DNA of 64,000 nt from assembly GCF_020091585.1 (NCBI RefSeq), contig NZ_CP083583.1, positions 186,001-250,000 of the forward strand, given 5' to 3'. The stretch is from Kovacikia minuta CCNUW1 (lineage in GTDB: Bacteria; Cyanobacteriota; Cyanobacteriia; Leptolyngbyales; Leptolyngbyaceae). The notes below the pieces were generated by a model. It saw only the letters and a program-made list of their open reading frames with translations. It was not told the origin of the DNA and ran no database searches. Each line of letters opens with the position of its first letter. Within the stretch, counting starts at the first letter, position 1. A program made the translations under genes and the position numbers. Shown here piece by piece: positions 1 to 64,000 of this stretch.

Positions 1-866
1 ACATTGGTGTCAACAATGAGGGAACTGGAAATGCTGGCACCTTACGGGTGAATGCCAATTCGATTGTGGTAGACCGTGGCGGTTCAATTGCTGCTGCTAC
101 AGCATCCGGGGAAGGGGGCAACCTTGACCTCAACGTGCGCGATGTGCTGCTGCTGCGAAACAACAGTCAAATTACGGCTTCGGCAGGTGGCAATGGCAAT
201 GGCGGCAATATTCGGATTGATGCCGGGTCGATCGTGGCAGTGCCCGGTGAAAACAGCGACATTCGTGCCAATTCTGTCAATGCTCGTGGTGGTAACGTCA
301 CCATCAATGCTTCCGGCATTTTTGGGCTTCAGTTTCGCCCTCAAGACACGCCTCTGAGTGACATCACCGCAACTGGAGCCAATTCTGCTTCAAGTGGCAC
401 GGTGCAACTAAACATTGAGCGGCTTGATCCGGCTTCCGGCTTAATCGCACTACCTATCACCGTCGTTGACTCCTCCCACTTGATCGCCCAAGGGTGTCCT
501 GCCAACCAGGGTAATTCGTTTGTCATCACTGGTCGCGGTGGTTTGCCGCCCACACCAGAACAGCAATTGGATGATGATGCGGAGTGGCGCGATCGGCGCA
601 GGTTGGTTGTAGATGGGAGCGGAGGGCACAGAGACGCGGAGGCTTCCTCAATTTTTAATTCTCAACTCTTAATTCCCAATTCTCCTCCCCATCCCCACAC
701 CCCACATCCTACACCCCACACACCCATCATCGAAGCCACTGGATGGCAGCTAACTCCTGTCGGAGAAATCTCTCTAGTTGCTAATACCGCTGCTCCAACG
801 GTGCAGAATCGGTTAAATCAATCAGTTGTTTGTGCGGGAGGGGAAAGCCAGCGATCGCTTAAGTGA
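1..866 (+). CDS. Filamentous haemagglutinin-like exoprotein, C-terminal part (5' end outside window)
   Basis: The reading frame is open from base 3, so the gene starts upstream of the window. The visible part has glycine- and asparagine-rich beta-helix strands (GNGGNI, GEGGNLDL, ARGGNVTI) followed by a C-terminal section with VVDSSHLIAQGC and FVITGRGGLPP, typical of cyanobacterial haemagglutination-activity-domain exoproteins that are exported by two-partner secretion (family knowledge). Such proteins form long right-handed beta-helices on the cell surface. About 40 codons near the end (roughly 602-730) are low-complexity, rich in Pro, His and Thr, and look like an intergenic purine/pyrimidine repeat carried in frame. 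The CHAT-TPR gene follows 112 bp downstream on the same strand. The exact subfamily and the secretion partner cannot be seen here. Confidence 0.8.
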   Translation, partial: IGVNNEGTGNAGTLRVNANSIVVDRGGSIAAATASGEGGNLDLNVRDVLLLRNNSQITASAGGNGNGGNIRIDAGSIVAVPGENSDIRANSVNARGGNVTINASGIFGLQFRPQDTPLSDITATGANSASSGTVQLNIERLDPASGLIALPITVVDSSHLIAQGCPANQGNSFVITGRGGLPPTPEQQLDDDAEWRDRRRLVVDGSGGHRDAEASSIFNSQLLIPNSPPHPHTPHPTPHTPIIEATGWQLTPVGEISLVANTAAPTVQNRLNQSVVCAGGESQRSLK

Positions 867-978
867 GCAAACTGACCTATCTTTCCTGGTTTAATTGCCC
901 AAAACCTGGGATAAGGTTACGAGTGATGGCACAAACAGATCACTGATTACGCCAATACTGGAGAGCTGCATACCTGTA

Positions 979-3723
979 ATGAACGGACATTGGAACGGGC
1001 GAATCAATCAGGGGTTGTCTAACATACAGCACCTCTTGTGCAATCAGGGGTGGCTGAAATCTGTTCGCTTTGCTCTGTTAGGGTTGCTCATCGCGATTAG
1101 CCTGCATGCGGGAATTGCAGTTGCGATCGGGAGGACTCTCGATCGCCAGGCAGCCAATCAAGGACAGCCGATCGAAATTACGTCTCAGCCGCTTCAACCG
1201 TCTACAATTGCACCCGTCCAACTGGTGCAGCAAGCAGAAGAACACTATCAGGCTGGGCAGATTTCTGAGGCGATCACCCTCTGGCAACAGGCAGCAACCC
1301 ATTATGAGCAGGACGGTGATCGTCTCAATCAAGCACTTGTTCTCAGTTTTCTTGCCGCCGCTTATGCGGATTTGGGACAGAGGGCACAGGCGAATCGTGC
1401 GATCGCAGACAGTCTGGTGTTCATTCAAACCTCAAACCTTGAAACTCCCAACGCCCATTTACTGCGCGCCCAAGTGCTGACTGTGCAGGGAAAGCTGCAA
1501 CTCGCTCAGGGTCAGGCAGTTGCAGCACTTAACACCTGGCAACAGGCTGAAGTTGCTTACCGTCAGACAAACGACAGCAGCGGCATCCTGGGTAGCCAGA
1601 TCAATCAGGCAAGGGCATTACAGGCGGAGGGGTTGTATAGACGAGCGATAACCCTGCTGACCCAGGTGGAGCAGTCCCTCCAAAATCAACCCGATTCGCG
1701 CCTCAAAATGACAGGATTGCGAAATCTAGGCAAGATGTTGCGCTTAGTCGGTAACCTGGCGCAATCTCGGACGGTCTTAGAACAGAGCTTAGCGATCGCC
1801 CAAAAACTCGATGACAAAACACCGGCATCGGATATCAGCGGCATTCTATTCAGTTTGGGGAACACGGTTCGCGCCCAGGGAGACACAAACACCGCCCTCG
1901 ATTTCTATCAAAAAGCTATCGCCACGGCTCCCTCGCTCACCGCAAAAACGCAGATTGAACTGGCCCAATTAAGTCTGCTAGTGGACAGCAATCAAACCGC
2001 AGCAGCTCAACGCCTATTGACCCAAATTCAATCTCAGCTGGCTCAGTTACCGCCCAGTCGGCTGGCACTGTATGCCCAAATTGATTTGGCTCGCAACTTA
2101 GTCAAGCTGGGAAGAGGAGCTTCTGTGCGCGGCAGCCAAACGTTAAGCGGAGGCGATGGGAGCGGGTTACCCTCTGAACGGCTTAAAACGTCTGCTCAGG
2201 AACTGGCGATCGCGATTCAGCAAATTCGTGCGTCCGGTGATGCTCGTGCGGAATCCTATGGGCTTGGCACATTGGGTAGTTTGTATGAAATCACCCAGCA
2301 ATGGAATGAGGCTAAAACGCTGACTCAACAGGCACTCAGTTTAGCTCAATCTATTGATGCTCCTGACATTGCCTATCAATGGCAGTGGCAGCTTGGACGC
2401 ATTTTCTGTCAGGGTCAACAGCCCTGCTCTTTGGCTGGAAGTTTGCCCAATGCCACGATCGCCTATGGTTCAGCGGTCAAAACGCTGCAATCCCTTCGGG
2501 GTGATCTGGTTGCGGTTAACCCAGATGTGCAGTTTTCCTTTCGGGAAAGCGTCGAGCCAGTTTATCGGCAATTTGTGGACCTGTTGTTGCAATCGGCAGG
2601 GAATGCCCCCAGCCAGGAAAACCTGATCCAGGCACGCGAGACGATCGAAGCACTCCAGTTAGCAGAACTCGACAACTTCTTCCGGGAAGCCTGCACCAAC
2701 GCCCATCCCGTAAAAATTGACCAGATTGATCCACAGGCGGCGGTGATTTATCCGATCATTTTGCCCAGCCAGTTGGCGGTGATTTTAGCATTGCCCAATC
2801 AGCCGTTGCGCTATTTCAAAACGCCCCTGCCGCAAGCGGAGGTAGAACGCATTTTGACCCAGATGCGCCAATCACTCAGACCCACTGCTTTTGTAGAAGA
2901 TTGGTTGCCGAGTGCCCAACGGGTTTATGATTTGCTCTTGCGTCCGATCGCCGCTGAACTGGCACCCAGTCAGATTAAAACGCTGGTATTTGTGCCCGAT
3001 GGGTTGCTGCGGAGTTTGCCAATGGCAGCCCTGCACGATGGTCAGCAATATTTGGTTGAGAAATATAGCATTGTGCTTACCCCCGGTCTCCAGTTGCTTC
3101 AGGCTCAACCTCTAGAGCGGCAACGGCTTCACGGATTGTTAGCCGGGTTAACACAAGCACGGGGAGGCTTTGCAGCCTTACCCAATGTGGCGGTTGAAAT
3201 TAATCAAGTTAAAGCAGAGATTTCGGCGCAAGTGTTGCTCGATCAATCCTTCACCGATCGATCGTTGGAAAAAATGATCGATTCTACGCCGTCACCCATC
3301 GTTCACCTGGCAACCCACGGTCAGTTTAGCTCGAATGCGGACAATACCTTTATCCTGACCTGGGATGGCCGGATTAACGTCAAACAATTGGATCAACTGC
3401 TCCGTTTCAGAGAAGGTAATCTCACCCCGATCGAATTGCTAGTTCTCAGTGCTTGTCAAACGGCAACCGGAGATAAACGGGCAGCCCTGGGCATGGCAGG
3501 GGTGGCAGTGCGATCGGGGGCACGCAGTACGCTTGCTTCGTTGTGGTCAGTTAGCGATCGTTCCACCGCTTCGCTGATGATTCAGTTTTATCGTGAGTTG
3601 GGTAAACCTGGGGTGACAAAAGCCGAAGCCTTGCGTCGTGCTCAGGTTTCGTTATTACATCAAGACGATTATACTTCGCCCTATTATTGGGCACCGTTTG
3701 TTCTGTTAGGAAATTGGTTGTAA
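979..3723 (+). CDS. CHAT domain-containing TPR protein (caspase-like putative protease)
   Basis: 914 residues from the ATG at 979. A TTG at 895 is in frame, but the ATG start puts a hydrophobic signal or anchor segment (VRFALLGLLIAISLHAGIAV) near the N terminus. Residues ~60-520 are TPR-like helical repeats. The last ~300 residues form a CHAT domain, a caspase-fold module, with the expected His in HLATHGQF (~H780) and Cys in LSACQTATG (~C826), followed by GMAGVAVRSGARSTLASLWSV. CHAT proteins are related to separase and caspases, so a peptidase role, probably at the membrane or periplasm, is inferred. A stretch rich in Gly and Ser in the TPR part (~2104-2190) has no counterpart in the paralogue at 61802 and looks inserted. 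The DUF928 gene starts 8 bp after the stop, suggesting one operon with the kinase and regulator. Confidence 0.9.
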   Translation: MNGHWNGRINQGLSNIQHLLCNQGWLKSVRFALLGLLIAISLHAGIAVAIGRTLDRQAANQGQPIEITSQPLQPSTIAPVQLVQQAEEHYQAGQISEAITLWQQAATHYEQDGDRLNQALVLSFLAAAYADLGQRAQANRAIADSLVFIQTSNLETPNAHLLRAQVLTVQGKLQLAQGQAVAALNTWQQAEVAYRQTNDSSGILGSQINQARALQAEGLYRRAITLLTQVEQSLQNQPDSRLKMTGLRNLGKMLRLVGNLAQSRTVLEQSLAIAQKLDDKTPASDISGILFSLGNTVRAQGDTNTALDFYQKAIATAPSLTAKTQIELAQLSLLVDSNQTAAAQRLLTQIQSQLAQLPPSRLALYAQIDLARNLVKLGRGASVRGSQTLSGGDGSGLPSERLKTSAQELAIAIQQIRASGDARAESYGLGTLGSLYEITQQWNEAKTLTQQALSLAQSIDAPDIAYQWQWQLGRIFCQGQQPCSLAGSLPNATIAYGSAVKTLQSLRGDLVAVNPDVQFSFRESVEPVYRQFVDLLLQSAGNAPSQENLIQARETIEALQLAELDNFFREACTNAHPVKIDQIDPQAAVIYPIILPSQLAVILALPNQPLRYFKTPLPQAEVERILTQMRQSLRPTAFVEDWLPSAQRVYDLLLRPIAAELAPSQIKTLVFVPDGLLRSLPMAALHDGQQYLVEKYSIVLTPGLQLLQAQPLERQRLHGLLAGLTQARGGFAALPNVAVEINQVKAEISAQVLLDQSFTDRSLEKMIDSTPSPIVHLATHGQFSSNADNTFILTWDGRINVKQLDQLLRFREGNLTPIELLVLSACQTATGDKRAALGMAGVAVRSGARSTLASLWSVSDRSTASLMIQFYRELGKPGVTKAEALRRAQVSLLHQDDYTSPYYWAPFVLLGNWL

Positions 3724-3731
3724 AAAACGTG

Positions 3732-4505
3732 ATGTCTCATATCAAATGGCTTTCAAACCACATACCCGTTAGCATGGTGGCGTTAGGGTTGGCGATCGTC
3801 AACAGCGCCAGTGCGATCACACCCAGCGTCGCGATCGCACTTCACGGCGATGGAAATCCTTCCATGCAGGGATCTCAGACGATCCAACTCGCCCAGAGTA
3901 ACCCACCCCCACCCCCCCGAAATCCGGGTCGATCCTCGCCAGGGGGACGGCGTGATCCATCCAATTGCCCTCAAGATGCAGAAGCGTCACCAGGCAGCCC
4001 GTTGCTGACTGCCCTCAGCCCCATAAGTAAACCGGGTTTAACCTTAGCAGAGCATCCCACGTTTCTCGTCTACGTGCCCAAAACCAGCGCCACGAGCGCA
4101 GAATTTAGCCTCCGGAGTCGAGACGGACGTGGCATTTATCGCACCACCGTGGCGTTGACCAAGACCCCCAACCTGATCACCCTCACCCTACCCGCGCAGA
4201 CCCCACCTTTAACGGTTGGACAAACGTATACCTGGTCGTTTGCCATCATTTGCAATCCCAACGATCGCCTCGACGATCGCTTTGTTACCGGCATGGTTCA
4301 ACGCATTGAAGTTGAACCCGCTCGTTTACGCCAGATCCAGCAAGCCTCACCCAGAGACCAAGTGGCACTCTATCAGCAAGCAAACGCCTGGTACGACACT
4401 CTTGCTGTTCTGTATCGATTGCATCGTAGTCAAACGAGTGATCCAGGTATCAACACAATCTGGCGCGAACTGTTGCAATCAGGGGGCAGTCGATCCCATG
4501 ATTAA
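3732..4505 (+). CDS. DUF928 domain-containing exported protein
   Basis: 257 residues from ATG 3732; earlier in-frame codons overlap the CHAT gene and would spoil the signal peptide. The N terminus is hydrophobic (VSMVALGLAIVNSASA) with a plausible signal cleavage after ASA, then a proline-rich linker and a core with LTLAEHPTFLVYVP, VGQTYTWSFAIICNP and an alpha-helical tail. This matches DUF928, a cyanobacterial family of unknown function commonly found beside CHASE2 and CHAT genes. The core reads as a beta-sandwich-like region. Eight bases separate it from the CHAT gene and 47 from the CHASE2 kinase. Function is unknown; secretion is inferred from the signal peptide. The paralogue is at 60430. 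Confidence 0.85.
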   Translation: MSHIKWLSNHIPVSMVALGLAIVNSASAITPSVAIALHGDGNPSMQGSQTIQLAQSNPPPPPRNPGRSSPGGRRDPSNCPQDAEASPGSPLLTALSPISKPGLTLAEHPTFLVYVPKTSATSAEFSLRSRDGRGIYRTTVALTKTPNLITLTLPAQTPPLTVGQTYTWSFAIICNPNDRLDDRFVTGMVQRIEVEPARLRQIQQASPRDQVALYQQANAWYDTLAVLYRLHRSQTSDPGINTIWRELLQSGGSRSHD

Positions 4506-4552
4506 GCGCAACTCAAAGCAAGAACCCCCCCGTTGAGCGATCGCCTTAACCT

Positions 4553-6814
4553 ATGTGGACAATTCTGAAACAGCAAATTTGGCGGTGGCGTGGGGTCTTA
4601 ATCACGGTTCCTACTGTTGCCGGAGGTTTGTTGCTTTTGCGTCTCACTGGCGCACTTCAGCTGATGGAGCTAGTGGCGCTGGATCAGATGTTTCGTCTGC
4701 GTCCGGCTGAACCCGTTGATGCGCGGATTGTGCTTGTGACGATCGATGAGTCAGATGTTAAACAGTTGGCACAATGGCCCATGTCGGATGCGGTGCTGGC
4801 TCAACTAATTACATCGATCAAACAACAGCAACCCAGCGTGATTGGCCTGGATATCTTTCGAGATTTACCTGTAGAACCCGGTCAGCAAGCGTTAGCCAAC
4901 GTCTTCACCACGACTCCTAACTTAATTGGCATCGAAAATGTCATTAAAGCCGGTAATGGTGAAATTATTCCAGCGCCACCACTCTTAAAACAGCGTGATC
5001 AGGTCAGTGCCAGTGATCTGCTGTTAGACAAAGACGGTCGGGTGCGTCGCAGTTTGCTGTATTTGAGAACTCAGGACGATCGCTCAATCTTTACTCTGGG
5101 CGCACGTCTGGCGTTTTTTTACCTTGACAAACAGGGGATTTACCGCCAATCGCTCAATCCTGAGCAGACAAATTTTCGGTTAGGTCGAGCCGTCTTTACG
5201 CCGTTGCAGCCCGATGAGGGTGGTTATGTGGGAATGGATGCAGGCGGATATCAAATTCTGGCAAATTTCCCCAAATTCCCGCCGGGGTTTCACACCGTCT
5301 CGCTCACGGATGTTCTACAGGGACGATTGCCACACGATTTGTTGCGCGATCGGATCGTCCTGATTGGCGTCACCGCAGAAAGCCTGAAAGACAAATTTTT
5401 CACCTCCTATACGACTGACTCTACTGCTGTACCCGCAGGTGTTGAAGTTCATGCGCTATTAACCAGTCAACTGTTGAGTGCAGCGTTAAATGGGCGATCG
5501 CTGCTGCACACCTGGTCAGAGCCAATGGAATGCTTGTGGATTGTCGTCTGGTCAACTGTGGGAGCTATTATCGGTTGGACAGCCTCATCCCCGCGACAAA
5601 CTGTGTTGAAAGTGGTGCTGCTGGGCATCACGCTTGGCGGCGGTGCTTACATTCTTTTTCTCATGGGTTGGTGGATCATCACCGTGCCGCCGTTATTAGC
5701 CCTGGCAGGATCGGCGATTATGAGCAATAGCTACCTGCTGTGGGAAAATCTCAAAGAGTATGCGCGCACCCTGGAACAGAAGGTGGAAGAGCGAACCTTA
5801 AACCTGGAACAAGAAATTGTTGAACGGAAACAGGCAGAAGCAACGTTAAGCCAACAGAAACAGCTTCTGCAAACGATCGTGGATCACATTCCGGTAATGA
5901 TCACGCTTTACGACGCAACAGGGCATATTGAATTTGTCAATCACCAGTTTGAGAAAGTTTTGGGCTGGTCCGCTGCTGATGTGCAAAATATTGACCTCGT
6001 TGCTGAATGTAGTTCTGATTCAGAACAACGGCAACAAATTTTAGACCATATGTTAGCCGCTAAGGGTACCTGGCTTGACTTAAAAATTAGAACCAAAGAC
6101 GATCGCCTGGTCAACACTGCCTGGGCAAATGTTCAGCTTAACAATCATCTCTTTGTGGGCATTGGACAGGACATCAGCGATCGTAAACGAGCCGAAGAAG
6201 CTTCCATTTTAGATGAGCGCAATCGGATGGCGCGCGAGATCCATGATACCCTCGCTCAAGCTTTTACAGGCATCTTGCTGCATGTGGGGGCTGCTACTGA
6301 ACAACTGATCAAAAAACCAGCCACTGCCCAAACTCATTTAGAAACCGTCGATGAATTAGCCCGCTCAGGACTGGCTGAAGCCCGACGATCGGTGACAGCA
6401 CTACGACCCAAACTATTAGAAGAGGGCAACTTGTTTGATGCCCTGAAACACTTAACGAATCAAATGAAATTATCAGCGAATACCCAGATCACCTGTGAAA
6501 TCATTGGTGCTGCCTATACTTTAGCACCCAACGTAGAGAATCACCTGTTACGGATCGGACAAGAAGCATTAACCAATGCGGTTAAATATGCCCATGCCAG
6601 CCAAATCAACGTTGAATTAATTTGCGAAGATTCACAGTGTTTATTACGAGTCAAAGACAATGGACAGGGATTTGATATTGATCAAGTCTCTTTGAGTAAA
6701 GGATTTGGCTTACTGGGCATGAGTGAACGGGTAGAGCAAATTGGCGGTGAGCTAGTGATCCAAAGCCATCCAGGTCAAGGTACAGAAATTGTCGTCGTTG
6801 TCAGTCGAGAATAG
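4553..6814 (+). CDS. CHASE2-PAS sensor histidine kinase (NarL-type)
   Basis: 753 residues. An N-terminal membrane segment is followed by an extracytoplasmic CHASE2 sensor domain (~35-300; ALDQMFRLRPAEP, VIGLDIFRD), three membrane helices (~315-395), a coiled coil (~400-430) and a PAS domain (~430-550). The HisKA_3 dimerisation domain carries the phosphorylated His in MAREIHDTLAQ (~H564). The HATPase domain has an N box EALTNAVKYAHAS (~670), DNGQGFD and GLLGMSER. It should autophosphorylate and pass phosphate to the response regulator whose start lies 5 bp downstream. The ligand is unknown. It is clearly paralogous to the kinase at 58153, which lacks PAS and has a degenerate core. Confidence 0.93.
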   Translation: MWTILKQQIWRWRGVLITVPTVAGGLLLLRLTGALQLMELVALDQMFRLRPAEPVDARIVLVTIDESDVKQLAQWPMSDAVLAQLITSIKQQQPSVIGLDIFRDLPVEPGQQALANVFTTTPNLIGIENVIKAGNGEIIPAPPLLKQRDQVSASDLLLDKDGRVRRSLLYLRTQDDRSIFTLGARLAFFYLDKQGIYRQSLNPEQTNFRLGRAVFTPLQPDEGGYVGMDAGGYQILANFPKFPPGFHTVSLTDVLQGRLPHDLLRDRIVLIGVTAESLKDKFFTSYTTDSTAVPAGVEVHALLTSQLLSAALNGRSLLHTWSEPMECLWIVVWSTVGAIIGWTASSPRQTVLKVVLLGITLGGGAYILFLMGWWIITVPPLLALAGSAIMSNSYLLWENLKEYARTLEQKVEERTLNLEQEIVERKQAEATLSQQKQLLQTIVDHIPVMITLYDATGHIEFVNHQFEKVLGWSAADVQNIDLVAECSSDSEQRQQILDHMLAAKGTWLDLKIRTKDDRLVNTAWANVQLNNHLFVGIGQDISDRKRAEEASILDERNRMAREIHDTLAQAFTGILLHVGAATEQLIKKPATAQTHLETVDELARSGLAEARRSVTALRPKLLEEGNLFDALKHLTNQMKLSANTQITCEIIGAAYTLAPNVENHLLRIGQEALTNAVKYAHASQINVELICEDSQCLLRVKDNGQGFDIDQVSLSKGFGLLGMSERVEQIGGELVIQSHPGQGTEIVVVVSRE

Positions 6815-6819
6815 AACCC

Positions 6820-7446
6820 ATGTCTCCCCCTCAAATTCGCATTCTGATCGTAGATGACCATGCCGTTGTTCAACAAGGACTCATTGCCATCATTGATGAA
6901 GAATCAGATATGACGGTGGTGGGTCAAGCCCAAAACGGAATCGAGGCGATCGCGTTGTTTCGCCAAACCCAACCCGATGTGACTCTGATGGATTTGCGGA
7001 TGCCCGAAATGGGCGGCGTTGAAGCCATTACGGCGCTTTGTGATGAATTTGACACAGCTCGCATTATTGTGTTGACCACCTACGACGGTGATGAGGATAT
7101 TTATCGAGGGTTACGGGCAGGCGCAAAAGGGTACCTGCTTAAAGATTCTAAACCCAGTGAACTGCGAACCGCGATTCGCACTGTTCATGGCGGTCAGCAA
7201 TATATTCCGCCCCATGTTGGCGCTAAATTAGTGCAGCGCCTGAACAATCCAGAATTGACTGATCGCGAGTTAGAAGTTTTGAAATTAGTTGCTCAAGGTC
7301 TGAGTAATTTAGAAATCAGTTCTGCCTTAACAATTTCTGAGAGCACGGTTAAGTCGAACATCAACCGAATTTTAAGCAAATTGGGAGCCAAAGACCGCAC
7401 CCAGGCAACCATTATTGCTTTAAAGCGAGGGCTTACCAGTTCCTAG
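6820..7446 (+). CDS. Response regulator, NarL/FixJ family
   Basis: 208 residues. The receiver domain (~5-120) has acidic residues VDDHAVV, the phosphoacceptor Asp in LMDLRMP (~D58), a conserved Thr in VLTTYDGD and Lys in YLLKDS (~K108). The C-terminal LuxR-type helix-turn-helix (~145-205) contains LTDRELEVLKLVAQGLSN and ISESTVKSNINRILSKLG. It is a DNA-binding transcription factor, almost surely phosphorylated by the CHASE2 kinase immediately upstream. Targets are not evident; autoregulation of the CHAT-DUF928-kinase operon or of the exoprotein gene is a guess. A decayed relative lies at 23361. Confidence 0.95.
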   Translation: MSPPQIRILIVDDHAVVQQGLIAIIDEESDMTVVGQAQNGIEAIALFRQTQPDVTLMDLRMPEMGGVEAITALCDEFDTARIIVLTTYDGDEDIYRGLRAGAKGYLLKDSKPSELRTAIRTVHGGQQYIPPHVGAKLVQRLNNPELTDRELEVLKLVAQGLSNLEISSALTISESTVKSNINRILSKLGAKDRTQATIIALKRGLTSS

Positions 7447-7493
7447 CCTGCCAATACCAACCTAGGATCATGGATTTAATAAATCCGCAAACT

Positions 7494-7623
7494 GTACGGG
7501 CGGGTTTAGCACTCCAACCTCACCCGGCAATGGATTTGACTGCAAAACCCGCCCCTACCAAATGTCGGACTTATTTAATTCCCATTCCTTAAGGTGGAGC
7601 GAAACCGTGAACTTAAGGTGGAG
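7494..7623. repeat. Palindromic repeat and twin CTTAAGGTGGAG boxes in 7447-7814 intergenic region
   Basis: The 368-bp gap between the response regulator and the MOSC gene holds an imperfect inverted repeat with arms GTACGGGCGGGTTT (7494-7507) and AAACCCGCCCCTAC (7545-7558), of the kind scattered in cyanobacterial genomes. It also holds two direct copies of CTTAAGGTGGAG at 7588-7599 and 7612-7623, 24 bp apart. The twin boxes could be a regulator site; nothing proves it. The remainder shows no gene. Confidence 0.5.
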
Positions 7624-7814
7624 TTCAATCTATAACCTCAGATTAACCAATCATTGAACCAATCGATCAGTTAAACAATAGCCCCTGAATGGACGACAAA
7701 TCTGAGTAAACCCCTTAAACTAAAGCTATGAAAACGGTTATAGAGTTGCAGCAAAAGAGATCGGTAACCATAAGAGATTGTTATTCTTTGTGATCAGAAT
7801 CTGTGGGGTTGAAA

Positions 7815-8465
7815 ATGAAACTCGTCTCTGTCAACGTTGGGCTTCCCCGTGAAGTGACCTGGAAAGGAAAAACCGTTACAACCGGAATTTTCAAAGAACC
7901 AATCAACGATCGCGTAATCGTGCGATCGCTCAACTTAGATGGCGATGGACAGGCAGATCTCACCGTTCATGGTGGTTCAGAAAAAGCCGTTTATGTTTAT
8001 CCCCTGGAACATTACGACTTCTGGCGCAGTGAATTGCCTGATACCGAGTTAACAATGGGCAATTTTGGTGAAAATTTCACGGTGACGGGATTTAAGGAAG
8101 AAGAACTGAACATTGGTGATCGCTTCCAGATCGGTGCTGTCAAGTTGATGGTGACACAGCCACGGATGCCCTGCTACAAACTGGGGATTCGGTTTGGGCG
8201 ACCCGACATGGTGAAACGGTTTCTTGCCAGTCGTCGCACTGGTTTTTACTTCTCGGTTTTGCAAGAGGGTGAAGTGGGAGTCGGAGACACGCTGGAATTA
8301 GTCAGTCGGGATGCTAACAACATTACGGTTGCCGATATCACACAACTGTATACCCGTGAGAAAACTGATGCAGAGTTGCTTCACAGAGCGGCTCAATTAG
8401 AATCATTGCCCGCAAGCTGGCGTGACTATTTCCAGGAGCAAATTCGTCGTCAAGATGGGAGATAG
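7815..8465 (+). CDS. MOSC domain-containing protein
   Basis: 216 residues from ATG 7815. A GTG at 7803 is in frame, but the family starts at MKLVSVNVG and a GGGG stretch sits about 5 bp upstream of the ATG. The MOSC fold shows LDGDGQADLTVHGGSEKAVYVYP, NFGENFTVTG and the Cys in QPRMPCYKLGIRF, the residue expected to coordinate a molybdenum cofactor sulfur (family knowledge). The C-terminal LLHRAAQLESLPASWRDYFQ resembles the three-helix tail of YiiM-like stand-alone MOSC proteins. YiiM-like proteins reduce N-hydroxylated compounds, so a detoxification role is plausible. It is transcribed alone. Confidence 0.9.
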   Translation: MKLVSVNVGLPREVTWKGKTVTTGIFKEPINDRVIVRSLNLDGDGQADLTVHGGSEKAVYVYPLEHYDFWRSELPDTELTMGNFGENFTVTGFKEEELNIGDRFQIGAVKLMVTQPRMPCYKLGIRFGRPDMVKRFLASRRTGFYFSVLQEGEVGVGDTLELVSRDANNITVADITQLYTREKTDAELLHRAAQLESLPASWRDYFQEQIRRQDGR

Positions 8466-8594
8466 GGCGTGTTTTAAAGCCTTCGGGTTCGTTTTCTTCA
8501 CTCTTGCTGATCCCCTAAATCCCCCTTAAAAAGGGGGGCTTTGAATGGTAAGTGCTACGCACACGCTTCGCTAACGGCTTCCTCCTTTTTAAGG

Positions 8595-8782
8595 CTACGG
8601 TGTACACACAAGTCGATCGCTGATTCGTTTTCCGAAAACCTGATCCTCCACAACCTTGATTTCTCGTTGCCGGTTCTCAATAAGCCGAGATTATTGAGAT
8701 TTCAGCCAATTTCCAAAGTTGAGGCAGAGCAAGGGTTTCAGGACTTGTGTTCACAGATTTCCGACTTGTGTGTACACGGTAG
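8595..8782. mobile_element. 188-bp MITE-like element with 11-bp target duplication
   Basis: Terminal inverted repeats read CTACSGTGTACACACAAGTC at both ends (one mismatch over 21 bp). The element is flanked by a perfect 11-bp direct repeat CCTTTTTAAGG (8584-8594 and 8783-8793), the signature of a transposition target duplication. No transposase is encoded. TSDs of 9-12 bp are usual for IS4-type transposases, so mobilisation in trans by such an element is inferred. The insertion interrupts a palindromic CCCCCTTAAAAAGGGGG-type cyanobacterial repeat, another copy of which is at ~8510-8540. The 424-bp intergenic region 8466-8889 otherwise shows no gene. Confidence 0.75.
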
Positions 8783-8889
8783 CCTTTTTAAGGAGGGTTG
8801 GGGAGGATCAAGGGCTTTAAAGCATTGCCTGGCTGCGGAGAGGCGTCTATCAATTGCATTGCTATTCACTACAAACAAGAAACAAAACC

Positions 8890-9759
8890 ATGATTACATT
8901 TCGCACGGTTTCGATCGATGGTTTAGATATCTTCTACCGTGAAGCAGGTTCTCGTGATAATCCAACCATTCTGCTTCTGCATGGCTTTCCAACGTCCTCT
9001 CACATGTTTCGCAATTTGATCTCCGCGCTGGCTGATAAATTCCATCTTGTGGCTCCCGATTATCCAGGTTATGGCAACAGCTCCATGCCAACGGTGAATG
9101 AGTTTGATTACACCTTTGATCACCTGGCTGAGATTGTGGAGAAATTCATTGCTGCAATCGATCTCAAGAAGTACAGCCTCTATGTGATGGATTACGGCGC
9201 ACCGATTGGCTATCGCATTGCTGCTAAATATCCAGAGCGCGTGCAAACTCTGATTGTGCAAAATGGTAATGCTTACGAGGAAGGATTGCGCGAGTTCTGG
9301 GAACCGATTAAGGCATACTGGCAAGACAAGTCACCTGAGAATGCTGCAAAGCTTGAATACTTAGTCACTTTAGAAGCAACAAAGTGGCAATATACCAATG
9401 GCGTTCGCAATCTGGAAGCGATCAGCCCCGATACCTGGACGATCGATCAACATTTCCTCGATCGTCCTAATAACGGTGAGATTCAACTCGCTCTGCTGCA
9501 TAGTTATGGCACCAATCCACCGCTCTACCCCCAGTGGCAGGAATATTTTCGCCAGTATCAACCACCGACCCTGATTGTGTGGGGTAAGAATGACTACATC
9601 TTTCCTGCTGAGGGTGCTTATCCCTATCAGCGCGACTTGAAAGACGTTGAATTCCATCTACTCGATACCGGACATTTTGCGCTGGAAGAAGATGGCGATG
9701 CGATCGCAAACTACATCGGTCAATTTCTTGCATCACGACTACAACCTGTTCCTGCTTAA
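8890..9759 (+). CDS. Alpha/beta hydrolase, epoxide hydrolase/haloalkane dehalogenase-like
   Basis: 289 residues from ATG 8890; the upstream in-frame TTG lacks family similarity. The oxyanion-hole motif is [12 protein letters not shown]. The nucleophile elbow is VMDYGAPIG, with Asp rather than Ser, as in epoxide hydrolases and haloalkane dehalogenases. The acid region is [10 protein letters not shown] and the catalytic His is in [10 protein letters not shown]. The reaction is probably hydrolysis of an epoxide or similar substrate through an alkyl-enzyme ester; the substrate is unknown. It lies just after the MITE and opens a cluster of hydrolase and dehydrogenase genes separated by purine/pyrimidine repeats. 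Confidence 0.85.
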
Positions 9760-9768
9760 TGAAGACGC

Positions 9769-9915
9769 AAGAGGGGGAGACGCGGTGATACGGAGCTTTT
9801 TAAGAACGTGGTATGGACATCGGGACACGGAGATATTTCACTCAATTTCCCCTCTCCGCATCTCCCCTTTCTCGCGTCCCCGCGCCCTTCCCTCCCTCCC
9901 CACCTCCTCCCCTCC
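9769..9915. repeat. Purine/pyrimidine intergenic hairpin repeat (copy 1)
   Basis: A purine-rich arm (AGAGGGGGAGACGCGG, GACACGGAG) is followed by a C/T-rich arm (CCCCTCTCCGCATCTCC and so on), giving an imperfect long-stem structure just after the hydrolase stop. Similar copies follow the genes ending at 10970 and 13255, always in the same orientation relative to the genes. They may fold in the 3' UTR and affect termination or RNA stability; this is inference. Confidence 0.6.
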
Positions 9916-9974
9916 ACGCAGCTTCATAGTGCTATCTCAACACATTATTCACGATTTATCGAAAGGAGAATGTC

Positions 9975-10970
9975 ATGGTTGCTCAATTAAACTCGCCAGC
10001 AGTGAAAATTTTGGAAGTTGCCGATGATCCCCGTCTTTCCAGAGAAGTGAAGGCATTTTTGAAAGAGCTGAATTCAGGGGGGGTGGCATTAGAGACACTC
10101 CCTGCGATTGAAGCGCGTCAAGTTCTTGTCGATGCACAGGCTTCCGTTCAAGTGGATCTTTCCGGGATTGAAGAGTCTGAGAAGACAATTACGGCTGACG
10201 GTTACACGATTACGCTCAACATTGTGCGACCGGAAGGGGTCAAAGGCATATTGCCTGTTTTCATCTTTATTCATGGTGGTGGTTGGGTTCTGGGTGATTA
10301 TCCCACCCACAAGCGCATGGTTCGCGATCTGGTTGTGCTCTCAGGGTTTGCAGGGGTCTTTGTCAACTACACGCGCACGCCCGATGCCCAATATCCTCAG
10401 GCGATTAATGAAATCTATGCGGCGACAAAATGGGTTGCCGAGCATGGTGAAGAGATCGGTGTGGATGGCAAAAACCTGGCAGTGGTTGGCAACAGTGTTG
10501 GCGGAAATATGACCGCAGTCACTGCTTTGCAAGCGAAAGCGAAAGGGGGACCACACATTAAGCTACAAATTATGATGTGGCCGATCGTAGATGCTAGTTT
10601 TGAAACGGATTCTTATTATCAATTTGGTGATAAGCGGTTCCTAACTACACCGTTGATGAAGTGGATGTATGACATGTACATCCCTGACCCAGCAAAGCGC
10701 CAGGACATCTATGCTTCTCCCTTACAGGCAACGCTTGAGCAACTGCAAGGTTTGCCTCCGGCGCTGATTCAGGTTGCCGAAAGCGATATTCTGCGGGATG
10801 GTGGCGAAGCCTATGGACGCAAGCTGGATGAAGCTGGGGTAACCGTGACAACCGTGCGTTACAACGGCATGATTCATGACTTTGGGCTGCTCAATGGTTT
10901 AGCCGAAGTTCCGGCAGTGCGATCGCTGTTTGTCCAGGCGGCGGCTGAATTGAAGAAATATCTGCAATAA
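9975..10970 (+). CDS. Alpha/beta hydrolase, HSL-family esterase/lipase
   Basis: 331 residues; ATG 9975 is preceded by AAAGGAG. The HSL-type oxyanion motif HGGGW (in FIFIHGGGWVLGDYP, ~residues 95-110) and the nucleophile motif GNSVGG are present. The acid lies in AESDILRDGG and the His in MIHDFGLLN, completing a Ser-Asp-His triad. This is the hormone-sensitive lipase family (acetyl esterases and similar, family knowledge). It acts on short acyl esters, probably in the cytoplasm since no signal peptide is seen. It lies between two purine/pyrimidine repeats, in line with the other hydrolases of the cluster. Confidence 0.9.
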   Translation: MVAQLNSPAVKILEVADDPRLSREVKAFLKELNSGGVALETLPAIEARQVLVDAQASVQVDLSGIEESEKTITADGYTITLNIVRPEGVKGILPVFIFIHGGGWVLGDYPTHKRMVRDLVVLSGFAGVFVNYTRTPDAQYPQAINEIYAATKWVAEHGEEIGVDGKNLAVVGNSVGGNMTAVTALQAKAKGGPHIKLQIMMWPIVDASFETDSYYQFGDKRFLTTPLMKWMYDMYIPDPAKRQDIYASPLQATLEQLQGLPPALIQVAESDILRDGGEAYGRKLDEAGVTVTTVRYNGMIHDFGLLNGLAEVPAVRSLFVQAAAELKKYLQ

Positions 10971-10971
10971 G

Positions 10972-11095
10972 AGGACATGGAGACACGGGGACACGGAGAA
11001 TGTTGATGTTGTTTCCCCTCTCCGCGTCTCCCCCTCTGCTCCTCTCCGCGTCCTCCTCTCCCCTCACCTCCTCTCCCCCTCAACACATCCCCCTT
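10972..11095. repeat. Purine/pyrimidine intergenic hairpin repeat (copy 2)
   Basis: Purine arm GAGGACATGGAGACACGGGG followed by pyrimidine arm TCCCCCTCTGCTCCTCTCCG and related blocks. It occupies almost the whole gap between the esterase and the DUF6130-like gene and can fold into an imperfect long hairpin. Confidence 0.65.
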
Positions 11096-11118
11096 CCTCT
11101 CTCAAGTATCTGCCAGCT

Positions 11119-11505
11119 ATGAGCAATTACACCACAAGTGCCAAGGACATCATCGGTCCATCACCGTTGATTGCGATCGTAAACGAGGCACCCGCCAGGC
11201 TGATTGTCGATCCGCCGCTTCCCGAACCCCTGGCTCAAGGTCGTGTTTTCATCCAGTATCGGACGGAGAACCTGCGAGTATTGCCTGTGTTTGGTAAAGG
11301 TGCCCTTGATGTATCGCCGCGCGTTGGGCATATCCACATCACCGTTGATGACGCGCCCTGGCACTTTGTTGATACCAGCGGCGAAACGATCATTCTGGTC
11401 GGTCTGAAGCCTGGTTTACACAAGGTGTTAATTGAACTAGCCGATCCCACACACAAAGTCATCACCAGCGAAACAGTAACGTTCACAGTGCCCGATCTGA
11501 AGTGA
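11119..11505 (+). CDS. DUF6130-like small protein
   Basis: 128 residues. Motifs include IVDPPLPEPLAQGRVFIQYRT, RVGHIHITVDDAPWHF and LKPGLHKVLIELADPTHK. The HIH and the late HK look like conserved positions of a small beta-sandwich. The sequence resembles DUF6130, a family of unknown function found beside hydrolases and oxidoreductases; I am fairly but not fully sure of the family number. No signal peptide. It lies in a same-strand cluster with esterases, so co-regulation with them is likely, but its role is unknown. Confidence 0.7.
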   Translation: MSNYTTSAKDIIGPSPLIAIVNEAPARLIVDPPLPEPLAQGRVFIQYRTENLRVLPVFGKGALDVSPRVGHIHITVDDAPWHFVDTSGETIILVGLKPGLHKVLIELADPTHKVITSETVTFTVPDLK

Positions 11506-11663
11506 TGAGTCAGAGTTCGTGAAATGATGCGATCGACGCTGCGAGGTGTTGAAAGTAAAGCATGTATTCCGCGAGCACGATCGCAACTCATATTCGTCAA
11601 TTTCTCCCATCACGGTTGCAATCCATTTCTAATTAACACAATAAGTTCAAAGGAACTCAAAAC

Positions 11664-12485
11664 ATGAATAGGCTCACTTTCAAGAATGGCATCCGTCTGC
11701 TGCTGATTGCCATCCTGTTTTTAGGAACCATTACAATCACTTCTCTAGGAACCATCATGAATCCTGCCAGCGCCCAGGCAAATAAGCCCACGATCGTCCT
11801 TGTCCACGGCGCGTTTGCCGAGTCTTCCAGTTGGAATGGGGTATTGACCAAGCTGATCACAAAAGGGTATCCAACGGTTGCTGTGGCGAATCCCCTGCGT
11901 GGGGTGAAGAGCGATGCGGACTATGTGGCTAGTGCCCTTGAAGACATTAAGGGTCCGATCGTGCTGGTGGCACATTCTTATGGAGGCTCGGTTATTACCA
12001 ATGCGGTCAACGGAAACAAAAATGTAAAAGCACTGGTCTACGTGGCTGGCTTCGCTCCTGAAGCAGGCGAGACTGCCGGCGAACTTTCTGGACGGTATCC
12101 AGGTAGCACGCTTACACCTACCCTCGCACCGCCGGTTGTGCTGCCCGATGGTGGCAAAGACCTGTATATTCAGCAGAGCAAGTTTCACGCCCAGTTTGCT
12201 GCGGATTTGCCCGCTAGCGACGCGGAATTGATGGCTAGTACCCAGCGTCCGATTGTGGAAGCCGCGTTTAGTGAAGCCTCTGGTGCGCCTGCATGGAAAT
12301 CTATTCCGTCCTGGTTCATTTATGGTGAGCGCGATTTGAACATTCCAGCGGCGGTGCATGCTTTCATGGCAAAGCGGGCTAATTCAAAGGAGACCATTGC
12401 TGTAAAGGGCGCATCCCATGTCGTGATGATTTCCCATGCTGATGCCGTTGCCAAGCTAATTGATCGTGCTGCAACTGCGTCATAG
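11664..12485 (+). CDS. Exported alpha/beta hydrolase (EstC/salicylate esterase-like)
   Basis: 273 residues. A hydrophobic N-terminal segment (LLLIAILFLGTITITSLGTI) and an ASA site near residue 34 indicate export. The hydrolase core has LVHGAFAESSSWNG, nucleophile elbow VAHSYGGSVI, acid in YGERDLNIP and His in KGASHVVMISHAD. The layout matches short alpha/beta hydrolases of the EstC/methyl-ketone-hydrolase type that often travel with isochorismatase-like and SDR genes. An AAAGGA ribosome site precedes the ATG. It is followed by the frameshifted isochorismatase-like gene. Substrate unknown. Confidence 0.88.
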   Translation: MNRLTFKNGIRLLLIAILFLGTITITSLGTIMNPASAQANKPTIVLVHGAFAESSSWNGVLTKLITKGYPTVAVANPLRGVKSDADYVASALEDIKGPIVLVAHSYGGSVITNAVNGNKNVKALVYVAGFAPEAGETAGELSGRYPGSTLTPTLAPPVVLPDGGKDLYIQQSKFHAQFAADLPASDAELMASTQRPIVEAAFSEASGAPAWKSIPSWFIYGERDLNIPAAVHAFMAKRANSKETIAVKGASHVVMISHADAVAKLIDRAATAS

Positions 12486-12606
12486 ACGAAGTGGAAACGC
12501 AGACTACAGGCCGAGCGTGGAGAGGTTGGGTACGGGAAAGCAGGAAGGTGCTGAGTGAAATTTGAGAAAGAGAAAGTTGTGGTCAATAAGCGAAGGAGCA
12601 AAGACC

Positions 12607-13255
12607 ATGAACATTAACAATAATGACACCGCAATCGTCGTGATTGATCCACAAAACGATGTCTTGAGTGAAAAAGGAGCTGCTTGGGATTTGGTCGGTG
12701 ACAATGTTAAGGAAAATAAGACAATCGAAAACATTGAACGCCTCCTTCAAAGCCGCAAAGCAAAATGACTTTGAGGTATTCATTTCCCCCCACTATTACT
12801 ATCCCGCCGACTTTGGTTGGAAAATTCTTGGGACTCTAGAGAAAATGGTGTTGGAAACCAAAGAATTCTATCGCAGCGGGCCATTAACCCTTGATGGCTT
12901 CTTAGGATCGGGTGCTGATTGGCTCGATCGCTTCAAACCTTTTATTGAGGATGGTAAGACGATCGTGGTCAATCCCCACAAAGTCTTTGGACCGCAAAAT
13001 AACGACCTCAGTTTGCAACTGCGTAAGCGCAATATCAGCAAAGTGATTCTTCTGGGAATGCTGGCAAATCTCTGTGTCGAATCCCATCTGCGCGATCTAG
13101 TCGAGCAGGGATTTGAAGTACTTGTCGTCAAGGACGCAACGGCTGCCCCGCAACACCCGGAGCTAGGCGATGGCTACAAGGCAGCACTGGTCAACTATGG
13201 GTATATTGCTAATGCTGTTTTATCCACGGACGATGTTGTAGATGCCATGCAATGA
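12607..13255 (+). pseudogene. Isochorismatase-like cysteine hydrolase, frameshifted
   Basis: The first half (12607-~12750) reads NNDTAIVVIDPQNDVLSEKG; the second (~12751-13255) reads NDFEVFISPHYYYP to the stop in the next frame. Deleting one A from the AAA at 12749-12751 joins them into one 215-residue protein of normal family length. The triad is intact: Asp in VVIDPQND, Lys in VNPHKVFG and Cys in ANLCVESHL. The family hydrolyses amide or vinyl-ether bonds (nicotinamidase, isochorismatase and relatives). As written the gene gives only a ~53-residue peptide. Either a recent one-base insertion or a sequencing error explains it. A GGAG lies ~10 bp before ATG 12607. Confidence 0.85.
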
Positions 13256-13256
13256 T

Positions 13257-13395
13257 AGGTAGATATGGAGACAGGGAGAATCATAGGGATGCGGGAACGC
13301 GAGGACATCGGTGTATAAGGCATTTCAATGCTATTCCATGCCTTTGCATTTTCTCCTTGCCACGTCCTCGCGTCTTCCTTGTATCTTCTCTGGTC
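13257..13395. repeat. Purine/pyrimidine intergenic hairpin repeat (copy 3)
   Basis: Purine-rich GATATGGAGACAGGGAGAAT and GCGAGGACAT are followed by pyrimidine-rich GCCACGTCCTCGCGTCTTCC. It is the third member of the series separating genes of this cluster. Confidence 0.55.
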
Positions 13396-13439
13396 AGTAG
13401 GTCAGTAAATTGATCTCAATGAAAGGAGCTATCTGAGGT

Positions 13440-14465
13440 ATGTACGAACGAGAGTTAGCAGCGACCGCCAAAGCAATGGTTGCTCCAAGTAAGGGACTTT
13501 TGGCGGCAGACGAGAGCTACAGCACAGCGAATAAGCGGTTTGAAAAGTTAGGTATTCCCACGACCGCAGAAATGCGTCAGGCATATCGTGAACTGCTATT
13601 TACAACTCCTGGGATTGGTGACTTCCTGAGTGGCGTGATTTTGTTTGATGAAACTATTCGCCAATCGACTCAAGACGGCACTCCGTTCACTAAAGTTTTG
13701 CTTGACGCTGGCATTATCCCCGGCATCAAGCTAGATGCAGGTGCAGAAGCCTTAGCCAAAGCACCGGGTGAAACGGTGACGCAGGGATTGGATGGCTTGC
13801 GCGATCGCATTGCGGAGTACTACAAAATGGGTGCCCGTTTTGCCAAGTGGCGGGCTGTAATCAAGATTGGGGACAATATGCCCTCCGATCGCTGTCTCAA
13901 GACCAATGCCCATGCCCTTGCTCGTTATGCGGCCTTGTGTCAGGAGGGCGGATTGGTGCCGATTGTCGAACCCGAAGTGCTAATGGATGGTGACCATACA
14001 TTGGAGCGCAGCTATGCGGTGCATCATGAAGTTCTCAAAACGGTGTTTGATGAACTTTACATTCAGGGTGTAGAACCCGATCAGATGATCCTTAAGCCCA
14101 GCATGGTAATTTCGGGCGAAAAAAGCCCCCAGCAGGCAAGTGTGGAAGACGTGGCGCGATGGACGGTGAAATGTCTGCTAGAGCGGGTTCCGGCGGCTAT
14201 TCCCGGTTGCGCTTTTCTCTCCGGTGGACAATCGGGTGAACTTGCGACTGCCCATCTCAATGCGATGCATGTTCTATTTAAAGACCAACTACCGTGGCAA
14301 CTGACATTCTCCTACAGTCGAGCGCTCCAGCAATCCGCAATGCAAATCTGGAATGGACAGGACGCGAATGTTGCGGCGGCCCAAAAAGAGTTCTATCATC
14401 GGGCCAAACTCAACAGCGCTGCCGCGTTAGGACAGTATCAACCTGAAATGGAGAAAATAGCATGA
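13440..14465 (+). CDS. Class I fructose-bisphosphate aldolase
   Basis: 341 residues; ATG 13440 follows AAAGGAG. The hallmark N terminus APSKGLLAADESYSTANKRF, FAKWRAVIKIGDNMPSD, PIVEPEVLMDGDH and the Schiff-base Lys in MILKPSMV (~K219) are all present, as are the phosphate-binding residues in FLSGGQSGE. It cleaves fructose-1,6-bisphosphate, and reversibly condenses triose phosphates in glycolysis and the Calvin cycle, without a metal. Cyanobacteria usually also have a class II enzyme; the class I form is often stress-linked (family knowledge). Its place in a detoxification cluster is unusual for a central-metabolism gene. Confidence 0.95.
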   Translation: MYERELAATAKAMVAPSKGLLAADESYSTANKRFEKLGIPTTAEMRQAYRELLFTTPGIGDFLSGVILFDETIRQSTQDGTPFTKVLLDAGIIPGIKLDAGAEALAKAPGETVTQGLDGLRDRIAEYYKMGARFAKWRAVIKIGDNMPSDRCLKTNAHALARYAALCQEGGLVPIVEPEVLMDGDHTLERSYAVHHEVLKTVFDELYIQGVEPDQMILKPSMVISGEKSPQQASVEDVARWTVKCLLERVPAAIPGCAFLSGGQSGELATAHLNAMHVLFKDQLPWQLTFSYSRALQQSAMQIWNGQDANVAAAQKEFYHRAKLNSAAALGQYQPEMEKIA

Positions 14466-14471
14466 ATTAAT

Positions 14472-14861
14472 TCAGAGAAGTGCTTGATGAATTAATGCGT
14501 CGATGACATCAATGTTCTTAAGCAAATTATCGGGGAGAGCGTATCGCTGTTTTATGTAGTTAGGATCGTTGAAACTTAACCACACTGTTCCGTCAGTCGC
14601 TTCCCATGCTACTATTTTCAACGGTAAATCCAGGGCGATCGTCGGTTCTGCCACCATCAGCGGGGTTCCGGCTTTTGGACTACCAAATAATAATAATTGC
14701 GTTGGACGCAGGCTGAGTCCGACTTTTTCAGCTTCCATTTGTTGATCAATGCGGGCAAAAATGGTGATGCTTTTCGCTTGAAGAACGGTGACTAAGCGAT
14801 CGATAGTTTCATTCACTGCATAAGGGCTGGATTGGCTGATAACGCCATTAGTTTCAGTCAT
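14472..14861 (-). CDS. DUF302 domain-containing protein
   Basis: 129 residues. The DUF302 core shows YAVNETIDRLVTVLQAKSITIFARIDQQ, QLLLFGSPKAGTPLMVAEPTIALDLPLKIVAWE and WLSFNDPNYIKQRY. It is a small cytoplasmic fold of unknown biochemical role, often next to redox and stress genes. It is convergent with the aldolase gene (only a few bases between stops) and leads the minus-strand block that follows. Confidence 0.88.
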   Translation of the reverse strand: MTETNGVISQSSPYAVNETIDRLVTVLQAKSITIFARIDQQMEAEKVGLSLRPTQLLLFGSPKAGTPLMVAEPTIALDLPLKIVAWEATDGTVWLSFNDPNYIKQRYALPDNLLKNIDVIDALIHQALL

Positions 14862-14954
14862 GGCAATGGATTTTTTAATTATTTTGGTAATGGCGATCGT
14901 TACGAGAACGATCGCTATATTTGGTTGGCAGTCAACTGTAAGCGATCGTAGCCA

Positions 14955-15704
14955 TCAACGCAGACCACCCGCAATGGTTAGCGTTTCACCCGTAATCCAG
15001 CCGGAATCGGTGGATGCCAGGAAGACAACAGCAGGAGCGATATCCTGCGGTTGACCAATGCGGCCTAGAGGCGTGTGCGCTGCAATTTGTTGGCGACCTT
15101 CACTCTCGATTATGCCTGCGGTGTGGGTGCCTTCCGTTTCCACCATGCCAGGATTGATAGAGTTAACCCGGATCTGCCGGGAACCCAACTCTTTGGCAAG
15201 CGTCTTTGTGACGGCATCGACTGCCGCTTTGGTCGCGTTGTAGACTAAGCCATTCGGAGGTGTCAGGGTACTCACGATCGAACTGATATTAATAATGCTG
15301 CCGCCCTCCGATCCGAAGTGCTTGACGGCTTGTTGGAAGGCGAGAATTAAGCCCAGCACATTAAGATCAAAATGTTTATGAAAATGCTCTTCCGTAATGG
15401 TTTCCAGTGGCAGTAATTCGTAAATGCCAGCATTATTGACCAGGATGTCTAGCTTGCCAAATGTTCGCTGTGTCTCTGCAAACAGCTGTTCGATCTCTGC
15501 TTTTTTAGACACATTTGCCTGTACTGCAATCGCCTTACCGCCTGCGCTGGTAATTTCATCCACCACGCGATCGGCTCCTTCTTTGCTGGAGGCATAGTTA
15601 ACCACAACGGCTGCCCCTTCCGCCGCGAGATGTTTGGCGATTGAGGCACCGATGCCCTTAGATGCACCCGTCACAACAGCAATTTTTCCTTCTAGCTTCT
15701 TCAT
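14955..15704 (-). CDS. SDR family oxidoreductase (3-oxoacyl-ACP reductase/glucose dehydrogenase-like)
   Basis: 249 residues. The Rossmann motif is VTGASKGIGASI (residues 11-22); NNAG, the catalytic Ser in ISSIVS and YxxxK in YNATK are present, followed by RVNSINPGMVETEG and the C-terminal GWITGETLTIAGG. This is a classical SDR that reduces or oxidises a carbonyl/alcohol with NAD(P)H, and Asn or Ser residues after the first beta strand (VNYASSKEGAD) favour NADPH. The substrate is not predictable. Same strand as the SDR at 15864 and the RclA-like gene, with which it may be co-regulated. Confidence 0.92.
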   Translation of the reverse strand: MKKLEGKIAVVTGASKGIGASIAKHLAAEGAAVVVNYASSKEGADRVVDEITSAGGKAIAVQANVSKKAEIEQLFAETQRTFGKLDILVNNAGIYELLPLETITEEHFHKHFDLNVLGLILAFQQAVKHFGSEGGSIINISSIVSTLTPPNGLVYNATKAAVDAVTKTLAKELGSRQIRVNSINPGMVETEGTHTAGIIESEGRQQIAAHTPLGRIGQPQDIAPAVVFLASTDSGWITGETLTIAGGLR

Positions 15705-15863
15705 GATGGATGAGTCCTGTAGTGATTGCGATTAAAAGCGATATCGACAATGTAACTGATGCGATCGCCTTCCTGAGCAGTTTGGGGTGAGCAAATGTGA
15801 ACGAGACATAGCCTACCTGGAAAATGGCGATCGCTTTCAGAGTACTTCAAATCTGGAGGTACT

Positions 15864-16613
15864 TCAAATCTGTGCCATCCCGCCATCAACGAATAATTCA
15901 ATGCCATTCACAAAGCTGCTGTCATCTGACGCGAGAAAGACAACGGCTTTGGCGATTTCATCCGGTGTGCCCACTCGCCCTAGCGGGATGGTAACGGCCT
16001 GACTATCTATAAATTCCTGCAACTGCTGATCATTTAGCCCCAAGTGACCATAACCAGGCGTTGGCACCACGCCAGGACTGATGGCATTCACCCGAATTTT
16101 GCGTTCTTTAAGGTCGAGTATCCAATTACGGGCAAACGATCGCACAGCAGCTTTAGTGGCGCTGTAAACGCTAAAAGCGGGAGTGCCCTTAATGGAAGTA
16201 ATCGAGGCATTCAGAATAATAGAAGCACCATCAGGCAGCAACGGCAACGCCTTTTGCACGGTAAACAACACACCTTTGACATTAATGTTGAAGGTTTTGT
16301 CAAAGTGTTCTTCAGTGATGGCTCCGAGGGGGGCAATTTCACCCACGCCTGCATTAGCAAAGATTACATCGAGATGCCCTCGCTCTTGTTTGATGGTCGC
16401 GAACAGGCGATCGAGGTCTGCCAAATTAGAAACATCGCTCTGCACACCCGTGACATTTTTGCCAATTTCTTTTACCGCAGCATCCAGTTCAGGCTGACGA
16501 CGACCTGTAATAAAGACATGCGCTCCTTCAGCGACAAATTGCTTCACAGTAGCAAGACCAATACCACTGGTGCCGCCCGTCACAAGCGCAATTTTTCCAT
16601 CGAGTTTAGACAT
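15864..16613 (-). CDS. SDR family oxidoreductase
   Basis: 249 residues with AGGA upstream of ATG 16613. TGGTSGIG (cofactor motif), [10 protein letters not shown] (Arg pair suggests NADPH), NAG in [13 protein letters not shown] active site and [13 protein letters not shown] are seen. It is the same fold as the neighbouring SDR but only distantly similar, so it is not a recent tandem copy. Role: NAD(P)-dependent reduction or oxidation of an unknown substrate. In many bacteria such SDRs cluster with GST, pirin and TetR genes in quinone or electrophile stress, which fits this region. Confidence 0.92.
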
Positions 16614-16703
16614 GATGAATCCTATATCTGTTGAGTTTGAACGAACGGTTGAGTTTGAATCTGAGTATAGAGTAGATCGGGTATTTGCACTGGTTGCCTT
16701 ATA

Positions 16704-16866
16704 TTAACCTGGCAATAAAAGATCTGGCATTCCCGCGTAGGATGCTGTTAGCGCCAGCGTAACGCATCGAAACAACCGTGGATGGTGCGTTACGGCGCTG
16801 CCTAACACACCCTACGCAATCACCTTGTCACTTCTAAATCTGTATGAACAAAGGTTGCTGGGTTAA
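16704..16866. mobile_element. 163-bp TA-flanked MITE, copy 1 (diverged), overlaps end of RclA-like gene
   Basis: Ends TTAACCTGGCA and TGCTGGGTTAA, with TA on both outer sides. The core is an imperfect hairpin (GTAGGATGCTGTTAGCG to TAACACACCCTAC). Copies 2 (21771) and 3 (55834) are much more alike. Positions 16834-16866 also encode the last ten residues and the stop codon of the RclA-like reductase. Confidence 0.75.
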
Positions 16867-18252
16867 TAGCTTTGCGAACAGCAGATTTAACCCTTCCGTC
16901 ATCGTGGGATGCGTCAACACCCCATCGCGCAGAACAGTGTAGGGTATCTGCGCTTGCATCACCATCTGTACTGTCGAAATCATTTCACCTGCGGCATGGC
17001 ACAAGAGAGAACAACCGAGAATTTGTCCTGTCTCACTATCCACGATCGCCTTCAGCAGTCCATCGGTTTGACCCGAAGTTCTCGCTCTGGGAATCGCTGA
17101 GGCATCCATTTTTGCGACACGAATCGTATATCCTCGTTGCTGGGCTGCGGTTTCGGTCAGACCGACTTGCGCCAGTTCTGGATCAATGAACAGACAAGAT
17201 GGAACTAAACGATCGAGTCTGCTACGGTTACCTCCATCAATTAAATTCGCTTTGATAATCCGGTAATCATCCAACGCGATATGAGTATATTGCGGTCCCC
17301 CATTGATGTCGCCCAATGCCCAAATATTCGGAACATTAGTTTCCAGGCGATCGCTGACTGGAATGAATCCACCTGCATCTGTTACCACACCCGCAGCGGC
17401 TAGATTCAAAACATCGGTGGTTGGCGCACGACCCACGGCGAGCAGCACATGCGTCCCTTGAAGTTCTATTGTTTGATCGGCAATTTGCATCCAAAGTTTA
17501 GTTGTATTACCAACGTGCTCAACGCCCAATACCTTTGTCTTCAGCAGGAATTCAATTCCCTCTCGTTCTAGCAGCGTTTGAACCGCGATCGCCATGTCTG
17601 GATCTTGCTGCGATAGAATGTGCTCACTCTGCCCAATCACGGTAACGCGAGATCCAAAGCGCCGAAACATCTGAGCAAACTCCAAACCGATGTAGCCACT
17701 GCCGAGTATGATCAGATGCTCAGGTAACTCCTCTAGCTCCATGATCGACTCACTCGTTAGAAACCCACTTTCCTTGAGTCCGGGTATAGGCGGAATCAAC
17801 GGTCGCGTTCCTGTGTTGATAAACAAGCGTTCTGCACTGAGTAGTCGGATATTACCATCCGGTGTGACAACCTCGATCGTTTTAGAATCAACAAATTGTG
17901 CTGTGCCAATGATCAAATCTTTGCCCAAAGCTGCTTCTAAATTGTGCAAATTCATCTCACGCGCAGATAACACTACCGATCGCTTGCGTTGAATCACTTC
18001 TGCCAAGTTAACGGTAGGTAAACTGGTCTTAATGCCGTAAGCAGCACTGTTTCGGACTGTATGAGCAACCTCCGCACTTGCAACCATCGTTTTGGTAGGA
18101 ATGCAAGCGATGTTGATACATCCACCCCCAATCATCGTTAAACTGCGTTCCACCAGAGCGGTTTTACGTCCAGCCGCAACCAACGCAGGTGCCAGTGTTT
18201 TACCCGCTTTACCGCCGCCGATAATAATATCATCGTAGTATTCAGTGTCCAT
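16834..18252 (-). CDS. RclA-like FAD-dependent pyridine nucleotide-disulfide oxidoreductase
   Basis: 472 residues; AGGAG precedes ATG 18252. The N terminus IIIGGGKAGKTLAPALVAAG is the FAD motif, followed by the redox pair GGGCINIACIPTK (C45, C50). The second Rossmann motif is ILGSGYIGLEFAQMF, with WALGDINGGPQ for FAD and a C-terminal HPTMTEGLNLLF. KAGKTL and the CINIxCIPTK spacing match RclA/YkgC, which protects against reactive chlorine and reduces copper (family knowledge), rather than dihydrolipoamide dehydrogenase. The second Gly of the usual GGTC is unchanged but Thr is Gly here and Gly before the second Cys is Ala. The last ten residues are read from the repeat at 16704-16866. Confidence 0.88.
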   Translation of the reverse strand: MDTEYYDDIIIGGGKAGKTLAPALVAAGRKTALVERSLTMIGGGCINIACIPTKTMVASAEVAHTVRNSAAYGIKTSLPTVNLAEVIQRKRSVVLSAREMNLHNLEAALGKDLIIGTAQFVDSKTIEVVTPDGNIRLLSAERLFINTGTRPLIPPIPGLKESGFLTSESIMELEELPEHLIILGSGYIGLEFAQMFRRFGSRVTVIGQSEHILSQQDPDMAIAVQTLLEREGIEFLLKTKVLGVEHVGNTTKLWMQIADQTIELQGTHVLLAVGRAPTTDVLNLAAAGVVTDAGGFIPVSDRLETNVPNIWALGDINGGPQYTHIALDDYRIIKANLIDGGNRSRLDRLVPSCLFIDPELAQVGLTETAAQQRGYTIRVAKMDASAIPRARTSGQTDGLLKAIVDSETGQILGCSLLCHAAGEMISTVQMVMQAQIPYTVLRDGVLTHPTMTEGLNLLFAKLLTQQPLFIQI

Positions 18253-18282
18253 TCGCAGCTCCTATGTTCAAAAAACACTGAG

Positions 18283-19134
18283 TCAAGCAAGCAAGTGCAA
18301 TGATTTTTCCCAGAGTCGATCGGCATTATCTGAATCGAGGGCATAGGGCGCAACGCCGCTATAGTCTTCGGTGCGCCTCGTCACGATCGCGGCTTCGTTA
18401 CAGTCCTCGAAGTAGCGACCACCCACACCTTTTAGCAAGGGGGACGTTGCCAGCAGCACGGAAGTAGCCGCACCCTGTTCTGTTGTCTTCTGCCGCTCTG
18501 GTGGAGTCTGGATGCCCCCAACGTGGCGCTGGAGGTTGGTGGCGATCGCGCCAGGCATCAGCGCATTCGCCGTAATCCCATCCCTGAACCAGCGTTTGGT
18601 AGCACCGACCGCGAAAAGACTAATGGCAGACTTGGACTGCCCATAAGCCAGCCACGGGTCATAGGGACGAAAGGCGAAGTGAATATCGTCAAAGACAACG
18701 GGCGAAAGCAAGTGGCTACTAGAACTGACGGAGACGATTCGTGCCGCACCATCTGCTGCTAATGCTTTATGGAGTCCCAGTGCCAGGGCAAAATGTCCGA
18801 GATGATTGGTGGCAAACTGCATTTCCCAGCCCTCAGGGGTGCGTTGTTCAGGCAATGCCATCACACCGGCGTTGTTGACCAGGATATGCAATGGTTGATC
18901 CCATGCGGCGATGAATGTGGCGATCGAGGCGCGATCGGCTAGATCAAGCGCGGCGACGTGAATGTTCCCATTCCCAGTCGTGGCAGTGATGTCAGCCGCC
19001 GTCTTTTCGCCCGCACCGATGTCACGCACAGCCAGAGTTACTTCAGCCCCCGTTTGAGCCAGTGCCCGCGCCGTCTCGATGCCGATGCCCGATGCGGCAC
19101 CCGTGACGATCGCCCGCTTACCAGAAAAAGTCAT
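18283..19134 (-). CDS. SDR family oxidoreductase, retinol dehydrogenase/protochlorophyllide reductase-like
   Basis: 283 residues from ATG 19134, preceded by AAGGG; an in-frame TTG at 19146 is less likely. TGAASGIGIETARAL is the cofactor motif and AVRDIGAGEK favours NADP. NNAGVMA, NHLGHFALAL, SVSSSSHLL and catalytic YGQSK are present, with a longer C-terminal lid (GRYFEDCNEA). This subclass includes retinol dehydrogenase-like and POR-like reductases; substrate unknown. It sits 30 bp upstream of the RclA-like gene on the same strand and is probably co-transcribed with it. Confidence 0.9.
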   Translation of the reverse strand: MTFSGKRAIVTGAASGIGIETARALAQTGAEVTLAVRDIGAGEKTAADITATTGNGNIHVAALDLADRASIATFIAAWDQPLHILVNNAGVMALPEQRTPEGWEMQFATNHLGHFALALGLHKALAADGAARIVSVSSSSHLLSPVVFDDIHFAFRPYDPWLAYGQSKSAISLFAVGATKRWFRDGITANALMPGAIATNLQRHVGGIQTPPERQKTTEQGAATSVLLATSPLLKGVGGRYFEDCNEAAIVTRRTEDYSGVAPYALDSDNADRLWEKSLHLLA

Positions 19135-19285
19135 TGCCCTTGACAACTTCAGCAGCGGTGGAATGCCGTCCGAAGGGGGTTTTAATTAGTGTCACTATGT
19201 ACTCCTTGATGGATGGTAAATGTTAGCTGCATTGTCCATCCACATCTGTGCATGAACCTTACCAGTCACGATGACCTCCGGTGAG

Positions 19286-20885
19286 TCAGCGACCATCGCC
19301 AACACCCAGATAGCCCAAGTAACCAAGATTCTTGACGTTGTATTGGGTCATCACAATTGATCGATCGCGACTCGCTTTGATGAAATCGGCTGCTTTCTCA
19401 CCAATCATGATCGTGGGTGCGTTGGTATTGCCTGTGGTGATGCTTGGCATGATGGACGCATCCACAACACGTAGCCCCTCAACCCCGTGTACCCGCAGTT
19501 CCGGGTCTACTACCGCCATCGCGTCCGTGCCCATTTTGCAGGTGCCGACCGGGTGATACACTGTACTGCAAGCGTCTCGAATATAGGCTTCGATCTCTGC
19601 CACACTTTGAACCTCAGTACCCGGAGCAATTTCCTGACCACGAAACTCATCAAAACTGCTGCTTTGAAACAATTGGCGCATTAATTGAATTGCCGCTACC
19701 AACTTTTGCATATCGGCTTCATATTGCAGATAGTTCATCTGAAATAGAGGTGGATCGTTGGGGTCGAGCGATCGCAAACCAACACTACCCACATTGGTCT
19801 AACCGGGTCAAAGAGACGGCTCCTGTAAAGCCAAATTCTGCGGGGGCATAACCAGAGGGTAAGAACTGAATGGGACCACAGAAGAACTGTAGATCGGGTG
19901 CAGCATCCACATTGCCTTCGCTATGCAAAAATAACCCGGTTTCAATCCCATTACTGGTGATGGCAGGATGTACCGCTTGAGTTGCCTCATACACAACAGG
20001 AACCAGAATGTGGTCTTGCAAATTTTGCCCCACACCTGGCACATCAGCCACGATCGGAATGCCCCTTGCTTGCAGATAGTCTGCATTCCCAACGCCAGAT
20101 AGCAGCAACAGCTTGGGTGAATCAAACGCCCCTGCGCTCAAAATTACTTCCTGATTGGCTCGCACTTGATGCAGGGTATCGTCGTGCAGATATTCCACCC
20201 CAACAGCGCGAGTACCCTCAAACAGCAACCGAGTCACCAATGCCCCGGTCGTTACAGTCAAATTGGGACGCTGGAGAATGGGCAGGAGAAAAGCCGCCGC
20301 CGCACTGTGTCGTTTACCATCCTTGACTGTCAATTGATAGGGTCCCGCCCCTTTCTGCTGCGCCCCGTTGAAATCAGGATTGTAGTCATAGCCCGTCGCC
20401 ACACACGCATCGATAAACCGTTGAGAAACCACAGCGGCGGGTTTGATGTCGGTGACACTCAAGGCTCCATCGATCGCGTGATAGGCAGAAATTCCGCGTT
20501 GCTGATGCTCCGATTTTTTGAAATAAGGTAAAACTCCCTCGTAGCTCCAACCGGGGTTTCCTAACGATTGCCAGTGATCAAAATCGTGAGGATTACCGCG
20601 AAGATACATCATGAAATTGATGGAACTGCTACCCCCCAAAACCTTGCCACGAGGACAAAACATTTTGCGATCGTTGAGGTAAGGTTCTGGCTCTGAAAAG
20701 TATGCCCAGTCTACCTCAGAGCCGAGTAAACTGACGCATTTTGCTGGGATGTGAATCTCTGGTTTTGTATCCGGGTTGCCCGCTTCGAGGAGTAACACCG
20801 TTGCATCGCTCTCTTCGGTCAGGCGATTGGCGAGCACGCATCCTGCTGAACCTGCTCCAATCACAATGTAGGTGTAATGAGTCAT
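19286..20885 (-). pseudogene. GMC family oxidoreductase (choline dehydrogenase-like), frameshifted
   Basis: The N-terminal part (to ~19790) has the FAD motif VIGAGSAGCVLANRL, GMC signature 1 around GKVLGGSSSINFMMYLRG and signature 2 SAGAFDSPKLLLLSGVG. The C-terminal part in another frame has the catalytic His in [10 protein letters not shown] and [16 protein letters not shown]. Removing one base at the GG of 19796-19797 makes one 532-residue protein, the normal family size, reading SLTRLDN then VGSVGLRSLDP. GMC enzymes oxidise alcohols such as choline. GAGGA precedes ATG 20885. As written the catalytic half would be lost. Confidence 0.87.
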
Positions 20886-21011
20886 GGCATCCTCTTTTTA
20901 GATTGTCTCTGCTAATCTTGGTCGCCATACTGAGTGCCAGAGCGAATTGGGACAAAATTTCAATTCATCCCACTGTTAATGGATACTCAGAAACAACTCA
21001 TTAAAGACAGC

Positions 21012-21680
21012 TCAATTTGAGTTGCCGTAAAAATTGATGCGTCCATAACCTAAGAACTGACCCAGCCCATTCTCTCCTGCTGGATAAGCGGTCACACCAA
21101 ACAGGTAAACGCCACCCCAATTTGGATTGCGTTGGGCTGCAAGTGCAACTGTAACGGTGCTACCAGGTTGCACAGGTTGATCAAACACGATCGTCACTTC
21201 ACCTGGATTGGCGGGTTTCTCACCACCAACGCTAGCTAACCGAATTTCAGAACTGGCTGTCAGTCGATCGCCAACAAACGCTTTGCTACGACCAACATCA
21301 AACTTGATGGTTTCCACATTCTGAGCCTGAACAACTTTCACCGCTTTCAACGGTTGTCCGGCATCTTTGGGCACAGTCAGCGTAAATTCATAGGTAGAAG
21401 GCGTGTATGCTCCAGCCTGAGTTGCCATCGATCGAATTAATTGGGGAGGATGACTAAAAAAGGATTGCCCTGCCTGATTAATAGAAATAGTTTCGACTGG
21501 TGGTTCAAGCTGGGATGTTTGGGGCTGAGCTGTTTGTGTCTCAACCTGTTGGGTGATCAACTCGTATTTGGTTGAAGCGTGAACAACTGATTGCAAAGAA
21601 ACGGTGGCAGCGCACTGCGTTGCAGATACCGCAAGGGTCGCCAATGTTACACTAATGGTAAGTTTGTGGAATTGCATCAT
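21012..21680 (-). CDS. DUF2808 domain-containing exported protein
   Basis: 222 residues from ATG 21680; AAGGAG lies 4 bp upstream and a second ATG at 21677 is at an even better distance. The N terminus LTISVTLATLAVSATQCAA is a signal peptide. The core FSHPPQLIRSMATQ, YTPSTYEFTLTVPKDAG and PGEVTIVFDQPVQPGSTVTVAL defines DUF2808, a cyanobacterial family of unknown function thought to be extracytoplasmic. Part of the signal peptide is encoded by a 32-bp dispersed repeat (21610-21641) that recurs inside the response-regulator remnant at 23409-23440. Confidence 0.85.
   Translation of the reverse strand: MMQFHKLTISVTLATLAVSATQCAATVSLQSVVHASTKYELITQQVETQTAQPQTSQLEPPVETISINQAGQSFFSHPPQLIRSMATQAGAYTPSTYEFTLTVPKDAGQPLKAVKVVQAQNVETIKFDVGRSKAFVGDRLTASSEIRLASVGGEKPANPGEVTIVFDQPVQPGSTVTVALAAQRNPNWGGVYLFGVTAYPAGENGLGQFLGYGRINFYGNSN
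21610..21641. repeat. 32-bp small dispersed repeat, copy A (inside DUF2808 gene)
   Basis: Core TTGCAGATACCGCAAGGGTC on the plus strand. It matches 23409-23440 in 30 of 32 bases and is translated in a different frame there. Confidence 0.75.
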
Positions 21681-21770
21681 TAATCTCCTTAATGTGTGTA
21701 TACATCGTTCTGGCAAGATGGCTAAATTCTCGTATGGCAATCCATTTCACAAACCAAATACGAATGCTTA

Positions 21771-21933
21771 TTAACCTGGCAATATTTGATCTAGCATGAG
21801 CTGTAGGGTGCTGTTAGGCATCGCCGTAACGCACCGCTAACCCACGCCTCGGTGCGTTACGCTGTCGCTAACAGCACCCTACGCAATCATGGCGCAATTC
21901 CAAAATATGTAGGAACAAAAGCTGCCGGGTTAA
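21771..21933. mobile_element. 163-bp TA-flanked MITE, copy 2
   Basis: Ends TTAACCTGGCA and TGCCGGGTTAA, with TA outside both ends. It is nearly identical, in inverted orientation, to 55834-55995 apart from about ten bases in one hairpin arm. It ends five bases from the stop codon of the cupin gene. Confidence 0.85.
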
Positions 21934-21938
21934 TAGAA

Positions 21939-22376
21939 TCATGCAGAGGGTAACGTTCCGGGAGGACCCAGAAATTCGTCACCGATCTCAGCAGAAATGT
22001 GTTCAAACAGCGCCATGTCCGTTGGTTCTGTCTCATCCATTGTCCCTGTAGCTTCAATCAACCGAGCAAAGGCACTGGGAGCAGCAACAACCAACCCACG
22101 GGCTGGCTTATCGCCAAGCACAGCCACTACATGCGGGGTGCCTGGAGAAATTAGATAACTGTCACCAGGGCTTAGCACCACCTTGTTCTCGCCCGCCCAA
22201 ACCGTATACTCCCCTTCCAACACGTAGAGTTGTTCGGAATAGCGTGTGTGGCGATGGAGAGGAGTTTGTGCGCCAGGTGGGAAATAGCCCTCAATGAGAT
22301 CGTACTGCCCTCCGGTTGTAGTGTGATCCGCAACGATGGTAAGACGAGTGCCAAATAACCAGAGGGTCTGTGTCAT
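21939..22376 (-). CDS. Cupin domain-containing protein
   Basis: 145 residues. Cupin motif 1 is PPGAQTPLHRHTRYSEQLYVLEGEY (two His and Glu for metal binding) and motif 2 is PGDSYLISPGTPHVVAVLG (His). This is a single small beta-barrel cupin that probably binds a divalent metal. It resembles quercetin-dioxygenase-like cupins common in stress clusters. AGGA lies before the ATG. It is 40 bp downstream of the Dps-like gene, on the same strand, so an operon is likely. The enzymatic role, if any, is unknown. Confidence 0.88.
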   Translation of the reverse strand: MTQTLWLFGTRLTIVADHTTTGGQYDLIEGYFPPGAQTPLHRHTRYSEQLYVLEGEYTVWAGENKVVLSPGDSYLISPGTPHVVAVLGDKPARGLVVAAPSAFARLIEATGTMDETEPTDMALFEHISAEIGDEFLGPPGTLPSA

Positions 22377-22416
22377 GAGATTATTCCTGTTGGTTAGAAT
22401 GCCTGGGTCATCGAAG

Positions 22417-23007
22417 TTAACTGCGTACCAACGGTGTATCTACCAAATGTTCTGCCAGAAACCAAACTTGTGTTTCATGGAGCCGCAATGCTTGACTCAC
22501 TAACAAATCATTGGTGCCGCTATCTTGGCTCGTTGCGGTTTTGTCGATCGCCACTCTCAATTCCTGAATAATCAACTCGTGCGCCTCTAGCAACCGTGAC
22601 AACATCACGGGAACTTCTTCCACTCCATTAGGCGGACGCTGAATTTTGGTGACTTCTGCCACATGACGTGGATCAGCGATCGCTACACCTCCTAGAGTTT
22701 GTACTCGTTCACCTAATGTATCAATTAACTCAATCTGCTCACTGGCGTGTTTGTCGAGTAGTAGATGCAGTTGATAAAACGTGTGTCCTCGCATCAACCA
22801 ATGATGTTTCTTATAGAGATGATAAAGAACAATCGTATCCGCCAGGATCTGATTGATTAAAGCACAACTTTCGTTACGGACTTTAGGATTGAGGGCAATC
22901 GGTAAATCACGCAGAGTACCGAACTGCTGAATTTCATAGCCGTGTTGATGCAATAAGGGTTGACTCTGATCAACGTTAGTCATTTTACCTGTATTTTGAG
23001 TTGGCAC
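22417..23007 (-). CDS. Dps family ferritin-like protein
   Basis: 196 residues from GTG 23007, which has AAGGAG eight bases upstream; an ATG at 22983 is the alternative start. The four-helix bundle shows LADTIVLYHLYKKHHWLMRGHTFYQLHLLLDKHASEQIELIDTLGERV, containing the Dps ferroxidase His, Asp and Glu pattern (HHW..G..F..LH..D.H..E..). Dps proteins oxidise and store iron and protect DNA from peroxide (family knowledge). The N-terminal extension of ~45 residues is longer than in E. coli Dps. The cupin gene lies just downstream. Confidence 0.9.
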   Translation of the reverse strand: MPTQNTGKMTNVDQSQPLLHQHGYEIQQFGTLRDLPIALNPKVRNESCALINQILADTIVLYHLYKKHHWLMRGHTFYQLHLLLDKHASEQIELIDTLGERVQTLGGVAIADPRHVAEVTKIQRPPNGVEEVPVMLSRLLEAHELIIQELRVAIDKTATSQDSGTNDLLVSQALRLHETQVWFLAEHLVDTPLVRS

Positions 23008-23360
23008 GATCGGATCTCCTTGCTTGAATCAATTTATTGTTATTTGATCGGTTGCTCACTGTCCCTGTAGCAACCATTTTGCGCTTTCTATACAAAAACA
23101 TCATTACAACAACCTCCATATTTCTAATGACTAACATTGAAAATCGCGGTTGTTAATTCCTCAATATTCATCAAACCTGAAACATCCAATTGAATCACTG
23201 CCAGCGTTTGCATGAATTTAATATAGGTAACTAACTTGCGCTTGTCGTCCACTCAGGGTTGACACTTCTACGCGATCGAGTGATGGGTGAAACAGCCGAT
23301 CTCATGATGGAAAACTGATTCCAACTAAAGTTGGTATTTAGATTCCAACTTCAGTGCAAT
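23008..23360. other. Gene-free stretch upstream of the dps-like gene
   Basis: 353 bp. It should hold the dps promoter. The only structure seen is a small palindrome CCAACTAAAGTTGG near 23324 followed by a second AGATTCCAACTTCAG. No gene is supported. Confidence 0.5.
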
Positions 23361-23620
23361 CTACAGGCTGACAAGTCTGCGCTTAACGGCAACAATCACC
23401 GCTTGAACGCGCGCTGCTTTGCAGATACCGCAAGGGTCGCTCACACCCAATTTGCTCAAAAGCCGATTCCTATGAGATTCGACGGTACTTTCGCTAATTA
23501 TTAAAGCCGTTGCAATGTCTATATTACTGATTCCCTGTGCTATCACACGCAGCACTGCTAATTCTCGCCCACTCAGTTCTGGGCTGCTCATCCGCTACAA
23601 CAGTTTCGCCCCCACTGCCT
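23361..23620 (-). pseudogene. NarL/LuxR-type response regulator remnant
   Basis: Only the C-terminal helix-turn-helix is left: ELSGRELAVLRVIAQGISN and ISESTVESHRNRLLSKLG. Just before the start, the frame reads VGAKLL-stop-R, matching VGAKLVQR of the intact regulator at 6820, so the Gln codon has become TAG and the receiver domain is gone. An eight-residue insertion after LGVSD is exactly where the 32-bp dispersed repeat lies. A 76-residue free HTH protein could still be made from 23591, but decay is the simpler reading. Confidence 0.8.
23409..23440. repeat. 32-bp small dispersed repeat, copy B (inside regulator remnant)
   Basis: Same core as 21610-21641, here adding about eight in-frame residues (PCGICKAA) to the LuxR-type DNA-binding domain between the third helix and the C-terminal helix. 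Confidence 0.75.
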
Positions 23621-23642
23621 AGAGCATCGGTACAGTATTTCG

Positions 23643-23709
23643 AGAAACCGGGTTTCTGGTGAGGATATGCAACGAAACTTGAGCATCTCACAGAAGAAAC
23701 CCGGTTTCT
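23643..23709. repeat. Inverted pair of GAAACCGGGTTTC repeats
   Basis: AGAAACCGGGTTTCT at 23643-23657 and AGAAACCCGGTTTCT at 23695-23709 are each palindromic and face each other. This is a familiar cyanobacterial interspersed palindrome. The gap 23621-24150 has no supported gene. Confidence 0.65.
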
Positions 23710-23935
23710 GTACCGGGGTTCTAGTGCGATCGCCCCTCTTCCTCACTGATGCTCTGATATCAGAGATGCTGAACCTCGTAGATTTTGTGTGGTCGCTTGA
23801 CCTTTACGAGGATAGGAACTCCCCGGCTGCCATAAAATTTGATTTAATCGATTTACATCTTAATAAAGTTTTTATTACGGCATCTTGTGTGGGTCAGTAG
23901 AGAATGGGGCGCGATTTGCAAATTGCAGAAATTTT

Positions 23936-23968
23936 AGCTCCCCGGATTCTCAAAGAATCCGGGGAGCT
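23936..23968. terminator. Strong 15-bp perfect hairpin, terminator-like
   Basis: Arms AGCTCCCCGGATTCT and AGAATCCGGGGAGCT with loop CAA, followed on the plus strand by GAGCGCTTATTTTTTGC. It could end plus-strand transcripts or be another interspersed palindrome; no plus-strand gene is close upstream. Confidence 0.5.
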
Positions 23969-24045
23969 GAGCGCTTATTTTTTGCTTATTTCAGTGCCAT
24001 TCATCCATAGTTAAGGAACAAGAACAAAATAAATTCGGTAACTTG

Positions 24046-24115
24046 TAGGGGCTTAGCATGCGGCAAGAATGCTTTCGCCTATGGCAAAGATTTTTGCCCG
24101 CATGCTAAGCCCTTA
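24046..24115. repeat. Inverted repeat near the patatin gene 3' end
   Basis: Arms TAGGGGCTTAGCATGCGG and CCGCATGCTAAGCCCTTA with one mismatch, spaced by ~34 bp. It lies just beyond the stop of the patatin gene (minus strand, stop at 24151) and might fold in its 3' UTR. Confidence 0.6.
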
Positions 24116-24150
24116 CGGCTGGAATTGCCGGTATTATTTAATTCGAGATC

Positions 24151-25260
24151 TTAAGCCGCAAGCAGTTCAGGGGCTGCTTCCGTCTTCGCAAAACCACGAG
24201 CTGCTAAATGAGCTTCCCAGCTCCACTGCTGTAGCAAAAATGTCTTGGCTTTTTCATAGCCCTCTTTGTAAAGGGAACTCTTCTCGTCATTGGTCAAGTT
24301 GAACTGAGTAGTTGCAACCCCCATGGTGCCAATTCTAATCACCCGAGCCTGTTCATTTGTGGCTAGATAGCGGCGGTCTGAGGCGGCCTGCATCGTGTTG
24401 AGCATACCCATAAAGAGATCAATGGGGCTTTTAATGGGTTTGGTAGACTCAGGTTTTTCTACCAGTTGGAATCCAAAAGTCGGGCACTTGGGACGCTGAC
24501 GCTCTGGGGCATCATAAATCCATAATGGGAAATTACTCAAAATGCCACCATCTACAATCATTGATTCGCCCAACTTTCCAGGCTCAAAGAAGAACGGAAT
24601 ACTCATCGATAACCGTACCGCTTCTGCCACATTAAATGTATCAGGAGACTCACCGTATTGGTTCAGATCCGTGGGTAACACGCGCATTGCTCCCTGGCTG
24701 ATATCTGAGATGACCACCCGTAACTCTCGCTGGCGATACCAGGGAACTCCAGCGGAATGGTTGAAAGACTTAAACGAAGGGATTTTTGAGTCGATGTTCT
24801 TTTGCAACCAGTGCAGAAATGGTTTTGATGAATACTGCCCCTGCTGACCAACCAGTAGCAGGTTGACCAACATCGGAATGGGATGCTTCAAATCATCATG
24901 GGGAGAGCCATTCAGAATAAATGGACTTGTTTTTTTGCTGAGCAGGTCGCTCATATAGTCCAGTTGACCAATAATCTCCTCCAGTTCGTCCAGGGAGAAA
25001 TCTGCTGCAAGCATTGCTGCCGTAATTGCCCCTGCTGAGGTGCCTGCGACCTTCCGGAACTTCACACCGGCATCATCAAAGCAGCGCAGCGCTCCTAAGA
25101 ATGCCGTTCCCTTAACACCACCGCCTTCAAACACCGCATCTGCATAAAAGTTGCCGTCTTCGGCTTGAGGCAGTTTTCGTTGGATAAGTGCTTTCTCAAC
25201 ATTCGTGAGACGAAGGGCTTCGTTTTGAGCAAAGACATTAGACGGATTCCATTTAGTCAT
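24151..25260 (-). CDS. Patatin-like phospholipase family protein
   Basis: 369 residues from ATG 25260 with GGAG upstream; a GTG at 25296 is possible. The oxyanion motif FEGGGVKG (~45-51), the nucleophile GTSAG (S~75) and the catalytic Asp in IVDGGILSNFP make the Ser-Asp dyad of patatin lipases. It is likely to be a cytoplasmic acyl hydrolase acting on membrane lipids. No signal peptide or transmembrane segment is seen. It stands alone on the minus strand beside repeats, so no partner is indicated. Confidence 0.93.
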   Translation of the reverse strand: MTKWNPSNVFAQNEALRLTNVEKALIQRKLPQAEDGNFYADAVFEGGGVKGTAFLGALRCFDDAGVKFRKVAGTSAGAITAAMLAADFSLDELEEIIGQLDYMSDLLSKKTSPFILNGSPHDDLKHPIPMLVNLLLVGQQGQYSSKPFLHWLQKNIDSKIPSFKSFNHSAGVPWYRQRELRVVISDISQGAMRVLPTDLNQYGESPDTFNVAEAVRLSMSIPFFFEPGKLGESMIVDGGILSNFPLWIYDAPERQRPKCPTFGFQLVEKPESTKPIKSPIDLFMGMLNTMQAASDRRYLATNEQARVIRIGTMGVATTQFNLTNDEKSSLYKEGYEKAKTFLLQQWSWEAHLAARGFAKTEAAPELLAA

Positions 25261-25564
25261 TGGTGGGGGCTCCAAATGAAGGTAGAAAGTGGTCACCAGG
25301 TTTTTTCGTGTGCTGTGGAAACCCGGTTAACTAAAAATCCAAAGGGAGAGAATCAAATTCCCGAAAGGCAAGTTAGGGAGTCGGAATCAAGAATCTGGGG
25401 AAAAGTTAGGGCGATCGCCCCTCCAAAACTCCTTAACTTTTCTGAATCGACGGTCGCCGGAACAAGCCGTATAAATAAATTATTGAACGAAACGAACTGA
25501 AACCAAGCCCCCCGGCCCCCTATCAATTTTTCGAAATCAACCCCCTTCACCTGGAGAATGAACA

Positions 25565-25744
25565 ATGAAGCTGCAATACCGTGGTCAATCCTATCACTCC
25601 CAATCCAGTAGCTCCCCAACCCCTTTATGGGCTGAAATGCTGAAGTATCGTGGTAGCACTTACACCGTTGCAACTCGCTCCAATTTAGCAACGGAACCTC
25701 ACCCGCAGACGCTTAAATATCGTGGAATTAGCTACGTCGTTTGA
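25565..25744 (+). CDS. DUF4278 domain-containing small protein
   Basis: 59 residues. GGAG lies eight bases before ATG 25565 and the stop is TGA. The protein has three copies of a motif like LKYRGxxY (LQYRGQSY, LKYRGSTY, LKYRGISYVV), the mark of DUF4278, a cyanobacterial small-protein family of unknown function. The repeated unit may build a small beta-structure. It lies divergent from the patatin gene and convergent with the MFS transporter, with a terminator hairpin ~200 bp downstream. Confidence 0.82.
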   Translation: MKLQYRGQSYHSQSSSSPTPLWAEMLKYRGSTYTVATRSNLATEPHPQTLKYRGISYVV

Positions 25745-25866
25745 GTCAAGGATTCAAAGTTCACTGCTTTTTCGTGCATCAACGCACATTCCATCGCTCC
25801 CTCATTCACCTGAGACCCATTTCTCCTAATCTAATACCAATTTGAATTGAAAACGCGACAGATCTG

Positions 25867-25894
25867 GTAGGGGCGTTTGGCCAAACGCCCCTAC
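25867..25894. repeat. 28-bp perfect palindrome
   Basis: GTAGGGGCGTTTGG followed at once by its reverse complement. It belongs to the interspersed palindromes of cyanobacteria and shares GTAGGGGCG with the 7494-7558 repeat. Confidence 0.75.
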
Positions 25895-25949
25895 AGGATG
25901 TTGATGTGCCATGAAGACTATTTAATTTGGTATAAACTCTCGCGATCAG

Positions 25950-25978
25950 CCTGGTCCCCCCCTACCAGGCTTTTTAAT
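25950..25978 (+). terminator. Rho-independent terminator
   Basis: Stem AGCCTGGT/ACCAGGCT with a C-rich loop and a TTTTTAAT tail on the plus strand. It would end the DUF4278 transcript and insulate it from the convergent MFS gene. Confidence 0.7.
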
Positions 25979-26001
25979 GCAAAAGCGCGGAAGCCCCTGG
26001 G

Positions 26002-27645
26002 TTAGTGCACCGCAGTCGTTCTGGCTCCAGCCCCTCCCTTACCCAGAAACAACAGAAGTGGCAATGAACAGAGAAAGACAATGCCAACGAAGCGAAAAAT
26101 ATCAGCGTAGGACAGGATGGCTGCCTGGTTATTGACCAATTGGGAAAGGGAGGCGATCGCTTGCTGTTGAGCCGTTGCAGCATCCGAGCCGCGACTCTGA
26201 AATAAACCTGAAAGTGCAGTCAGGCGTTGGCTCGTCTCTAAATCATAGGGGGTCAATTTGGACAACAAAATTGCTCGATGAAAAGATTCGCGTTGATCGA
26301 GCAGTGTGGTCAGAATTGCAATGCCAATACTGCCACCCAGTTGACGAGTGAGGTTGTAGAAGCCCGATCCAGCCGATATATCTTTCTTGGGAATGGAACC
26401 CAGTGCCGCCAAACTTAAAGGGAGGAACATCAGCACTGTCGTTGCACCTCGCCAGATCAGCGGCCAAAACAAATCATCCGTCCCGGTTTGGGGTGTAATT
26501 TTTGCCAGATCGAACATGACTGCTGTTGTCCCAACGGCACCCAATCCAATCAAAATCCGAGCATCTACCTTTGTCGAAATTTTGCCTAACAGAACCATCA
26601 TGATTGCGGAAGCCAAAGCACCGGGAGCAAGTAACCATCCGGTTTGAGTTGCCGAAAAGCCCAACACACCCTGGGCAAACAGGGGTACGGCAAACAGGGC
26701 TCCATACAACCCCATACCCAGAATGCCCGAATAAAGGCTACCCGCTGCCAGGGATTTATGCCGCAAAACGCGCAGATCAACCGCAGGTGCTTTTGCGCTA
26801 AGCTCTCGCCAGACAAACAGAATGAGTCCAATGCTTCCTGCGATCGCCAGAGTGGTAATGAAACCTGACTCAAACCAGTCTTCCTTTTCCCCTTCTTCTA
26901 GAAAAGCCTGCAAGCTGCCTACGGCAATACACAGCAGCATGATTCCTGCCCAGTCTACTTTTGCCGGAGTTCGAGCATGTTGTTTGGCGTCAGGTCGAAG
27001 AAACACGATCGCCATAATTACTGCCAGAATACCAACGGGCAGGTTGATAAAGAAAATCCACCGCCAACCCAACGTATCGGTTAGGTAGCCTCCCAGGGTA
27101 GGACCGATCGCGGGACCCGCAATCACCCCAACACCAAACACGGACTGCGCCACCCCCTGTTCCGCTGGGGGAAAAGTCTCAAACAGGATTGCCTGCGCTT
27201 TTGCTAATAGACCACCGCCACATAAGCCCTGCAATATTCGGGCAGCAACCAGCATGGGCAGATTGATAGACAACCCGCAAAGAACTGAGGCAGCAGTAAA
27301 CCCAATCATGGAGAAAACAAAGTAGGTTTTCTTGCCAAAGAAATCACCTAGCCAGGCAGAGAGCGGAATTAACACCACGTTGGCGATCGCGTAACCCGTT
27401 ACCACCCAGCCAATCTCGGTGACAGTTGCTCCCAGGGTTGCTTGCATGTCGGTGAGGGCAACATTCACAATGCTGGTATCAATCACTTCTAAAATGGCAC
27501 CCAGGGATGCGGTTAGAGCGATCGCCCATTTCAATGGACCCTGGATGTATCCAGCAGCAGCATCGCTAGATTTCTTCGATGGTTGACGGGATTGCGATCG
27601 TTTGGAGTGTCGCGATCGGGATGGGGAATAGGGTGTATTAGACAT
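26002..27645 (-). CDS. DHA2 family MFS drug efflux transporter (EmrB/QacA type)
   Basis: 547 residues with a basic N-terminal tail then about 14 membrane helices. Seen are the DHA2 motif WVVTGYAIANVVLIPLSAWLGDFFGKK (motif A region), GVIAGPAIGPTLGGYLTDTLGWRWIFFINLPVG (motif C, proton antiporter) and EVIDTSIVNVAL at the start. It exports drugs or toxic compounds in exchange for protons. The HlyD-type adaptor gene ends 35 bp upstream and the TetR gene beyond it, giving the classical tetR-emrA-emrB order on one strand. Confidence 0.94.
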   Translation of the reverse strand: MSNTPYSPSRSRHSKRSQSRQPSKKSSDAAAGYIQGPLKWAIALTASLGAILEVIDTSIVNVALTDMQATLGATVTEIGWVVTGYAIANVVLIPLSAWLGDFFGKKTYFVFSMIGFTAASVLCGLSINLPMLVAARILQGLCGGGLLAKAQAILFETFPPAEQGVAQSVFGVGVIAGPAIGPTLGGYLTDTLGWRWIFFINLPVGILAVIMAIVFLRPDAKQHARTPAKVDWAGIMLLCIAVGSLQAFLEEGEKEDWFESGFITTLAIAGSIGLILFVWRELSAKAPAVDLRVLRHKSLAAGSLYSGILGMGLYGALFAVPLFAQGVLGFSATQTGWLLAPGALASAIMMVLLGKISTKVDARILIGLGAVGTTAVMFDLAKITPQTGTDDLFWPLIWRGATTVLMFLPLSLAALGSIPKKDISAGSGFYNLTRQLGGSIGIAILTTLLDQRESFHRAILLSKLTPYDLETSQRLTALSGLFQSRGSDAATAQQQAIASLSQLVNNQAAILSYADIFRFVGIVFLCSLPLLLFLGKGGAGARTTAVH

Positions 27646-27680
27646 GTAAATTGGATCATCCCCTACAAAAAAACAAAGGA

Positions 27681-29252
27681 TTAATGAGTTGTTTGGGCTG
27701 AAGCGGACTGCGCCCCTGTTGTTGTATCGACTGTGACCTTCACGCTAAGTCCAGGTCTTAGCTTGTGTTGTGGATCTGTGTTGGGATCAAAAGCCAGGCG
27801 AATCGGAACCCACTGCACGACCTTGTTAAAGTTGCCGGTAGCATTGTCAGGGGGAATTAGGGCAAAGCTCGCTCCGGTCGCTGGGCTCATCCCTGCGATC
27901 GTGGCTTGAAATGTTTCACCTGGATAAGCATCAACCTCAACCTCAGCTTTCTCACCAATTTGCAGCTTACCTAGAGTGGTTTCCTTAAAGTTGGCATCCA
28001 CATAAACCTCATCGGTTTGTAGGGGCACGATCGATAGGAAGGGTTGCTCAGCCGCCACTTTTTGACCTACCTGTGCGGTAATTTGCCCCACATAACCACT
28101 AATAGGCGCTTTAACTACGGTATAGGCAATTTGTTGATGGGCAAGTTGCAGTTCTACTTGTGCCTGCTTGACCTGCGCCTGTGCCTGTTGCTGCTGGTCT
28201 TTTTGAACCGTTACCGTCTGCCCGGATACCTGCTTTTCAGCAACCTGCCCTTGAGCCGCCGCAACCTCCGCCTGAGCGCTTTGCAGTTGTGCCTGGGCAT
28301 TTTTTACGTCTGCCTCAGCCTGGGCGACGGTCTTGTTTGCTGCAACTAACCCGGCTTGTGCGTCCTTATAGGCTGCTTGTGCCGTATCCAATTGTTGGGC
28401 TGGAATTGCGCCTTCCTTGTAAAGCAACTGATAGCGACGAAGATCGGCTTGGGTTTTATCAACCGCTGTTTGGGCCTGCTCTGCGTTCGCCTGGTTGGTT
28501 TCCACCTTTGCCTGTGCTTGATTCACACTCGCCTGGGCTGCCCTCACTGCTGATGCCCTTGCTGCCAGACTGGACTGAGCTTGTTGTACCTGGGTGGGAT
28601 TGGTTTGGCTGGTGACACTCACCGTATCTCTTGCCGATCTCAGAGCTGCTTGGGCAGCTGCCAAATTTGCTTCCGCCTGTTGCACTTTCAAGTTTAAATC
28701 CTGGTCTTCTAAAACAACTAAGGTCTGTCCTGCTTTCACATAATCACCATCATTGACCAGCACTTGCTTGATCGTTGCCGGAACTTTAGCTGAGATCGGA
28801 GAGAGATGTCCCTTAATCTGGGCATTGTCTGTGGAAACATGGGTACTTTGAAATTGCCACCACCGCAATCCAAAAATAGAGCCAATTGCCAGGACGATCG
28901 CACCAATGATCAGCAAAGCCCCCCGACGTTTCTTGTTACCTGCCTTCGACTGTTCACCAATTTCTTCCCCATTCTCCATATCACTTTCTACTGCCTCATC
29001 GTCTGTTGCAGTAGAACCATTAGATGCATGCCTATGGGGATGGCTATCTTGTTCTAATTCTTCTAGCTCAACGGATTGTTTTGTTTCCTCCGAATCCTGA
29101 TTAGAGAACGATTGGTTCTGATGTTGATTTAAACGATCATTTGGTTGATTGTTCTGATATTTTTGATGCTCAGATTTTTCCAGACTCGTTAAAGTTTGGA
29201 TATCGATCGAGTCTGGTTCAGTGGGATGACTTTGTATTTGAGGTGGTTTCAT
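27681..29252 (-). CDS. HlyD/EmrA family membrane fusion protein
   Basis: 523 residues; AAAGG precedes ATG 29252. A long acidic, Gln/Asn-rich cytoplasmic tail (~1-105) leads to one membrane helix (GALLIIGAIVLAIGSIFGL), then the lipoyl halves (VNDGDYVKAGQTLVVLED and ISGYVGQITAQVGQ) around an Ala/Gln-rich coiled-coil hairpin (~200-370), and a beta-barrel (EVDAYPGETFQATIAGM). It is the periplasmic adaptor for the EmrB-type pump encoded just downstream. The N-terminal tail is longer than usual for EmrA. Confidence 0.93.
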   Translation of the reverse strand: MKPPQIQSHPTEPDSIDIQTLTSLEKSEHQKYQNNQPNDRLNQHQNQSFSNQDSEETKQSVELEELEQDSHPHRHASNGSTATDDEAVESDMENGEEIGEQSKAGNKKRRGALLIIGAIVLAIGSIFGLRWWQFQSTHVSTDNAQIKGHLSPISAKVPATIKQVLVNDGDYVKAGQTLVVLEDQDLNLKVQQAEANLAAAQAALRSARDTVSVTSQTNPTQVQQAQSSLAARASAVRAAQASVNQAQAKVETNQANAEQAQTAVDKTQADLRRYQLLYKEGAIPAQQLDTAQAAYKDAQAGLVAANKTVAQAEADVKNAQAQLQSAQAEVAAAQGQVAEKQVSGQTVTVQKDQQQQAQAQVKQAQVELQLAHQQIAYTVVKAPISGYVGQITAQVGQKVAAEQPFLSIVPLQTDEVYVDANFKETTLGKLQIGEKAEVEVDAYPGETFQATIAGMSPATGASFALIPPDNATGNFNKVVQWVPIRLAFDPNTDPQHKLRPGLSVKVTVDTTTGAQSASAQTTH

Positions 29253-29450
29253 CTTTACCTTTATTCCAGGGCGATTCTAGTGGGAAATATCAAATGGCAG
29301 AATTGGATGTAAAGCGGGTAGTGGCGTGCAAAAAACCGCCCGCTATTCTCCGTGCAACCCGCGCCAACGCCTGCTAATGGTCTGGCAAGAATTTTTTGAA
29401 AGGCTGAAAATCCTCAAAAAAATAGCCCCAAACCTCCCTATTCCTCAACT

Positions 29451-30101
29451 CTAAGTTGACAGACTGCTGCTAGAGGGTGGGGCATGGCTGGCAGAAGACG
29501 GAGTTGTGCTCAGTCCCCGCACAAATAAATCTACGCACCCCTCGATGTACTGCTTGCGGGTGTACCCGCGCTTAACCGGAGAAACATGACGACGAATCAT
29601 CCCGGACAGCAGCATTCCCGTGAGTTGATCGACGGCTAGCAATAGATCAACATCGGGGTGAACACGACCTCGCTTAATACAATTTTTTAAGTAGGAAATG
29701 AGATTTTCGCGAAGTGGTAAAAATGATTGTTGAAGGACTTCTACGGCTTCTGTGGGATGCCGATGCGCTTCACCAATAAACATCCGAAATAGAGCTTCAT
29801 ACTCTTCTAGCATGTCGTCATGGAGCTTCGCATAATGTAAAAGATCGCGCCGCAGGTCATAGGTCCACTCGTCCTGGTGAGTGAATGCCTCCGTTCGTAA
29901 TGCGGTTATATGCTGGGCAACCGCACTGAGTAGTTGTTCTTTGCTTTGAAAGTGGCGAAATAAAGTGACTTCACTCACCTCTGCAACACGCGCAATTTCA
30001 CGCGTTGTTGCACCCACATAGCCTTCTGTAGAGAAAACTTCGATCGCGGCTTTTAGGAGACGATCGCGGGTTTCGGCAGCGGCTCGGCTTGTTCGACTCA
30101 T
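29451..30101 (-). CDS. TetR/AcrR family transcriptional regulator
   Basis: 216 residues from ATG 30101; an in-frame ATG at 30116 would add MILAK. The N-terminal helix-turn-helix reads ETRDRLLKAAIEVFSTEGYVGATTREIARVAEVSEVTLFRHFQSKEQLL. The C-terminal domain (~60-200) is the ligand-binding part. It probably represses the efflux pair downstream and itself. A palindrome ATGTAAG-6-CTTACAT lies directly in front of the gene (30118-30137), in the right place for an autoregulatory operator. Confidence 0.92.
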   Translation of the reverse strand: MSRTSRAAAETRDRLLKAAIEVFSTEGYVGATTREIARVAEVSEVTLFRHFQSKEQLLSAVAQHITALRTEAFTHQDEWTYDLRRDLLHYAKLHDDMLEEYEALFRMFIGEAHRHPTEAVEVLQQSFLPLRENLISYLKNCIKRGRVHPDVDLLLAVDQLTGMLLSGMIRRHVSPVKRGYTRKQYIEGCVDLFVRGLSTTPSSASHAPPSSSSLST

Positions 30102-30117
30102 CTTTGCAAGGATCATT

Positions 30118-30137
30118 ATGTAAGCACTAACTTACAT
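30118..30137. promoter_or_regulatory. Candidate TetR operator, efflux operon
   Basis: Perfect 7-bp arms ATGTAAG and CTTACAT with a CACTAA spacer, immediately upstream of the TetR start. Size and symmetry suit a TetR dimer; function is inferred from position. Confidence 0.55.
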
Positions 30138-30192
30138 ATTATAGATTCTTTGCAGGGAGAGCTTCAGTACAAAGACTGATTTGGCAAATTGA

Positions 30193-30742
30193 CTACAATC
30201 CCCGACATAATTCCTGTGGCAGTTGATAAATAACTCGTTGAAATGGAGCCGTATCCCCTAACCCCTGGGACACCATTAGAGCACCCTGAATGGCAATCAC
30301 ACCGTTCTCTCCCCGTTGTCGAGCCAGGGTCTCATCCATCCCTGCTGCAATCAGGACACGGGCAATTGCATTGATCCAGGTTTGCAGCATACCGTACAAC
30401 TGCGGCTGAAACACCTCTTTGGCAGAACCCAGCAGGAGGGCAGCCAGTAAACACGGTTTTTCCCCACCCTCATAAACCTGGCTGATGCGATCGCACATCT
30501 GTTGCAAGCGAGTTAGGGCATCGCCTTCACCCTCAAGCGTTTCCAAAACAATTTGCTCCACATCCCTGCCTCAGTGCAATCAACACTGTTTCCACCATCT
30601 CATCCTTCCCCCCCGGAAAGTGGTGATACAGGCTTGCCTTACCCAGACCTGTTGCCTGAGAAATTTTTGAGAGGGTCACTCCGTCATAACCAAATTGCCG
30701 AAATAAGTTGAGCAACGAGGACACATGCGCCTGTTTAGACAT
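30193..30742 (-). pseudogene. TetR family transcriptional regulator, frameshifted
   Basis: The N-terminal half carries the helix-turn-helix (LFRQFGYDGVTLSKISQATGLGKASLYHHFPGGKDEM) and the C-terminal half, in another frame, starts EQIVLETLEGEGDAL. Dropping one base from CCC at 30564-30566 joins them as LRQDVEQIVL and gives 182 residues, usual for this family (YcdC-like C-terminal domain). It is divergent from the GST gene and two perfect palindromes lie between them, so it would regulate both. As written only the DNA-binding domain would be produced. Confidence 0.85.
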
Positions 30743-30782
30743 CGGTTGTTACCACCCCAAAATCTTTCATCTGTTGACATCA

Positions 30783-30798
30783 TACCGAACGTTCGGTA
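30783..30798. promoter_or_regulatory. Palindromic operator 1 in tetR-GST divergent region
   Basis: TACCGAACGTTCGGTA, a perfect palindrome. Its 14-bp core repeats 28 bp away. Probable binding site of the adjacent TetR protein. Confidence 0.75.
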
Positions 30799-30811
30799 TA
30801 GTCAGGCTTAC

Positions 30812-30825
30812 ACCGAACGTTCGGT
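30812..30825. promoter_or_regulatory. Palindromic operator 2 in tetR-GST divergent region
   Basis: ACCGAACGTTCGGT, the exact core of operator 1, centred 28 bp away. Two identical sites suggest binding of two dimers. Confidence 0.75.
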
Positions 30826-30953
30826 ACAGGTTTAAGGGTGGCTGGGATATCACTCCACGCGCAGTTGCGATTTCTATCGTTCACTGAATGTCGGTATAAA
30901 ACAGCCATCGGCTTTTTGCAGAGTAATCACTTACCTTTCAACGGAGAACAAGC

Positions 30954-31553
30954 ATGATCAAACTCTATGGTCACGAAATGTCTGGGAACAGCTACAAAGC
31001 CAGACTGTTTCTAGAACTACTCAAGATCGAATATGAATGGATCAAAGTGGACCTGATGAAAGGTGAACACAAATCGCCAGAATATTTAGCATTGAACCCG
31101 TTTGGGCAGGTTCCCTTACTGGTGGATGGGGATACGAAATTAGCTGATGCTCAAGCCATTTTGGTTTACCTGGCGCGGCAGTATGGTGGCGAACGATGGC
31201 TACCTACTGATGCGCTCTCTCTAGCTCAGGTCGTGCGCTGGCTCTCAACAACTGCGGGAGAAATTCGCCAGGGGCCTGAAAACGCACGGCTCTATTACTT
31301 ATTCGGTGCAACCAATATCAATATCGATCGTGCCCACCAAAAAGCCGAACATATTCTGTCTCAATTAAACCAACATTTAAGCGATCGCCAATGGCTAGAA
31401 TTTAACCGCCCCACCATTGCGGATATTGCAATCTTTCCTTATGTTGCCCTGGCACGGGATGGGAAAATTGATCTTGATGCCTATCCTAATGTGCTGACCT
31501 GGATCGATCGGGTCAAGCAATTATCTGGATATATTCCAATGACAGGATTGTAG
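30954..31553 (+). CDS. Glutathione S-transferase family protein
   Basis: 199 residues; GGAGA lies before the ATG. The thioredoxin-like N-terminal domain has MSGNSYKARLFLELL, NPFGQVPLLVDGD (cis-Pro) and LADAQAILVYLA (glutathione-binding Gln/Ala in the usual ESxAI position). The C-terminal helical domain contains RPTIADIAIFPYVAL, the N-capping motif. It conjugates glutathione with electrophiles or reduces them. It is divergent from the TetR gene across two operators, so it is probably the gene controlled by that regulator. Confidence 0.93.
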   Translation: MIKLYGHEMSGNSYKARLFLELLKIEYEWIKVDLMKGEHKSPEYLALNPFGQVPLLVDGDTKLADAQAILVYLARQYGGERWLPTDALSLAQVVRWLSTTAGEIRQGPENARLYYLFGATNINIDRAHQKAEHILSQLNQHLSDRQWLEFNRPTIADIAIFPYVALARDGKIDLDAYPNVLTWIDRVKQLSGYIPMTGL

Positions 31554-31834
31554 TAGAGCGATCTAAAAGTTCTGCGACGTAGGTTGGTAGAGCGTCAGCG
31601 AAACCCAACAGCGATAGAGTTGTGATGTTGCAAAATTAAATGCTCATTACAGTAGAGGGTTTAGAGTGCATGAGCCATTAGCTATTAATGATGGGTCACT
31701 GGGTGTTGGTCATTCGTGATTAGTTGAGTGATGGATTATTGGCATTGGATACTGGTTACGAATTGTTAATGGACGAGGAGACGATCAATCCCCCATCACA
31801 AATGACAAGCGGCAAATAATGGAGCAAAAGTACA
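31554..31834. other. Intergenic region with degenerate short repeats
   Basis: 281 bp. It includes a degenerate GTAGGTTGG/GAAACCCAAC motif (~31580-31612), related to the 37524-37593 palindrome, and stretches of TGATGGGTCA/TTGGTCATTCG-like degenerate heptamers. No gene is seen. Confidence 0.4.
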
Positions 31835-32800
31835 ATGACAATTTTAGGTTGGACTCAATTTGAGTCTCCTTTCCATGAAGGTGAACGGGCAATTCAAACT
31901 CGGTTGGGTGTTCAGGACCGGATAGATAAGCAAGGGCGACGGGTGATTCGATCGCGCCTTCCAGAACAGCATCGTCAGTTTTTTGCCCAATCACCCTATG
32001 TCATGGTGGGAACGGTTGATGCCACAGGTAATCCCTGGGCGTCAATTCTAGTGGGTGAACCTGGCTTTATTTCTTCGCCCGACGATCGTACCCTGCACGT
32101 AGCCGCTCAGCCGCTGTTTGGTGATCCATTAGCAGCCAATCTTGCAGATGGGGTCGATATTGGTTTCCTCGGTATTGAATTGCATACCCGTCGCCGCAAT
32201 CGAATCAATGGAGTGGTGACGACAACCAATGTTGATGGATTTGAAGTACGGGTGGGGCAAAGCTTTGGTAATTGCCCCCAATACATTCAGGCACGGATGT
32301 ATAAACTGGAGGAGTTCGATCCAACCACTCCCAAGCCAATCCGCGAAATAACCGCTTTGTCAGAACCGGAACGAGCGGCGATCGCTGCTGCTGACACTTT
32401 CTTTATTGCCACTGCCTACCAGGCAGCCTCAGCGGGCAGTGCAAGTGGGGTCGATGTCTCTCACCGAGGGGGTATCCCTGGTTTTGTCCGCATTGATGAT
32501 GACCAAACCCTGACCATCCCCGATTTTTCAGGTAATTACCACTTCAATACCTTTGGTAATCTCGAACTGAATCCACGCGCTGGGCTGTTATTTGTAGATT
32601 TTGCACAGGGCAGCCTGTTGTACCTGACAGGCACTGCCAGAGTGGTTTGGGAGGGAGCAGAAATTAGCACCTATCCCGGAGCAGAACGATTACTGCGGTT
32701 TCACCTAGAGCACGGCTATCACGTGGAAGATAGCCTACCGCTGCGCTGGTCAACTCCCCAATTCTCTCCCTATCTAGAGGGTCTCGGACCCTGGCCCTGA
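31835..32800 (+). CDS. Pyridoxamine 5'-phosphate oxidase-fold flavin-binding protein
   Basis: 321 residues. The sequence has a split-barrel PNPOx core: SPYVMVGTVDATGNPWASILVGEPGFI and, in a second segment, GFVRIDDDQTLTIPDFSGNYHFNTFGNLELNPRAGLLFVDF with LLYLTGTARVVWEG. This type is often the N-terminal half of larger fusions with a ferredoxin reductase; here no reductase domain follows, so it is a stand-alone version. It probably binds FMN and reduces or protects against an electrophile. It lies between two GST genes and a pirin gene. Confidence 0.85.
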   Translation: MTILGWTQFESPFHEGERAIQTRLGVQDRIDKQGRRVIRSRLPEQHRQFFAQSPYVMVGTVDATGNPWASILVGEPGFISSPDDRTLHVAAQPLFGDPLAANLADGVDIGFLGIELHTRRRNRINGVVTTTNVDGFEVRVGQSFGNCPQYIQARMYKLEEFDPTTPKPIREITALSEPERAAIAAADTFFIATAYQAASAGSASGVDVSHRGGIPGFVRIDDDQTLTIPDFSGNYHFNTFGNLELNPRAGLLFVDFAQGSLLYLTGTARVVWEGAEISTYPGAERLLRFHLEHGYHVEDSLPLRWSTPQFSPYLEGLGPWP

Positions 32801-33054
32801 ACTGGCAGGATCAGGAGTTTTGTGCAACTCCAATTCATTCGCAGAAATTGCAGCGTTTGGCTTCTGTCTCCTTCAACACTTCCCCACTAAATTGTATATA
32901 TTTTGGCGACAGTGAGTTTAATAAATAGGGTATTGTATTTTTTATAGATTCATTCCATAATCGTAAATATCCCAGGAAAGGGAACCAGCAATAAATTAGA
33001 GAAAAGAATTGAACCTTTCCCTTTCCGTTCTTCCCTTGTTTGGAGGTTTCTTCG

Positions 33055-33759
33055 ATGATTACCCTTCGACCCGCCCAAGAACGCGGTTCTGCTTACTTTG
33101 GCTGGCTTGATAGTCGTCACACATTTTCATTTGGTGAGTACTACGACCCGAATCACATGGGCTTTGCTGATCTCCGAGTTATCAATGAAGATAAGGTTTC
33201 CCCCGGTCAAGGTTTTAGTACCCACGGGCATCGAGATATGGAAATCATTTCCTATGTCCTGGAAGGTGCACTGGAGCATAAAGATAGCATCGGGACTGGC
33301 TCAGTAATTCGTCCTGGAGATGTGCAACGGATGTCGGCTGGAACGGGCATCATGCACAGCGAATACAATGCCTCAAAAACTGAACCGGTTCACTTCTTGC
33401 AAATCTGGATTCTGCCAGAAAAGAAAGGAATTCAACCAGGCTATGAACAAAAAACATTTGCCGATGCTGAAAAGCGGGGTAAGTTGCGCCTCGTTGGTTC
33501 CCGCGATGGTCGAGACGGTTCAATTACCATTCATCAAAACATCGATCTTTATGCTACGACTCTGCATGCAGAGGATAAAGTCAGTCATACTTTTGGCGAC
33601 GGACGAGTGGGCTGGTTACAAGTGGCGAGAGGTGCTGTGCAATTGAATGGTCAACCTCTGACCGCTGGTGATGGAGCCGCAATTTCCGATGAGCCTGTGA
33701 TTACGCTGCAAGGCGCAGCCAGCGATGCTGAAGTATTACTCTTTGATATGGCAGCATAG
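33055..33759 (+). CDS. Pirin family protein
   Basis: 234 residues from ATG 33055 with GGAGG nine bases upstream. The pirin signature includes FGWLDSRHTFSFGEYYDPNHMGFADLRVINED, metal ligands HGHRDMEIISYVLEG and PGDVQRMSAGTGIMHSEYN. Two cupin barrels are expected, the N-terminal one binding iron. Bacterial pirins act as quercetin dioxygenases or redox sensors (family knowledge). It is followed at 42 bp by a GST gene, a common pair in stress clusters. Confidence 0.93.
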   Translation: MITLRPAQERGSAYFGWLDSRHTFSFGEYYDPNHMGFADLRVINEDKVSPGQGFSTHGHRDMEIISYVLEGALEHKDSIGTGSVIRPGDVQRMSAGTGIMHSEYNASKTEPVHFLQIWILPEKKGIQPGYEQKTFADAEKRGKLRLVGSRDGRDGSITIHQNIDLYATTLHAEDKVSHTFGDGRVGWLQVARGAVQLNGQPLTAGDGAAISDEPVITLQGAASDAEVLLFDMAA

Positions 33760-33801
33760 GTCAGTTGTGTGGTTACGTGATTGCTTTCAAGGAGGTTTGC
33801 T

Positions 33802-34422
33802 ATGAAGCTGTTTTATATGCCTGGAGCCTGTTCGCTTGCGCCTCACATTGTATTGGAGTGGATTGGCAAACCCTTTGAACTAGGGCGAGTTGAGCGGGGC
33901 AAAACCCGCGAACCCGAGTTTATTGCGGTTAATCCAGTGGGTAAGGTGCCTGCCCTGGTTGAGGAGGATGGTCGAGTCTTAACCGAGGCTGAAGCGATTT
34001 TACTTTACCTGGCGGAGAAGTTTCCCGATCGACAACTGGGTGCCAGCCCAACGGCAGAAGCCCGGTATGAAATGCATAAGTGGATGTCTTACTTGACGGG
34101 AGATGTCCACCCTGCCTTCTATCCCTACTTTCTGCCTCATCGGTACATTGAGGATCAGCAACAGCATCCTGCGATTCAGGAAGCGGCTTACAAACAAATT
34201 GATGCCTGTTTTCAATTACTCGATCGCCACATGGAGAATCGAACCTATATGGTAGAAGATCGCCGCACGATTCTTGATCCCTACCTGTTTGTCTTTTGCC
34301 GATGGGGGAATATCCTGCCCAAGCCGTTTACCGACTATCCCAATTTGCACCGTTTTCTGACACATTTTGCAGAAGATGAGGGTGTGAAGCAAGCCATGCG
34401 CGCACAGGGTATCAACCGTTGA
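33802..34422 (+). CDS. Glutathione S-transferase, bacterial beta-type
   Basis: 206 residues from ATG 33802, with AAGGAGG seven bases upstream. The N terminus MKLFYMPGACSLAPHIVLEW carries the beta-class Cys (C10), NPVGKVPALVEEDG the cis-Pro loop and LTEAEAILLYLAEK the glutathione-binding motif. The C-terminal half is all-alpha (YMVEDRRTILDPYLFVFCRW). It conjugates or reduces electrophiles. Its last 88 bp overlap, on the opposite strand, the fatty-acid-hydroxylase-like gene. Confidence 0.94.
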   Translation: MKLFYMPGACSLAPHIVLEWIGKPFELGRVERGKTREPEFIAVNPVGKVPALVEEDGRVLTEAEAILLYLAEKFPDRQLGASPTAEARYEMHKWMSYLTGDVHPAFYPYFLPHRYIEDQQQHPAIQEAAYKQIDACFQLLDRHMENRTYMVEDRRTILDPYLFVFCRWGNILPKPFTDYPNLHRFLTHFAEDEGVKQAMRAQGINR

Positions 34423-34898
34423 AATCTCGCCAGGCGCAACCAGCGGAGCCACCCCTTTGCAGGTTGCTCAAAGAACGTGAAGATGTCCCCATATCCCAGG
34501 CTTGTCTTTTGGTGATGCAACCAATGCCGCTCCGGAGTTGTAATGTACAGAATCCGGCAAAGGGAGGTGATGAACTGCGGTGTTTGCCACCCCAGCACAC
34601 TGGTGTGTCTCCACCACACATGGAATTGCCCAAAGGCTAATCCGCCAATGACACCAGCAGGAGAAACAGACCACAGTGGGATAGCTACCAGAAGATAGGG
34701 CAATGCTCCTAAAATGCCATCCAGTAGCACCTGAAAATTGGGAATGAGAATGGCATAATGGCGAAAATTCTTCTTAGAAGAATGGTGCGTTTTAAGATGA
34801 AGGTTCCCAAATACATGTTCAGGAATGTGATAACAGAAAGTAGAAAAAAAGTCGCCAATCACTAATAGGAACCAGGCAACAGCGATCGCTTCAAGCAT
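34335..34898 (-). CDS. Fatty acid hydroxylase/sterol desaturase-like membrane protein
   Basis: 187 residues; GAGG precedes ATG 34898. Hydrophobic segments (AVAWFLLVIGDFFSTF, LGALPYLLVAIPLW) alternate with di-iron His motifs: HLKTHH, QFHVWWRHTS and ERHWLHHQKTSLGYGDIF. These match the superfamily that hydroxylates or desaturates lipids with O2. After GDIFTFFEQPAKGWLRWLRLARF the last ~30 residues (basic, Cys-rich) are read through the antisense of the GST gene, so the true end may be earlier or a frameshift may exist. The convergent overlap is 88 bp. Confidence 0.8.
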   Translation of the reverse strand: MLEAIAVAWFLLVIGDFFSTFCYHIPEHVFGNLHLKTHHSSKKNFRHYAILIPNFQVLLDGILGALPYLLVAIPLWSVSPAGVIGGLAFGQFHVWWRHTSVLGWQTPQFITSLCRILYITTPERHWLHHQKTSLGYGDIFTFFEQPAKGWLRWLRLARFQRLIPCARMACFTPSSSAKCVRKRCKLG

Positions 34899-35397
34899 TG
34901 ACTATCCTCAAGCGAAATAAAGGACGTACAAACTTTCTACAACTCTCAACAGATTGCACAGTGTAACCTTTTTCGAGAATTACTTAAGGGGAAGTCTAGC
35001 CGTTTATGCATCAAAATACAACACTTTTCCTACGCATAAACCGTAGATTACCTGGCGTTAACCTGCTCTTAGATAAGGTGCCGAAGAAAGCTTTTTACAA
35101 CGGTTTTTAAATCAGTAAGCTATGGTCTTGGGGTGTGGGGTGTGGGGTGTGGGGTGTGGTTAATCCAAATGAAATCGGCTGTAAACTACATCTCGACTCA
35201 GGACATGGATTAAAAGTGCAAAGAACTGAGGGATGAGGGCTGAGAAAAGGTAAATACTTAGTCCTCAGCGCGAGCGCGCCTAACCTGAATCTGACCGTCT
35301 TAAAGCAGCACCAAGTTAGTAGGGTTGATACGCATCAAAGGCAGTATTAGCCCGTTTGAACTGCTTAACGCGTTCTCGACAAAAAAGCTTCCCTTAC
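34899..35397. repeat. Long intergenic region with GTGTGGG tandem repeats
   Basis: The first half of a 910-bp gene-free region contains at ~35133-35158 about four copies of the heptamer TGTGGGG. No gene or RNA was recognised. The rest continues with G-rich repeats at 35470-35575 (GATGGG/GATAGGGGG variants). Confidence 0.55.
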
Positions 35398-35681
35398 TTA
35401 CACTAAACTTACACTAAATACAGTCTATTTTTATTCCAAAAAACGTAAAGGGTAGAGTGTTCATAAAGTCTCAGGTTAAAGGGGGAATAGGGGTAGATGG
35501 GTGAATGGGTTAGATGGGGGATGAGTAGATGGATGGAATGGGGGATAGGGGGATAGGGGGAAGAAAGTGGAATATATTTTTTGGCGAGGTGATAAATGGG
35601 TGGTAATTCTTGGGACTTATTCTTCTGCAAGAGATACTGGGCGGTGAGTTAATCCTGCAACTTACACTAAAATTACACTAA
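35398..35681. repeat. Two pairs of 11-bp-phased TTACACTAAA repeats
   Basis: TTACACTAAA at 35398-35407 and 35409-35418, and TTACACTAAA/TTACACTAA at 35662-35671 and 35673-35681. Each pair is spaced by 11 bp, about one helical turn, and the pairs are 264 bp apart. A purine-rich low-complexity tract lies between. They may bind a regulator or replication protein; only the repeats themselves are certain. Confidence 0.7.
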
Positions 35682-35808
35682 TTTAGATGTTCAAAGGGTT
35701 ACGTGCTCAAAACCATTGATATACTATGTGCTACAAGGCTTATTTCATCGACTTTTAGCGTTACTTCCAGTTGAGTGACTGAAGCAGTGCGGTCTAAAAG
35801 GGGGATCA

Positions 35809-36336
35809 ATGGCGCGTGCGGTAAACCGAAAATGTTTGCATTGTGCCCTCCAGCTCGTTGCTGATGAGGCTCGTCGAGTACATGGGTCAGAGGGAGATGG
35901 ATGCTGGCAAGAATCGGTCTGCCATCGTCGCCGATCGCACTATCGCAATCGCCATCGGAACAATGAAAAACGGCGACAGGAGCGCAGACTCAACAGCAAA
36001 ACTGCGCGATCATCAAACTCTGGACAATTAATCGAGATTACGTTGCCTGAGCCAGAATCCCTCGCTGCGTTCCTGATTTTTGTCCGACGCAATTTGCGCT
36101 CTCCTGTCCATGCGATCGGTGCGGAAGTTTGGCAGCAAGGTCAGATGGTTGGCAAAATTCAACTTCGGCACACGGCAGGTATGCGCTCAACCGATCTCAC
36201 AGCTTACCTTCAGCAGATGCAGCAACAATTGCACGAATCCTTTGGAATTGAACGATTTGAAGATACCTTCGTCGAAATTCAACCTGAAGATTGTCCCCTT
36301 GACCCCTGCCCACTACGCCCAACCAGGGCTGGTTAG
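35809..36336 (+). CDS. Conserved cyanobacterial-type hypothetical protein, CxxC and basic N terminus
   Basis: 175 residues. The N terminus has RKCLHCALQLVADEARRVHG and CWQESVCHRRRSHYRNRHRNNEKRR, with Cys pairs and His that could hold a metal and an Arg-rich stretch that could bind nucleic acid. The C-terminal half (~70-160) is an alpha/beta region ending with EIQPEDCPLDPCPLRP. I recognise no named family, but the tone and position before parAB suggest a conserved cyanobacterial partition-region protein. The function is unknown. Confidence 0.65.
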   Translation: MARAVNRKCLHCALQLVADEARRVHGSEGDGCWQESVCHRRRSHYRNRHRNNEKRRQERRLNSKTARSSNSGQLIEITLPEPESLAAFLIFVRRNLRSPVHAIGAEVWQQGQMVGKIQLRHTAGMRSTDLTAYLQQMQQQLHESFGIERFEDTFVEIQPEDCPLDPCPLRPTRAG

Positions 36337-36622
36337 AAATGAATGTTCCAGTAGTCGATAGGGTTTGGTTCACCTGGCTTCAACGGAGTTTGAAAATACA
36401 AAATATTCCTTGCCCCTCCCCTCCCCCTCTCTCCCCCTCTCCCACCCTCCTCCTCTCCCACCCTCCCTGATTTTTATATCTACACCCATTCCTTAGCTGC
36501 CTGAAGGGCTTGTATCTAAAGGCTGTTACCATCTCCAATCTCCAATTTGCAATCTAAAATGGTATAAAAAGAGAGCCATCATAGGATAGGCAGCGTACCC
36601 GTGGGGGCAATGGGCAAGAGCA

Positions 36623-37261
36623 ATGCAAGGAACTCAGCTAGAACTCGATTTGCAACAGGCACTTGCCGATCCCGGTGCGGCTGATCTCAATCAACTCTGG
36701 CAAGTGCTAGAACAGGTTTTACAACCTCTACCCCGACATCAGCAACTTCGAGTTGCTGGCGAGGCGATCGCCCAAATTGCTGAGTTGATTTGTATTCGGG
36801 CGCAGCAAATTCTAGATGGAATGGATCAGAATAATCTTGTTTTGGAGTCGGAACCACTTCTGGAACCCTGGCTTTGTCGAGAACTACTGGAGCCATTTAT
36901 CCGCCAGTCTATCAGCTTTAATCTGGATCAAATGGTAGTTCCACCAACTCCCCGCCAGCGTGGCAAAAGTATTCAGTCCTTAGTAGGGGAATGTAACAAA
37001 GAGGCGTTACTGCAATTTCTGGATGATGAACAATCGAAACAGCAGGCGTTAGCCTTTGCCCATTCGGAGGCGGTTGAAGATTGGGTAGTCCGTTTACAGG
37101 AGTTTTTCATTCATAACCAGGAACCGATCTCTTTTATGCGGCTGGTTCGATCGACCGAATTAAACTGGGTGGAAGTCTGGATGGGTTTGCTGCTGGGTGG
37201 GTTTTGGCTAGAGCAACAGGGAGAATTTTACGATCCCTCTACGTTGATGGCACAGGGTTAA
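36623..37261 (+). CDS. Hypothetical protein of the parAB region
   Basis: 212 residues, mostly helical and acidic (LELDLQQALADPGAADLNQLWQVL, EAIAQIAELICIRAQQIL, EWLVRL-like helix EDWVVRLQEF). The tail ISFMRLVRSTELNWVEVWMGLLLGGFWLEQQG is hydrophobic but too Trp-rich for a typical membrane helix. I do not recognise it. A pyrimidine-rich tract (~36410-36475) precedes it. It lies between another hypothetical protein and ParA on the same strand. Confidence 0.65.
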   Translation: MQGTQLELDLQQALADPGAADLNQLWQVLEQVLQPLPRHQQLRVAGEAIAQIAELICIRAQQILDGMDQNNLVLESEPLLEPWLCRELLEPFIRQSISFNLDQMVVPPTPRQRGKSIQSLVGECNKEALLQFLDDEQSKQQALAFAHSEAVEDWVVRLQEFFIHNQEPISFMRLVRSTELNWVEVWMGLLLGGFWLEQQGEFYDPSTLMAQG

Positions 37262-37415
37262 ATTAGGCAAGAGATCTAAAATCAAGAGCGACCTTGAGAA
37301 CAAGGGCAAGATTTCCTGAACAGGGTTGCTGGTAAGTCTTTTGCTGCAAGCGACGGGTGTTGCGTAACAGGTGGCCCTGTATCAACCGTTCGTAGCGGGC
37401 GGGGATTGCCTGAGC

Positions 37416-37437
37416 TTAACCAAAACGTTTTGGTTAA
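37416..37437. promoter_or_regulatory. Candidate parS site 1 (perfect palindrome)
   Basis: The core AACCAAAACGTTTTGGTT (37418-37435) is extended to a 22-bp perfect palindrome by TT and AA. It lies ~400 bp upstream of parA. The same 18-bp core occurs inside parB at 39073-39090. Such long A/T-flanked palindromes next to a ParB gene are expected for a centromere (parS) or a ParB operator. Confidence 0.7.
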
Positions 37438-37523
37438 CTCCCTTTTTGAAACTTCGCTTTCGACTCACTCCATCTTAGCCAAATATCACTGCTGTCCTTA
37501 GGATTGCGAATTAAATAACCTGC

Positions 37524-37593
37524 GTAGGTTGGGTTGAAGTATGAAACCCAACATCTGCGGGGTGCTGGGTTTCGCGCACTCAACCCAACCTAC
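37524..37593. repeat. Interspersed palindrome, GTAGGTTGGGTTGA type
   Basis: Arms GTAGGTTGGGTTGA (37524-37537) and TCAACCCAACCTAC (37580-37593), with an inner GAAACCCAAC/GCTGGGTTTC pair. It is a widespread cyanobacterial repeat type. The gap 37262-37840 has otherwise only the palindrome at 37416. Confidence 0.75.
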
Positions 37594-37840
37594 AAAAGTC
37601 GATGTTATTTAATTCTTGTTCCTTAGGAATGGTGTATAAATAAAATTCCAGGTTGAGGGAGAGGGGGAGAGGGGGGATATTTCTCAAAGAGTCCCCAAGC
37701 TCGGCTTTAAGGCGCTTGATTGAGATCTATCTCTCGGTTCCTGGTTCCTGGCGCACAACCCTAGCTTTTTTTCCCATCTTTTTGTTTCAGATTCGGGAAT
37801 CGGTGATAGGATTGAACTATAAGTTTTGGTTAATCAGCTA

Positions 37841-38530
37841 ATGCCGAAAGTTAAAGTTGCTGATTCAACGGTGCTGCCTGAAAAGTGTCCTAAAATTCTG
37901 GCGTTCGCCAATCAAAAAGGGGGATCAGGAAAATCAACGGGGGCAGTTCATGCGGCGGATTGGTTTATTCAAAAGGGCCGTTCCGCGATTTTGGTTGACG
38001 CGGATGGGCAGCAAAGTTCATCCAGTTGGCTGAAAGATTTAGAGTTACCCTGTAAGGTCATTAGCGATCCAGAAGCGCTGTTTGACGAATTGCCCAGGTT
38101 GGCAAAATCCTATGATGTGGTTGTGGTCGATGGACCTGGAAATGCAAGTGAGGTGACAAAGGCAGTTTTAATCCGATCCGATCTGATCTTGATCCCCTGT
38201 CGAGATTCAATGATTGACCTGGCAAGCACAGGTAAAATTGTGCAGTTTGTGCGGCAGGCAAAGGAGATTCGAGGCGGGCTACCGATCGCAGCGATCTACC
38301 TCAATGCGGTTAAAGATAATACGATTCTGTTGCGTGAAGCCAGAGAGGCTTTACAAAGTGGAATTATCCCACTGCTGAATACGACACTTCCTGATCGTCA
38401 GTGCATTAAGGATTCGCCAGGTCAGGGTAATACCGTATTCCGAATGAAGGGAGAAGCTGCCAGGACAGCAGCGCGTGCATACACCAAACTCTTTGTTGAA
38501 GCCTTGAAGTTATTTGACTCTGAATCATGA
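37841..38530 (+). CDS. parA: ParA family ATPase
   Basis: 229 residues from ATG 37841 (an in-frame TTG lies at 37826). The deviant Walker A motif is NQKGGSGKST (residues 24-33) and Walker A' is LVDADGQQ, with Walker B VVVVDGPGN. It is a small ParA/MinD-type ATPase that binds DNA non-specifically and moves ParB-bound cargo (chromosome, plasmid or protein assembly). Its stop overlaps the ParB start by four bases (ATGA). No N-terminal helix-turn-helix, unlike the larger type Ia ParA proteins. Confidence 0.93.
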   Translation: MPKVKVADSTVLPEKCPKILAFANQKGGSGKSTGAVHAADWFIQKGRSAILVDADGQQSSSSWLKDLELPCKVISDPEALFDELPRLAKSYDVVVVDGPGNASEVTKAVLIRSDLILIPCRDSMIDLASTGKIVQFVRQAKEIRGGLPIAAIYLNAVKDNTILLREAREALQSGIIPLLNTTLPDRQCIKDSPGQGNTVFRMKGEAARTAARAYTKLFVEALKLFDSES

Positions 38531-39522
38531 CTACTCGCCGAAAACTTAAGGATGCGATCGCCAGTAACGAAGAGTTAAGCTTCGTTTTTGGTCAATCGAC
38601 TGCGGAAAAAATTGTTCAAACCGTAGAAGCGGTTCAAGAACAGATGATTCCATTTCGTTCCATCCTTTGTACCTTCTCATTTGTTCCCGACCAAAAACCG
38701 GTTCGCCATTACTACGATGCAGGTGAACTGGAGCAATGGGCGCTCAATGATATTCAACCCAATGGAATTCGTTCCCCCCTTTGGGTACGATCGCACCCGA
38801 TCGTATCAGGAAAGTATGAACTGGTTGCAGGTCTCCGACGTTTGAAAGCAGCCGAGATCCTTGGGTTGGAATTCCTTCCAGCTAAGATTTTTGACTGGGA
38901 TGACCGGACCGCTTTTCACGCTGCCATATCAGAAAATTCAAACCGACGAGATTTTAGTGCTTTAGAAGAACTGGATAACACTTTACGGTTGCTCGAAATT
39001 CAGTTAGGGTACGATACCGATGAGGTTGTTAGCTTTCTCTACCGAATGAACAACGCAACCAAAGGAACCACTAACCAAAACGTTTTGGTTAGCGAAGAAG
39101 CTGAACTGGTACAGCAAATCTTTAATGCCTTTGGGCGAATTACCTGGCAATCTTTTGTTGCAACCCGACTTCCGCTTCTTAAGAAGCCGAACGACATTTT
39201 GGATGCAATTCGGCAAGGCAAGATTCAGTATACGAAAGGAATTTTAATTGCCAGTGTCAAAGATCCTGATGCTCGTCAGGATCTCTTAGAAGAAGTAATC
39301 GAAGCTTCATTACCCCTGTCTGAAATCAAGCAACGGATTAAAGCCTCAAACGATGGCACTCAGCGACCGACGGGATCTGCTGCAAAATCAGTTAGCCTAC
39401 AGCAACGTTTGACGCAAACCGTTCAGATGGCAAAAAGGAATAAATCCCTCTGGCATGATCCCAGTAAAACCCAACAGATCGAGCAGGTGATTGGTCAATT
39501 GGAGGCAATTGTGATGAGTTAG
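38527..39522 (+). CDS. parB: ParB/Spo0J family partition protein
   Basis: 331 residues. The N-terminal CTPase-type domain reads NGIRSPLWVRSHPIVSGKYELVAGLRRLKAAEILG, with the GLRRLKA box (variant of GERRxxA), and ENSNRRDFSALEE. A central helix-turn-helix region is RITWQSFVATRLPLLKKPNDILDAIRQGK. Residues 182-189 (TNQNVLVS) are encoded by the 22-bp palindrome 39071-39092. It should bind parS and work with ParA. Translationally coupled to parA. Confidence 0.9.
   Translation: MTTRRKLKDAIASNEELSFVFGQSTAEKIVQTVEAVQEQMIPFRSILCTFSFVPDQKPVRHYYDAGELEQWALNDIQPNGIRSPLWVRSHPIVSGKYELVAGLRRLKAAEILGLEFLPAKIFDWDDRTAFHAAISENSNRRDFSALEELDNTLRLLEIQLGYDTDEVVSFLYRMNNATKGTTNQNVLVSEEAELVQQIFNAFGRITWQSFVATRLPLLKKPNDILDAIRQGKIQYTKGILIASVKDPDARQDLLEEVIEASLPLSEIKQRIKASNDGTQRPTGSAAKSVSLQQRLTQTVQMAKRNKSLWHDPSKTQQIEQVIGQLEAIVMS
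39071..39092. promoter_or_regulatory. Candidate parS site 2 inside parB (perfect palindrome)
   Basis: Core AACCAAAACGTTTTGGTT (39073-39090), extended by CT and AG into a 22-bp perfect palindrome within the coding sequence. Identical core to 37418-37435. Confidence 0.7.
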
Positions 39523-39524
39523 AG

Positions 39525-39965
39525 CTACCTGCATTTCGAGAGTGTACTCTTAAAGCCATCCCAAATTTGTTGTTCCTGCACGGCAAAATTCTTTTTCTTC
39601 ACATTCAGGTTTAATACTTCACTGGAAGCGTTAAAATTAAATCCCAGTAGGGCAACGGTTCCAGCTACGTCACTTTTGACGACAATTTCACCGCTGGTAT
39701 CACCCCGGTATTCAAGGGAGCCTCCCCGTGCAGTATTGTTTCGCTTTAAGCAGCTAAAAACCTTGGGCGTAACGCACCGAAAGGGTGGACTGGTGCGAGC
39801 CAGATCGGCAGCAGAGCATCTTGATTGGGCGACGACCTGGGTTATTTGCGATAGGGGGAACGCCTGGGCTAAATTATTCTCCGATCGATAAAAAATAGTT
39901 GAGTTTAGTGCCCAGGAAATTGTTAAAGGGGCAATCATCCAGTATTTGGGCATGGTTGGAATCAT
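39525..39965 (-). CDS. Exported hypothetical protein of cyanobacterial type
   Basis: 146 residues from ATG 39965, with AAGGA 8 bp upstream; longer in-frame starts run into the preceding gene. The N terminus has a signal-like hydrophobic stretch (MIAPLTISWALNSTIF). The C-terminal half reads GGSLEYRGDTSGEIVVKSDVAGTVALLGFNFN and QEQQIWDGFKSTLSKCR, a pattern I have seen in small cyanobacterial secreted proteins of unknown role. It lies 11 bp after the glycosyltransferase stop, so it is probably co-transcribed. Confidence 0.65.
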   Translation of the reverse strand: MIPTMPKYWMIAPLTISWALNSTIFYRSENNLAQAFPLSQITQVVAQSRCSAADLARTSPPFRCVTPKVFSCLKRNNTARGGSLEYRGDTSGEIVVKSDVAGTVALLGFNFNASSEVLNLNVKKKNFAVQEQQIWDGFKSTLSKCR

Positions 39966-39976
39966 AGAAATTATCC

Positions 39977-41197
39977 TTATTTTACAGAGACTAGTTTGCG
40001 TCCACGCCAGGTCCATCCCCAACCTGTTTCGGCTTTAATAACGGAGGTGATCGCCAGCAGGGCAATCAAGAAGCCACCAATGCTTTGCAGCCACCAATAT
40101 TTTGTGGAGGTTCCCAGGGCTTGTGATCCTAATTTTCTGATCCAGAATTGCAGAACGATCGCCAGTCCTGCTAATCCAATTTCAGCCCAGAGGATGGCGG
40201 TTGAATTCTGAAGAACTTGCACAGTGGCGATGGCTAAACCTACCCAGGGAATTGTGTAAACCAGGATCATGACAATCATCAGAAGTACCATCAGACCGAA
40301 ATTCTGTTGTGCTCCAACATATAAAACTTTTGTCCATCCTTCCCAGAGCGACTGCCAGTTACGGTACATACGGAGTGATGCAAGATCGGTCCCAATAAAT
40401 TGCTGAAGCTTAAACCCACCGTGTTTTAGCTTGCGGGCAAACGCCACGTCTTCAGCAATCTGTCCAGCAACGGATTGGTGTCCCCCGATCTCATTATAGG
40501 TAGAGGCTCGAAACAGAAGAAAGGGACCCAGGGCAAAGGAAGTTTTTGCTTTTGGATTTTTGACGGCTTGGGAATTGAAGCTGACGATCAAATTGATGAA
40601 CATGAGCGGCTGCACCAACCACTCGATTAATGAGCCGCAAACGATTGTCGGAATGCAGGTCAAAAAATCAAGTTGGTGGGCGATCGCAACCTGAACCACT
40701 GCCGAAATGGCATCCGGTTTTAAGCGCATATCCGCATCGATAAAGAGTAGGAATTCTCCTTTAGCCAGCGATGCCCCCTGGTGGCATGCCCAATTCTTAC
40801 CCGTCCAGACTTGATCACTGGGTCTGGGCAATCCTGCGATCAGATTGAGCCTTGGATCAGCCAATTGCATTTGCAAGGTTTGGAGAATCTCTGGTGTGCG
40901 ATCGGTGGACTGGTCATCAATAATCCATACTTCCAGTTGGGCTGCCGATCGTTGGGTACTGGTGATAACGGACTTAACGCAATCCTCAATATTTTCTTCC
41001 TCATTAAAAGCTGGGATGATGACTGAAATTTTGGGAAGTGGCGATTTAGAAGCAGTTCGTACCTCAGCAGCCTGGGATGAAGCAATTTGTGGTAACTGCT
41101 TCACCGCCCGGTGTACGTTGATTAGATAGCCAATTGATATAGAAGTAGAAATCAATAGAATTACAAGCAAAATGAAGCTATTACCCGTTGAAAACAT
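39977..41197 (-). CDS. Glycosyltransferase family 2, membrane-anchored
   Basis: 406 residues. An N-terminal membrane helix (SFILLVILLISTSISIGYLI) is followed by a GT-A fold: SVIIPAFNEEENIEDCV, WIIDDQSTDRTPEIL, the DxD-like FIDADMRL, GPFLLFRASTYNEIGGH, AEDVAFARKLK and RMYRNWQSLWEGWTKVLY, then three to four C-terminal helices. The layout resembles CrtQ-like carotenoid or lipid glycosyltransferases, which transfer a sugar to a membrane lipid. The acceptor cannot be read from the sequence. Confidence 0.9.
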   Translation of the reverse strand: MFSTGNSFILLVILLISTSISIGYLINVHRAVKQLPQIASSQAAEVRTASKSPLPKISVIIPAFNEEENIEDCVKSVITSTQRSAAQLEVWIIDDQSTDRTPEILQTLQMQLADPRLNLIAGLPRPSDQVWTGKNWACHQGASLAKGEFLLFIDADMRLKPDAISAVVQVAIAHQLDFLTCIPTIVCGSLIEWLVQPLMFINLIVSFNSQAVKNPKAKTSFALGPFLLFRASTYNEIGGHQSVAGQIAEDVAFARKLKHGGFKLQQFIGTDLASLRMYRNWQSLWEGWTKVLYVGAQQNFGLMVLLMIVMILVYTIPWVGLAIATVQVLQNSTAILWAEIGLAGLAIVLQFWIRKLGSQALGTSTKYWWLQSIGGFLIALLAITSVIKAETGWGWTWRGRKLVSVK

Positions 41198-41271
41198 AAG
41201 GGGTCAACGTTGGATTTTATCTCAGTCATTCATCAATGGCTATCTATGCAATTACAAATAAACAATTTTCT

Positions 41272-43465
41272 CTAAAATTGCAGGTTGGGTGGAAACAGCC
41301 GTTCTGCCAGGAGATGGGCAATAAATTGGTGAAAGGCGGCAGCTAAATGGGGATGCTGCTTCTGCATGAATTGCAGGTTTTGGCGCGTGAGGCAATAAAG
41401 GCTGCTGTCTTTATCGGCGATCGCGGTCACGGAGCGGGGGGTGTTTTGGTAAAATTCGGCTTCTCCTAACACGGTACCGGAACTGAGCCTTTGTAAGCGC
41501 TGGGGTGCCTCGTCCTGAGACTGACTCAAAATACTCACTTGACCATTTTCCAGGAAGTAAAGGGTATCGGATGCTTCTCCAGGCTTAAATAGGATGCAGC
41601 CAGCCGAGAGCTGGAGGGGTTCTAGATAATGCATGAATTGGCGTCCCTCCTCTTTCTGGAGGAGCAGCAGGTCGGAGATTTGCAGCGCCAGGGGCAAGAA
41701 TCGTCGTCGTCGCAGGTGGGTGGCTTTGAGGATCTGTTCTTCGCACCATTCAATGCCGCGATCGAGATCGGGAAAGCGATGGCAGATCCCATCTTCAACC
41801 TGAATGCAATCATTTCGAATCAATTGGTGTTCCAGATCGGGGTGAAGGTGGGTAAAAACCAGGTGCAACTCTTGCTGTTGCGCCAGACGGCGAAGTTTAA
41901 CAAAGCTCGATATTGCCGATGAATCTAACCCACTGATCAGATGGAAATCAAATACCAAATACCGAATGGGCGTTCTTGCGCGTGTCAGTATATGGCGCAC
42001 ACGGTTGAGGAAAGTGTTGGAAGTGCCAAAAAAGATATAGCCCTGAAGGCACAGAATATAAATCTGGTAGCCTGCCTGGCGCACAAATACGTTGCTGTTG
42101 AAACGATCGCTTGAAGTTGCTGGGGCGATTGACCCCGAATTTTTCATCGTGAATCAGACCTGTCCGGCTGTAATTGACAGCAAAGATCAGGCAGGCGATC
42201 ACCAATCCGGCTCCCACCCCTTGCAAGAAGCCTGATGCCGCAATAATCAGCAGAATTAGCACAATCAAGCCATATTCAACGATAGGCAATCTTTTGCGGG
42301 CGTTGTAGAGCCATTCAATCAGAGAGCTGAGACCAATATAGAACAGGAGTCCACCCAGAAGTGGTTTGGGCACATAGGCGATCATCTTCGTCCCAAGCAA
42401 CAAAAAGGTGCCACAGAGAAGACTGGCAACAATTCCCGATAGCCGACTGGTAGCGCCAGCGGCGTGGTTCAGGATACTCCGGTTAAACGAGAGGTAACCG
42501 ACCATGCCACCGCCGAGTCCCGCTGCCAGATTAGCGATACCACAAGCTTTGAGTTCGCGGTTGATGTCTATATCCTGCTGATTGGTGAGTTCCAATCCGG
42601 TGGCATTGAGCAGAGTGGCGATCGCCAGCACCGTCATCATCGCCATCAAACTGGTGGTTTCTCTAAACAAAATCTGCCAATTGATCTGTGCTAAAAAGGA
42701 CCATCCGGTTATGGTTTCCTGGGAGTTGATGGCTCCAACTGAGAAGAGCCAACCCTGCTCCCGTGCCTGTTCCAGGGAAATGCCCATGCTACTGAGCAGC
42801 AGATAGGTGAGTACCAGTCCTGCCACCAAGAAAGCAGGCAGGACAAAGTAATCGTTGAAGCGGTTGAGAACGCATTTGAGCAGCACTGCAAACCCCAACG
42901 CCGGTAACCAATGGATCAGTGTGTCGAATTGAAATAAATGGGTGAGATTGCCAAATCCTAAGGAAACTCCGGTGGCGACGGTAAAGCCACCGCGAATAAT
43001 TAGCCACCCGGCTCCAGCCAGGAACCCGCCAATTACCGGATAGGGGACGAAGCGAACGAAATGCCCTAGCTGAAGCTGATTTAGCCCGATTAAAAATAGC
43101 CCGGAAAGAATGGAACTGCCGACCAGCATTGCCCAAACCGTTGGTAGAATGCTGGCTGATCCGTCTTGACCAATTAATTGGGTCGTGATGGAGCTTGCCA
43201 TTAATGCCAGGATGGCAGATGTGTTGGAGTCTGGGCCAGCGATCGCGAAGCTGAAAGAACTGGTGCAGGCGACAGCAAACGCGATCAAAGCGGCACTGAT
43301 TAGCGCACTATTGATACCAACCGATAGATGCGTAGCCAAATTCCCCGAAAAGATGAGGGCGGCAAAGGAAAGGCTGTAGGTAACCGAAACCAGCCCGGAG
43401 ATTAAGCCTGCCACGATGTTTGGCAGCAAAGCTCCTGTCTGAAGTCGAGGCAGACGGTTGAACAT
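41272..43465 (-). pseudogene. SulP family anion transporter with STAS and cNMP-binding domains, frameshifted
   Basis: The membrane part (43465 to ~42150; LPNIVAGLISGLVSVTYSLSFAALIFSG, PDSNTSAILAL) and the STAS-cNMP part (~42147-41272; ILCLQGYIFFGTSN, VFDFHLISGLDSSAISSFVKL) are in different frames. Removing one base from TTTTT at 42140-42144 joins them into 730 residues, matching the 735-residue intact paralogue at 45057. Alternatively, an ATG at 42147 could make a separate STAS-cNMP protein. Start chosen at ATG 43465 because it equals the N-terminal length of the paralogue; a GTG lies at 43486. Role: anion transport regulated by STAS and nucleotide. The slr1659-like gene ends directly upstream. 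Confidence 0.85.
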
Positions 43466-43476
43466 GGAGGCAATTG

Positions 43477-43821
43477 CTAGTCCCACGTCAGTTCTAAGCT
43501 AGGCATCAGGCGTTGCAAATTTTTGAGCGATCGCTCCTGCCAGGGAATTGTAGTTGAACCGTTGACAATCAGCTTGATATCTTCTTTGTCGCGCACCTTC
43601 AGAACAAATTTTGACAAGACATTAATTCCTGAGCTATTCAGAAATTCAAGTTCCTGCAAATTGAGTTTGAGGATAGCGGGATGATCCTCCAGCACCTGAT
43701 CCAACAACTGCACAATTGGTGCGTAGTCTTCCATCCCTGCCAGCCGTAAGGCTCCTCGGCAAAACACGGTTTGCATGGTTTCGTCGTACTGAACGCTATA
43801 CTTCTCAGATGTAATCTCCAT
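43477..43821 (-). CDS. STAS-domain regulator, slr1659-like
   Basis: 114 residues from ATG 43821; the frame is open to 43971, but the extra part is C-rich repeat-like. MEITSEKYSVQYDETMQTVFCRGALRLAG starts the STAS fold, and LKLNLQELEFLNSSGINVLSKFVLKVRD contains the SSG phosphoacceptor-type Ser. The short STAS protein beside a separate ATPase-fold gene matches the slr1659-slr1658 pair of cyanobacteria, analogous to an anti-sigma-factor antagonist (inference). Its neighbours also have STAS domains. It could switch partners by phosphorylation. Confidence 0.82.
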   Translation of the reverse strand: MEITSEKYSVQYDETMQTVFCRGALRLAGMEDYAPIVQLLDQVLEDHPAILKLNLQELEFLNSSGINVLSKFVLKVRDKEDIKLIVNGSTTIPWQERSLKNLQRLMPSLELTWD

Positions 43822-43975
43822 TCCCTTGCGGTTCCTACTGCTTAAAGTTTTTGTCCCATCGCTCGCATCACTTACAGCCAGTTTCATTTGGATTAACCAC
43901 ACCCCACACCCCATACCCCACTTCACAAGACTGTGGCTTATTGATCTGAAAACCGCTGTAGTCAACGACATTCCC

Positions 43976-44557
43976 CTACATCATCAAGTAGACCATGGTG
44001 GTTACTGTAATAATTTCCGGGTCTTCCTGAACCGTTTCAAATTTCCACCCGATTTTTGCTAGATAATCACTCATCATGGTTAATAACCCCAGACCAGAAC
44101 TATCGGGGCTATCCTCCTCCGCATTCTTTTCTAACTGACGAATCAGCAAATCGCCAGGATCAGCCGTCATAATTTCTTGAATAAACGACTGAAAATGATC
44201 GACTGTTTGCGCCTTAAGACTATTGGTTGCAAGGAAAACAAGGCTATCGGTATGCAGTTGCAGGGTAATGCTGATGGGATATTCCGTTGTGGAATCGTTA
44301 AACTTCATTGCGTTTTCGAGTAATTCATTGGCAATGAAGCTGACAGCACTTTTGACCTCAACCTTGCTGTTGATTTTTGAAACAGTGTCCTGGCTTCTGG
44401 GGAAAAACGCAGCAAAGTAGTCTGCCATAAAGTCAGCTGACAACCCGTTATTGTGCCAGCGTTGTTGCAAGGGAGCAGAACTGGGTGAAAAAACGATCGT
44501 CAAGTACTCTTTGCTAACAGGCAAATGTTCACTGAAATCTCCAAGGATTTGAACCAT
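43976..44557 (-). CDS. ATPase-fold regulator, slr1658-like
   Basis: 193 residues. The HATPase-like N box is SFIANELLENAMKFNDS, and the later DSSGLGLLTMMSDYLAKIGW is the G-box region. The fold is that of anti-sigma-factor-type kinases, but without a classical histidine kinase DxGxG. With the STAS gene 150 bp downstream it forms the slr1658/slr1659 pair, so it probably binds and phosphorylates that protein. It is divergent from the intact SulP gene across ~500 bp. Confidence 0.85.
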   Translation of the reverse strand: MVQILGDFSEHLPVSKEYLTIVFSPSSAPLQQRWHNNGLSADFMADYFAAFFPRSQDTVSKINSKVEVKSAVSFIANELLENAMKFNDSTTEYPISITLQLHTDSLVFLATNSLKAQTVDHFQSFIQEIMTADPGDLLIRQLEKNAEEDSPDSSGLGLLTMMSDYLAKIGWKFETVQEDPEIITVTTMVYLMM

Positions 44558-45056
44558 GTATGTAGCCCTCTACTGCTACCTACGTTTGAATTGACACTGA
44601 AGGAATCATAACACCAACATTGTTATTTCTTGGTTCGTTCAAGGGATAGAGGGATCAAACAGGGACGCATTTGCCTGCGATCGGTAGCAATTCTACTTGA
44701 AGGATGAAAAATGTCTTGCTGCCAGCCGTCCGCCATTAACCCAGCATTCTTTGTTTATCCAGATCGGGCAGTGACAACCGGATTGCATAGCGTGCGTCAG
44801 GCAACGTCTAACACCCAGGTTAACCGTGGTTTCGGTGCGGTACGCTGACGCTAACAGCGGCTTACGAGGGAATATCCTAATCTTTTGTTATCGGGGTAAT
44901 ATTTTGAGATTGCTAGATTCCCAAATGGTTTAATGTTTCTAACAATTTAGTTAGCGCATCCCTAAAATACTGAGATTGGTGCAATTATTTGAAATCAGTG
45001 CCATTACGCGACGATAATTAGTATCAATTTTTACACTTAATCCTGGGGAGGGGGCG
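44558..45056. other. Divergent intergenic region, slr1658-like and sulP genes
   Basis: 499 bp that should contain both promoters. At ~44795-44868 there is a weakly matching, degenerate version of the 163-bp element's hairpin (GTGCGGTACGCTGACGCTAACAGC). Nothing else recognisable. Confidence 0.4.
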
Positions 45057-47264
45057 ATGGTTTCAGCTTTAAAGCAGGAGTTGCAAATACAGTCTTGGCT
45101 ACCCAGTGTCGCGGTCGGTTTAATCATGGGAGTCACAATGACGCTGACCGAAATCATTCCGATGGCGGCGTTGGTGTTTTCTGGTCAACTAGAACCGTTT
45201 TTGCCCACGGGAATTAGCATTACCCTGCTGAGTGCGGCGATCGTTGGCATCGTCCTGGCATTACGCAGTTCATTCGTGGGCTTGCTGGCATTTCCCGTTG
45301 CCGAACAGGTGACGATTTTAGGCACAATGGCAGCGGCGATCGCCCGCTCAATGTCTGCTGCCAGCAGCGAGGAGGTCTTGCTGACCATTGTGGCAGCAAT
45401 TGTCGTCTCCTCCCTATTAACAGGGGCATTTCTGTATATTCTAGGACGGTTCAAGCTGGGGGAACTGATCCGCTTTTTACCCTATCCGGTCGTGGGCGGT
45501 TTTTTGGCGGGTTTGGGCTATCTAATCACCGCTGGGAGTATTCATGTGCTGACCCGCGAAACGCTCAGTTGGGTAACATTGGGTTCCTTTCTTCAAGGCG
45601 ACATGGTGTTGCGTTGGGTGCCCTCTTTGATTTTTGCGGTGTTGCTGTTGGTCATGACTCGTCGCTACCACCATTTCGCGATTTTACCAGGGAGCATGGC
45701 GGCGGCGATCGCGCTCTTCTACCTGGTGCTATTCCTGACCCACACGTCGATTGCGCAGGCATTGCAGACGGGCTGGTTGCTGGGGCCTTTTCCCGAAAAC
45801 CATAGCTGGAAACCATTCAGTGCGATGGTTCTGACCCAGGCAAACTGGTCTGCGATCGTGCCGCAACTGGGTAGTATTGCGGCGCTGATGTTGATCACGG
45901 CACTGTCGCTACTGTTGATCTCCAGTTCGCTAGAGCTAATTACCGAGCGAGATATGGATCTAAATCGGGAACTGGAGGCAACTGGAATTGCCTGTCTGCT
46001 GTCCGGTCTACTGGGTGGTATGGTGGGAAGCCATGCAATTACCTCCATGTTGGTGGAGAAGATGGGCGGCAAGAGCCGTCTGGTGGGGGTTGTCGTGGCG
46101 TTGATCTATCTCATCTTTCTGCTGGTCGGCGTGTCCTTTCTGACCTTCTTCCCCAAGCCTGTTTTAGGTGGGCTGCTGATGTTTACGGGATTGGATTTGT
46201 TGGCAATGCAATTGTATGACGGCTGGTTTAAGCTACCCAAGACCGATTACGGGATTGTGCTGCTGATTATGGCGATCGTTGTGATGTTCGGCTTTGTCGT
46301 CGGTGTTGTGGTTGGTTTGGTCATTGCCATTATCCTATTTGCGCTTAACTACAGTCGGGTCAGTGTTGCCCGTTATAGTCGATCGGGAGCCAGCCTCAGC
46401 AGCCATCGTAAACGTCCCCCCAATCAGGAACGGATGCTGCACGAGGAGGGGGAGAAGACTCATGTTTTAACCCTCCAGGGATTCATCTTTTTTGGCACTG
46501 CAAATCAGCTATTCACTCAAATCCGTCAGCGAGTGCACACCCCCAATTTGCCCGCGCTCCAATTTCTGGTGTTGGATTTTCGGCTGGTTACGGGGCTGGA
46601 TTCTTCAGCCGTGGTTAGTTTTGTCAAACTGAAGCAATTAGCCCGCAAGCAAGACTTTCGAATTGTTTTTGCTGATGTGCTGCCAGTGGTGGAGAAGCCG
46701 CTCCGGCAGGGTGGTGTGGTGGTACTGGACGATCCGCAGTGCAAGGTGGTGTTCGATCTCGATCGGGCAATGGAGTGGTGTGAGAATCAGTTATTAGAAG
46801 CCAGTAAGTACCGCCGCACCCGATTTTTACCAATGGTCATGCAATTAAAAACTTACCTGACGGCTGATAGCAACCAGGTTTCGACCCTGATGAAATATCT
46901 GGAGTTGATGACATTGGAGGTCAACGACTATTTGTTTCATCAAGGAGATGCAGCAACGGCACTCTACTTCATCGAGTCGGGAGAAATGAGCACGCTCATG
47001 AGTACGGAAGGCAAGGATCGACGGGTGCAAACATTGGGGGCTGGAACCACGGTGGGGGAAGTGGAGTTTTATACCCAGGTTCCCTATAAAGTAGCCGCGA
47101 TCGCCGATAAACCCACGCGCCTCTACCGCCTTTCTAGTGAAGATTTACAGCGCATGCAGCAGGAACAACCCGAAGTGGCAGCGATTTTTAGCAATTGGAT
47201 GAATGGGCTTTTGGCAAATCGTCTCACCTATTTGCAACAGGAAATTACCAGTTTGACCTGCTAA
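45057..47264 (+). CDS. SulP family anion transporter with STAS and cNMP-binding domains
   Basis: 735 residues; GGGGAGGGGG precedes the ATG. Residues ~15-440 hold 10-14 membrane helices (SWLPSVAVGLIMGVTMTLTEIIPMAALVFSG, LLGGMVGSHAI). A STAS domain (~463-570; THVLTLQGFIFFGTANQ, LVLDFRLVTGLDSSAVVSFVKLK) is followed by a cyclic-nucleotide-binding domain (~610-725; LEVNDYLFHQGDAATALYFIESGEMSTLM, TVGEVEFYTQ). SulP proteins move bicarbonate, sulfate or related anions; here transport may be gated by cAMP. The same C-terminal module occurs in the broken paralogue at 41272 and in the HD protein at 48362. Confidence 0.93.
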   Translation: MVSALKQELQIQSWLPSVAVGLIMGVTMTLTEIIPMAALVFSGQLEPFLPTGISITLLSAAIVGIVLALRSSFVGLLAFPVAEQVTILGTMAAAIARSMSAASSEEVLLTIVAAIVVSSLLTGAFLYILGRFKLGELIRFLPYPVVGGFLAGLGYLITAGSIHVLTRETLSWVTLGSFLQGDMVLRWVPSLIFAVLLLVMTRRYHHFAILPGSMAAAIALFYLVLFLTHTSIAQALQTGWLLGPFPENHSWKPFSAMVLTQANWSAIVPQLGSIAALMLITALSLLLISSSLELITERDMDLNRELEATGIACLLSGLLGGMVGSHAITSMLVEKMGGKSRLVGVVVALIYLIFLLVGVSFLTFFPKPVLGGLLMFTGLDLLAMQLYDGWFKLPKTDYGIVLLIMAIVVMFGFVVGVVVGLVIAIILFALNYSRVSVARYSRSGASLSSHRKRPPNQERMLHEEGEKTHVLTLQGFIFFGTANQLFTQIRQRVHTPNLPALQFLVLDFRLVTGLDSSAVVSFVKLKQLARKQDFRIVFADVLPVVEKPLRQGGVVVLDDPQCKVVFDLDRAMEWCENQLLEASKYRRTRFLPMVMQLKTYLTADSNQVSTLMKYLELMTLEVNDYLFHQGDAATALYFIESGEMSTLMSTEGKDRRVQTLGAGTTVGEVEFYTQVPYKVAAIADKPTRLYRLSSEDLQRMQQEQPEVAAIFSNWMNGLLANRLTYLQQEITSLTC

Positions 47265-47353
47265 GTGAACAACGGTAATGCCTGGAAATGCCAGACTAAT
47301 AGGATAGCTTGAGGGGTGCGATTATAGGGAAGTATTCGTCTTACCCACTGACT

Positions 47354-48280
47354 ATGGCTGCTTCATTCCTATCTCCGGTACAGCAAGGGAGAAATGGCTG
47401 GAAACAATATCTAGCAGGAATTCTCCTTCTGGTTCTTATGCCGATACTTACCTTGGCGATTTTCCTGATTTTTCTACTTTTGAGCTTGTCAATATTCTCT
47501 CCCGATTTTCGGCAAATTCTGAAAAATAAGGGGGGGATAGAACAGTTGCTAAATACACAGTTCTATGGATTCCCTTTTCTATATTTGTTCTTATTGGGAG
47601 CATTTTCTACTCTATTTTTATTCACCCTGGTCTTTGTTTTGAGAAGGATTCATCATCGAGATATTCTCACTTTATTGGGATCGGATGCTTCTACTGTCGA
47701 TTGGCAAAGAGTGGCGCAGGGATTTGCTGTTGAGTTTGGGTTGCGATCTCTGATACTTTTCAGCATTTATTTAATCAACCCTTCGCGTTATCGCTTCGCC
47801 TTCAGCGCTTCAGAATGGTTAATTTCCCTCCCTTTTTCACTGTTACTTGCAGGTTACAGTTCACTGGTCGCCTGCCTTTTTTTCTACGGCTACCTGTTCC
47901 AGGGAATGAGTTGTCTGATTCCAAATCCTGTACGTCTGATAACAGTTTATGGCTTGATTCTGGGAACTTTACAGGCGCTTTCCGTCAAGAATCCCGTTGA
48001 TTGGATTGGAGCCGTCTTCTTTCAGATATTTCTGCTATGGATAATTTTGAAAGATAAAAGACTTGAGGTCGCTATTGGCTTAATAACGGCAGGCTCTTTT
48101 TTCTCCTATACCATTTGGAGATCGGTCAGCCGTCCGCTTCAGACTCCAACAATTCTAGTACGCTCTGCCGAGTCTCTTTCACCTGTTATTTATCTGGTAC
48201 TGGCTGTAATTGAAGCTGTTTTATTCTATGTCATCTGGTTTTATGTAATCCACCGAGACCATTTGCGATCGCCTGAATAA
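47354..48280 (+). CDS. Multi-spanning membrane protein of unknown function
   Basis: 308 residues from ATG 47354. About seven to eight hydrophobic segments are visible (ILLLVLMPILTLAIFLIFLLLSL, FLYLFLLGAFSTLFLFTLVFVL, LISLPFSLLLAGYSSLVACLFF). IHHRDILTLLG and FFYGYLFQG recall the layout of CPBP-type membrane proteins, but the diagnostic EExxxR is missing, so this is at best a distant, probably inactive relative. It lies between the intact SulP and HD genes on the same strand. Role not known. Confidence 0.65.
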   Translation: MAASFLSPVQQGRNGWKQYLAGILLLVLMPILTLAIFLIFLLLSLSIFSPDFRQILKNKGGIEQLLNTQFYGFPFLYLFLLGAFSTLFLFTLVFVLRRIHHRDILTLLGSDASTVDWQRVAQGFAVEFGLRSLILFSIYLINPSRYRFAFSASEWLISLPFSLLLAGYSSLVACLFFYGYLFQGMSCLIPNPVRLITVYGLILGTLQALSVKNPVDWIGAVFFQIFLLWIILKDKRLEVAIGLITAGSFFSYTIWRSVSRPLQTPTILVRSAESLSPVIYLVLAVIEAVLFYVIWFYVIHRDHLRSPE

Positions 48281-48361
48281 ATTGATAGATCCGCACTCAC
48301 AAACTTGTTGATAACCTGCTCTTATTATGAGGGTGTGCCCTCCTACTGAAATTGTTAGATT

Positions 48362-50689
48362 ATGGAACCTTTTTCCAGCATCCATTTGCCAGGAGCTTTC
48401 ACTTCCTACATCGAAGCAAACTTTTATGGCAAAGTAACCGAACAATCGATGTTGGAGACGATCGTCAATAATGAAAGTTTCCTTGCTGAACCACTCAAGC
48501 ATGTTGCGCTCTACTCAGATCATGGGATTGTGCATGGGCGAGACATTGCAGCGAAAATTGAGCAGGTCTTGCACCAGATCAATGGGTTGCTGATTTCGAA
48601 GCGGCAAGGCAATCGGCTGGAGTTTATGTTGGGCTACGGTGTCATGCTGGCGTATCTGCATGATATTGGGATGCGCGACTTTTCTGCTTTTGGGCGAGTG
48701 ATGCACCCGGAGTTTGCTGCCCAACTGGTTTACACTCCAGAATTTGATCCGCTGGTCGATTTGCTCTGGCAGGAAAATTCTGGCAATGTAGCGTGGCGGT
48801 TGAGCAATTTATCGATGGGTGGCAAATTGCAGCAAAATCCTCAACTGGTTCTGCGGGAAATGTTGTCCTTATCAATTGCCCATAGTAAAAGCAAAATTTC
48901 AGTTGCACTTTTAAACGATCCACTTGAGTTACAGAAAACTATTCAAACCTGTCTTAGCACCAATTTGCATACGCTCTACCATCAACAGCAGATTGCCAAA
49001 ATTGAACGGAAACTTGCCACTGAATCCAATCTAGATATAGAAACATTAGCAACACTTAAGCACCAATTAGAAATAGCAAAGACATCGCGATCGCAATGGT
49101 TAAAGCAAACAGAGCATGCAACCCATAACCCTGACCTCGATCGCTATTATCAAAATTTTGCTCAAACATCATTTCAATGGCTGACCAGCTCAGATCCGGC
49201 ATTGCAATCATTAGCAGTAGATGTGATCGATACATTGCGAGTGCTGCGTTGTGCCGATGCGTTGCGGCAGCGTGGACAACGGTTTAGGACTTCAGCAGGC
49301 TATGAAGTCTTTGTCAATCAGCATACGGCGAATGCGGTTTATGGGCTGCGATCATCTGATGGGAGTAAACAGTTTCTTCTGGAGGGGAAAGACCCGATCG
49401 CCGCTGGAGAAGCCAATATTACCAGTTGCGTTCTGGATCGGGAGGGCGATTTGCGGGTGTCGTTTGATCGGGGTTCATTTTCCAGCCCAGAAGCCATCCA
49501 GTGGGCAGTTCACAGTGCTGCAATTGTAATCAATGATATTCAGGCAGATGTGATCGGTAGTTTTCAGCGTTCAGTTGGTCTGGATAGCGCTTCATTCGGG
49601 CAAAAGCAGCCAGATACCATGAAAATTTTGATTGAAGGTGTGGACGATAATCCCACATTTGCCCCAGCAGTGTGTGCAGAACTGGGACAACTTAACCCTG
49701 TGATCGCCGATCGTTGCTGTCCAGTTACCTCCCTTCAACATGCCGATTTGGTAGAGGTAGAGCGTTATCTGGCAGGCATTCAACCAACCTGGAATCGGCA
49801 GGATCAGCAATCGATTCTGAATCAGATTGGGCGATCGGGGCAAAAAGTTGATCATCTAGATCTGCCAAATGCCTTTCGCGATATTAAGATTGTTACCCTC
49901 AAGGCTGGAGAGATATTATTTGAGGCAGATTCCCCTGGAAGTTTTGTTTACATTTCAATGGGGGAAGGCTTGAGAAGTTTTCCCTCTGGGGGCTATCAGG
50001 CAGCCCCAGTTCAAGCCTGGATGCAGATTGGTGATACGGCTGCAATTAAAGGCTCTCGACGAAATGCGCGGGTCATTGCAGAACAACCCACCCATCTGTT
50101 GATGATTCCGAAGCAGCCTTATCTCCAGTATTGGTATAACCCCTACACCGTTGATGAATTTATCCAATTATTTGGGGGAACTCACCAATCTACCCTGGAA
50201 CGGCGGCACCTGCTGCCAGCGATCGCGGTCTATAAAAAGTTCATTGGAAAAACCCGTCGCCATCGCTATTTGCCGTTGAGCCTTCGGCTTAAAACCGTGT
50301 TTCAAGATCCGGAGCAGGTTGCTCCGTTTATCACCTATTTGGAACAACGAGATGTCCGAGTCGGAGATTGTCTGTTTCGTCAGGCTGATCCGGCGGATGC
50401 CATCTACTTTTTGGAGTTGGGACAAGTTCACACGGTGGTTGAGTTCATTAGCGGACAGCCCAAATCGGTACAGTCCTATGAATCGGGCGCATTGATTGGA
50501 GAAATTGATTTTTATACTCAGTCTGGTTATCAAACAACGGCTGTGGCTCAATGCGATAGCCATCTCTACTGCTTGACCCGCGCAGCGCTGCATCGGATGC
50601 AGCAAGCCCATCCTCAAACGGCTTTAGCATTCAGCAACATGCTCCTCTCCCTGGTCGCAAACCGCTTGGTTGAAGTCGCCAAACCTTAA
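48362..50689 (+). CDS. HD-domain protein with two cNMP-binding-like domains
   Basis: 775 residues. Residues ~45-110 have an HD-type phosphohydrolase pattern: YSDHGIVHGRDIA and AYLHDIGMRDF, with a second part VIDTLRVLRCADALRQRG typical of the end of the HD/metal-dependent hydrolase. Around 500-600 is a first cNMP-like barrel (LKAGEILFEADSPGSFVYIS), and 640-770 a second one close to the SulP module (RYLPLSLRLK, LFRQADPADAIYFLELGQVHTVVEF, GEIDFYTQ). It could hydrolyse a nucleotide or sense one. The substrate is unknown. The shared tail ties it to the transporters beside it. Confidence 0.82.
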   Translation: MEPFSSIHLPGAFTSYIEANFYGKVTEQSMLETIVNNESFLAEPLKHVALYSDHGIVHGRDIAAKIEQVLHQINGLLISKRQGNRLEFMLGYGVMLAYLHDIGMRDFSAFGRVMHPEFAAQLVYTPEFDPLVDLLWQENSGNVAWRLSNLSMGGKLQQNPQLVLREMLSLSIAHSKSKISVALLNDPLELQKTIQTCLSTNLHTLYHQQQIAKIERKLATESNLDIETLATLKHQLEIAKTSRSQWLKQTEHATHNPDLDRYYQNFAQTSFQWLTSSDPALQSLAVDVIDTLRVLRCADALRQRGQRFRTSAGYEVFVNQHTANAVYGLRSSDGSKQFLLEGKDPIAAGEANITSCVLDREGDLRVSFDRGSFSSPEAIQWAVHSAAIVINDIQADVIGSFQRSVGLDSASFGQKQPDTMKILIEGVDDNPTFAPAVCAELGQLNPVIADRCCPVTSLQHADLVEVERYLAGIQPTWNRQDQQSILNQIGRSGQKVDHLDLPNAFRDIKIVTLKAGEILFEADSPGSFVYISMGEGLRSFPSGGYQAAPVQAWMQIGDTAAIKGSRRNARVIAEQPTHLLMIPKQPYLQYWYNPYTVDEFIQLFGGTHQSTLERRHLLPAIAVYKKFIGKTRRHRYLPLSLRLKTVFQDPEQVAPFITYLEQRDVRVGDCLFRQADPADAIYFLELGQVHTVVEFISGQPKSVQSYESGALIGEIDFYTQSGYQTTAVAQCDSHLYCLTRAALHRMQQAHPQTALAFSNMLLSLVANRLVEVAKP

Positions 50690-50790
50690 TCTCCAGGATA
50701 CTGCGCCCCGCCTGCTTCCAGCATGGGAGTTGAATCCTACCTGGGGGTGCAATCTAACGTGTAGGGTGTGGGAGATCAGCAAACACGCCC

Positions 50791-51219
50791 TTATTCAATT
50801 AGAACCGCATTCATTTCCAGCGGAACGGTGAAAACATAATAAATTACACCAGCCCCCAGCATTAGTATGGCGAGGCTAGAGAGGATAACCCAGCGATCGG
50901 GGGGTTCGTAGGTGTCTTCTTCAATGTCGTCGCGCACAGCGAAGTAATGCTGAGTTGAGAGGAGCACAGCCAGCAAGCCCACGATCGCAAATGCGAGGCC
51001 CAGCTTCCAACCATTTCCGGGTGGTTGGGGGGCGAGCGGTGGGCGCAGAATCCGAATGCGCACGATCAGGACGCCAAAGCCCATCAGGGCGATCGCGCTT
51101 CTCATCCAGGACAGGTAAGTGCGTTCATTTGCCAGGTGATCACGAATGCGATTGGGATTGCGTTTGCATTTTTCCTCAGCCTCCGCGGTTGTTGCTCGTG
51201 CTTTGAATAGCGACATCAT
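50791..51219 (-). CDS. DUF202/YidH family membrane protein
   Basis: 142 residues; AGGAG lies upstream of ATG 51219. RIRDHLANERTYLSWMRSAIALMGFGVLIVRI is the YidH/DUF202 signature, followed by two more helices (LGLAFAIVGLLAVLLS, WVILSSLAILMLGAGVIYYVF). Three membrane spans in total. The family is small inner-membrane proteins of unknown role. The neighbours on the same strand are transporters, but no operon link is clear. Confidence 0.85.
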   Translation of the reverse strand: MMSLFKARATTAEAEEKCKRNPNRIRDHLANERTYLSWMRSAIALMGFGVLIVRIRILRPPLAPQPPGNGWKLGLAFAIVGLLAVLLSTQHYFAVRDDIEEDTYEPPDRWVILSSLAILMLGAGVIYYVFTVPLEMNAVLIE

Positions 51220-51428
51220 GGGTGGGGCTTTCTCCTGTGTAAATAGATGGCTGCAATTGGGTTGGGGATAGGGAGGAATTCTGGTAATTAACTATTCATT
51301 GTTGTCCATCGGTGACCACCCATTTATCCTTCGCAGGGAGGGAGGCGACCAACAATCGATAGGAACACGGGAAGGATAGGTTTTGGCTTTGTGCCGTAGG
51401 GTTTATTTATCATCTCCGATTGCGTCAA

Positions 51429-52146
51429 TTAATAAGGTTCAATCTGATTCGGTTGAATATGAATTTTTGTCCAGTTTGATCGGTATGCGTGATGATTCAT
51501 CAAACGTTGGTATGTTCCACTATCAATGAAGATAAAGATACCTAAACCAATCAAAATAAAGGGAACGAGCCGATGACCATAACAGGTTAAGGCTTGGGAC
51601 AGGAGTGGATGTTGGGTGAGTTGATCTGCAATCGCACACCAGATCCCAATCATTATTAAAAAAACGCCCAGAATCACGATGAGTTCCCTCAGGCTGCTGT
51701 TCGCGAAGAGTGGAATATAAATCCCAATATTATCCCCACCATTGGCAATTGTGACGGCTGCAAGCCTGGTAGGTCATGGGATGGAAAATACTCAGAAGAA
51801 ACGATCGCCAGGTTGGGGGGTGAGAGGAGCTTTTCTGTGCTGGAGAAATCGTTTGAATGGCGGGTTCATCGGTTTCCTGGTGCCAAAGTTGGTGAATTCC
51901 GATCGCGATCGGGAGCAACCCTAACCATCCCAACCACTCCCTGGGGATGACGATACCTCCCAAAAATCCTGGCAAGCTGGCAACAATTAAACCCAAAAAA
52001 CCGAGGTATTGCCCTGTGACAATCTGCCGCCGCCGCAGTGTTTCGCCTGCTCTGGCAAAGAAAAGCGTCAGAATTACGATATCATCCACATTTGTTGCAA
52101 CAAAAGCAGTGGTCCCTGTGATGATTGCTTCTACAACCCAGTTCAT
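51429..52146 (-). pseudogene. CadD-like cadmium/cation transporter, frameshifted
   Basis: ITGTTAFVATNVDDIVILTLFFARAG and GQYLGFLGLIVASLPGFLGG (N-terminal part) and the C-terminal FILIGLGIFIFIDSGTYQRL are in two frames. Removing one base from AA at 51762-51763 turns the ACSRHNCQWWG end into AAVTIANGGDNIGIYIPLF and gives 238 residues, close to the 245-residue paralogue just upstream. The family exports cadmium or other small cations (LysE/CadD superfamily). As written, the gene yields a truncated protein of 138 residues. Confidence 0.83.
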
Positions 52147-52153
52147 CCGTTGA

Positions 52154-52891
52154 TCATCGATCCGCGATCTGCCTGTCCAATTCTGACTTCATTATCGCTG
52201 TCCGTTCCGCATTTCTAAACAGCATCAGGAGAACCAATCCTCCAATCACCAGGGCCAGGGTTGCCAAACCCCGATTTTCTAAAGTGCGGCTGTCGATCAG
52301 AATCAGCATGCCTAACCCAATCAGCACGAATGGCACCAGTTGGTTGCCGTAGCGTGTTAGGACATCAGCAATGACAGGCAATCGAGTCAGTTGAAAGGCA
52401 GTGTAGCACCAGATCCCAACCAGAGAAAAGAACACACCCAGAATTACCAGCAGTTCTTCCCAGGCACTATTGGCAAACAAGGGAATGTAGATGCCGATAT
52501 TATCTCCGCCGTTGGCAAAGGTCACTGCGGCAACACCATACGCCTGTGGGGATAGGAAATTAGCGTACCAGGGGCGCTCTGCCCAATTAATCTCCTGTAA
52601 CTCTACGGGTGTGTCTTCTTCCTGGTTGAGGAAGCGATTGAGTCCGATCGCGATCGGTACCAGCCCCAGCAACCCGATCCAGGGGCGGGGAAACAGCGCA
52701 CTCCCAAAGAACCCAGGCAGACAGGCAACTACCAAACCCGCAAATCCCAGGTATTGCCCTGCGATGATGTGCCGTCGGCGAAATAGGGTATTGATCTGGG
52801 AGAAGAAGAGTAGCAGGATCAAAATGTCATCCAGGTTTGTGGCGACGAAGGCAGTGATACCGGCTGAGAAAGCAGTGATCAGGTTACTCAT
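52154..52891 (-). CDS. CadD-like cadmium resistance/cation transporter
   Basis: 245 residues. Six membrane helices, with TAFVATNLDDILILLLFFSQI at the N terminus (NxDD motif of the family), GQYLGFAGLVVACLPGFFG, ANGGDNIGIYIPLFAN and FVLIGLGMLILIDSRTL. It is the intact partner of the broken copy ending at 51429; the two starts are only 8 bp after each other's stop, so this is a tandem duplication. Overlaps the APC permease by 8 bp (translational coupling). Cargo is inferred from family: Cd or similar. Confidence 0.88.
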   Translation of the reverse strand: MSNLITAFSAGITAFVATNLDDILILLLFFSQINTLFRRRHIIAGQYLGFAGLVVACLPGFFGSALFPRPWIGLLGLVPIAIGLNRFLNQEEDTPVELQEINWAERPWYANFLSPQAYGVAAVTFANGGDNIGIYIPLFANSAWEELLVILGVFFSLVGIWCYTAFQLTRLPVIADVLTRYGNQLVPFVLIGLGMLILIDSRTLENRGLATLALVIGGLVLLMLFRNAERTAIMKSELDRQIADR

Positions 52892-54362
52892 AGGATGATT
52901 CCTTTAAGGGAGTCGGTTCAAATCGAGCATGAATTGCCTCAATGCCACGTTCCATTGATCCCACAAGGTGAGGTGATCTCAGGCGTTGCAATACAAACCA
53001 GCCACAGGTCAGGGCAATATAGACCACAAACAGGTAAGGGAATAAGTTGTAGGGCGCTTCGGGAGGTGGAAACATCAAACTACCAGGAATTCCCACACTA
53101 CCCAGCACTGGAATCATGAGGAAGCCCACAGACATTAGGGAAACGATGATATGGCGGAAACGCAGTTTACCCAGTCGTTGCAGGTAGATGGGCGCTGCGA
53201 TCGAGATGAGTAGATAGACGGTTAAGAAGCCATAGCTACAAACTGCGCCCAGGTAGCCCATACTCTCAAACAATTTGACTCCAAACATCGACATGACTGC
53301 GGGTACCAGAAATGTCACCAGTGTGCAGAGCGATACGGCAATATGGGGGGTTCGATTTGAAGCGTGAGTGAGTCCCAGTTTAGAGTGAAATAAACCGTGG
53401 CGTGCCATTAAAAAGAAGATCCGAGCAGCCGGATTAATCGTCCCAATTACGCAAGCGAAGAAGCTAAACAAAGCCCCAATGGCAACAAGATTACCCAAAA
53501 ACCCCAGACCCAATTGTTGGGACAGAAACCCCAGGGGTTCTTCATTACTCGTAATCGAGACGCCAGTTCCTTGAAACCCCAGCATTTCAACATAGGCTGT
53601 GAAGGTAAAGAACAGCCCCGCCAGAATAACGCTACCCATGACGGCTTTGGGAATGGTTTTGAGGGGATTTTTAGCTTCGTCTCCCAAGGAGGTCGCACTT
53701 TCAAACCCCGAAAAGGCGAACATCACCAGAACTAAACCGGTAGCAATGTTTCCAGGAGTTACCCCCTGGAGCGACAGTTGAGCCATGTCCAGCGCAAAGC
53801 CTTTGTGCGCCCAAATTAAAACTCCCAGAACTGTGATCAGGATCAGAGAAATTCCTTCAATCCACAGCATCGCAACGGCTGACAACTGAATATCCTTGTA
53901 AGCGGTATACCAGGCAATTCCTGCCCCGATCGCCAGGAGGGTAATGCTAGAAGGATGAATGCCTAGATGCCCAAGCATTACATTAGTGAAGTTGGCAAAT
54001 CCGCAGAGGACGGACATTCCTGTGAACAGGTACGCCAGTACCAGGCTCCAACCACAGACGACCCCAGCCATTGGTCCTAAACCTTTGACCGTATAGGAAT
54101 AGAGAGAACCCGGTGATGCCGAACGACTGGCAAATTGGTTAATATTCATGCTGACCAGCACCAACCCCACTAAGCCCAGCACAAAACTGAGCCAGGTACC
54201 ATTCCCCGCCAGTGCCACAATTAAACCCAAATTGGAGGCGGGGATTGTAGTGGGGGCAATCACAGCAAAGGATTGGGCGAGAACTTCTCCAAAGGAGAGG
54301 CAGTTCGACTTCAGCCCGTGCATACTGCGTGCCTTTGGAATTGGTTTTGGATCGCTTGTCAT
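52884..54362 (-). CDS. APC family amino acid permease
   Basis: 492 residues with 12 membrane helices. The N-terminal motif LSFGEVLAQSFAVIAPTTIPASNLGLIVALAGNGTWLSFVLG and FSGFESATSLGDEAKNPLKTIPKAV (helix 6 region) match the APC amino acid/polyamine/organocation family. NPAARIFFLMARHGLFHSKLGLTHASNRTP is the cytoplasmic loop seen in this family. It probably imports an amino acid or polyamine. Co-directional with the CadD-like genes and overlapping the first one. Confidence 0.92.
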   Translation of the reverse strand: MTSDPKPIPKARSMHGLKSNCLSFGEVLAQSFAVIAPTTIPASNLGLIVALAGNGTWLSFVLGLVGLVLVSMNINQFASRSASPGSLYSYTVKGLGPMAGVVCGWSLVLAYLFTGMSVLCGFANFTNVMLGHLGIHPSSITLLAIGAGIAWYTAYKDIQLSAVAMLWIEGISLILITVLGVLIWAHKGFALDMAQLSLQGVTPGNIATGLVLVMFAFSGFESATSLGDEAKNPLKTIPKAVMGSVILAGLFFTFTAYVEMLGFQGTGVSITSNEEPLGFLSQQLGLGFLGNLVAIGALFSFFACVIGTINPAARIFFLMARHGLFHSKLGLTHASNRTPHIAVSLCTLVTFLVPAVMSMFGVKLFESMGYLGAVCSYGFLTVYLLISIAAPIYLQRLGKLRFRHIIVSLMSVGFLMIPVLGSVGIPGSLMFPPPEAPYNLFPYLFVVYIALTCGWFVLQRLRSPHLVGSMERGIEAIHARFEPTPLKESSYE

Positions 54363-54902
54363 GTATGCTCCTAATTGAAAAGCAAGCGGATAGAAAGAGA
54401 AATCTCTTTTCCGATGAAGCGTTCTACTGCAAAAAACTTTGGATGCAATACAGACAATTTATTGATCCCCTCCAATAGAAGCAAATACTCTTTCTTGTTA
54501 AAACGATAAATTCAGTTTATTGAAAGAATTGTGTTGATTTTTTGACAATTTTGTAGCCAAATAGGCTATAAATCGGTCATGGGTAAGTAGAAAGGCACAA
54601 TTAAAGATGAGATCGCGCAGGTTGGCTGAGGCGCGAAACCCTATTCCCATATGGGTTATGCTATCGCCAATCCATCCTACATTCAATCTGGTTCAGCGAC
54701 TTAGGGGTCGTTAGATAGGGGTCGTTAGATAGGGGTCATTAGTTATTTGATGTTAGTTATTTTCAATGGTTGCTGATCATTTGTTAGGGTTAAACAACCA
54801 TTCTCAAATGACAACCAACGAATGACAACTGACAAATGGGGAATGATGAATAATAAGCGACAAATGATAGTTAAAAAGTTGTCTTAAATACTTTTCAAGC
54901 TT
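54363..54902. repeat. Gene-free region with 14-bp and heptameric repeats
   Basis: 540 bp. At 54701-54738 a 14-bp unit TTAGATAGGGGTCG is repeated about 2.5 times, followed by AATGACAAC/TGACAAATG-like degenerate heptamers (54805-54870). These are typical cyanobacterial filler repeats. No gene is seen. Confidence 0.55.
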
Positions 54903-55802
54903 ATGGAAACTCTTTCTAAACTGCCAGATTTGCAGCCCATCCAAAAAAGTAAGAAATCGAATAAAGATTTATATGCTACTGGAAAAGTGTTTCTGGCATT
55001 GTTTCTACTTGCCATGCTCGCGAGCTTCTTTGTGATTATTAATGCGGGTGAACGGGGCGTATTACTTAAATTTGGTGAGGTTCAAAGTACGGTTTTAGGG
55101 GAGGGAATTCACCCGATTATTCCGATCGTTCACACAGTCGAAAAACTGAGTGTTCGGGTACAGAGTCAGGAAATTACAGCAGAAGCATCTTCTCGAGATC
55201 TACAGGATGTTTATACCGATGTAGCGTTGAACTGGCATATTGTGCCTGAGGAAACGCACTTAATTTTTCAACAAATTGGCAGGCAGGATGCCATTATCCA
55301 ACACATTATTAATCCAGCGGTTGAGGAAGTTTTGAAAGCAGTGATGGCAACCTACACCGCCGAGGAAATCATTACAAAACGGGGAGAGGTAAAAACTGGA
55401 GTAGATCAGGCATTGATTGAGCGGCTCAGACCTTACCATATCGCAGTGGATGATATTTCCCTGGTACACGTGCATTTCTCTAACCGGTTTAGTGATGCGG
55501 TAGAAGCAAAGCAGGTTGCCGAACAAGAAGCGAAACGGGCGGAGTTTGTTGCCCTTAAAGCGGTCAAAGAGGCGGAGGCAAGGGTCAACCTGGCAAAGGG
55601 AGAGGCAGAGGCACAGCGGTTATTGCGGGAAAATTTGACCCCAGAGTTACTGCAACGACAGGTCATTGAAAAGTGGAATGGCAATTTGCCCCTCATTGTA
55701 GGAAGTGAGGGGACAAAGCTGTTGGATCTACGTCATTTGGTCGAAACCAATCAGGCAATGCAGGCAGCGCAACCAAACAGGGCTGACTTCAAGAGTAAAT
55801 GA
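54903..55802 (+). CDS. SPFH/prohibitin family membrane protein
   Basis: 299 residues. One membrane helix (VFLALFLLAMLASFFVIINA) leads to the band-7 domain: AGERGVLLKFGEVQ, EGIHPIIPIVHTVEKLSVRVQSQEI, DVALNWHIVPE and HFSNRFSDAVEAKQVAEQEAKRAEF, then a coiled coil (AVKEAEARVNLAKGEAEAQRLL). It belongs to the prohibitin-type SPFH proteins that form large ring assemblies in the membrane and regulate FtsH-type proteases (family knowledge). It is followed 31 bp downstream by the MITE copy at 55834. Confidence 0.93.
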   Translation: METLSKLPDLQPIQKSKKSNKDLYATGKVFLALFLLAMLASFFVIINAGERGVLLKFGEVQSTVLGEGIHPIIPIVHTVEKLSVRVQSQEITAEASSRDLQDVYTDVALNWHIVPEETHLIFQQIGRQDAIIQHIINPAVEEVLKAVMATYTAEEIITKRGEVKTGVDQALIERLRPYHIAVDDISLVHVHFSNRFSDAVEAKQVAEQEAKRAEFVALKAVKEAEARVNLAKGEAEAQRLLRENLTPELLQRQVIEKWNGNLPLIVGSEGTKLLDLRHLVETNQAMQAAQPNRADFKSK

Positions 55803-55833
55803 CGGTTAGATTTTGGCATCAGTCCGGTAACTA

Positions 55834-55995
55834 TTAACCCGGCAGCTTTTGTTCCTACATATTTTGGAATTGCGCCATGATTGCGTAGGGTGCTGTTAGC
55901 GACAGCGTAACGCACCGAGGCGTGGGTTAGCGGTGCGTTACGCTGTCGCTAACAGCACCCTACAGCTCATGCTAGATCAAATATTGCCAGGTTAA
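55834..55995. mobile_element. 162-bp TA-flanked MITE, copy 3 (perfect hairpin)
   Basis: Ends TTAACCCGGCA and TGCCAGGTTAA with TA outside both. The core is a perfect 33-bp inverted repeat starting GTAGGGTGCTGTTAGCG, with a 13-base loop AGGCGTGGGTTAG. Nearly identical, in inverted orientation, to 21771-21933. It lies 31 bp after the SPFH stop. Confidence 0.85.
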
Positions 55996-56077
55996 TATTT
56001 GCTTAAGTCGTGCTGAGGACTGAGGGCTGAGGGCTGAGTAGGAATGGAGGGGTTTTAGAGTGCAGATTGGGAATGAT

Positions 56078-57277
56078 TCAGGTTGAGCCAGTATGGCGAA
56101 CGAGCCAGTAATGCAGCATTGCCAGTGCGATCGCCAGTAGCAGAATCAAAGCCGGGATGCTCTCCAGCCCGGTCTCGTTTGCCAACCAGCCAATGGTTGT
56201 GGGAATAATGGCAGCTCCCAAACTGGCAATACTGGTGACAAAGCCGATCGCCGCAGGGACAACCGCTTCAGGGACTCGTTGAGGCATGAGCCAGATTGTG
56301 GTTGGAAATATGGCGGCGATCGCTAACCCAATTAACGGCAAACTGAGCCATTGCCCTGGCAGTAGCCACCAGGTTGTCAGGCCAACAGCCAGTGTTATGA
56401 GAGAGAGTGTGACCAGACGCACGGCTCCCCATCGGTTCACAAAAACGCCCAACAGCATCCGTCCGATGGTAAATCCCAGCCACAGGGCACTGATGCTGTA
56501 TCCAGCGATAGAAGCTGGAATTCCCCGGCTCACCTGCTGCACCGTGTATGCCCAATTTCCGAGGGAGGCTTCTGTACCGACCGCAACCAGCAGAAAGAGT
56601 CCTGAAACCAGGACGGTGGGTGTTTGGAGGGCAAACCGGAGATGGGCAAAAGCGTGGGTTCCGGATGGGGCAGTTCGCTTCATCATCGGCGGGTAACGCC
56701 TGATAATAATCCACCCCACCCCGACAATCAACAGGGCTACCAGGCTGGCAATGACGAAATAAACCTGTCGCCAGGTTAGCCCCAGCATTAGTAGGGTGGT
56801 GGCGATCGTTGGTCCCAGCAACGCCCCAATGCCATAAAAGGCATGCAGTAGCCCGATCCATTTTGCCTCTTGTCGATCGCTCACCATATAGGTGTTGATG
56901 CCCGCGTCAATTAAGCCAATGCCCAACCCCAATAATGTTCCCACTGCAACCATAACGAACCAGGTAGGAGCCAGCCCATAGATGGTCAGCGCTGTTGTCA
57001 GGATGAGGGCAGCCGCAAGCAACATGGGTGCCAATCCCAGGCGGCTACTGATCAGGCTGCTACTGAAGGCGGCACATACATAACCTGTGATCTGGCTAAC
57101 AAACAGAAATGTTACGGTGGCAGGTGTTAGATCGAAGGTTTTCAGAATCGAGGGTAGCAACACACCTAAACCGCTTTCGGCAATGCCAATGGCAATAAAT
57201 GCATAAAAGGCGATCGCAATTCCAACCCATGCAGGGGCAGGAAGATGGGGCGATCGACGAGAGGCGTATTTTTGCAT
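56078..57277 (-). CDS. MFS transporter
   Basis: 399 residues from ATG 57277; a TTG at 57301 is possible. About 12 membrane helices are visible (WVGIAIAFYAFIAIGIAESGLGVLLPSIL, ATVTFLFVSQITGYVCAAFSSSLI, LHAFYGIGALLGPTIATTLLMLG). Motifs resemble the FucP/YfcJ-like single-polypeptide efflux or sugar transporters. The substrate is not predictable. It is divergent from the right-hand CHASE2 module genes, with a short gap of ~190 bp that should hold both promoters. Confidence 0.9.
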   Translation of the reverse strand: MQKYASRRSPHLPAPAWVGIAIAFYAFIAIGIAESGLGVLLPSILKTFDLTPATVTFLFVSQITGYVCAAFSSSLISSRLGLAPMLLAAALILTTALTIYGLAPTWFVMVAVGTLLGLGIGLIDAGINTYMVSDRQEAKWIGLLHAFYGIGALLGPTIATTLLMLGLTWRQVYFVIASLVALLIVGVGWIIIRRYPPMMKRTAPSGTHAFAHLRFALQTPTVLVSGLFLLVAVGTEASLGNWAYTVQQVSRGIPASIAGYSISALWLGFTIGRMLLGVFVNRWGAVRLVTLSLITLAVGLTTWWLLPGQWLSLPLIGLAIAAIFPTTIWLMPQRVPEAVVPAAIGFVTSIASLGAAIIPTTIGWLANETGLESIPALILLLAIALAMLHYWLVRHTGST

Positions 57278-57469
57278 GAATTTAGTTAAACAACTGTGCA
57301 ATCAATCAGCGTCTATCATCAGTCGGAAAGTATGTCATCGATGCAGTGGGCAGTTGACTCCGCTATACTAGATTTCTCAAAAAACTTTCTCCAGGGAGTT
57401 TCCTGTCGCTTAAATCTGGTAAATCTAATGATTCAAGGTTTTCCTGTTGCCGTTTGGAAGTAGTCGAAC

Positions 57470-58153
57470 ATGCACCAATCTTCGTCTCTACCCGCAAAAC
57501 AAACTTTTTTAGTGGTTGATGATCACGAATCTGTGTTGAGTGGAACGTTGAATATATTGAGTCAAGCGTACCCAGATGCAGAGATGATGACGGCTCAAAA
57601 CTTTCAGGATGCCCTCCAGAAAGCAGACCAAACTCCATTGGATCTGGTGGTGGTCGATCTGGTGATGCCAGAGAATGCTGGGGAAGCTGCCCACTCCCAT
57701 GCTGGAATTCAGTTGCTCGAAACATTGATGAAGCGTTATCCAACGCTCAATATCGTGGTGCAGAGTAGCCATGTGCGGACGCTGGTGTGGCTGAAGCCAG
57801 CCATTGACAAGCATCAGGGTGGATTCACCGTAGTAGATAAAGGCCAGCCAATCAAGGAACTGTTAATGATGGTGGATTGGGCATTGCGGGAACGAACCTA
57901 CACTCCAAAAGAAATTCGGAATGGGTTACAGCTTAGACCAGAGTGGTTGGAAGTGCTGCGCCTGGGCTGCCAGGAGGGATTGCAGGATGAAGCGATCGCC
58001 AAACGGATGCATGTCCATGAAAAGAGTGTGCAGAACTACTGGGCAAAAATTCGCGATATTCTAGAAATTTATCCCAATGAGGAGCAGAACAAAGATAAGA
58101 ACATTCGGATTTTGACGACACTACGAGCGAGAGAAGTGGGATTAATTGATTGA
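57470..58153 (+). CDS. Response regulator with C-terminal helix-turn-helix
   Basis: 227 residues. The receiver (~12-135) has VVDDHESVLSG, the phosphoacceptor Asp in VVDLVMPE (~D63), Ser in VVQSSHVRT and Lys in VVDKGQP. The C-terminal domain LRPEWLEVLRLGCQEGLQDEAIAKRMHVHEKSVQNYWAKIRDIL is a helix-turn-helix that differs from LuxR, with the second helix replaced by EAIAKRM. Its stop overlaps the CHASE2 kinase start by one base, so the two are translationally coupled and form a two-component pair. Confidence 0.9.
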   Translation: MHQSSSLPAKQTFLVVDDHESVLSGTLNILSQAYPDAEMMTAQNFQDALQKADQTPLDLVVVDLVMPENAGEAAHSHAGIQLLETLMKRYPTLNIVVQSSHVRTLVWLKPAIDKHQGGFTVVDKGQPIKELLMMVDWALRERTYTPKEIRNGLQLRPEWLEVLRLGCQEGLQDEAIAKRMHVHEKSVQNYWAKIRDILEIYPNEEQNKDKNIRILTTLRAREVGLID

Positions 58154-60135
58154 TGCGCCAGCCCGTTTGGCAAATTTTGAAATCAGAATTCGCTGTCTGG
58201 CGGATGGCTTTGCCAGGGTTCATCGTGATTGTAGGAGTGATTCTGCTACGGTGGGCTGGAGCGTTGCAGTTTCTGGAGTTGGTTGCGCTCGATCGCTTGC
58301 TCCAGCTCCGTCCAGCCGAACCCATGGATGAGCGAATTACCATTATTGGAATTACAGAAGCAGACATTCAACGCATCAAAACCTATCCCATTCCCGATGG
58401 GGAAATTGCCGATTTAATTCGGCGTTTGCAAACCTACCAACCCGCTGTGATTGGTTTGGATATTGTGCGAGATATTCCCGTGGAGCCGGGTCATGCTGCG
58501 TTGGAAACGGTTTTTCGAACGAGCAGAAATGTGATTGGATCTGAAATTGCTCTTGATCCGAGTGGCATCACCGTTGAACCTCCACCGGCGTTGCCTGATG
58601 CCCAGGTTGGTTTTGCCGATACCGTCTCAGATTTAGATGGGTATCAACGACGCAGCTTACTCGGTGCCCATAATGCAGCCCAGGAGCACCGCTTCTCCCT
58701 CTCCCTCCGGTTAGCAGAACAATATCTTAGAACCAGAGGTTTTGAGCTAGACAATGGCATTCGTGATCCAGACGCAATGCGGTTTGGCAAGACTGAGTTA
58801 ACCCGCTTTCAACCCAACTCTGGCGGATACATGAATGCGGATGCTGGTGGGAATCAAATTCTGCTGAATGTTCGTAGCGGCAAAACCCCTTTTCGTGTGC
58901 TTTCCCCGGAGCAGATCAGGACGGGGAACCCGAAGCCGGAGTGGTTGCGAGAACGCATTGTATTGATTGGCATGATGTCTTTGAGCGTGAAAGATGTCGC
59001 CAGTTCGGGAGCAATCACCAGCAAGAATCCCGGACGGGTTTATGGAGTAGAATTTCATGCGCATGCAGTTAGCCAGATGGTAAGTGCAGTGCTGGATGGT
59101 CGTCCCCTACTCCAGGTCTGGGGGGATGGCTGGGAGTACCTGTGGATTGCTGCCTGGGGGTTACTCGGTCTTGGGTTTGGGCGCATATTTCGATCGCCCT
59201 GGAAAATTCTGTTTGGCATGGGGCTTGCCAGTTTTACGCTGATTGGGGTTTGTTATGGACTCATCCTACTTGGTTGGTGGGTGCCGTTGGTGCCCGCATT
59301 GCTGGTGCTCGTGTTGAATGGCGCAGGTTTAAGTATGGCGTTGTTCTACCGCTATCACCAGGAGAACCAATTACGATTGGAGGAACGCCAGTTGGTCATC
59401 CAACGCCTTTCCGAGACCCTCCACAGCGGTCCCTCCCAACTGTTAGATCACATGCTTCGAGTGCTGAAGGCGGAACCAACCGTTCTATCAGTGGTTGCAG
59501 AGTTGCAACGCCTGGATGAAAGTATTGATGCCATCGTCGAGTCGTTGCAGCGAGAAGCATTCCACGAAGCGGTTCATTCATCCAGTGAAAACTTGGAACT
59601 GTGGTTTCAAAAGCCGTTACATGAATTGCTGTATAAAACCTACGATGATACCCTGCAACGGGATCTACCCCACTTAAAACCGATCAAGTTCAAGATTGTT
59701 CAGTTTGATCCACTGGATACACGACATCTCAAGGTCGAACAAATTCGATCGCTCTGTCGCTTTTTAGAAGAAGCCCTATGCAACGTTGGCAAGTATGCGG
59801 TTGGGGCAACTCGTTTGACCACGATCTGTACTCAGGAGAAAGATTGGCAGGTGATTCGTATCACCGATAATGGAATTGGATTAGCCGACTCATTTGGGAA
59901 GCCAAAAGATAATACACAAATAGAAAAGCAGCAAATCAGAAACTTGCTGCGATCGCTCCTCAAATTTCCCCAATTCAAAATCCAAAATTCAAATGCCGAA
60001 ATGGGTTATTCAGGGTTAGGAACGAAGCTGTCTCAAAATCTGGCAAGGCAACTGGGAGGAACATTCCGGCGCTATCCGAATCAACCCAAAGGAACGGTGT
60101 GTGAATTAAAGTGGCGAGCCAGGAAAAATGGATGA
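58153..60135 (+). CDS. CHASE2-domain sensor kinase, compact core
   Basis: 660 residues from ATG 58153 (the in-frame TTG 58150 is an alternative). The CHASE2 domain (~35-310; LDRLLQLRPAEPMDERI, VIGLDIVRDIPVEPG, GVEFHAHAVSQMVSAVLDGRP) closely resembles that of the kinase at 4553. Three membrane helices follow. The kinase part starts with QRLSETLHSGPSQLLDHM, giving a HisKA-like His (HSGPSQ), and a HATPase with EEALCNVGKYA, DNGIGL and SGLGTKLSQNLARQLGG. There is no PAS domain. The N box lacks the usual Asn-Ala order, so activity may differ. Confidence 0.88.
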   Translation: MRQPVWQILKSEFAVWRMALPGFIVIVGVILLRWAGALQFLELVALDRLLQLRPAEPMDERITIIGITEADIQRIKTYPIPDGEIADLIRRLQTYQPAVIGLDIVRDIPVEPGHAALETVFRTSRNVIGSEIALDPSGITVEPPPALPDAQVGFADTVSDLDGYQRRSLLGAHNAAQEHRFSLSLRLAEQYLRTRGFELDNGIRDPDAMRFGKTELTRFQPNSGGYMNADAGGNQILLNVRSGKTPFRVLSPEQIRTGNPKPEWLRERIVLIGMMSLSVKDVASSGAITSKNPGRVYGVEFHAHAVSQMVSAVLDGRPLLQVWGDGWEYLWIAAWGLLGLGFGRIFRSPWKILFGMGLASFTLIGVCYGLILLGWWVPLVPALLVLVLNGAGLSMALFYRYHQENQLRLEERQLVIQRLSETLHSGPSQLLDHMLRVLKAEPTVLSVVAELQRLDESIDAIVESLQREAFHEAVHSSSENLELWFQKPLHELLYKTYDDTLQRDLPHLKPIKFKIVQFDPLDTRHLKVEQIRSLCRFLEEALCNVGKYAVGATRLTTICTQEKDWQVIRITDNGIGLADSFGKPKDNTQIEKQQIRNLLRSLLKFPQFKIQNSNAEMGYSGLGTKLSQNLARQLGGTFRRYPNQPKGTVCELKWRARKNG

Positions 60136-60168
60136 TATCCTGTGTTCTTAGGGTTAGCCATTAAATAT

Positions 60169-60327
60169 AACTGATATCAACTTAAATTGGGGAAGTGCCC
60201 GATCAGTGAGGGGCGAAAGGCGAACGGAAAAAGGCGAAAGGGGTGATCATTGCCGTTTACCCTTTTCCCCCTTCGCCCTTCGCCTGCTCCAAATCAGTCG
60301 CCTACGCTCAACAAATTGATATCAGTT
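60169..60327. repeat. Purine/pyrimidine hairpin element bounded by AACTGATATCAA inverted repeats
   Basis: AACTGATATCAA (60169-60180) and TTGATATCAGTT (60316-60327) are a perfect inverted repeat enclosing a purine-rich half (GGGGCGAAAGGCGAACGG) and a matching pyrimidine-rich half (CCCCCTTCGCCCTTCGCC). It fills most of the gap between the CHASE2 kinase and the DUF928 gene. Confidence 0.7.
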
Positions 60328-60429
60328 TGAAGATTACGCTTTCCCGCAAGCTTGATCTGCGGGTGCTCCTCTGGTGTTTTCTCCCCTTTTTTCCTATGGT
60401 GGATCACAAAGGTATTGGATAGTTTTGTG

Positions 60430-61158
60430 ATGGATGGATTCAAGCAAGCAAGAAATGGTCTTTATCCAGGAATAGTTGGTCTGAGCCTGAGTTTATCGCT
60501 GATGATTGCTCCCCTGGCATGGGCAGGCTACCGTCCTCCCTCGCGCCCTTCTGCGCCAAAACAGCCTGGAAGCAATATCAGTCGCAGCGGTAGTTGTAGC
60601 TCAAATTCGCTGGGTGAACTGACGGCATTGGCTCCCCTCAGTCATGTTGGGCAAACAACTTCTACCCATCCCACCTTCGCCTGGTTTGTGCCTGATCAGA
60701 CTTCCCATCCCTTAGAGTTTCGATTGTTTCATAACCAACAACGACTCTATCGCACAGAGATGCAGAGTCAGCCTGGGATGATGCAATTCACGCTGCCGCA
60801 AACAGAGAAGGGGTTGATGGTTGGTCAAGACTATCGGTGGCAGGTCGTCCTGGTGTGTAATCCCAATTCTCCCTCCTCCAACATTGTGACAACCGCAGAA
60901 GTTGAGGTCGTCCAGGCGAATTCCGAGTTGCAGCGACAACTGGCACCCTTGCACACTTTGCAGCAACGGGCAGACCTGTTTGCCAACAATGGTCTATGGT
61001 TCGATGCCTTTGCAGAAGCTTTGAAAGAACCTTCCAATCCGGCGATCGCGCTCAATTTGCTGGACTCTCTTGCCCTTGTAGAAGCTCAACACAATCAGGC
61101 ATGGGGCGATCGCTTGCAGCAAGTGAGAACCAGTATTCGATCCAGCAAGGGAGTATAA
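60430..61158 (+). CDS. DUF928 domain-containing exported protein
   Basis: 242 residues from ATG 60430. A signal peptide (GIVGLSLSLSLMIAPLAWA) is followed by a Pro/Ser linker and the DUF928 core: GELTALAPLSHVGQTTSTHPTFAWFVPDQ, LMVGQDYRWQVVLVCNP and the helical tail RADLFANNGLWFDAFAEAL. Same arrangement and probable role as the protein at 3732, with which it shares the core. It follows the CHASE2 kinase on the same strand after the hairpin element, completing the second module. Confidence 0.87.
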   Translation: MDGFKQARNGLYPGIVGLSLSLSLMIAPLAWAGYRPPSRPSAPKQPGSNISRSGSCSSNSLGELTALAPLSHVGQTTSTHPTFAWFVPDQTSHPLEFRLFHNQQRLYRTEMQSQPGMMQFTLPQTEKGLMVGQDYRWQVVLVCNPNSPSSNIVTTAEVEVVQANSELQRQLAPLHTLQQRADLFANNGLWFDAFAEALKEPSNPAIALNLLDSLALVEAQHNQAWGDRLQQVRTSIRSSKGV

Positions 61159-61165
61159 CTAGCCC

Positions 61166-61744
61166 CTACAACTGTCCCTTTAACACCTGCTCTGCGGTTA
61201 GCTGCAAGTTTGGGAAAGTGGGTGAAAGCAACCGTTCACGTCCCGTAAACACCGCCTCTTCATACAACCCTTCCACCAGAGTTAACAGCGTCACTCGCCC
61301 CTGCGATGGGTCTATAATCCAGTACTCTGGAATCTTCCGGGCTGCATACTCAGAACGCTTATGGCGGTAATCCCGGTTCTCATTGTCTGAGCCAGGAGAA
61401 ACTACTTCGACCACAAGTTGAGGAGATGGCATATCAGGCAAAATAATGCTGCGAGAAGCACCTGCCAGCGCCTCAGATGACTCCTCAGTTAATACCATCA
61501 CATCGGGTATTCGAGTGGTAGCACGGGAACCGCTGACGACAATTTCTGTGCCACGACGTAATAATGACGGGGGAACGAATTGCAGAAATGTAGCAATCAG
61601 AATGATTGCGATGGCATTATTTAAGTCGCTCTCAGAGGGCATTTCAAATAATTCTCCGTTTACCAGCTCATAGCGAGTATCTGTACCATCGTCGTAGGTT
61701 AGGTACTCGGCTAAGGTCATGCGTCGTTGAGTGGCAGGAACCAT
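61166..61744 (-). CDS. Uma2 family endonuclease (DUF820)
   Basis: 192 residues. PDDEXK-like features: [12 protein letters not shown] (Glu), RIPDVMVL (Asp), [37 protein letters not shown] (Glu...Lys). This matches the Uma2 family, widespread in cyanobacteria in many copies; a nuclease role is inferred from the fold, and targets are unknown. It lies between the DUF928 gene and the CHAT gene, in convergence with the former (7 bp between the stops). Confidence 0.88.
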
Positions 61745-61801
61745 TGAGTCAGCAAACTTGAAAGGGAATACGTCTAGATTAGCATCATTAGCCGGGCGGT
61801 A

Positions 61802-64000
61802 TTACAACCAATTGCCCACCAAGATAAAAGGTGCCCAATAGGCAGGATGGGCATAGGTTTCAGAGGCAATCAGCGCTTGCTGTGCTTTTTGTAAAGCTTC
61901 TGCCTTACTCAGCTTTGATTCCTGCCAGTCAGTGTAGAACTGATTAACAAATTGAGCAGTTGCCGCATCATTGATGAACCAGAGGGACGCCAGCGCACTC
62001 TTGACACCCGCTTGAATCGCCACTCCAGCGACTCCTAAAGCCGCCCGATCGTCTCCCACTGCGGTTTGGCAAGCTGTTAGGGCGAGTAAATCGATCGCTT
62101 CTGGTTGCCGATTAGACCGACGAATCAACCGATCTAACTCTGTAATCGTTAGTTTCTGGCGATCGCCCGTGACCAGAAAGGTATCGGCTGGATCGGTGCC
62201 AAATTGGGCATGGGTCGCGATGTGCAGAACTGGAAACAAGGTCTGACTGAGGGATTGCCCCAGACGGTTACGGGAAAACTCCTGATCGAGCAAGACCTGG
62301 CTTTTGGGTAAGCGCTCCTGAACTTTTTGTAGTTCTACCTGAACGTTCGGCAAAGCTGGAAAGTATTGTCCATCGACGGTTACGCTCTGGGTTAGCCCCA
62401 TTGCCAGCGATTTTGCGTGGTTCCGATCGGATATTCGTAAATCGGTCAGCGACAGACTTGGAGAGGTCACTACCGCATAGCGTTGTACCAGAAATTGCTG
62501 ACCGTCGTGTAACGCTGCCATTGGCACAGTTCGCAAAATGCCATCGTGAATAAAGACCAGCGTCCGAATTCCTGCCTGTTCTAGCGCGATCGCAAACGGT
62601 TGCACAATCCATTCATACAGTTTTTGTGCCCGTTCCGGTGTGTAGGCATCGTAGTAGCGTTCCAGGTCGCGACGGTACTGGTTCACTTCCTGGCGCAGGG
62701 TTGCAGCATCCACCGGAATAACATTCCATTGTTGAGTCCCATTCGGGAAGCTCACGACAATCACCGTGCGATCGCTCAAAATAATACTATTCACCACTGC
62801 CGTCGATGTCATTGCCCTGGCAACATCACTGGCTTTAGACAAAGGGGTTGGAAGCACACAATCACTGCCAAAGTAATTCTGCAACTCCGCTAATCGCAGG
62901 GAATCTGTCATTTTGAGAATGGCATCAAACTGATTTACTTCAGTTTTTGGATTCTGAATTTTTTCAGATTGACGGTTCTTTTTCTGATCTTTTGCCTTTT
63001 CTGCTAAATCGACTTGCAATGCAATTGCCTCGCGGTAAATCGGCTCGATCGCATCCCGAAAGTCAAATTGCACCTCCGGATTTGTTGTTAACAAATCACT
63101 GCGAATCGGTTCCAGAGTAGCAATTGCCTGGTTGTACTGGGCAATTGCCGCGGTTGTTCGCGCTTGCGCCTTAAGAATGCGCCCTGCTTGCCATTCCCAT
63201 AAATAGCGGCTATCCGGTTCTTGCTCGGCTGCCTGGAGAGCGCTCTGAGTTGTCGTCAGGGCATGAGCCATATCCCCCTGACATTCGTAGATTTGCCCCA
63301 GTTCTCCTAAGGCAAAGGATTCTGCTCGTCGATCGCGGAGGGCTTGGGCAATGCTAACCGCTTGTTGGAGTAACGGTTCCAGTGAGAGAACGGCCCTTTG
63401 TGCCGATGAACACTGAAATCGAGTTGTTTTCTCACCCTGGCGTAGTTGGGTAGACAGGTGTGCCAGATCGAGCATGGCATAGACCCGGTAACGGCTGAGG
63501 GGCAGTTGCTCCAGCAAGGAAGTTACCTGTTGGATAGTCTCTTCAGCCGCTGATCTAGATTGCATACGGATGGAAAGCTTTCCAAGTAAGGAGCGCACTT
63601 GAGCATTGCGATCGCCGATTTGGCGGGCAAGTTGTAAGCTCTGATCGAAGGACTCGATCGCCTGCGTTGCAAATGTTTGTTGGCGCTGGCGAAATTTAGC
63701 AACGGCAATTTTGTCTTCCCGTTGGGCGACAGACCCGGCACGTCGATCGTTGACCTCAGCCAGACGGCTGTAAACATTTCCCAAGGCATTTAGAGCGGCA
63801 ATTTGGTCAGGGATACGATCGCTTTTTTTTGCCAGTTCCAGGCTGCTGTTTAACCACCCTAGCGCAGTCTGATAATCCCCCAGGAGGCGATAGGCATCTC
63901 CCAAACTACCAAGAGCCGCCGTTTCAATGACGTTACTCCGGCTGCTGCGGGCAAGGTGCAGCGCACTATCATCGTCACACTGATTGGTCGCATCGGGGTG
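61802..64000 (-). CDS. CHAT domain-containing TPR protein (5' end outside window)
   Basis: The frame stays open to base 64000 (HPDATNQCDDDSALHLARSSRSNVIETAALGSLGDAY and onward), so the N terminus lies beyond the window. TPR-like repeats fill the first part (ETAALGSLGDAYRLLGDYQTALGWLNSSLELA, ALNALGNVYSRLAEV). The CHAT domain at the C terminus has the His in LHIATHAQFG and the Cys in LTACQTAVG, followed by GVAGVAIQAGVKSALASLWF. It is paralogous to the protein at 979, with the same closing YWAPFILVGNWL. Caspase-like protease activity is inferred. Uma2 lies 57 bp downstream. Confidence 0.9.
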   Translation of the reverse strand, partial: HPDATNQCDDDSALHLARSSRSNVIETAALGSLGDAYRLLGDYQTALGWLNSSLELAKKSDRIPDQIAALNALGNVYSRLAEVNDRRAGSVAQREDKIAVAKFRQRQQTFATQAIESFDQSLQLARQIGDRNAQVRSLLGKLSIRMQSRSAAEETIQQVTSLLEQLPLSRYRVYAMLDLAHLSTQLRQGEKTTRFQCSSAQRAVLSLEPLLQQAVSIAQALRDRRAESFALGELGQIYECQGDMAHALTTTQSALQAAEQEPDSRYLWEWQAGRILKAQARTTAAIAQYNQAIATLEPIRSDLLTTNPEVQFDFRDAIEPIYREAIALQVDLAEKAKDQKKNRQSEKIQNPKTEVNQFDAILKMTDSLRLAELQNYFGSDCVLPTPLSKASDVARAMTSTAVVNSIILSDRTVIVVSFPNGTQQWNVIPVDAATLRQEVNQYRRDLERYYDAYTPERAQKLYEWIVQPFAIALEQAGIRTLVFIHDGILRTVPMAALHDGQQFLVQRYAVVTSPSLSLTDLRISDRNHAKSLAMGLTQSVTVDGQYFPALPNVQVELQKVQERLPKSQVLLDQEFSRNRLGQSLSQTLFPVLHIATHAQFGTDPADTFLVTGDRQKLTITELDRLIRRSNRQPEAIDLLALTACQTAVGDDRAALGVAGVAIQAGVKSALASLWFINDAATAQFVNQFYTDWQESKLSKAEALQKAQQALIASETYAHPAYWAPFILVGNWL

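Follow-up and report, generated by a model that had tools for sequence, protein, structure and literature searches.

The locus described here occupies positions 41272 to 50689 of the window, the whole 64,000-nucleotide stretch of Kovacikia minuta CCNUW1 DNA (contig NZ_CP083583.1) that was analysed. Its genes are genuine, although SulP1 is not a single reading frame. SulP1 consists of two overlapping frames on the minus strand: an N-terminal frame (43486–41948) that encodes the membrane-domain part (Pfam Sulfate_transp, E 3.9e-36), and a C-terminal frame (42147–41272) that encodes a STAS domain and a cNMP module (Pfam STAS and cNMP_binding). On the same strand lie a small slr1659-type STAS protein with an NSSG phospho-acceptor motif (43477–43821) and an slr1658-type protein with a SiaB-like kinase fold and an ANELLEN box (43976–44557). 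The plus strand carries SulP2 (45057–47264; 81% identical to its orthologue in L033) and the gene of an HD protein (48362–50689), which comprises an HD domain, a middle domain, a central cNMP-fold domain, and a C-terminal SulP-type module. Between these two genes is a 323-aa membrane protein (47309–48280, plus strand), which the original prediction did not name and which is not found at this place in genomes G039 and G011.

The SulP1 break was located by alignment to the orthologue in L033 of G039, which is intact at 736 aa and to which the parts before and after the break are 81% and 73% identical, respectively. One extra base is present near 42089 (42085–42092, minus strand), outside any homopolymer. 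Divergence from the orthologue at codon positions 2/3 is 0.08/0.47 on one side of the break and 0.11/0.48 on the other; because position 2 is low and position 3 high on both sides, the frameshift is recent, an assembly error, or tolerated. Programmed frameshifting was rejected as unnecessary, as the orthologue stays in one frame and no obvious slippery run is present at the break (CAACGTATTTGTGCG). The frameshift, together with the broken frames and missing SulP1 of G011, could also mean that SulP1 is a pseudogene and that the gene set is being lost; however, neither SulP2 nor the HD gene is broken in the window, the codon-position bias is strong on either side of the break, and the breaks in G011, a draft that is 87% complete, may be errors. 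We regard decay of the locus as very improbable.

Membership of both transporters in the SulP superfamily is clear by Pfam. SulP2 unites Sulfate_transp, STAS, and cNMP_binding in one protein, which is the complete domain plan of LtnT, a SulP-type nitrate transporter of Synechococcus elongatus (Maeda et al. 2006, as cited in PMC13160679 and PMC12596568); in SulP1 the same plan (SulP, STAS, C-terminal cNMP) spans the frameshift and is complete in the orthologue. The STAS domains of the SulPs carry a DSSA motif. Both proteins fall far under the NCBIfam cut-offs for BicA (76.2 bits for SulP2 and 48.1 bits for SulP1, cut-off 880) and for the sulP subfamily (TIGR00815, 133.4 bits, cut-off 380.45), so the bicarbonate or sulfate transport contemplated in the original prediction is not indicated. 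Where the solute of a SulP-STAS-cNMP protein is known, it is nitrate or cationic amino acids (PMC13160679), and by this precedent nitrate might be guessed as the solute of SulP1 and SulP2.

The free STAS protein and its ATPase-fold partner were both recovered by curated NCBIfam models. The minus-strand frame 43971–43477 matches slr1659_superfam (NF047705) at 159.9 bits (cut-off 100), with a probable start at 43821, because orthologues start there; 44557–43976 (minus strand) matches slr1658_cyano (NF052618) at 273.8 bits (cut-off 200) and, weakly, SiaB_fam_kinase. The two genes are adjacent, and the NSSG serine motif and the ANELLEN box (N-box) are conserved in alignments. Family membership and conserved motifs lend good support to the idea that phosphorylation contributes to control: a phospho-switch on the slr1659 protein is probable, and the chances that it acts on these SulPs are about even. 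No SpoIIE/PP2C phosphatase gene adjoins the pair in the window. A SpoIIE gene adjoins the HD gene in G039 and slr1658 in G174, in G113, and in 8/16 of the neighbourhoods retrieved, and a phosphatase is also found at a second slr1658/slr1659 pair of G000. Most of the pairs retrieved have no adjoining SulP gene.

The two SulPs and the HD protein end in a common module of about 145 aa (SulP1, 41272–41712, minus strand; SulP2, 46806–47264, plus strand; HD protein, 50252–50689, plus strand). This likeness, which the original prediction had noticed, is far beyond chance, with 39–42% identity among the three copies (BLAST E 1e-31 to 1e-37), and each copy matches Pfam cNMP_binding (PF00027) above the cut-off (E 1e-16 to 1e-20). 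The original prediction had named as contrary evidence a module widespread in unrelated proteins and genes that are not co-conserved. This was not what we found: in the searched genomes the module was confined to SulP-STAS proteins and cyanobacterial members of the HD family. In a tree of the modules, those of the HD proteins fall on one branch among the SulP modules (support 79/76).

Nucleotide binding by these modules is less certain. In the window, only the SulP1 module retains both the Glu and the Arg of the phosphate-binding cassette, and each of the other cNMP domains has lost one key residue: the Arg is replaced by Tyr in the SulP2 module and the HD tail, and the Glu is missing from the central domain of the HD protein, which keeps the Arg. 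Hence the proposed control by a nucleotide such as cAMP is partly supported, by SulP1, and is weaker than originally stated on the evidence of the cassettes. A different reading would be that the modules no longer bind nucleotide and serve dimerisation or docking, that STAS phosphorylation alone controls transport, and that the HD enzyme was recruited for another job, e.g., on a different phosphate ester. It is favoured by the replacement of Arg by Tyr or His across the SulP2 and HD modules, by the additional loss of Glu from the HD modules of three other cyanobacteria, by the absence of Glu from the central domain in all HD family members, and by the yeast transporter Vsb1, in which the corresponding domain is indispensable although nucleotide binding by it is considered unlikely. 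However, SulP1 and the common sister SulPs retain Glu and Arg, and in other phyla HD genes adjoin varied cNMP-domain genes and sometimes cyclase-like genes; we consider this reading unlikely.

Pfam detects two separate cNMP stretches in the HD protein of the window, whose HD domain matches neither the HD nor the HD-CE profile (the best score among 12 family members is E 0.013, under the cut-off). Because Pfam does not recognise this domain (48371–49300, plus strand), it was assigned from its fold (model pLDDT 90) and from residues invariant in alignments (D53-H54, H58, H100-D101, H115, H174, and D299). Among these, H58, H100-D101, and D299 form a putative H...HD...D metal site that is invariant in 12/12 members. 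The AlphaFold model of the central domain (49781–50161, plus strand) matches PKA/PKG cNMP domains with Z about 13. Because cNMP domains took up the list in a search with the full-length model, the HD part was modelled by itself. Class I phosphodiesterases make up most of the resulting VIA list, with a best Z of 9.5 over 214 residues at 5.9 Å, although a Z < 10 for a helical bundle can reflect a common arrangement. Foldseek returned no significant fold match for the same domain (best E 0.46), and none of the 12 members matched PDEase_I (PF00233) with an E of 1 or less; a PDEase_I search over 15 genomes gave no match anywhere and the controls were equally silent, so it is uninformative. A PDB sequence search with the HD profile gave a weak cNMP match (PycTIR) alone, and no credible match came from hhalign of this profile with a single HD-CE protein; a similar DHGxxHxxRV motif is present in an HD-CE protein. 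The suggested role of the HD protein as a nucleotide hydrolase stays plausible, in that class I phosphodiesterases are, if weakly, the nearest solved folds. We consider a nucleotide phosphohydrolase fairly likely, and a cyclic-mononucleotide phosphodiesterase specifically a tentative assignment.

Conservation of the locus bears on whether its parts work together. Gene order is the same in G039, at 74–89% protein identity; G011 has all parts but SulP1, with the order largely kept, and G113 has the gene set in rearranged form, so the genes are indeed co-conserved. The HD protein is rare, being found in 7/390 sampled cyanobacterial genomes. Its relatives in other phyla lack the SulP-type tail, and among 400 Chloroflexota genomes a full-length HD match was found in the query genome alone. 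In a sample of 11 genomes, the HD gene adjoins genes of cNMP-domain proteins in 8/11 loci (crude P about 1e-7, one genome per family); in G390, for example, the neighbour is a SulP-STAS-cNMP gene. No cyclase gene adjoins the window locus. Class III cyclase-like genes, in which Thr occupies the column of the transition-state Asn, adjoin slr1659 in G011 and G154 and a SulP-cNMP gene on contig 355 of G039. In PLSDB, neither a near DNA match nor an HD protein turned up, SulP-cNMP relatives alone being found, and PHROGs gave no match. The genes might instead be mere neighbours, namely an slr1658/slr1659 pair with another target, two SulP paralogues, and an independent HD enzyme, which stay near one another through joint transfer on a large additional replicon. 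The frequency of the pair away from SulP genes, the patchy distribution of the HD protein, and the occurrence of SulP-cNMP genes alone or with other phospho-relays fit such an origin, whereas the order kept in G039 and formed anew in a different way in G113, and the SulP type of the HD tail, do not; we judge it improbable.

Our preferred reading, held with somewhat less than even confidence, is that the locus is a transporter-control unit in which transport, SiaBC-like STAS phosphorylation, and a cyclic-nucleotide-linked HD hydrolase with an acquired SulP-type tail for docking or sensing are combined. The conserved order, slr1658/slr1659 membership, the cNMP, SpoIIE, and cyclase-like genes of the neighbourhoods, the H...HD...D site, the module tree, and the precedents of LtnT and Vsb1 speak for it; the Foldseek and PDEase_I nulls, the altered cassettes, the lack of SpoIIE and cyclase genes beside the locus, the SulP1 frameshift, and the many slr1658/slr1659 pairs without SulP count against it. 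The parts are read directly from the sequence, and from them we infer switching, nucleotide binding, and docking as follows. The slr1658 kinase would phosphorylate the slr1659 protein at its serine motif and might do the same at the DSSA motif in the STAS domains of the SulPs. The phosphate would be removed by a SpoIIE-type phosphatase whose gene lies elsewhere, and the phosphorylation state would set SulP activity via STAS contacts. The SulP1 module would bind cyclic nucleotide, and the modules of SulP2 and the HD protein, with their altered cassettes, would serve mainly in docking or oligomerisation. Finally, the HD enzyme, for which a metal-dependent cyclic-nucleotide phosphodiesterase is the likeliest identity, would be held beside the transporters by its tail, and the signal would be ended locally. 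Docking of the tail to the SulPs is itself a little short of an even bet.

Assignments are poor for the phosphodiesterases by which cyanobacteria and Chloroflexota terminate cAMP signals. A rare HD family beside cNMP-domain membrane proteins in several phyla, which carries a SulP-type module where it lies beside SulPs, offers a concrete candidate. It is conceivable, though we doubt it, that the HD-cNMP proteins of Cyanobacteriota, Chloroflexota, Kapabacteria, and Bacteroidota are an undescribed family of bacterial cyclic-nucleotide phosphodiesterases that act next to membrane proteins with cNMP domains, and whose cyanobacterial member gained the SulP C-terminal module and so became a local signal-ending complex on transporters. 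If so, one locus would tie together STAS phospho-switching, cyclic nucleotides, and solute transport. This HD family seems not to have been described before, and literature searches on SulP with STAS and cNMP, or on class I phosphodiesterases with HD domains, returned no such locus.

Several known systems resemble parts of the locus. Like class I phosphodiesterases (PDE4, PDE10), the HD domain has, in its model, a helical HD-type fold, and it has an H...HD...D site, but the structural alignments show 9–14% identity, and the HD protein has a coiled insert and C-terminal cNMP domains. HD-CE (PF24391) shares the DHGxxHxxRV-type motif and the HD pair, but one HD-family member alone scores against it, at E 0.013 and so under the cut-off, and the HD-CE proteins of these genomes have other partners. 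SiaABC of Pseudomonas aeruginosa (PMC7647112) likewise pairs a SiaB-like kinase fold with a small STAS phospho-protein, and relatives of the locus add its SpoIIE/PP2C phosphatase; it differs in that the window pair has no such adjoining gene and in its output, a diguanylate cyclase vs a presumed transporter. The window pair is of the same families as slr1658-slr1659 of Synechocystis, which in most genomes retrieved does not lie beside SulP genes. Vsb1 (YGR125W) is a SulP-STAS-RmlC-like cationic amino-acid transporter with the same domain plan as SulP1 and SulP2, whose C-terminal domain is essential for activity (PMC13160679), but it is eukaryotic and vacuolar, and its domain is believed to bind no nucleotide (PMC13160679). 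LtnT is the published precedent for SulP1 and SulP2, being likewise a SulP from a cyanobacterium in which STAS is followed by a C-terminal cNMP/RmlC-like domain; it differs in that no HD partner with the same tail is described for it in the accounts citing it.

Six genes of the locus were examined. The reverse strand carries the genes for the slr1658-type protein (44557-43976), the slr1659-type STAS protein (likely 43821-43477) and SulP1, which is split over two frames (43486-41272), and the forward strand carries those for SulP2 (45057-47264), a 323-aa multi-pass membrane protein with no family match (47309-48280) and the HD protein (48362-50689). As the original prediction stated, SulP1, SulP2 and the HD protein have a C-terminal module in common (39-42% identity). 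Compared with an intact 736-aa orthologue, SulP1 contains one additional base near 42089; since third codon positions take most of the divergence in both of its halves, as in the intact SulP2 and HD genes, the frameshift is young, wrong or tolerated. The window spans positions 186001-250000 of contig C2 (1.21 Mb) in a cyanobacterial genome of 8.56 Mb and three contigs (G000). No tRNA was found in the window, and a ParA/ParB-like gene pair is present (37826-39522), as would be expected of a large extra replicon. At 51730-52891 (reverse strand) lie two neighbouring frames for CadD-like membrane proteins, of which the second is truncated and seems to be disrupted.

The locus is genuine, its genes are conserved together, and it is understood in part. 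The expected co-conservation held in two other cyanobacteria, G039 and G011 (with SulP1 replaced), and was found in rearranged form in a third, G113. G039 keeps the window order (HD, SulP2, divergent gap, slr1658, slr1659, SulP1), with only the 323-aa gene missing, and has a PAS-SpoIIE phosphatase gene and a ParA-like gene past the HD gene. G011, a draft assembly with broken HD and SulP2 genes, also keeps the order, with a class III cyclase-like gene in the SulP1 position; the 323-aa gene is missing from the corresponding place there too. G113 has a tandem of HD, SulP and SulP, and its slr1659, slr1658 and kinase-GAF-SpoIIE genes lie ~9-10 kb off. The HD protein of G174 is shorter and lacks the C-terminal module; its gene is ~6 kb from SpoIIE, slr1658 and slr1659 genes. 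The HD protein is patchily distributed: of 390 cyanobacterial genomes sampled, 7 gave a full-length match, and these belong to three families. Elsewhere in G039 (L038, contig C355, 1-4938), another SulP-cNMP gene adjoins a cyclase-like gene (68% identity to the one adjoining slr1659 in G011) and a glycosyltransferase gene with 70% identity to window gene 41197-39977, which may therefore belong to a wider neighbourhood.

Pfam profiles gave no score for the HD domain of the window protein; one relative reached HD-CE (E 0.013) and another HD (E 0.11). Twelve aligned members have D53-H54, H58, D61, H100-D101, H115, E117, H174 and D299 in common, of which H54/H58, H100-D101 and D299 parallel the HNxxH, HD and D residues of PDE4. 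A similar DHGxxHxxRV motif occurs in an HD-CE protein, so this motif is not specific. The predicted model of the HD part (469 residues, mean pLDDT 90) had no significant Foldseek match (best PDE4A, E 0.46); its VIA re-alignment list consisted almost entirely of class I phosphodiesterases (best Z 9.5, 214 residues, 5.9 Å). The HD protein, proposed as a nucleotide hydrolase, is most economically interpreted from its neighbours as a putative cyclic-nucleotide phosphodiesterase. In G035 (L172, 559-3828), a single long frame appears to encode, in order, a caspase-like region, HD-CE and a GHKL-ATPase-like region.

When genome contigs were scanned, HD relatives turned up in Anaerolineae, other Chloroflexota, a Kapabacterium and a Fulvivirga, with 41-48% identity across the first 470 residues. 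These proteins stop after the central cNMP-fold domain or bear a different tail, which suggests that the SulP-type module was added in cyanobacteria. In a tree of 26 modules, the six HD modules fall on one side of a single branch (support 79/76), among SulP modules, which is consistent with, but not proof of, a single acquisition. The tails of two HD proteins (L055 and L057) are mutually alike, unrelated to the SulP module and, by eye, may be TerB-like domains. In 8 of 11 genomes the HD gene has neighbours that code for cNMP-domain proteins (SulP-STAS-cNMP, TLC-HEAT-cNMP, POPDC-cNMP or a small cNMP protein). Against genome-wide cNMP counts, the chance of this result within 5 kb was ~1e-10 if every locus counts as independent, 6e-8 if each family contributes a single genome and 9e-6 for the non-cyanobacterial genomes alone, values that are rough guides because the limit was set after the loci were seen. 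Cyclase genes lie <5 kb from the HD gene in 2 of 11 genomes (P 0.013), a link that is only suggestive. At one Anaerolineae locus (L056, 6678-15051), the HD gene sits between two genes for 1100-aa TLC/MFS-HEAT-cNMP transporter-like proteins, with a cyclase-AAA-TPR gene next. No description of the HD-cNMP family or its SulP-type module was found in the literature searched, and both appear undescribed.

The phosphate-binding cassette Glu and Arg are both kept in SulP1, its orthologue and widespread sister SulPs. In SulP2-type modules and both G113 SulP modules, the Glu is kept and the Arg is replaced by Tyr or His; HD modules have the same Arg replacements, and those of three other cyanobacteria have an altered Glu as well. 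A clear cNMP fold (Z about 13) is seen in the HD central domain, with the Glu absent in all members and the Arg present in most (alignment read by eye). Since the cassette is intact in SulP1 and changed in other copies, to treat all the modules as uniformly responsive to nucleotide would oversimplify; judging from these residues, the SulP1 module is probably a sensor and several other copies are altered. The suggested control by cAMP is plausible for SulP1, doubtful for the SulP2 and HD modules and indirect for the HD enzyme. Two cyclase-like proteins (L034, 12482-13828; L038, 2016-3299; both reverse strand) retain the two metal Asp residues as well as the Lys/Asp columns but have Thr in the transition-state Asn column, which makes their activity uncertain.

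The transporters and phospho-switch of the locus are of known kinds. The NSSG motif is invariant in slr1659 proteins and corresponds to DSSA in the SulP STAS domains, and slr1658 proteins share an ANELLEN box of the kind typical of the SpoIIAB/GHKL fold. Of 16 fetched neighbourhoods, 8 have a SpoIIE-type phosphatase gene next to the slr1658/slr1659 pair; in G154 the pair is followed by a cyclase-like gene. On the main contig of G000, another slr1658-slr1659 pair lies together with a SpoIIE gene (L151) and could act in trans. Because a SulP-cNMP gene of G017 sits among response-regulator, histidine-kinase and ParA-domain genes, SulP-cNMP proteins may be tied to different phospho-relays in different genomes. 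In Pseudomonas, SiaC phosphorylation is set by SiaB and SiaA, and SiaC is proposed to control a cyclase (PMC7647112).

SulP1 and SulP2 scored far under the cut-offs for BicA and sulP. Membership of the SulP family does not reveal the solute, as LtnT of Synechococcus elongatus is a SulP nitrate transporter with a cNMP/RmlC-like C-terminal domain, and yeast Vsb1, which also has such a domain, carries cationic amino acids (PMC13160679; PMC12596568). In Vsb1 this domain is essential for activity and nucleotide binding is thought unlikely (PMC13160679). SulP1 and SulP2 resemble LtnT and Vsb1 in bearing a cNMP/RmlC-like domain at the C-terminus, and these two cases show that such modules matter for transport.
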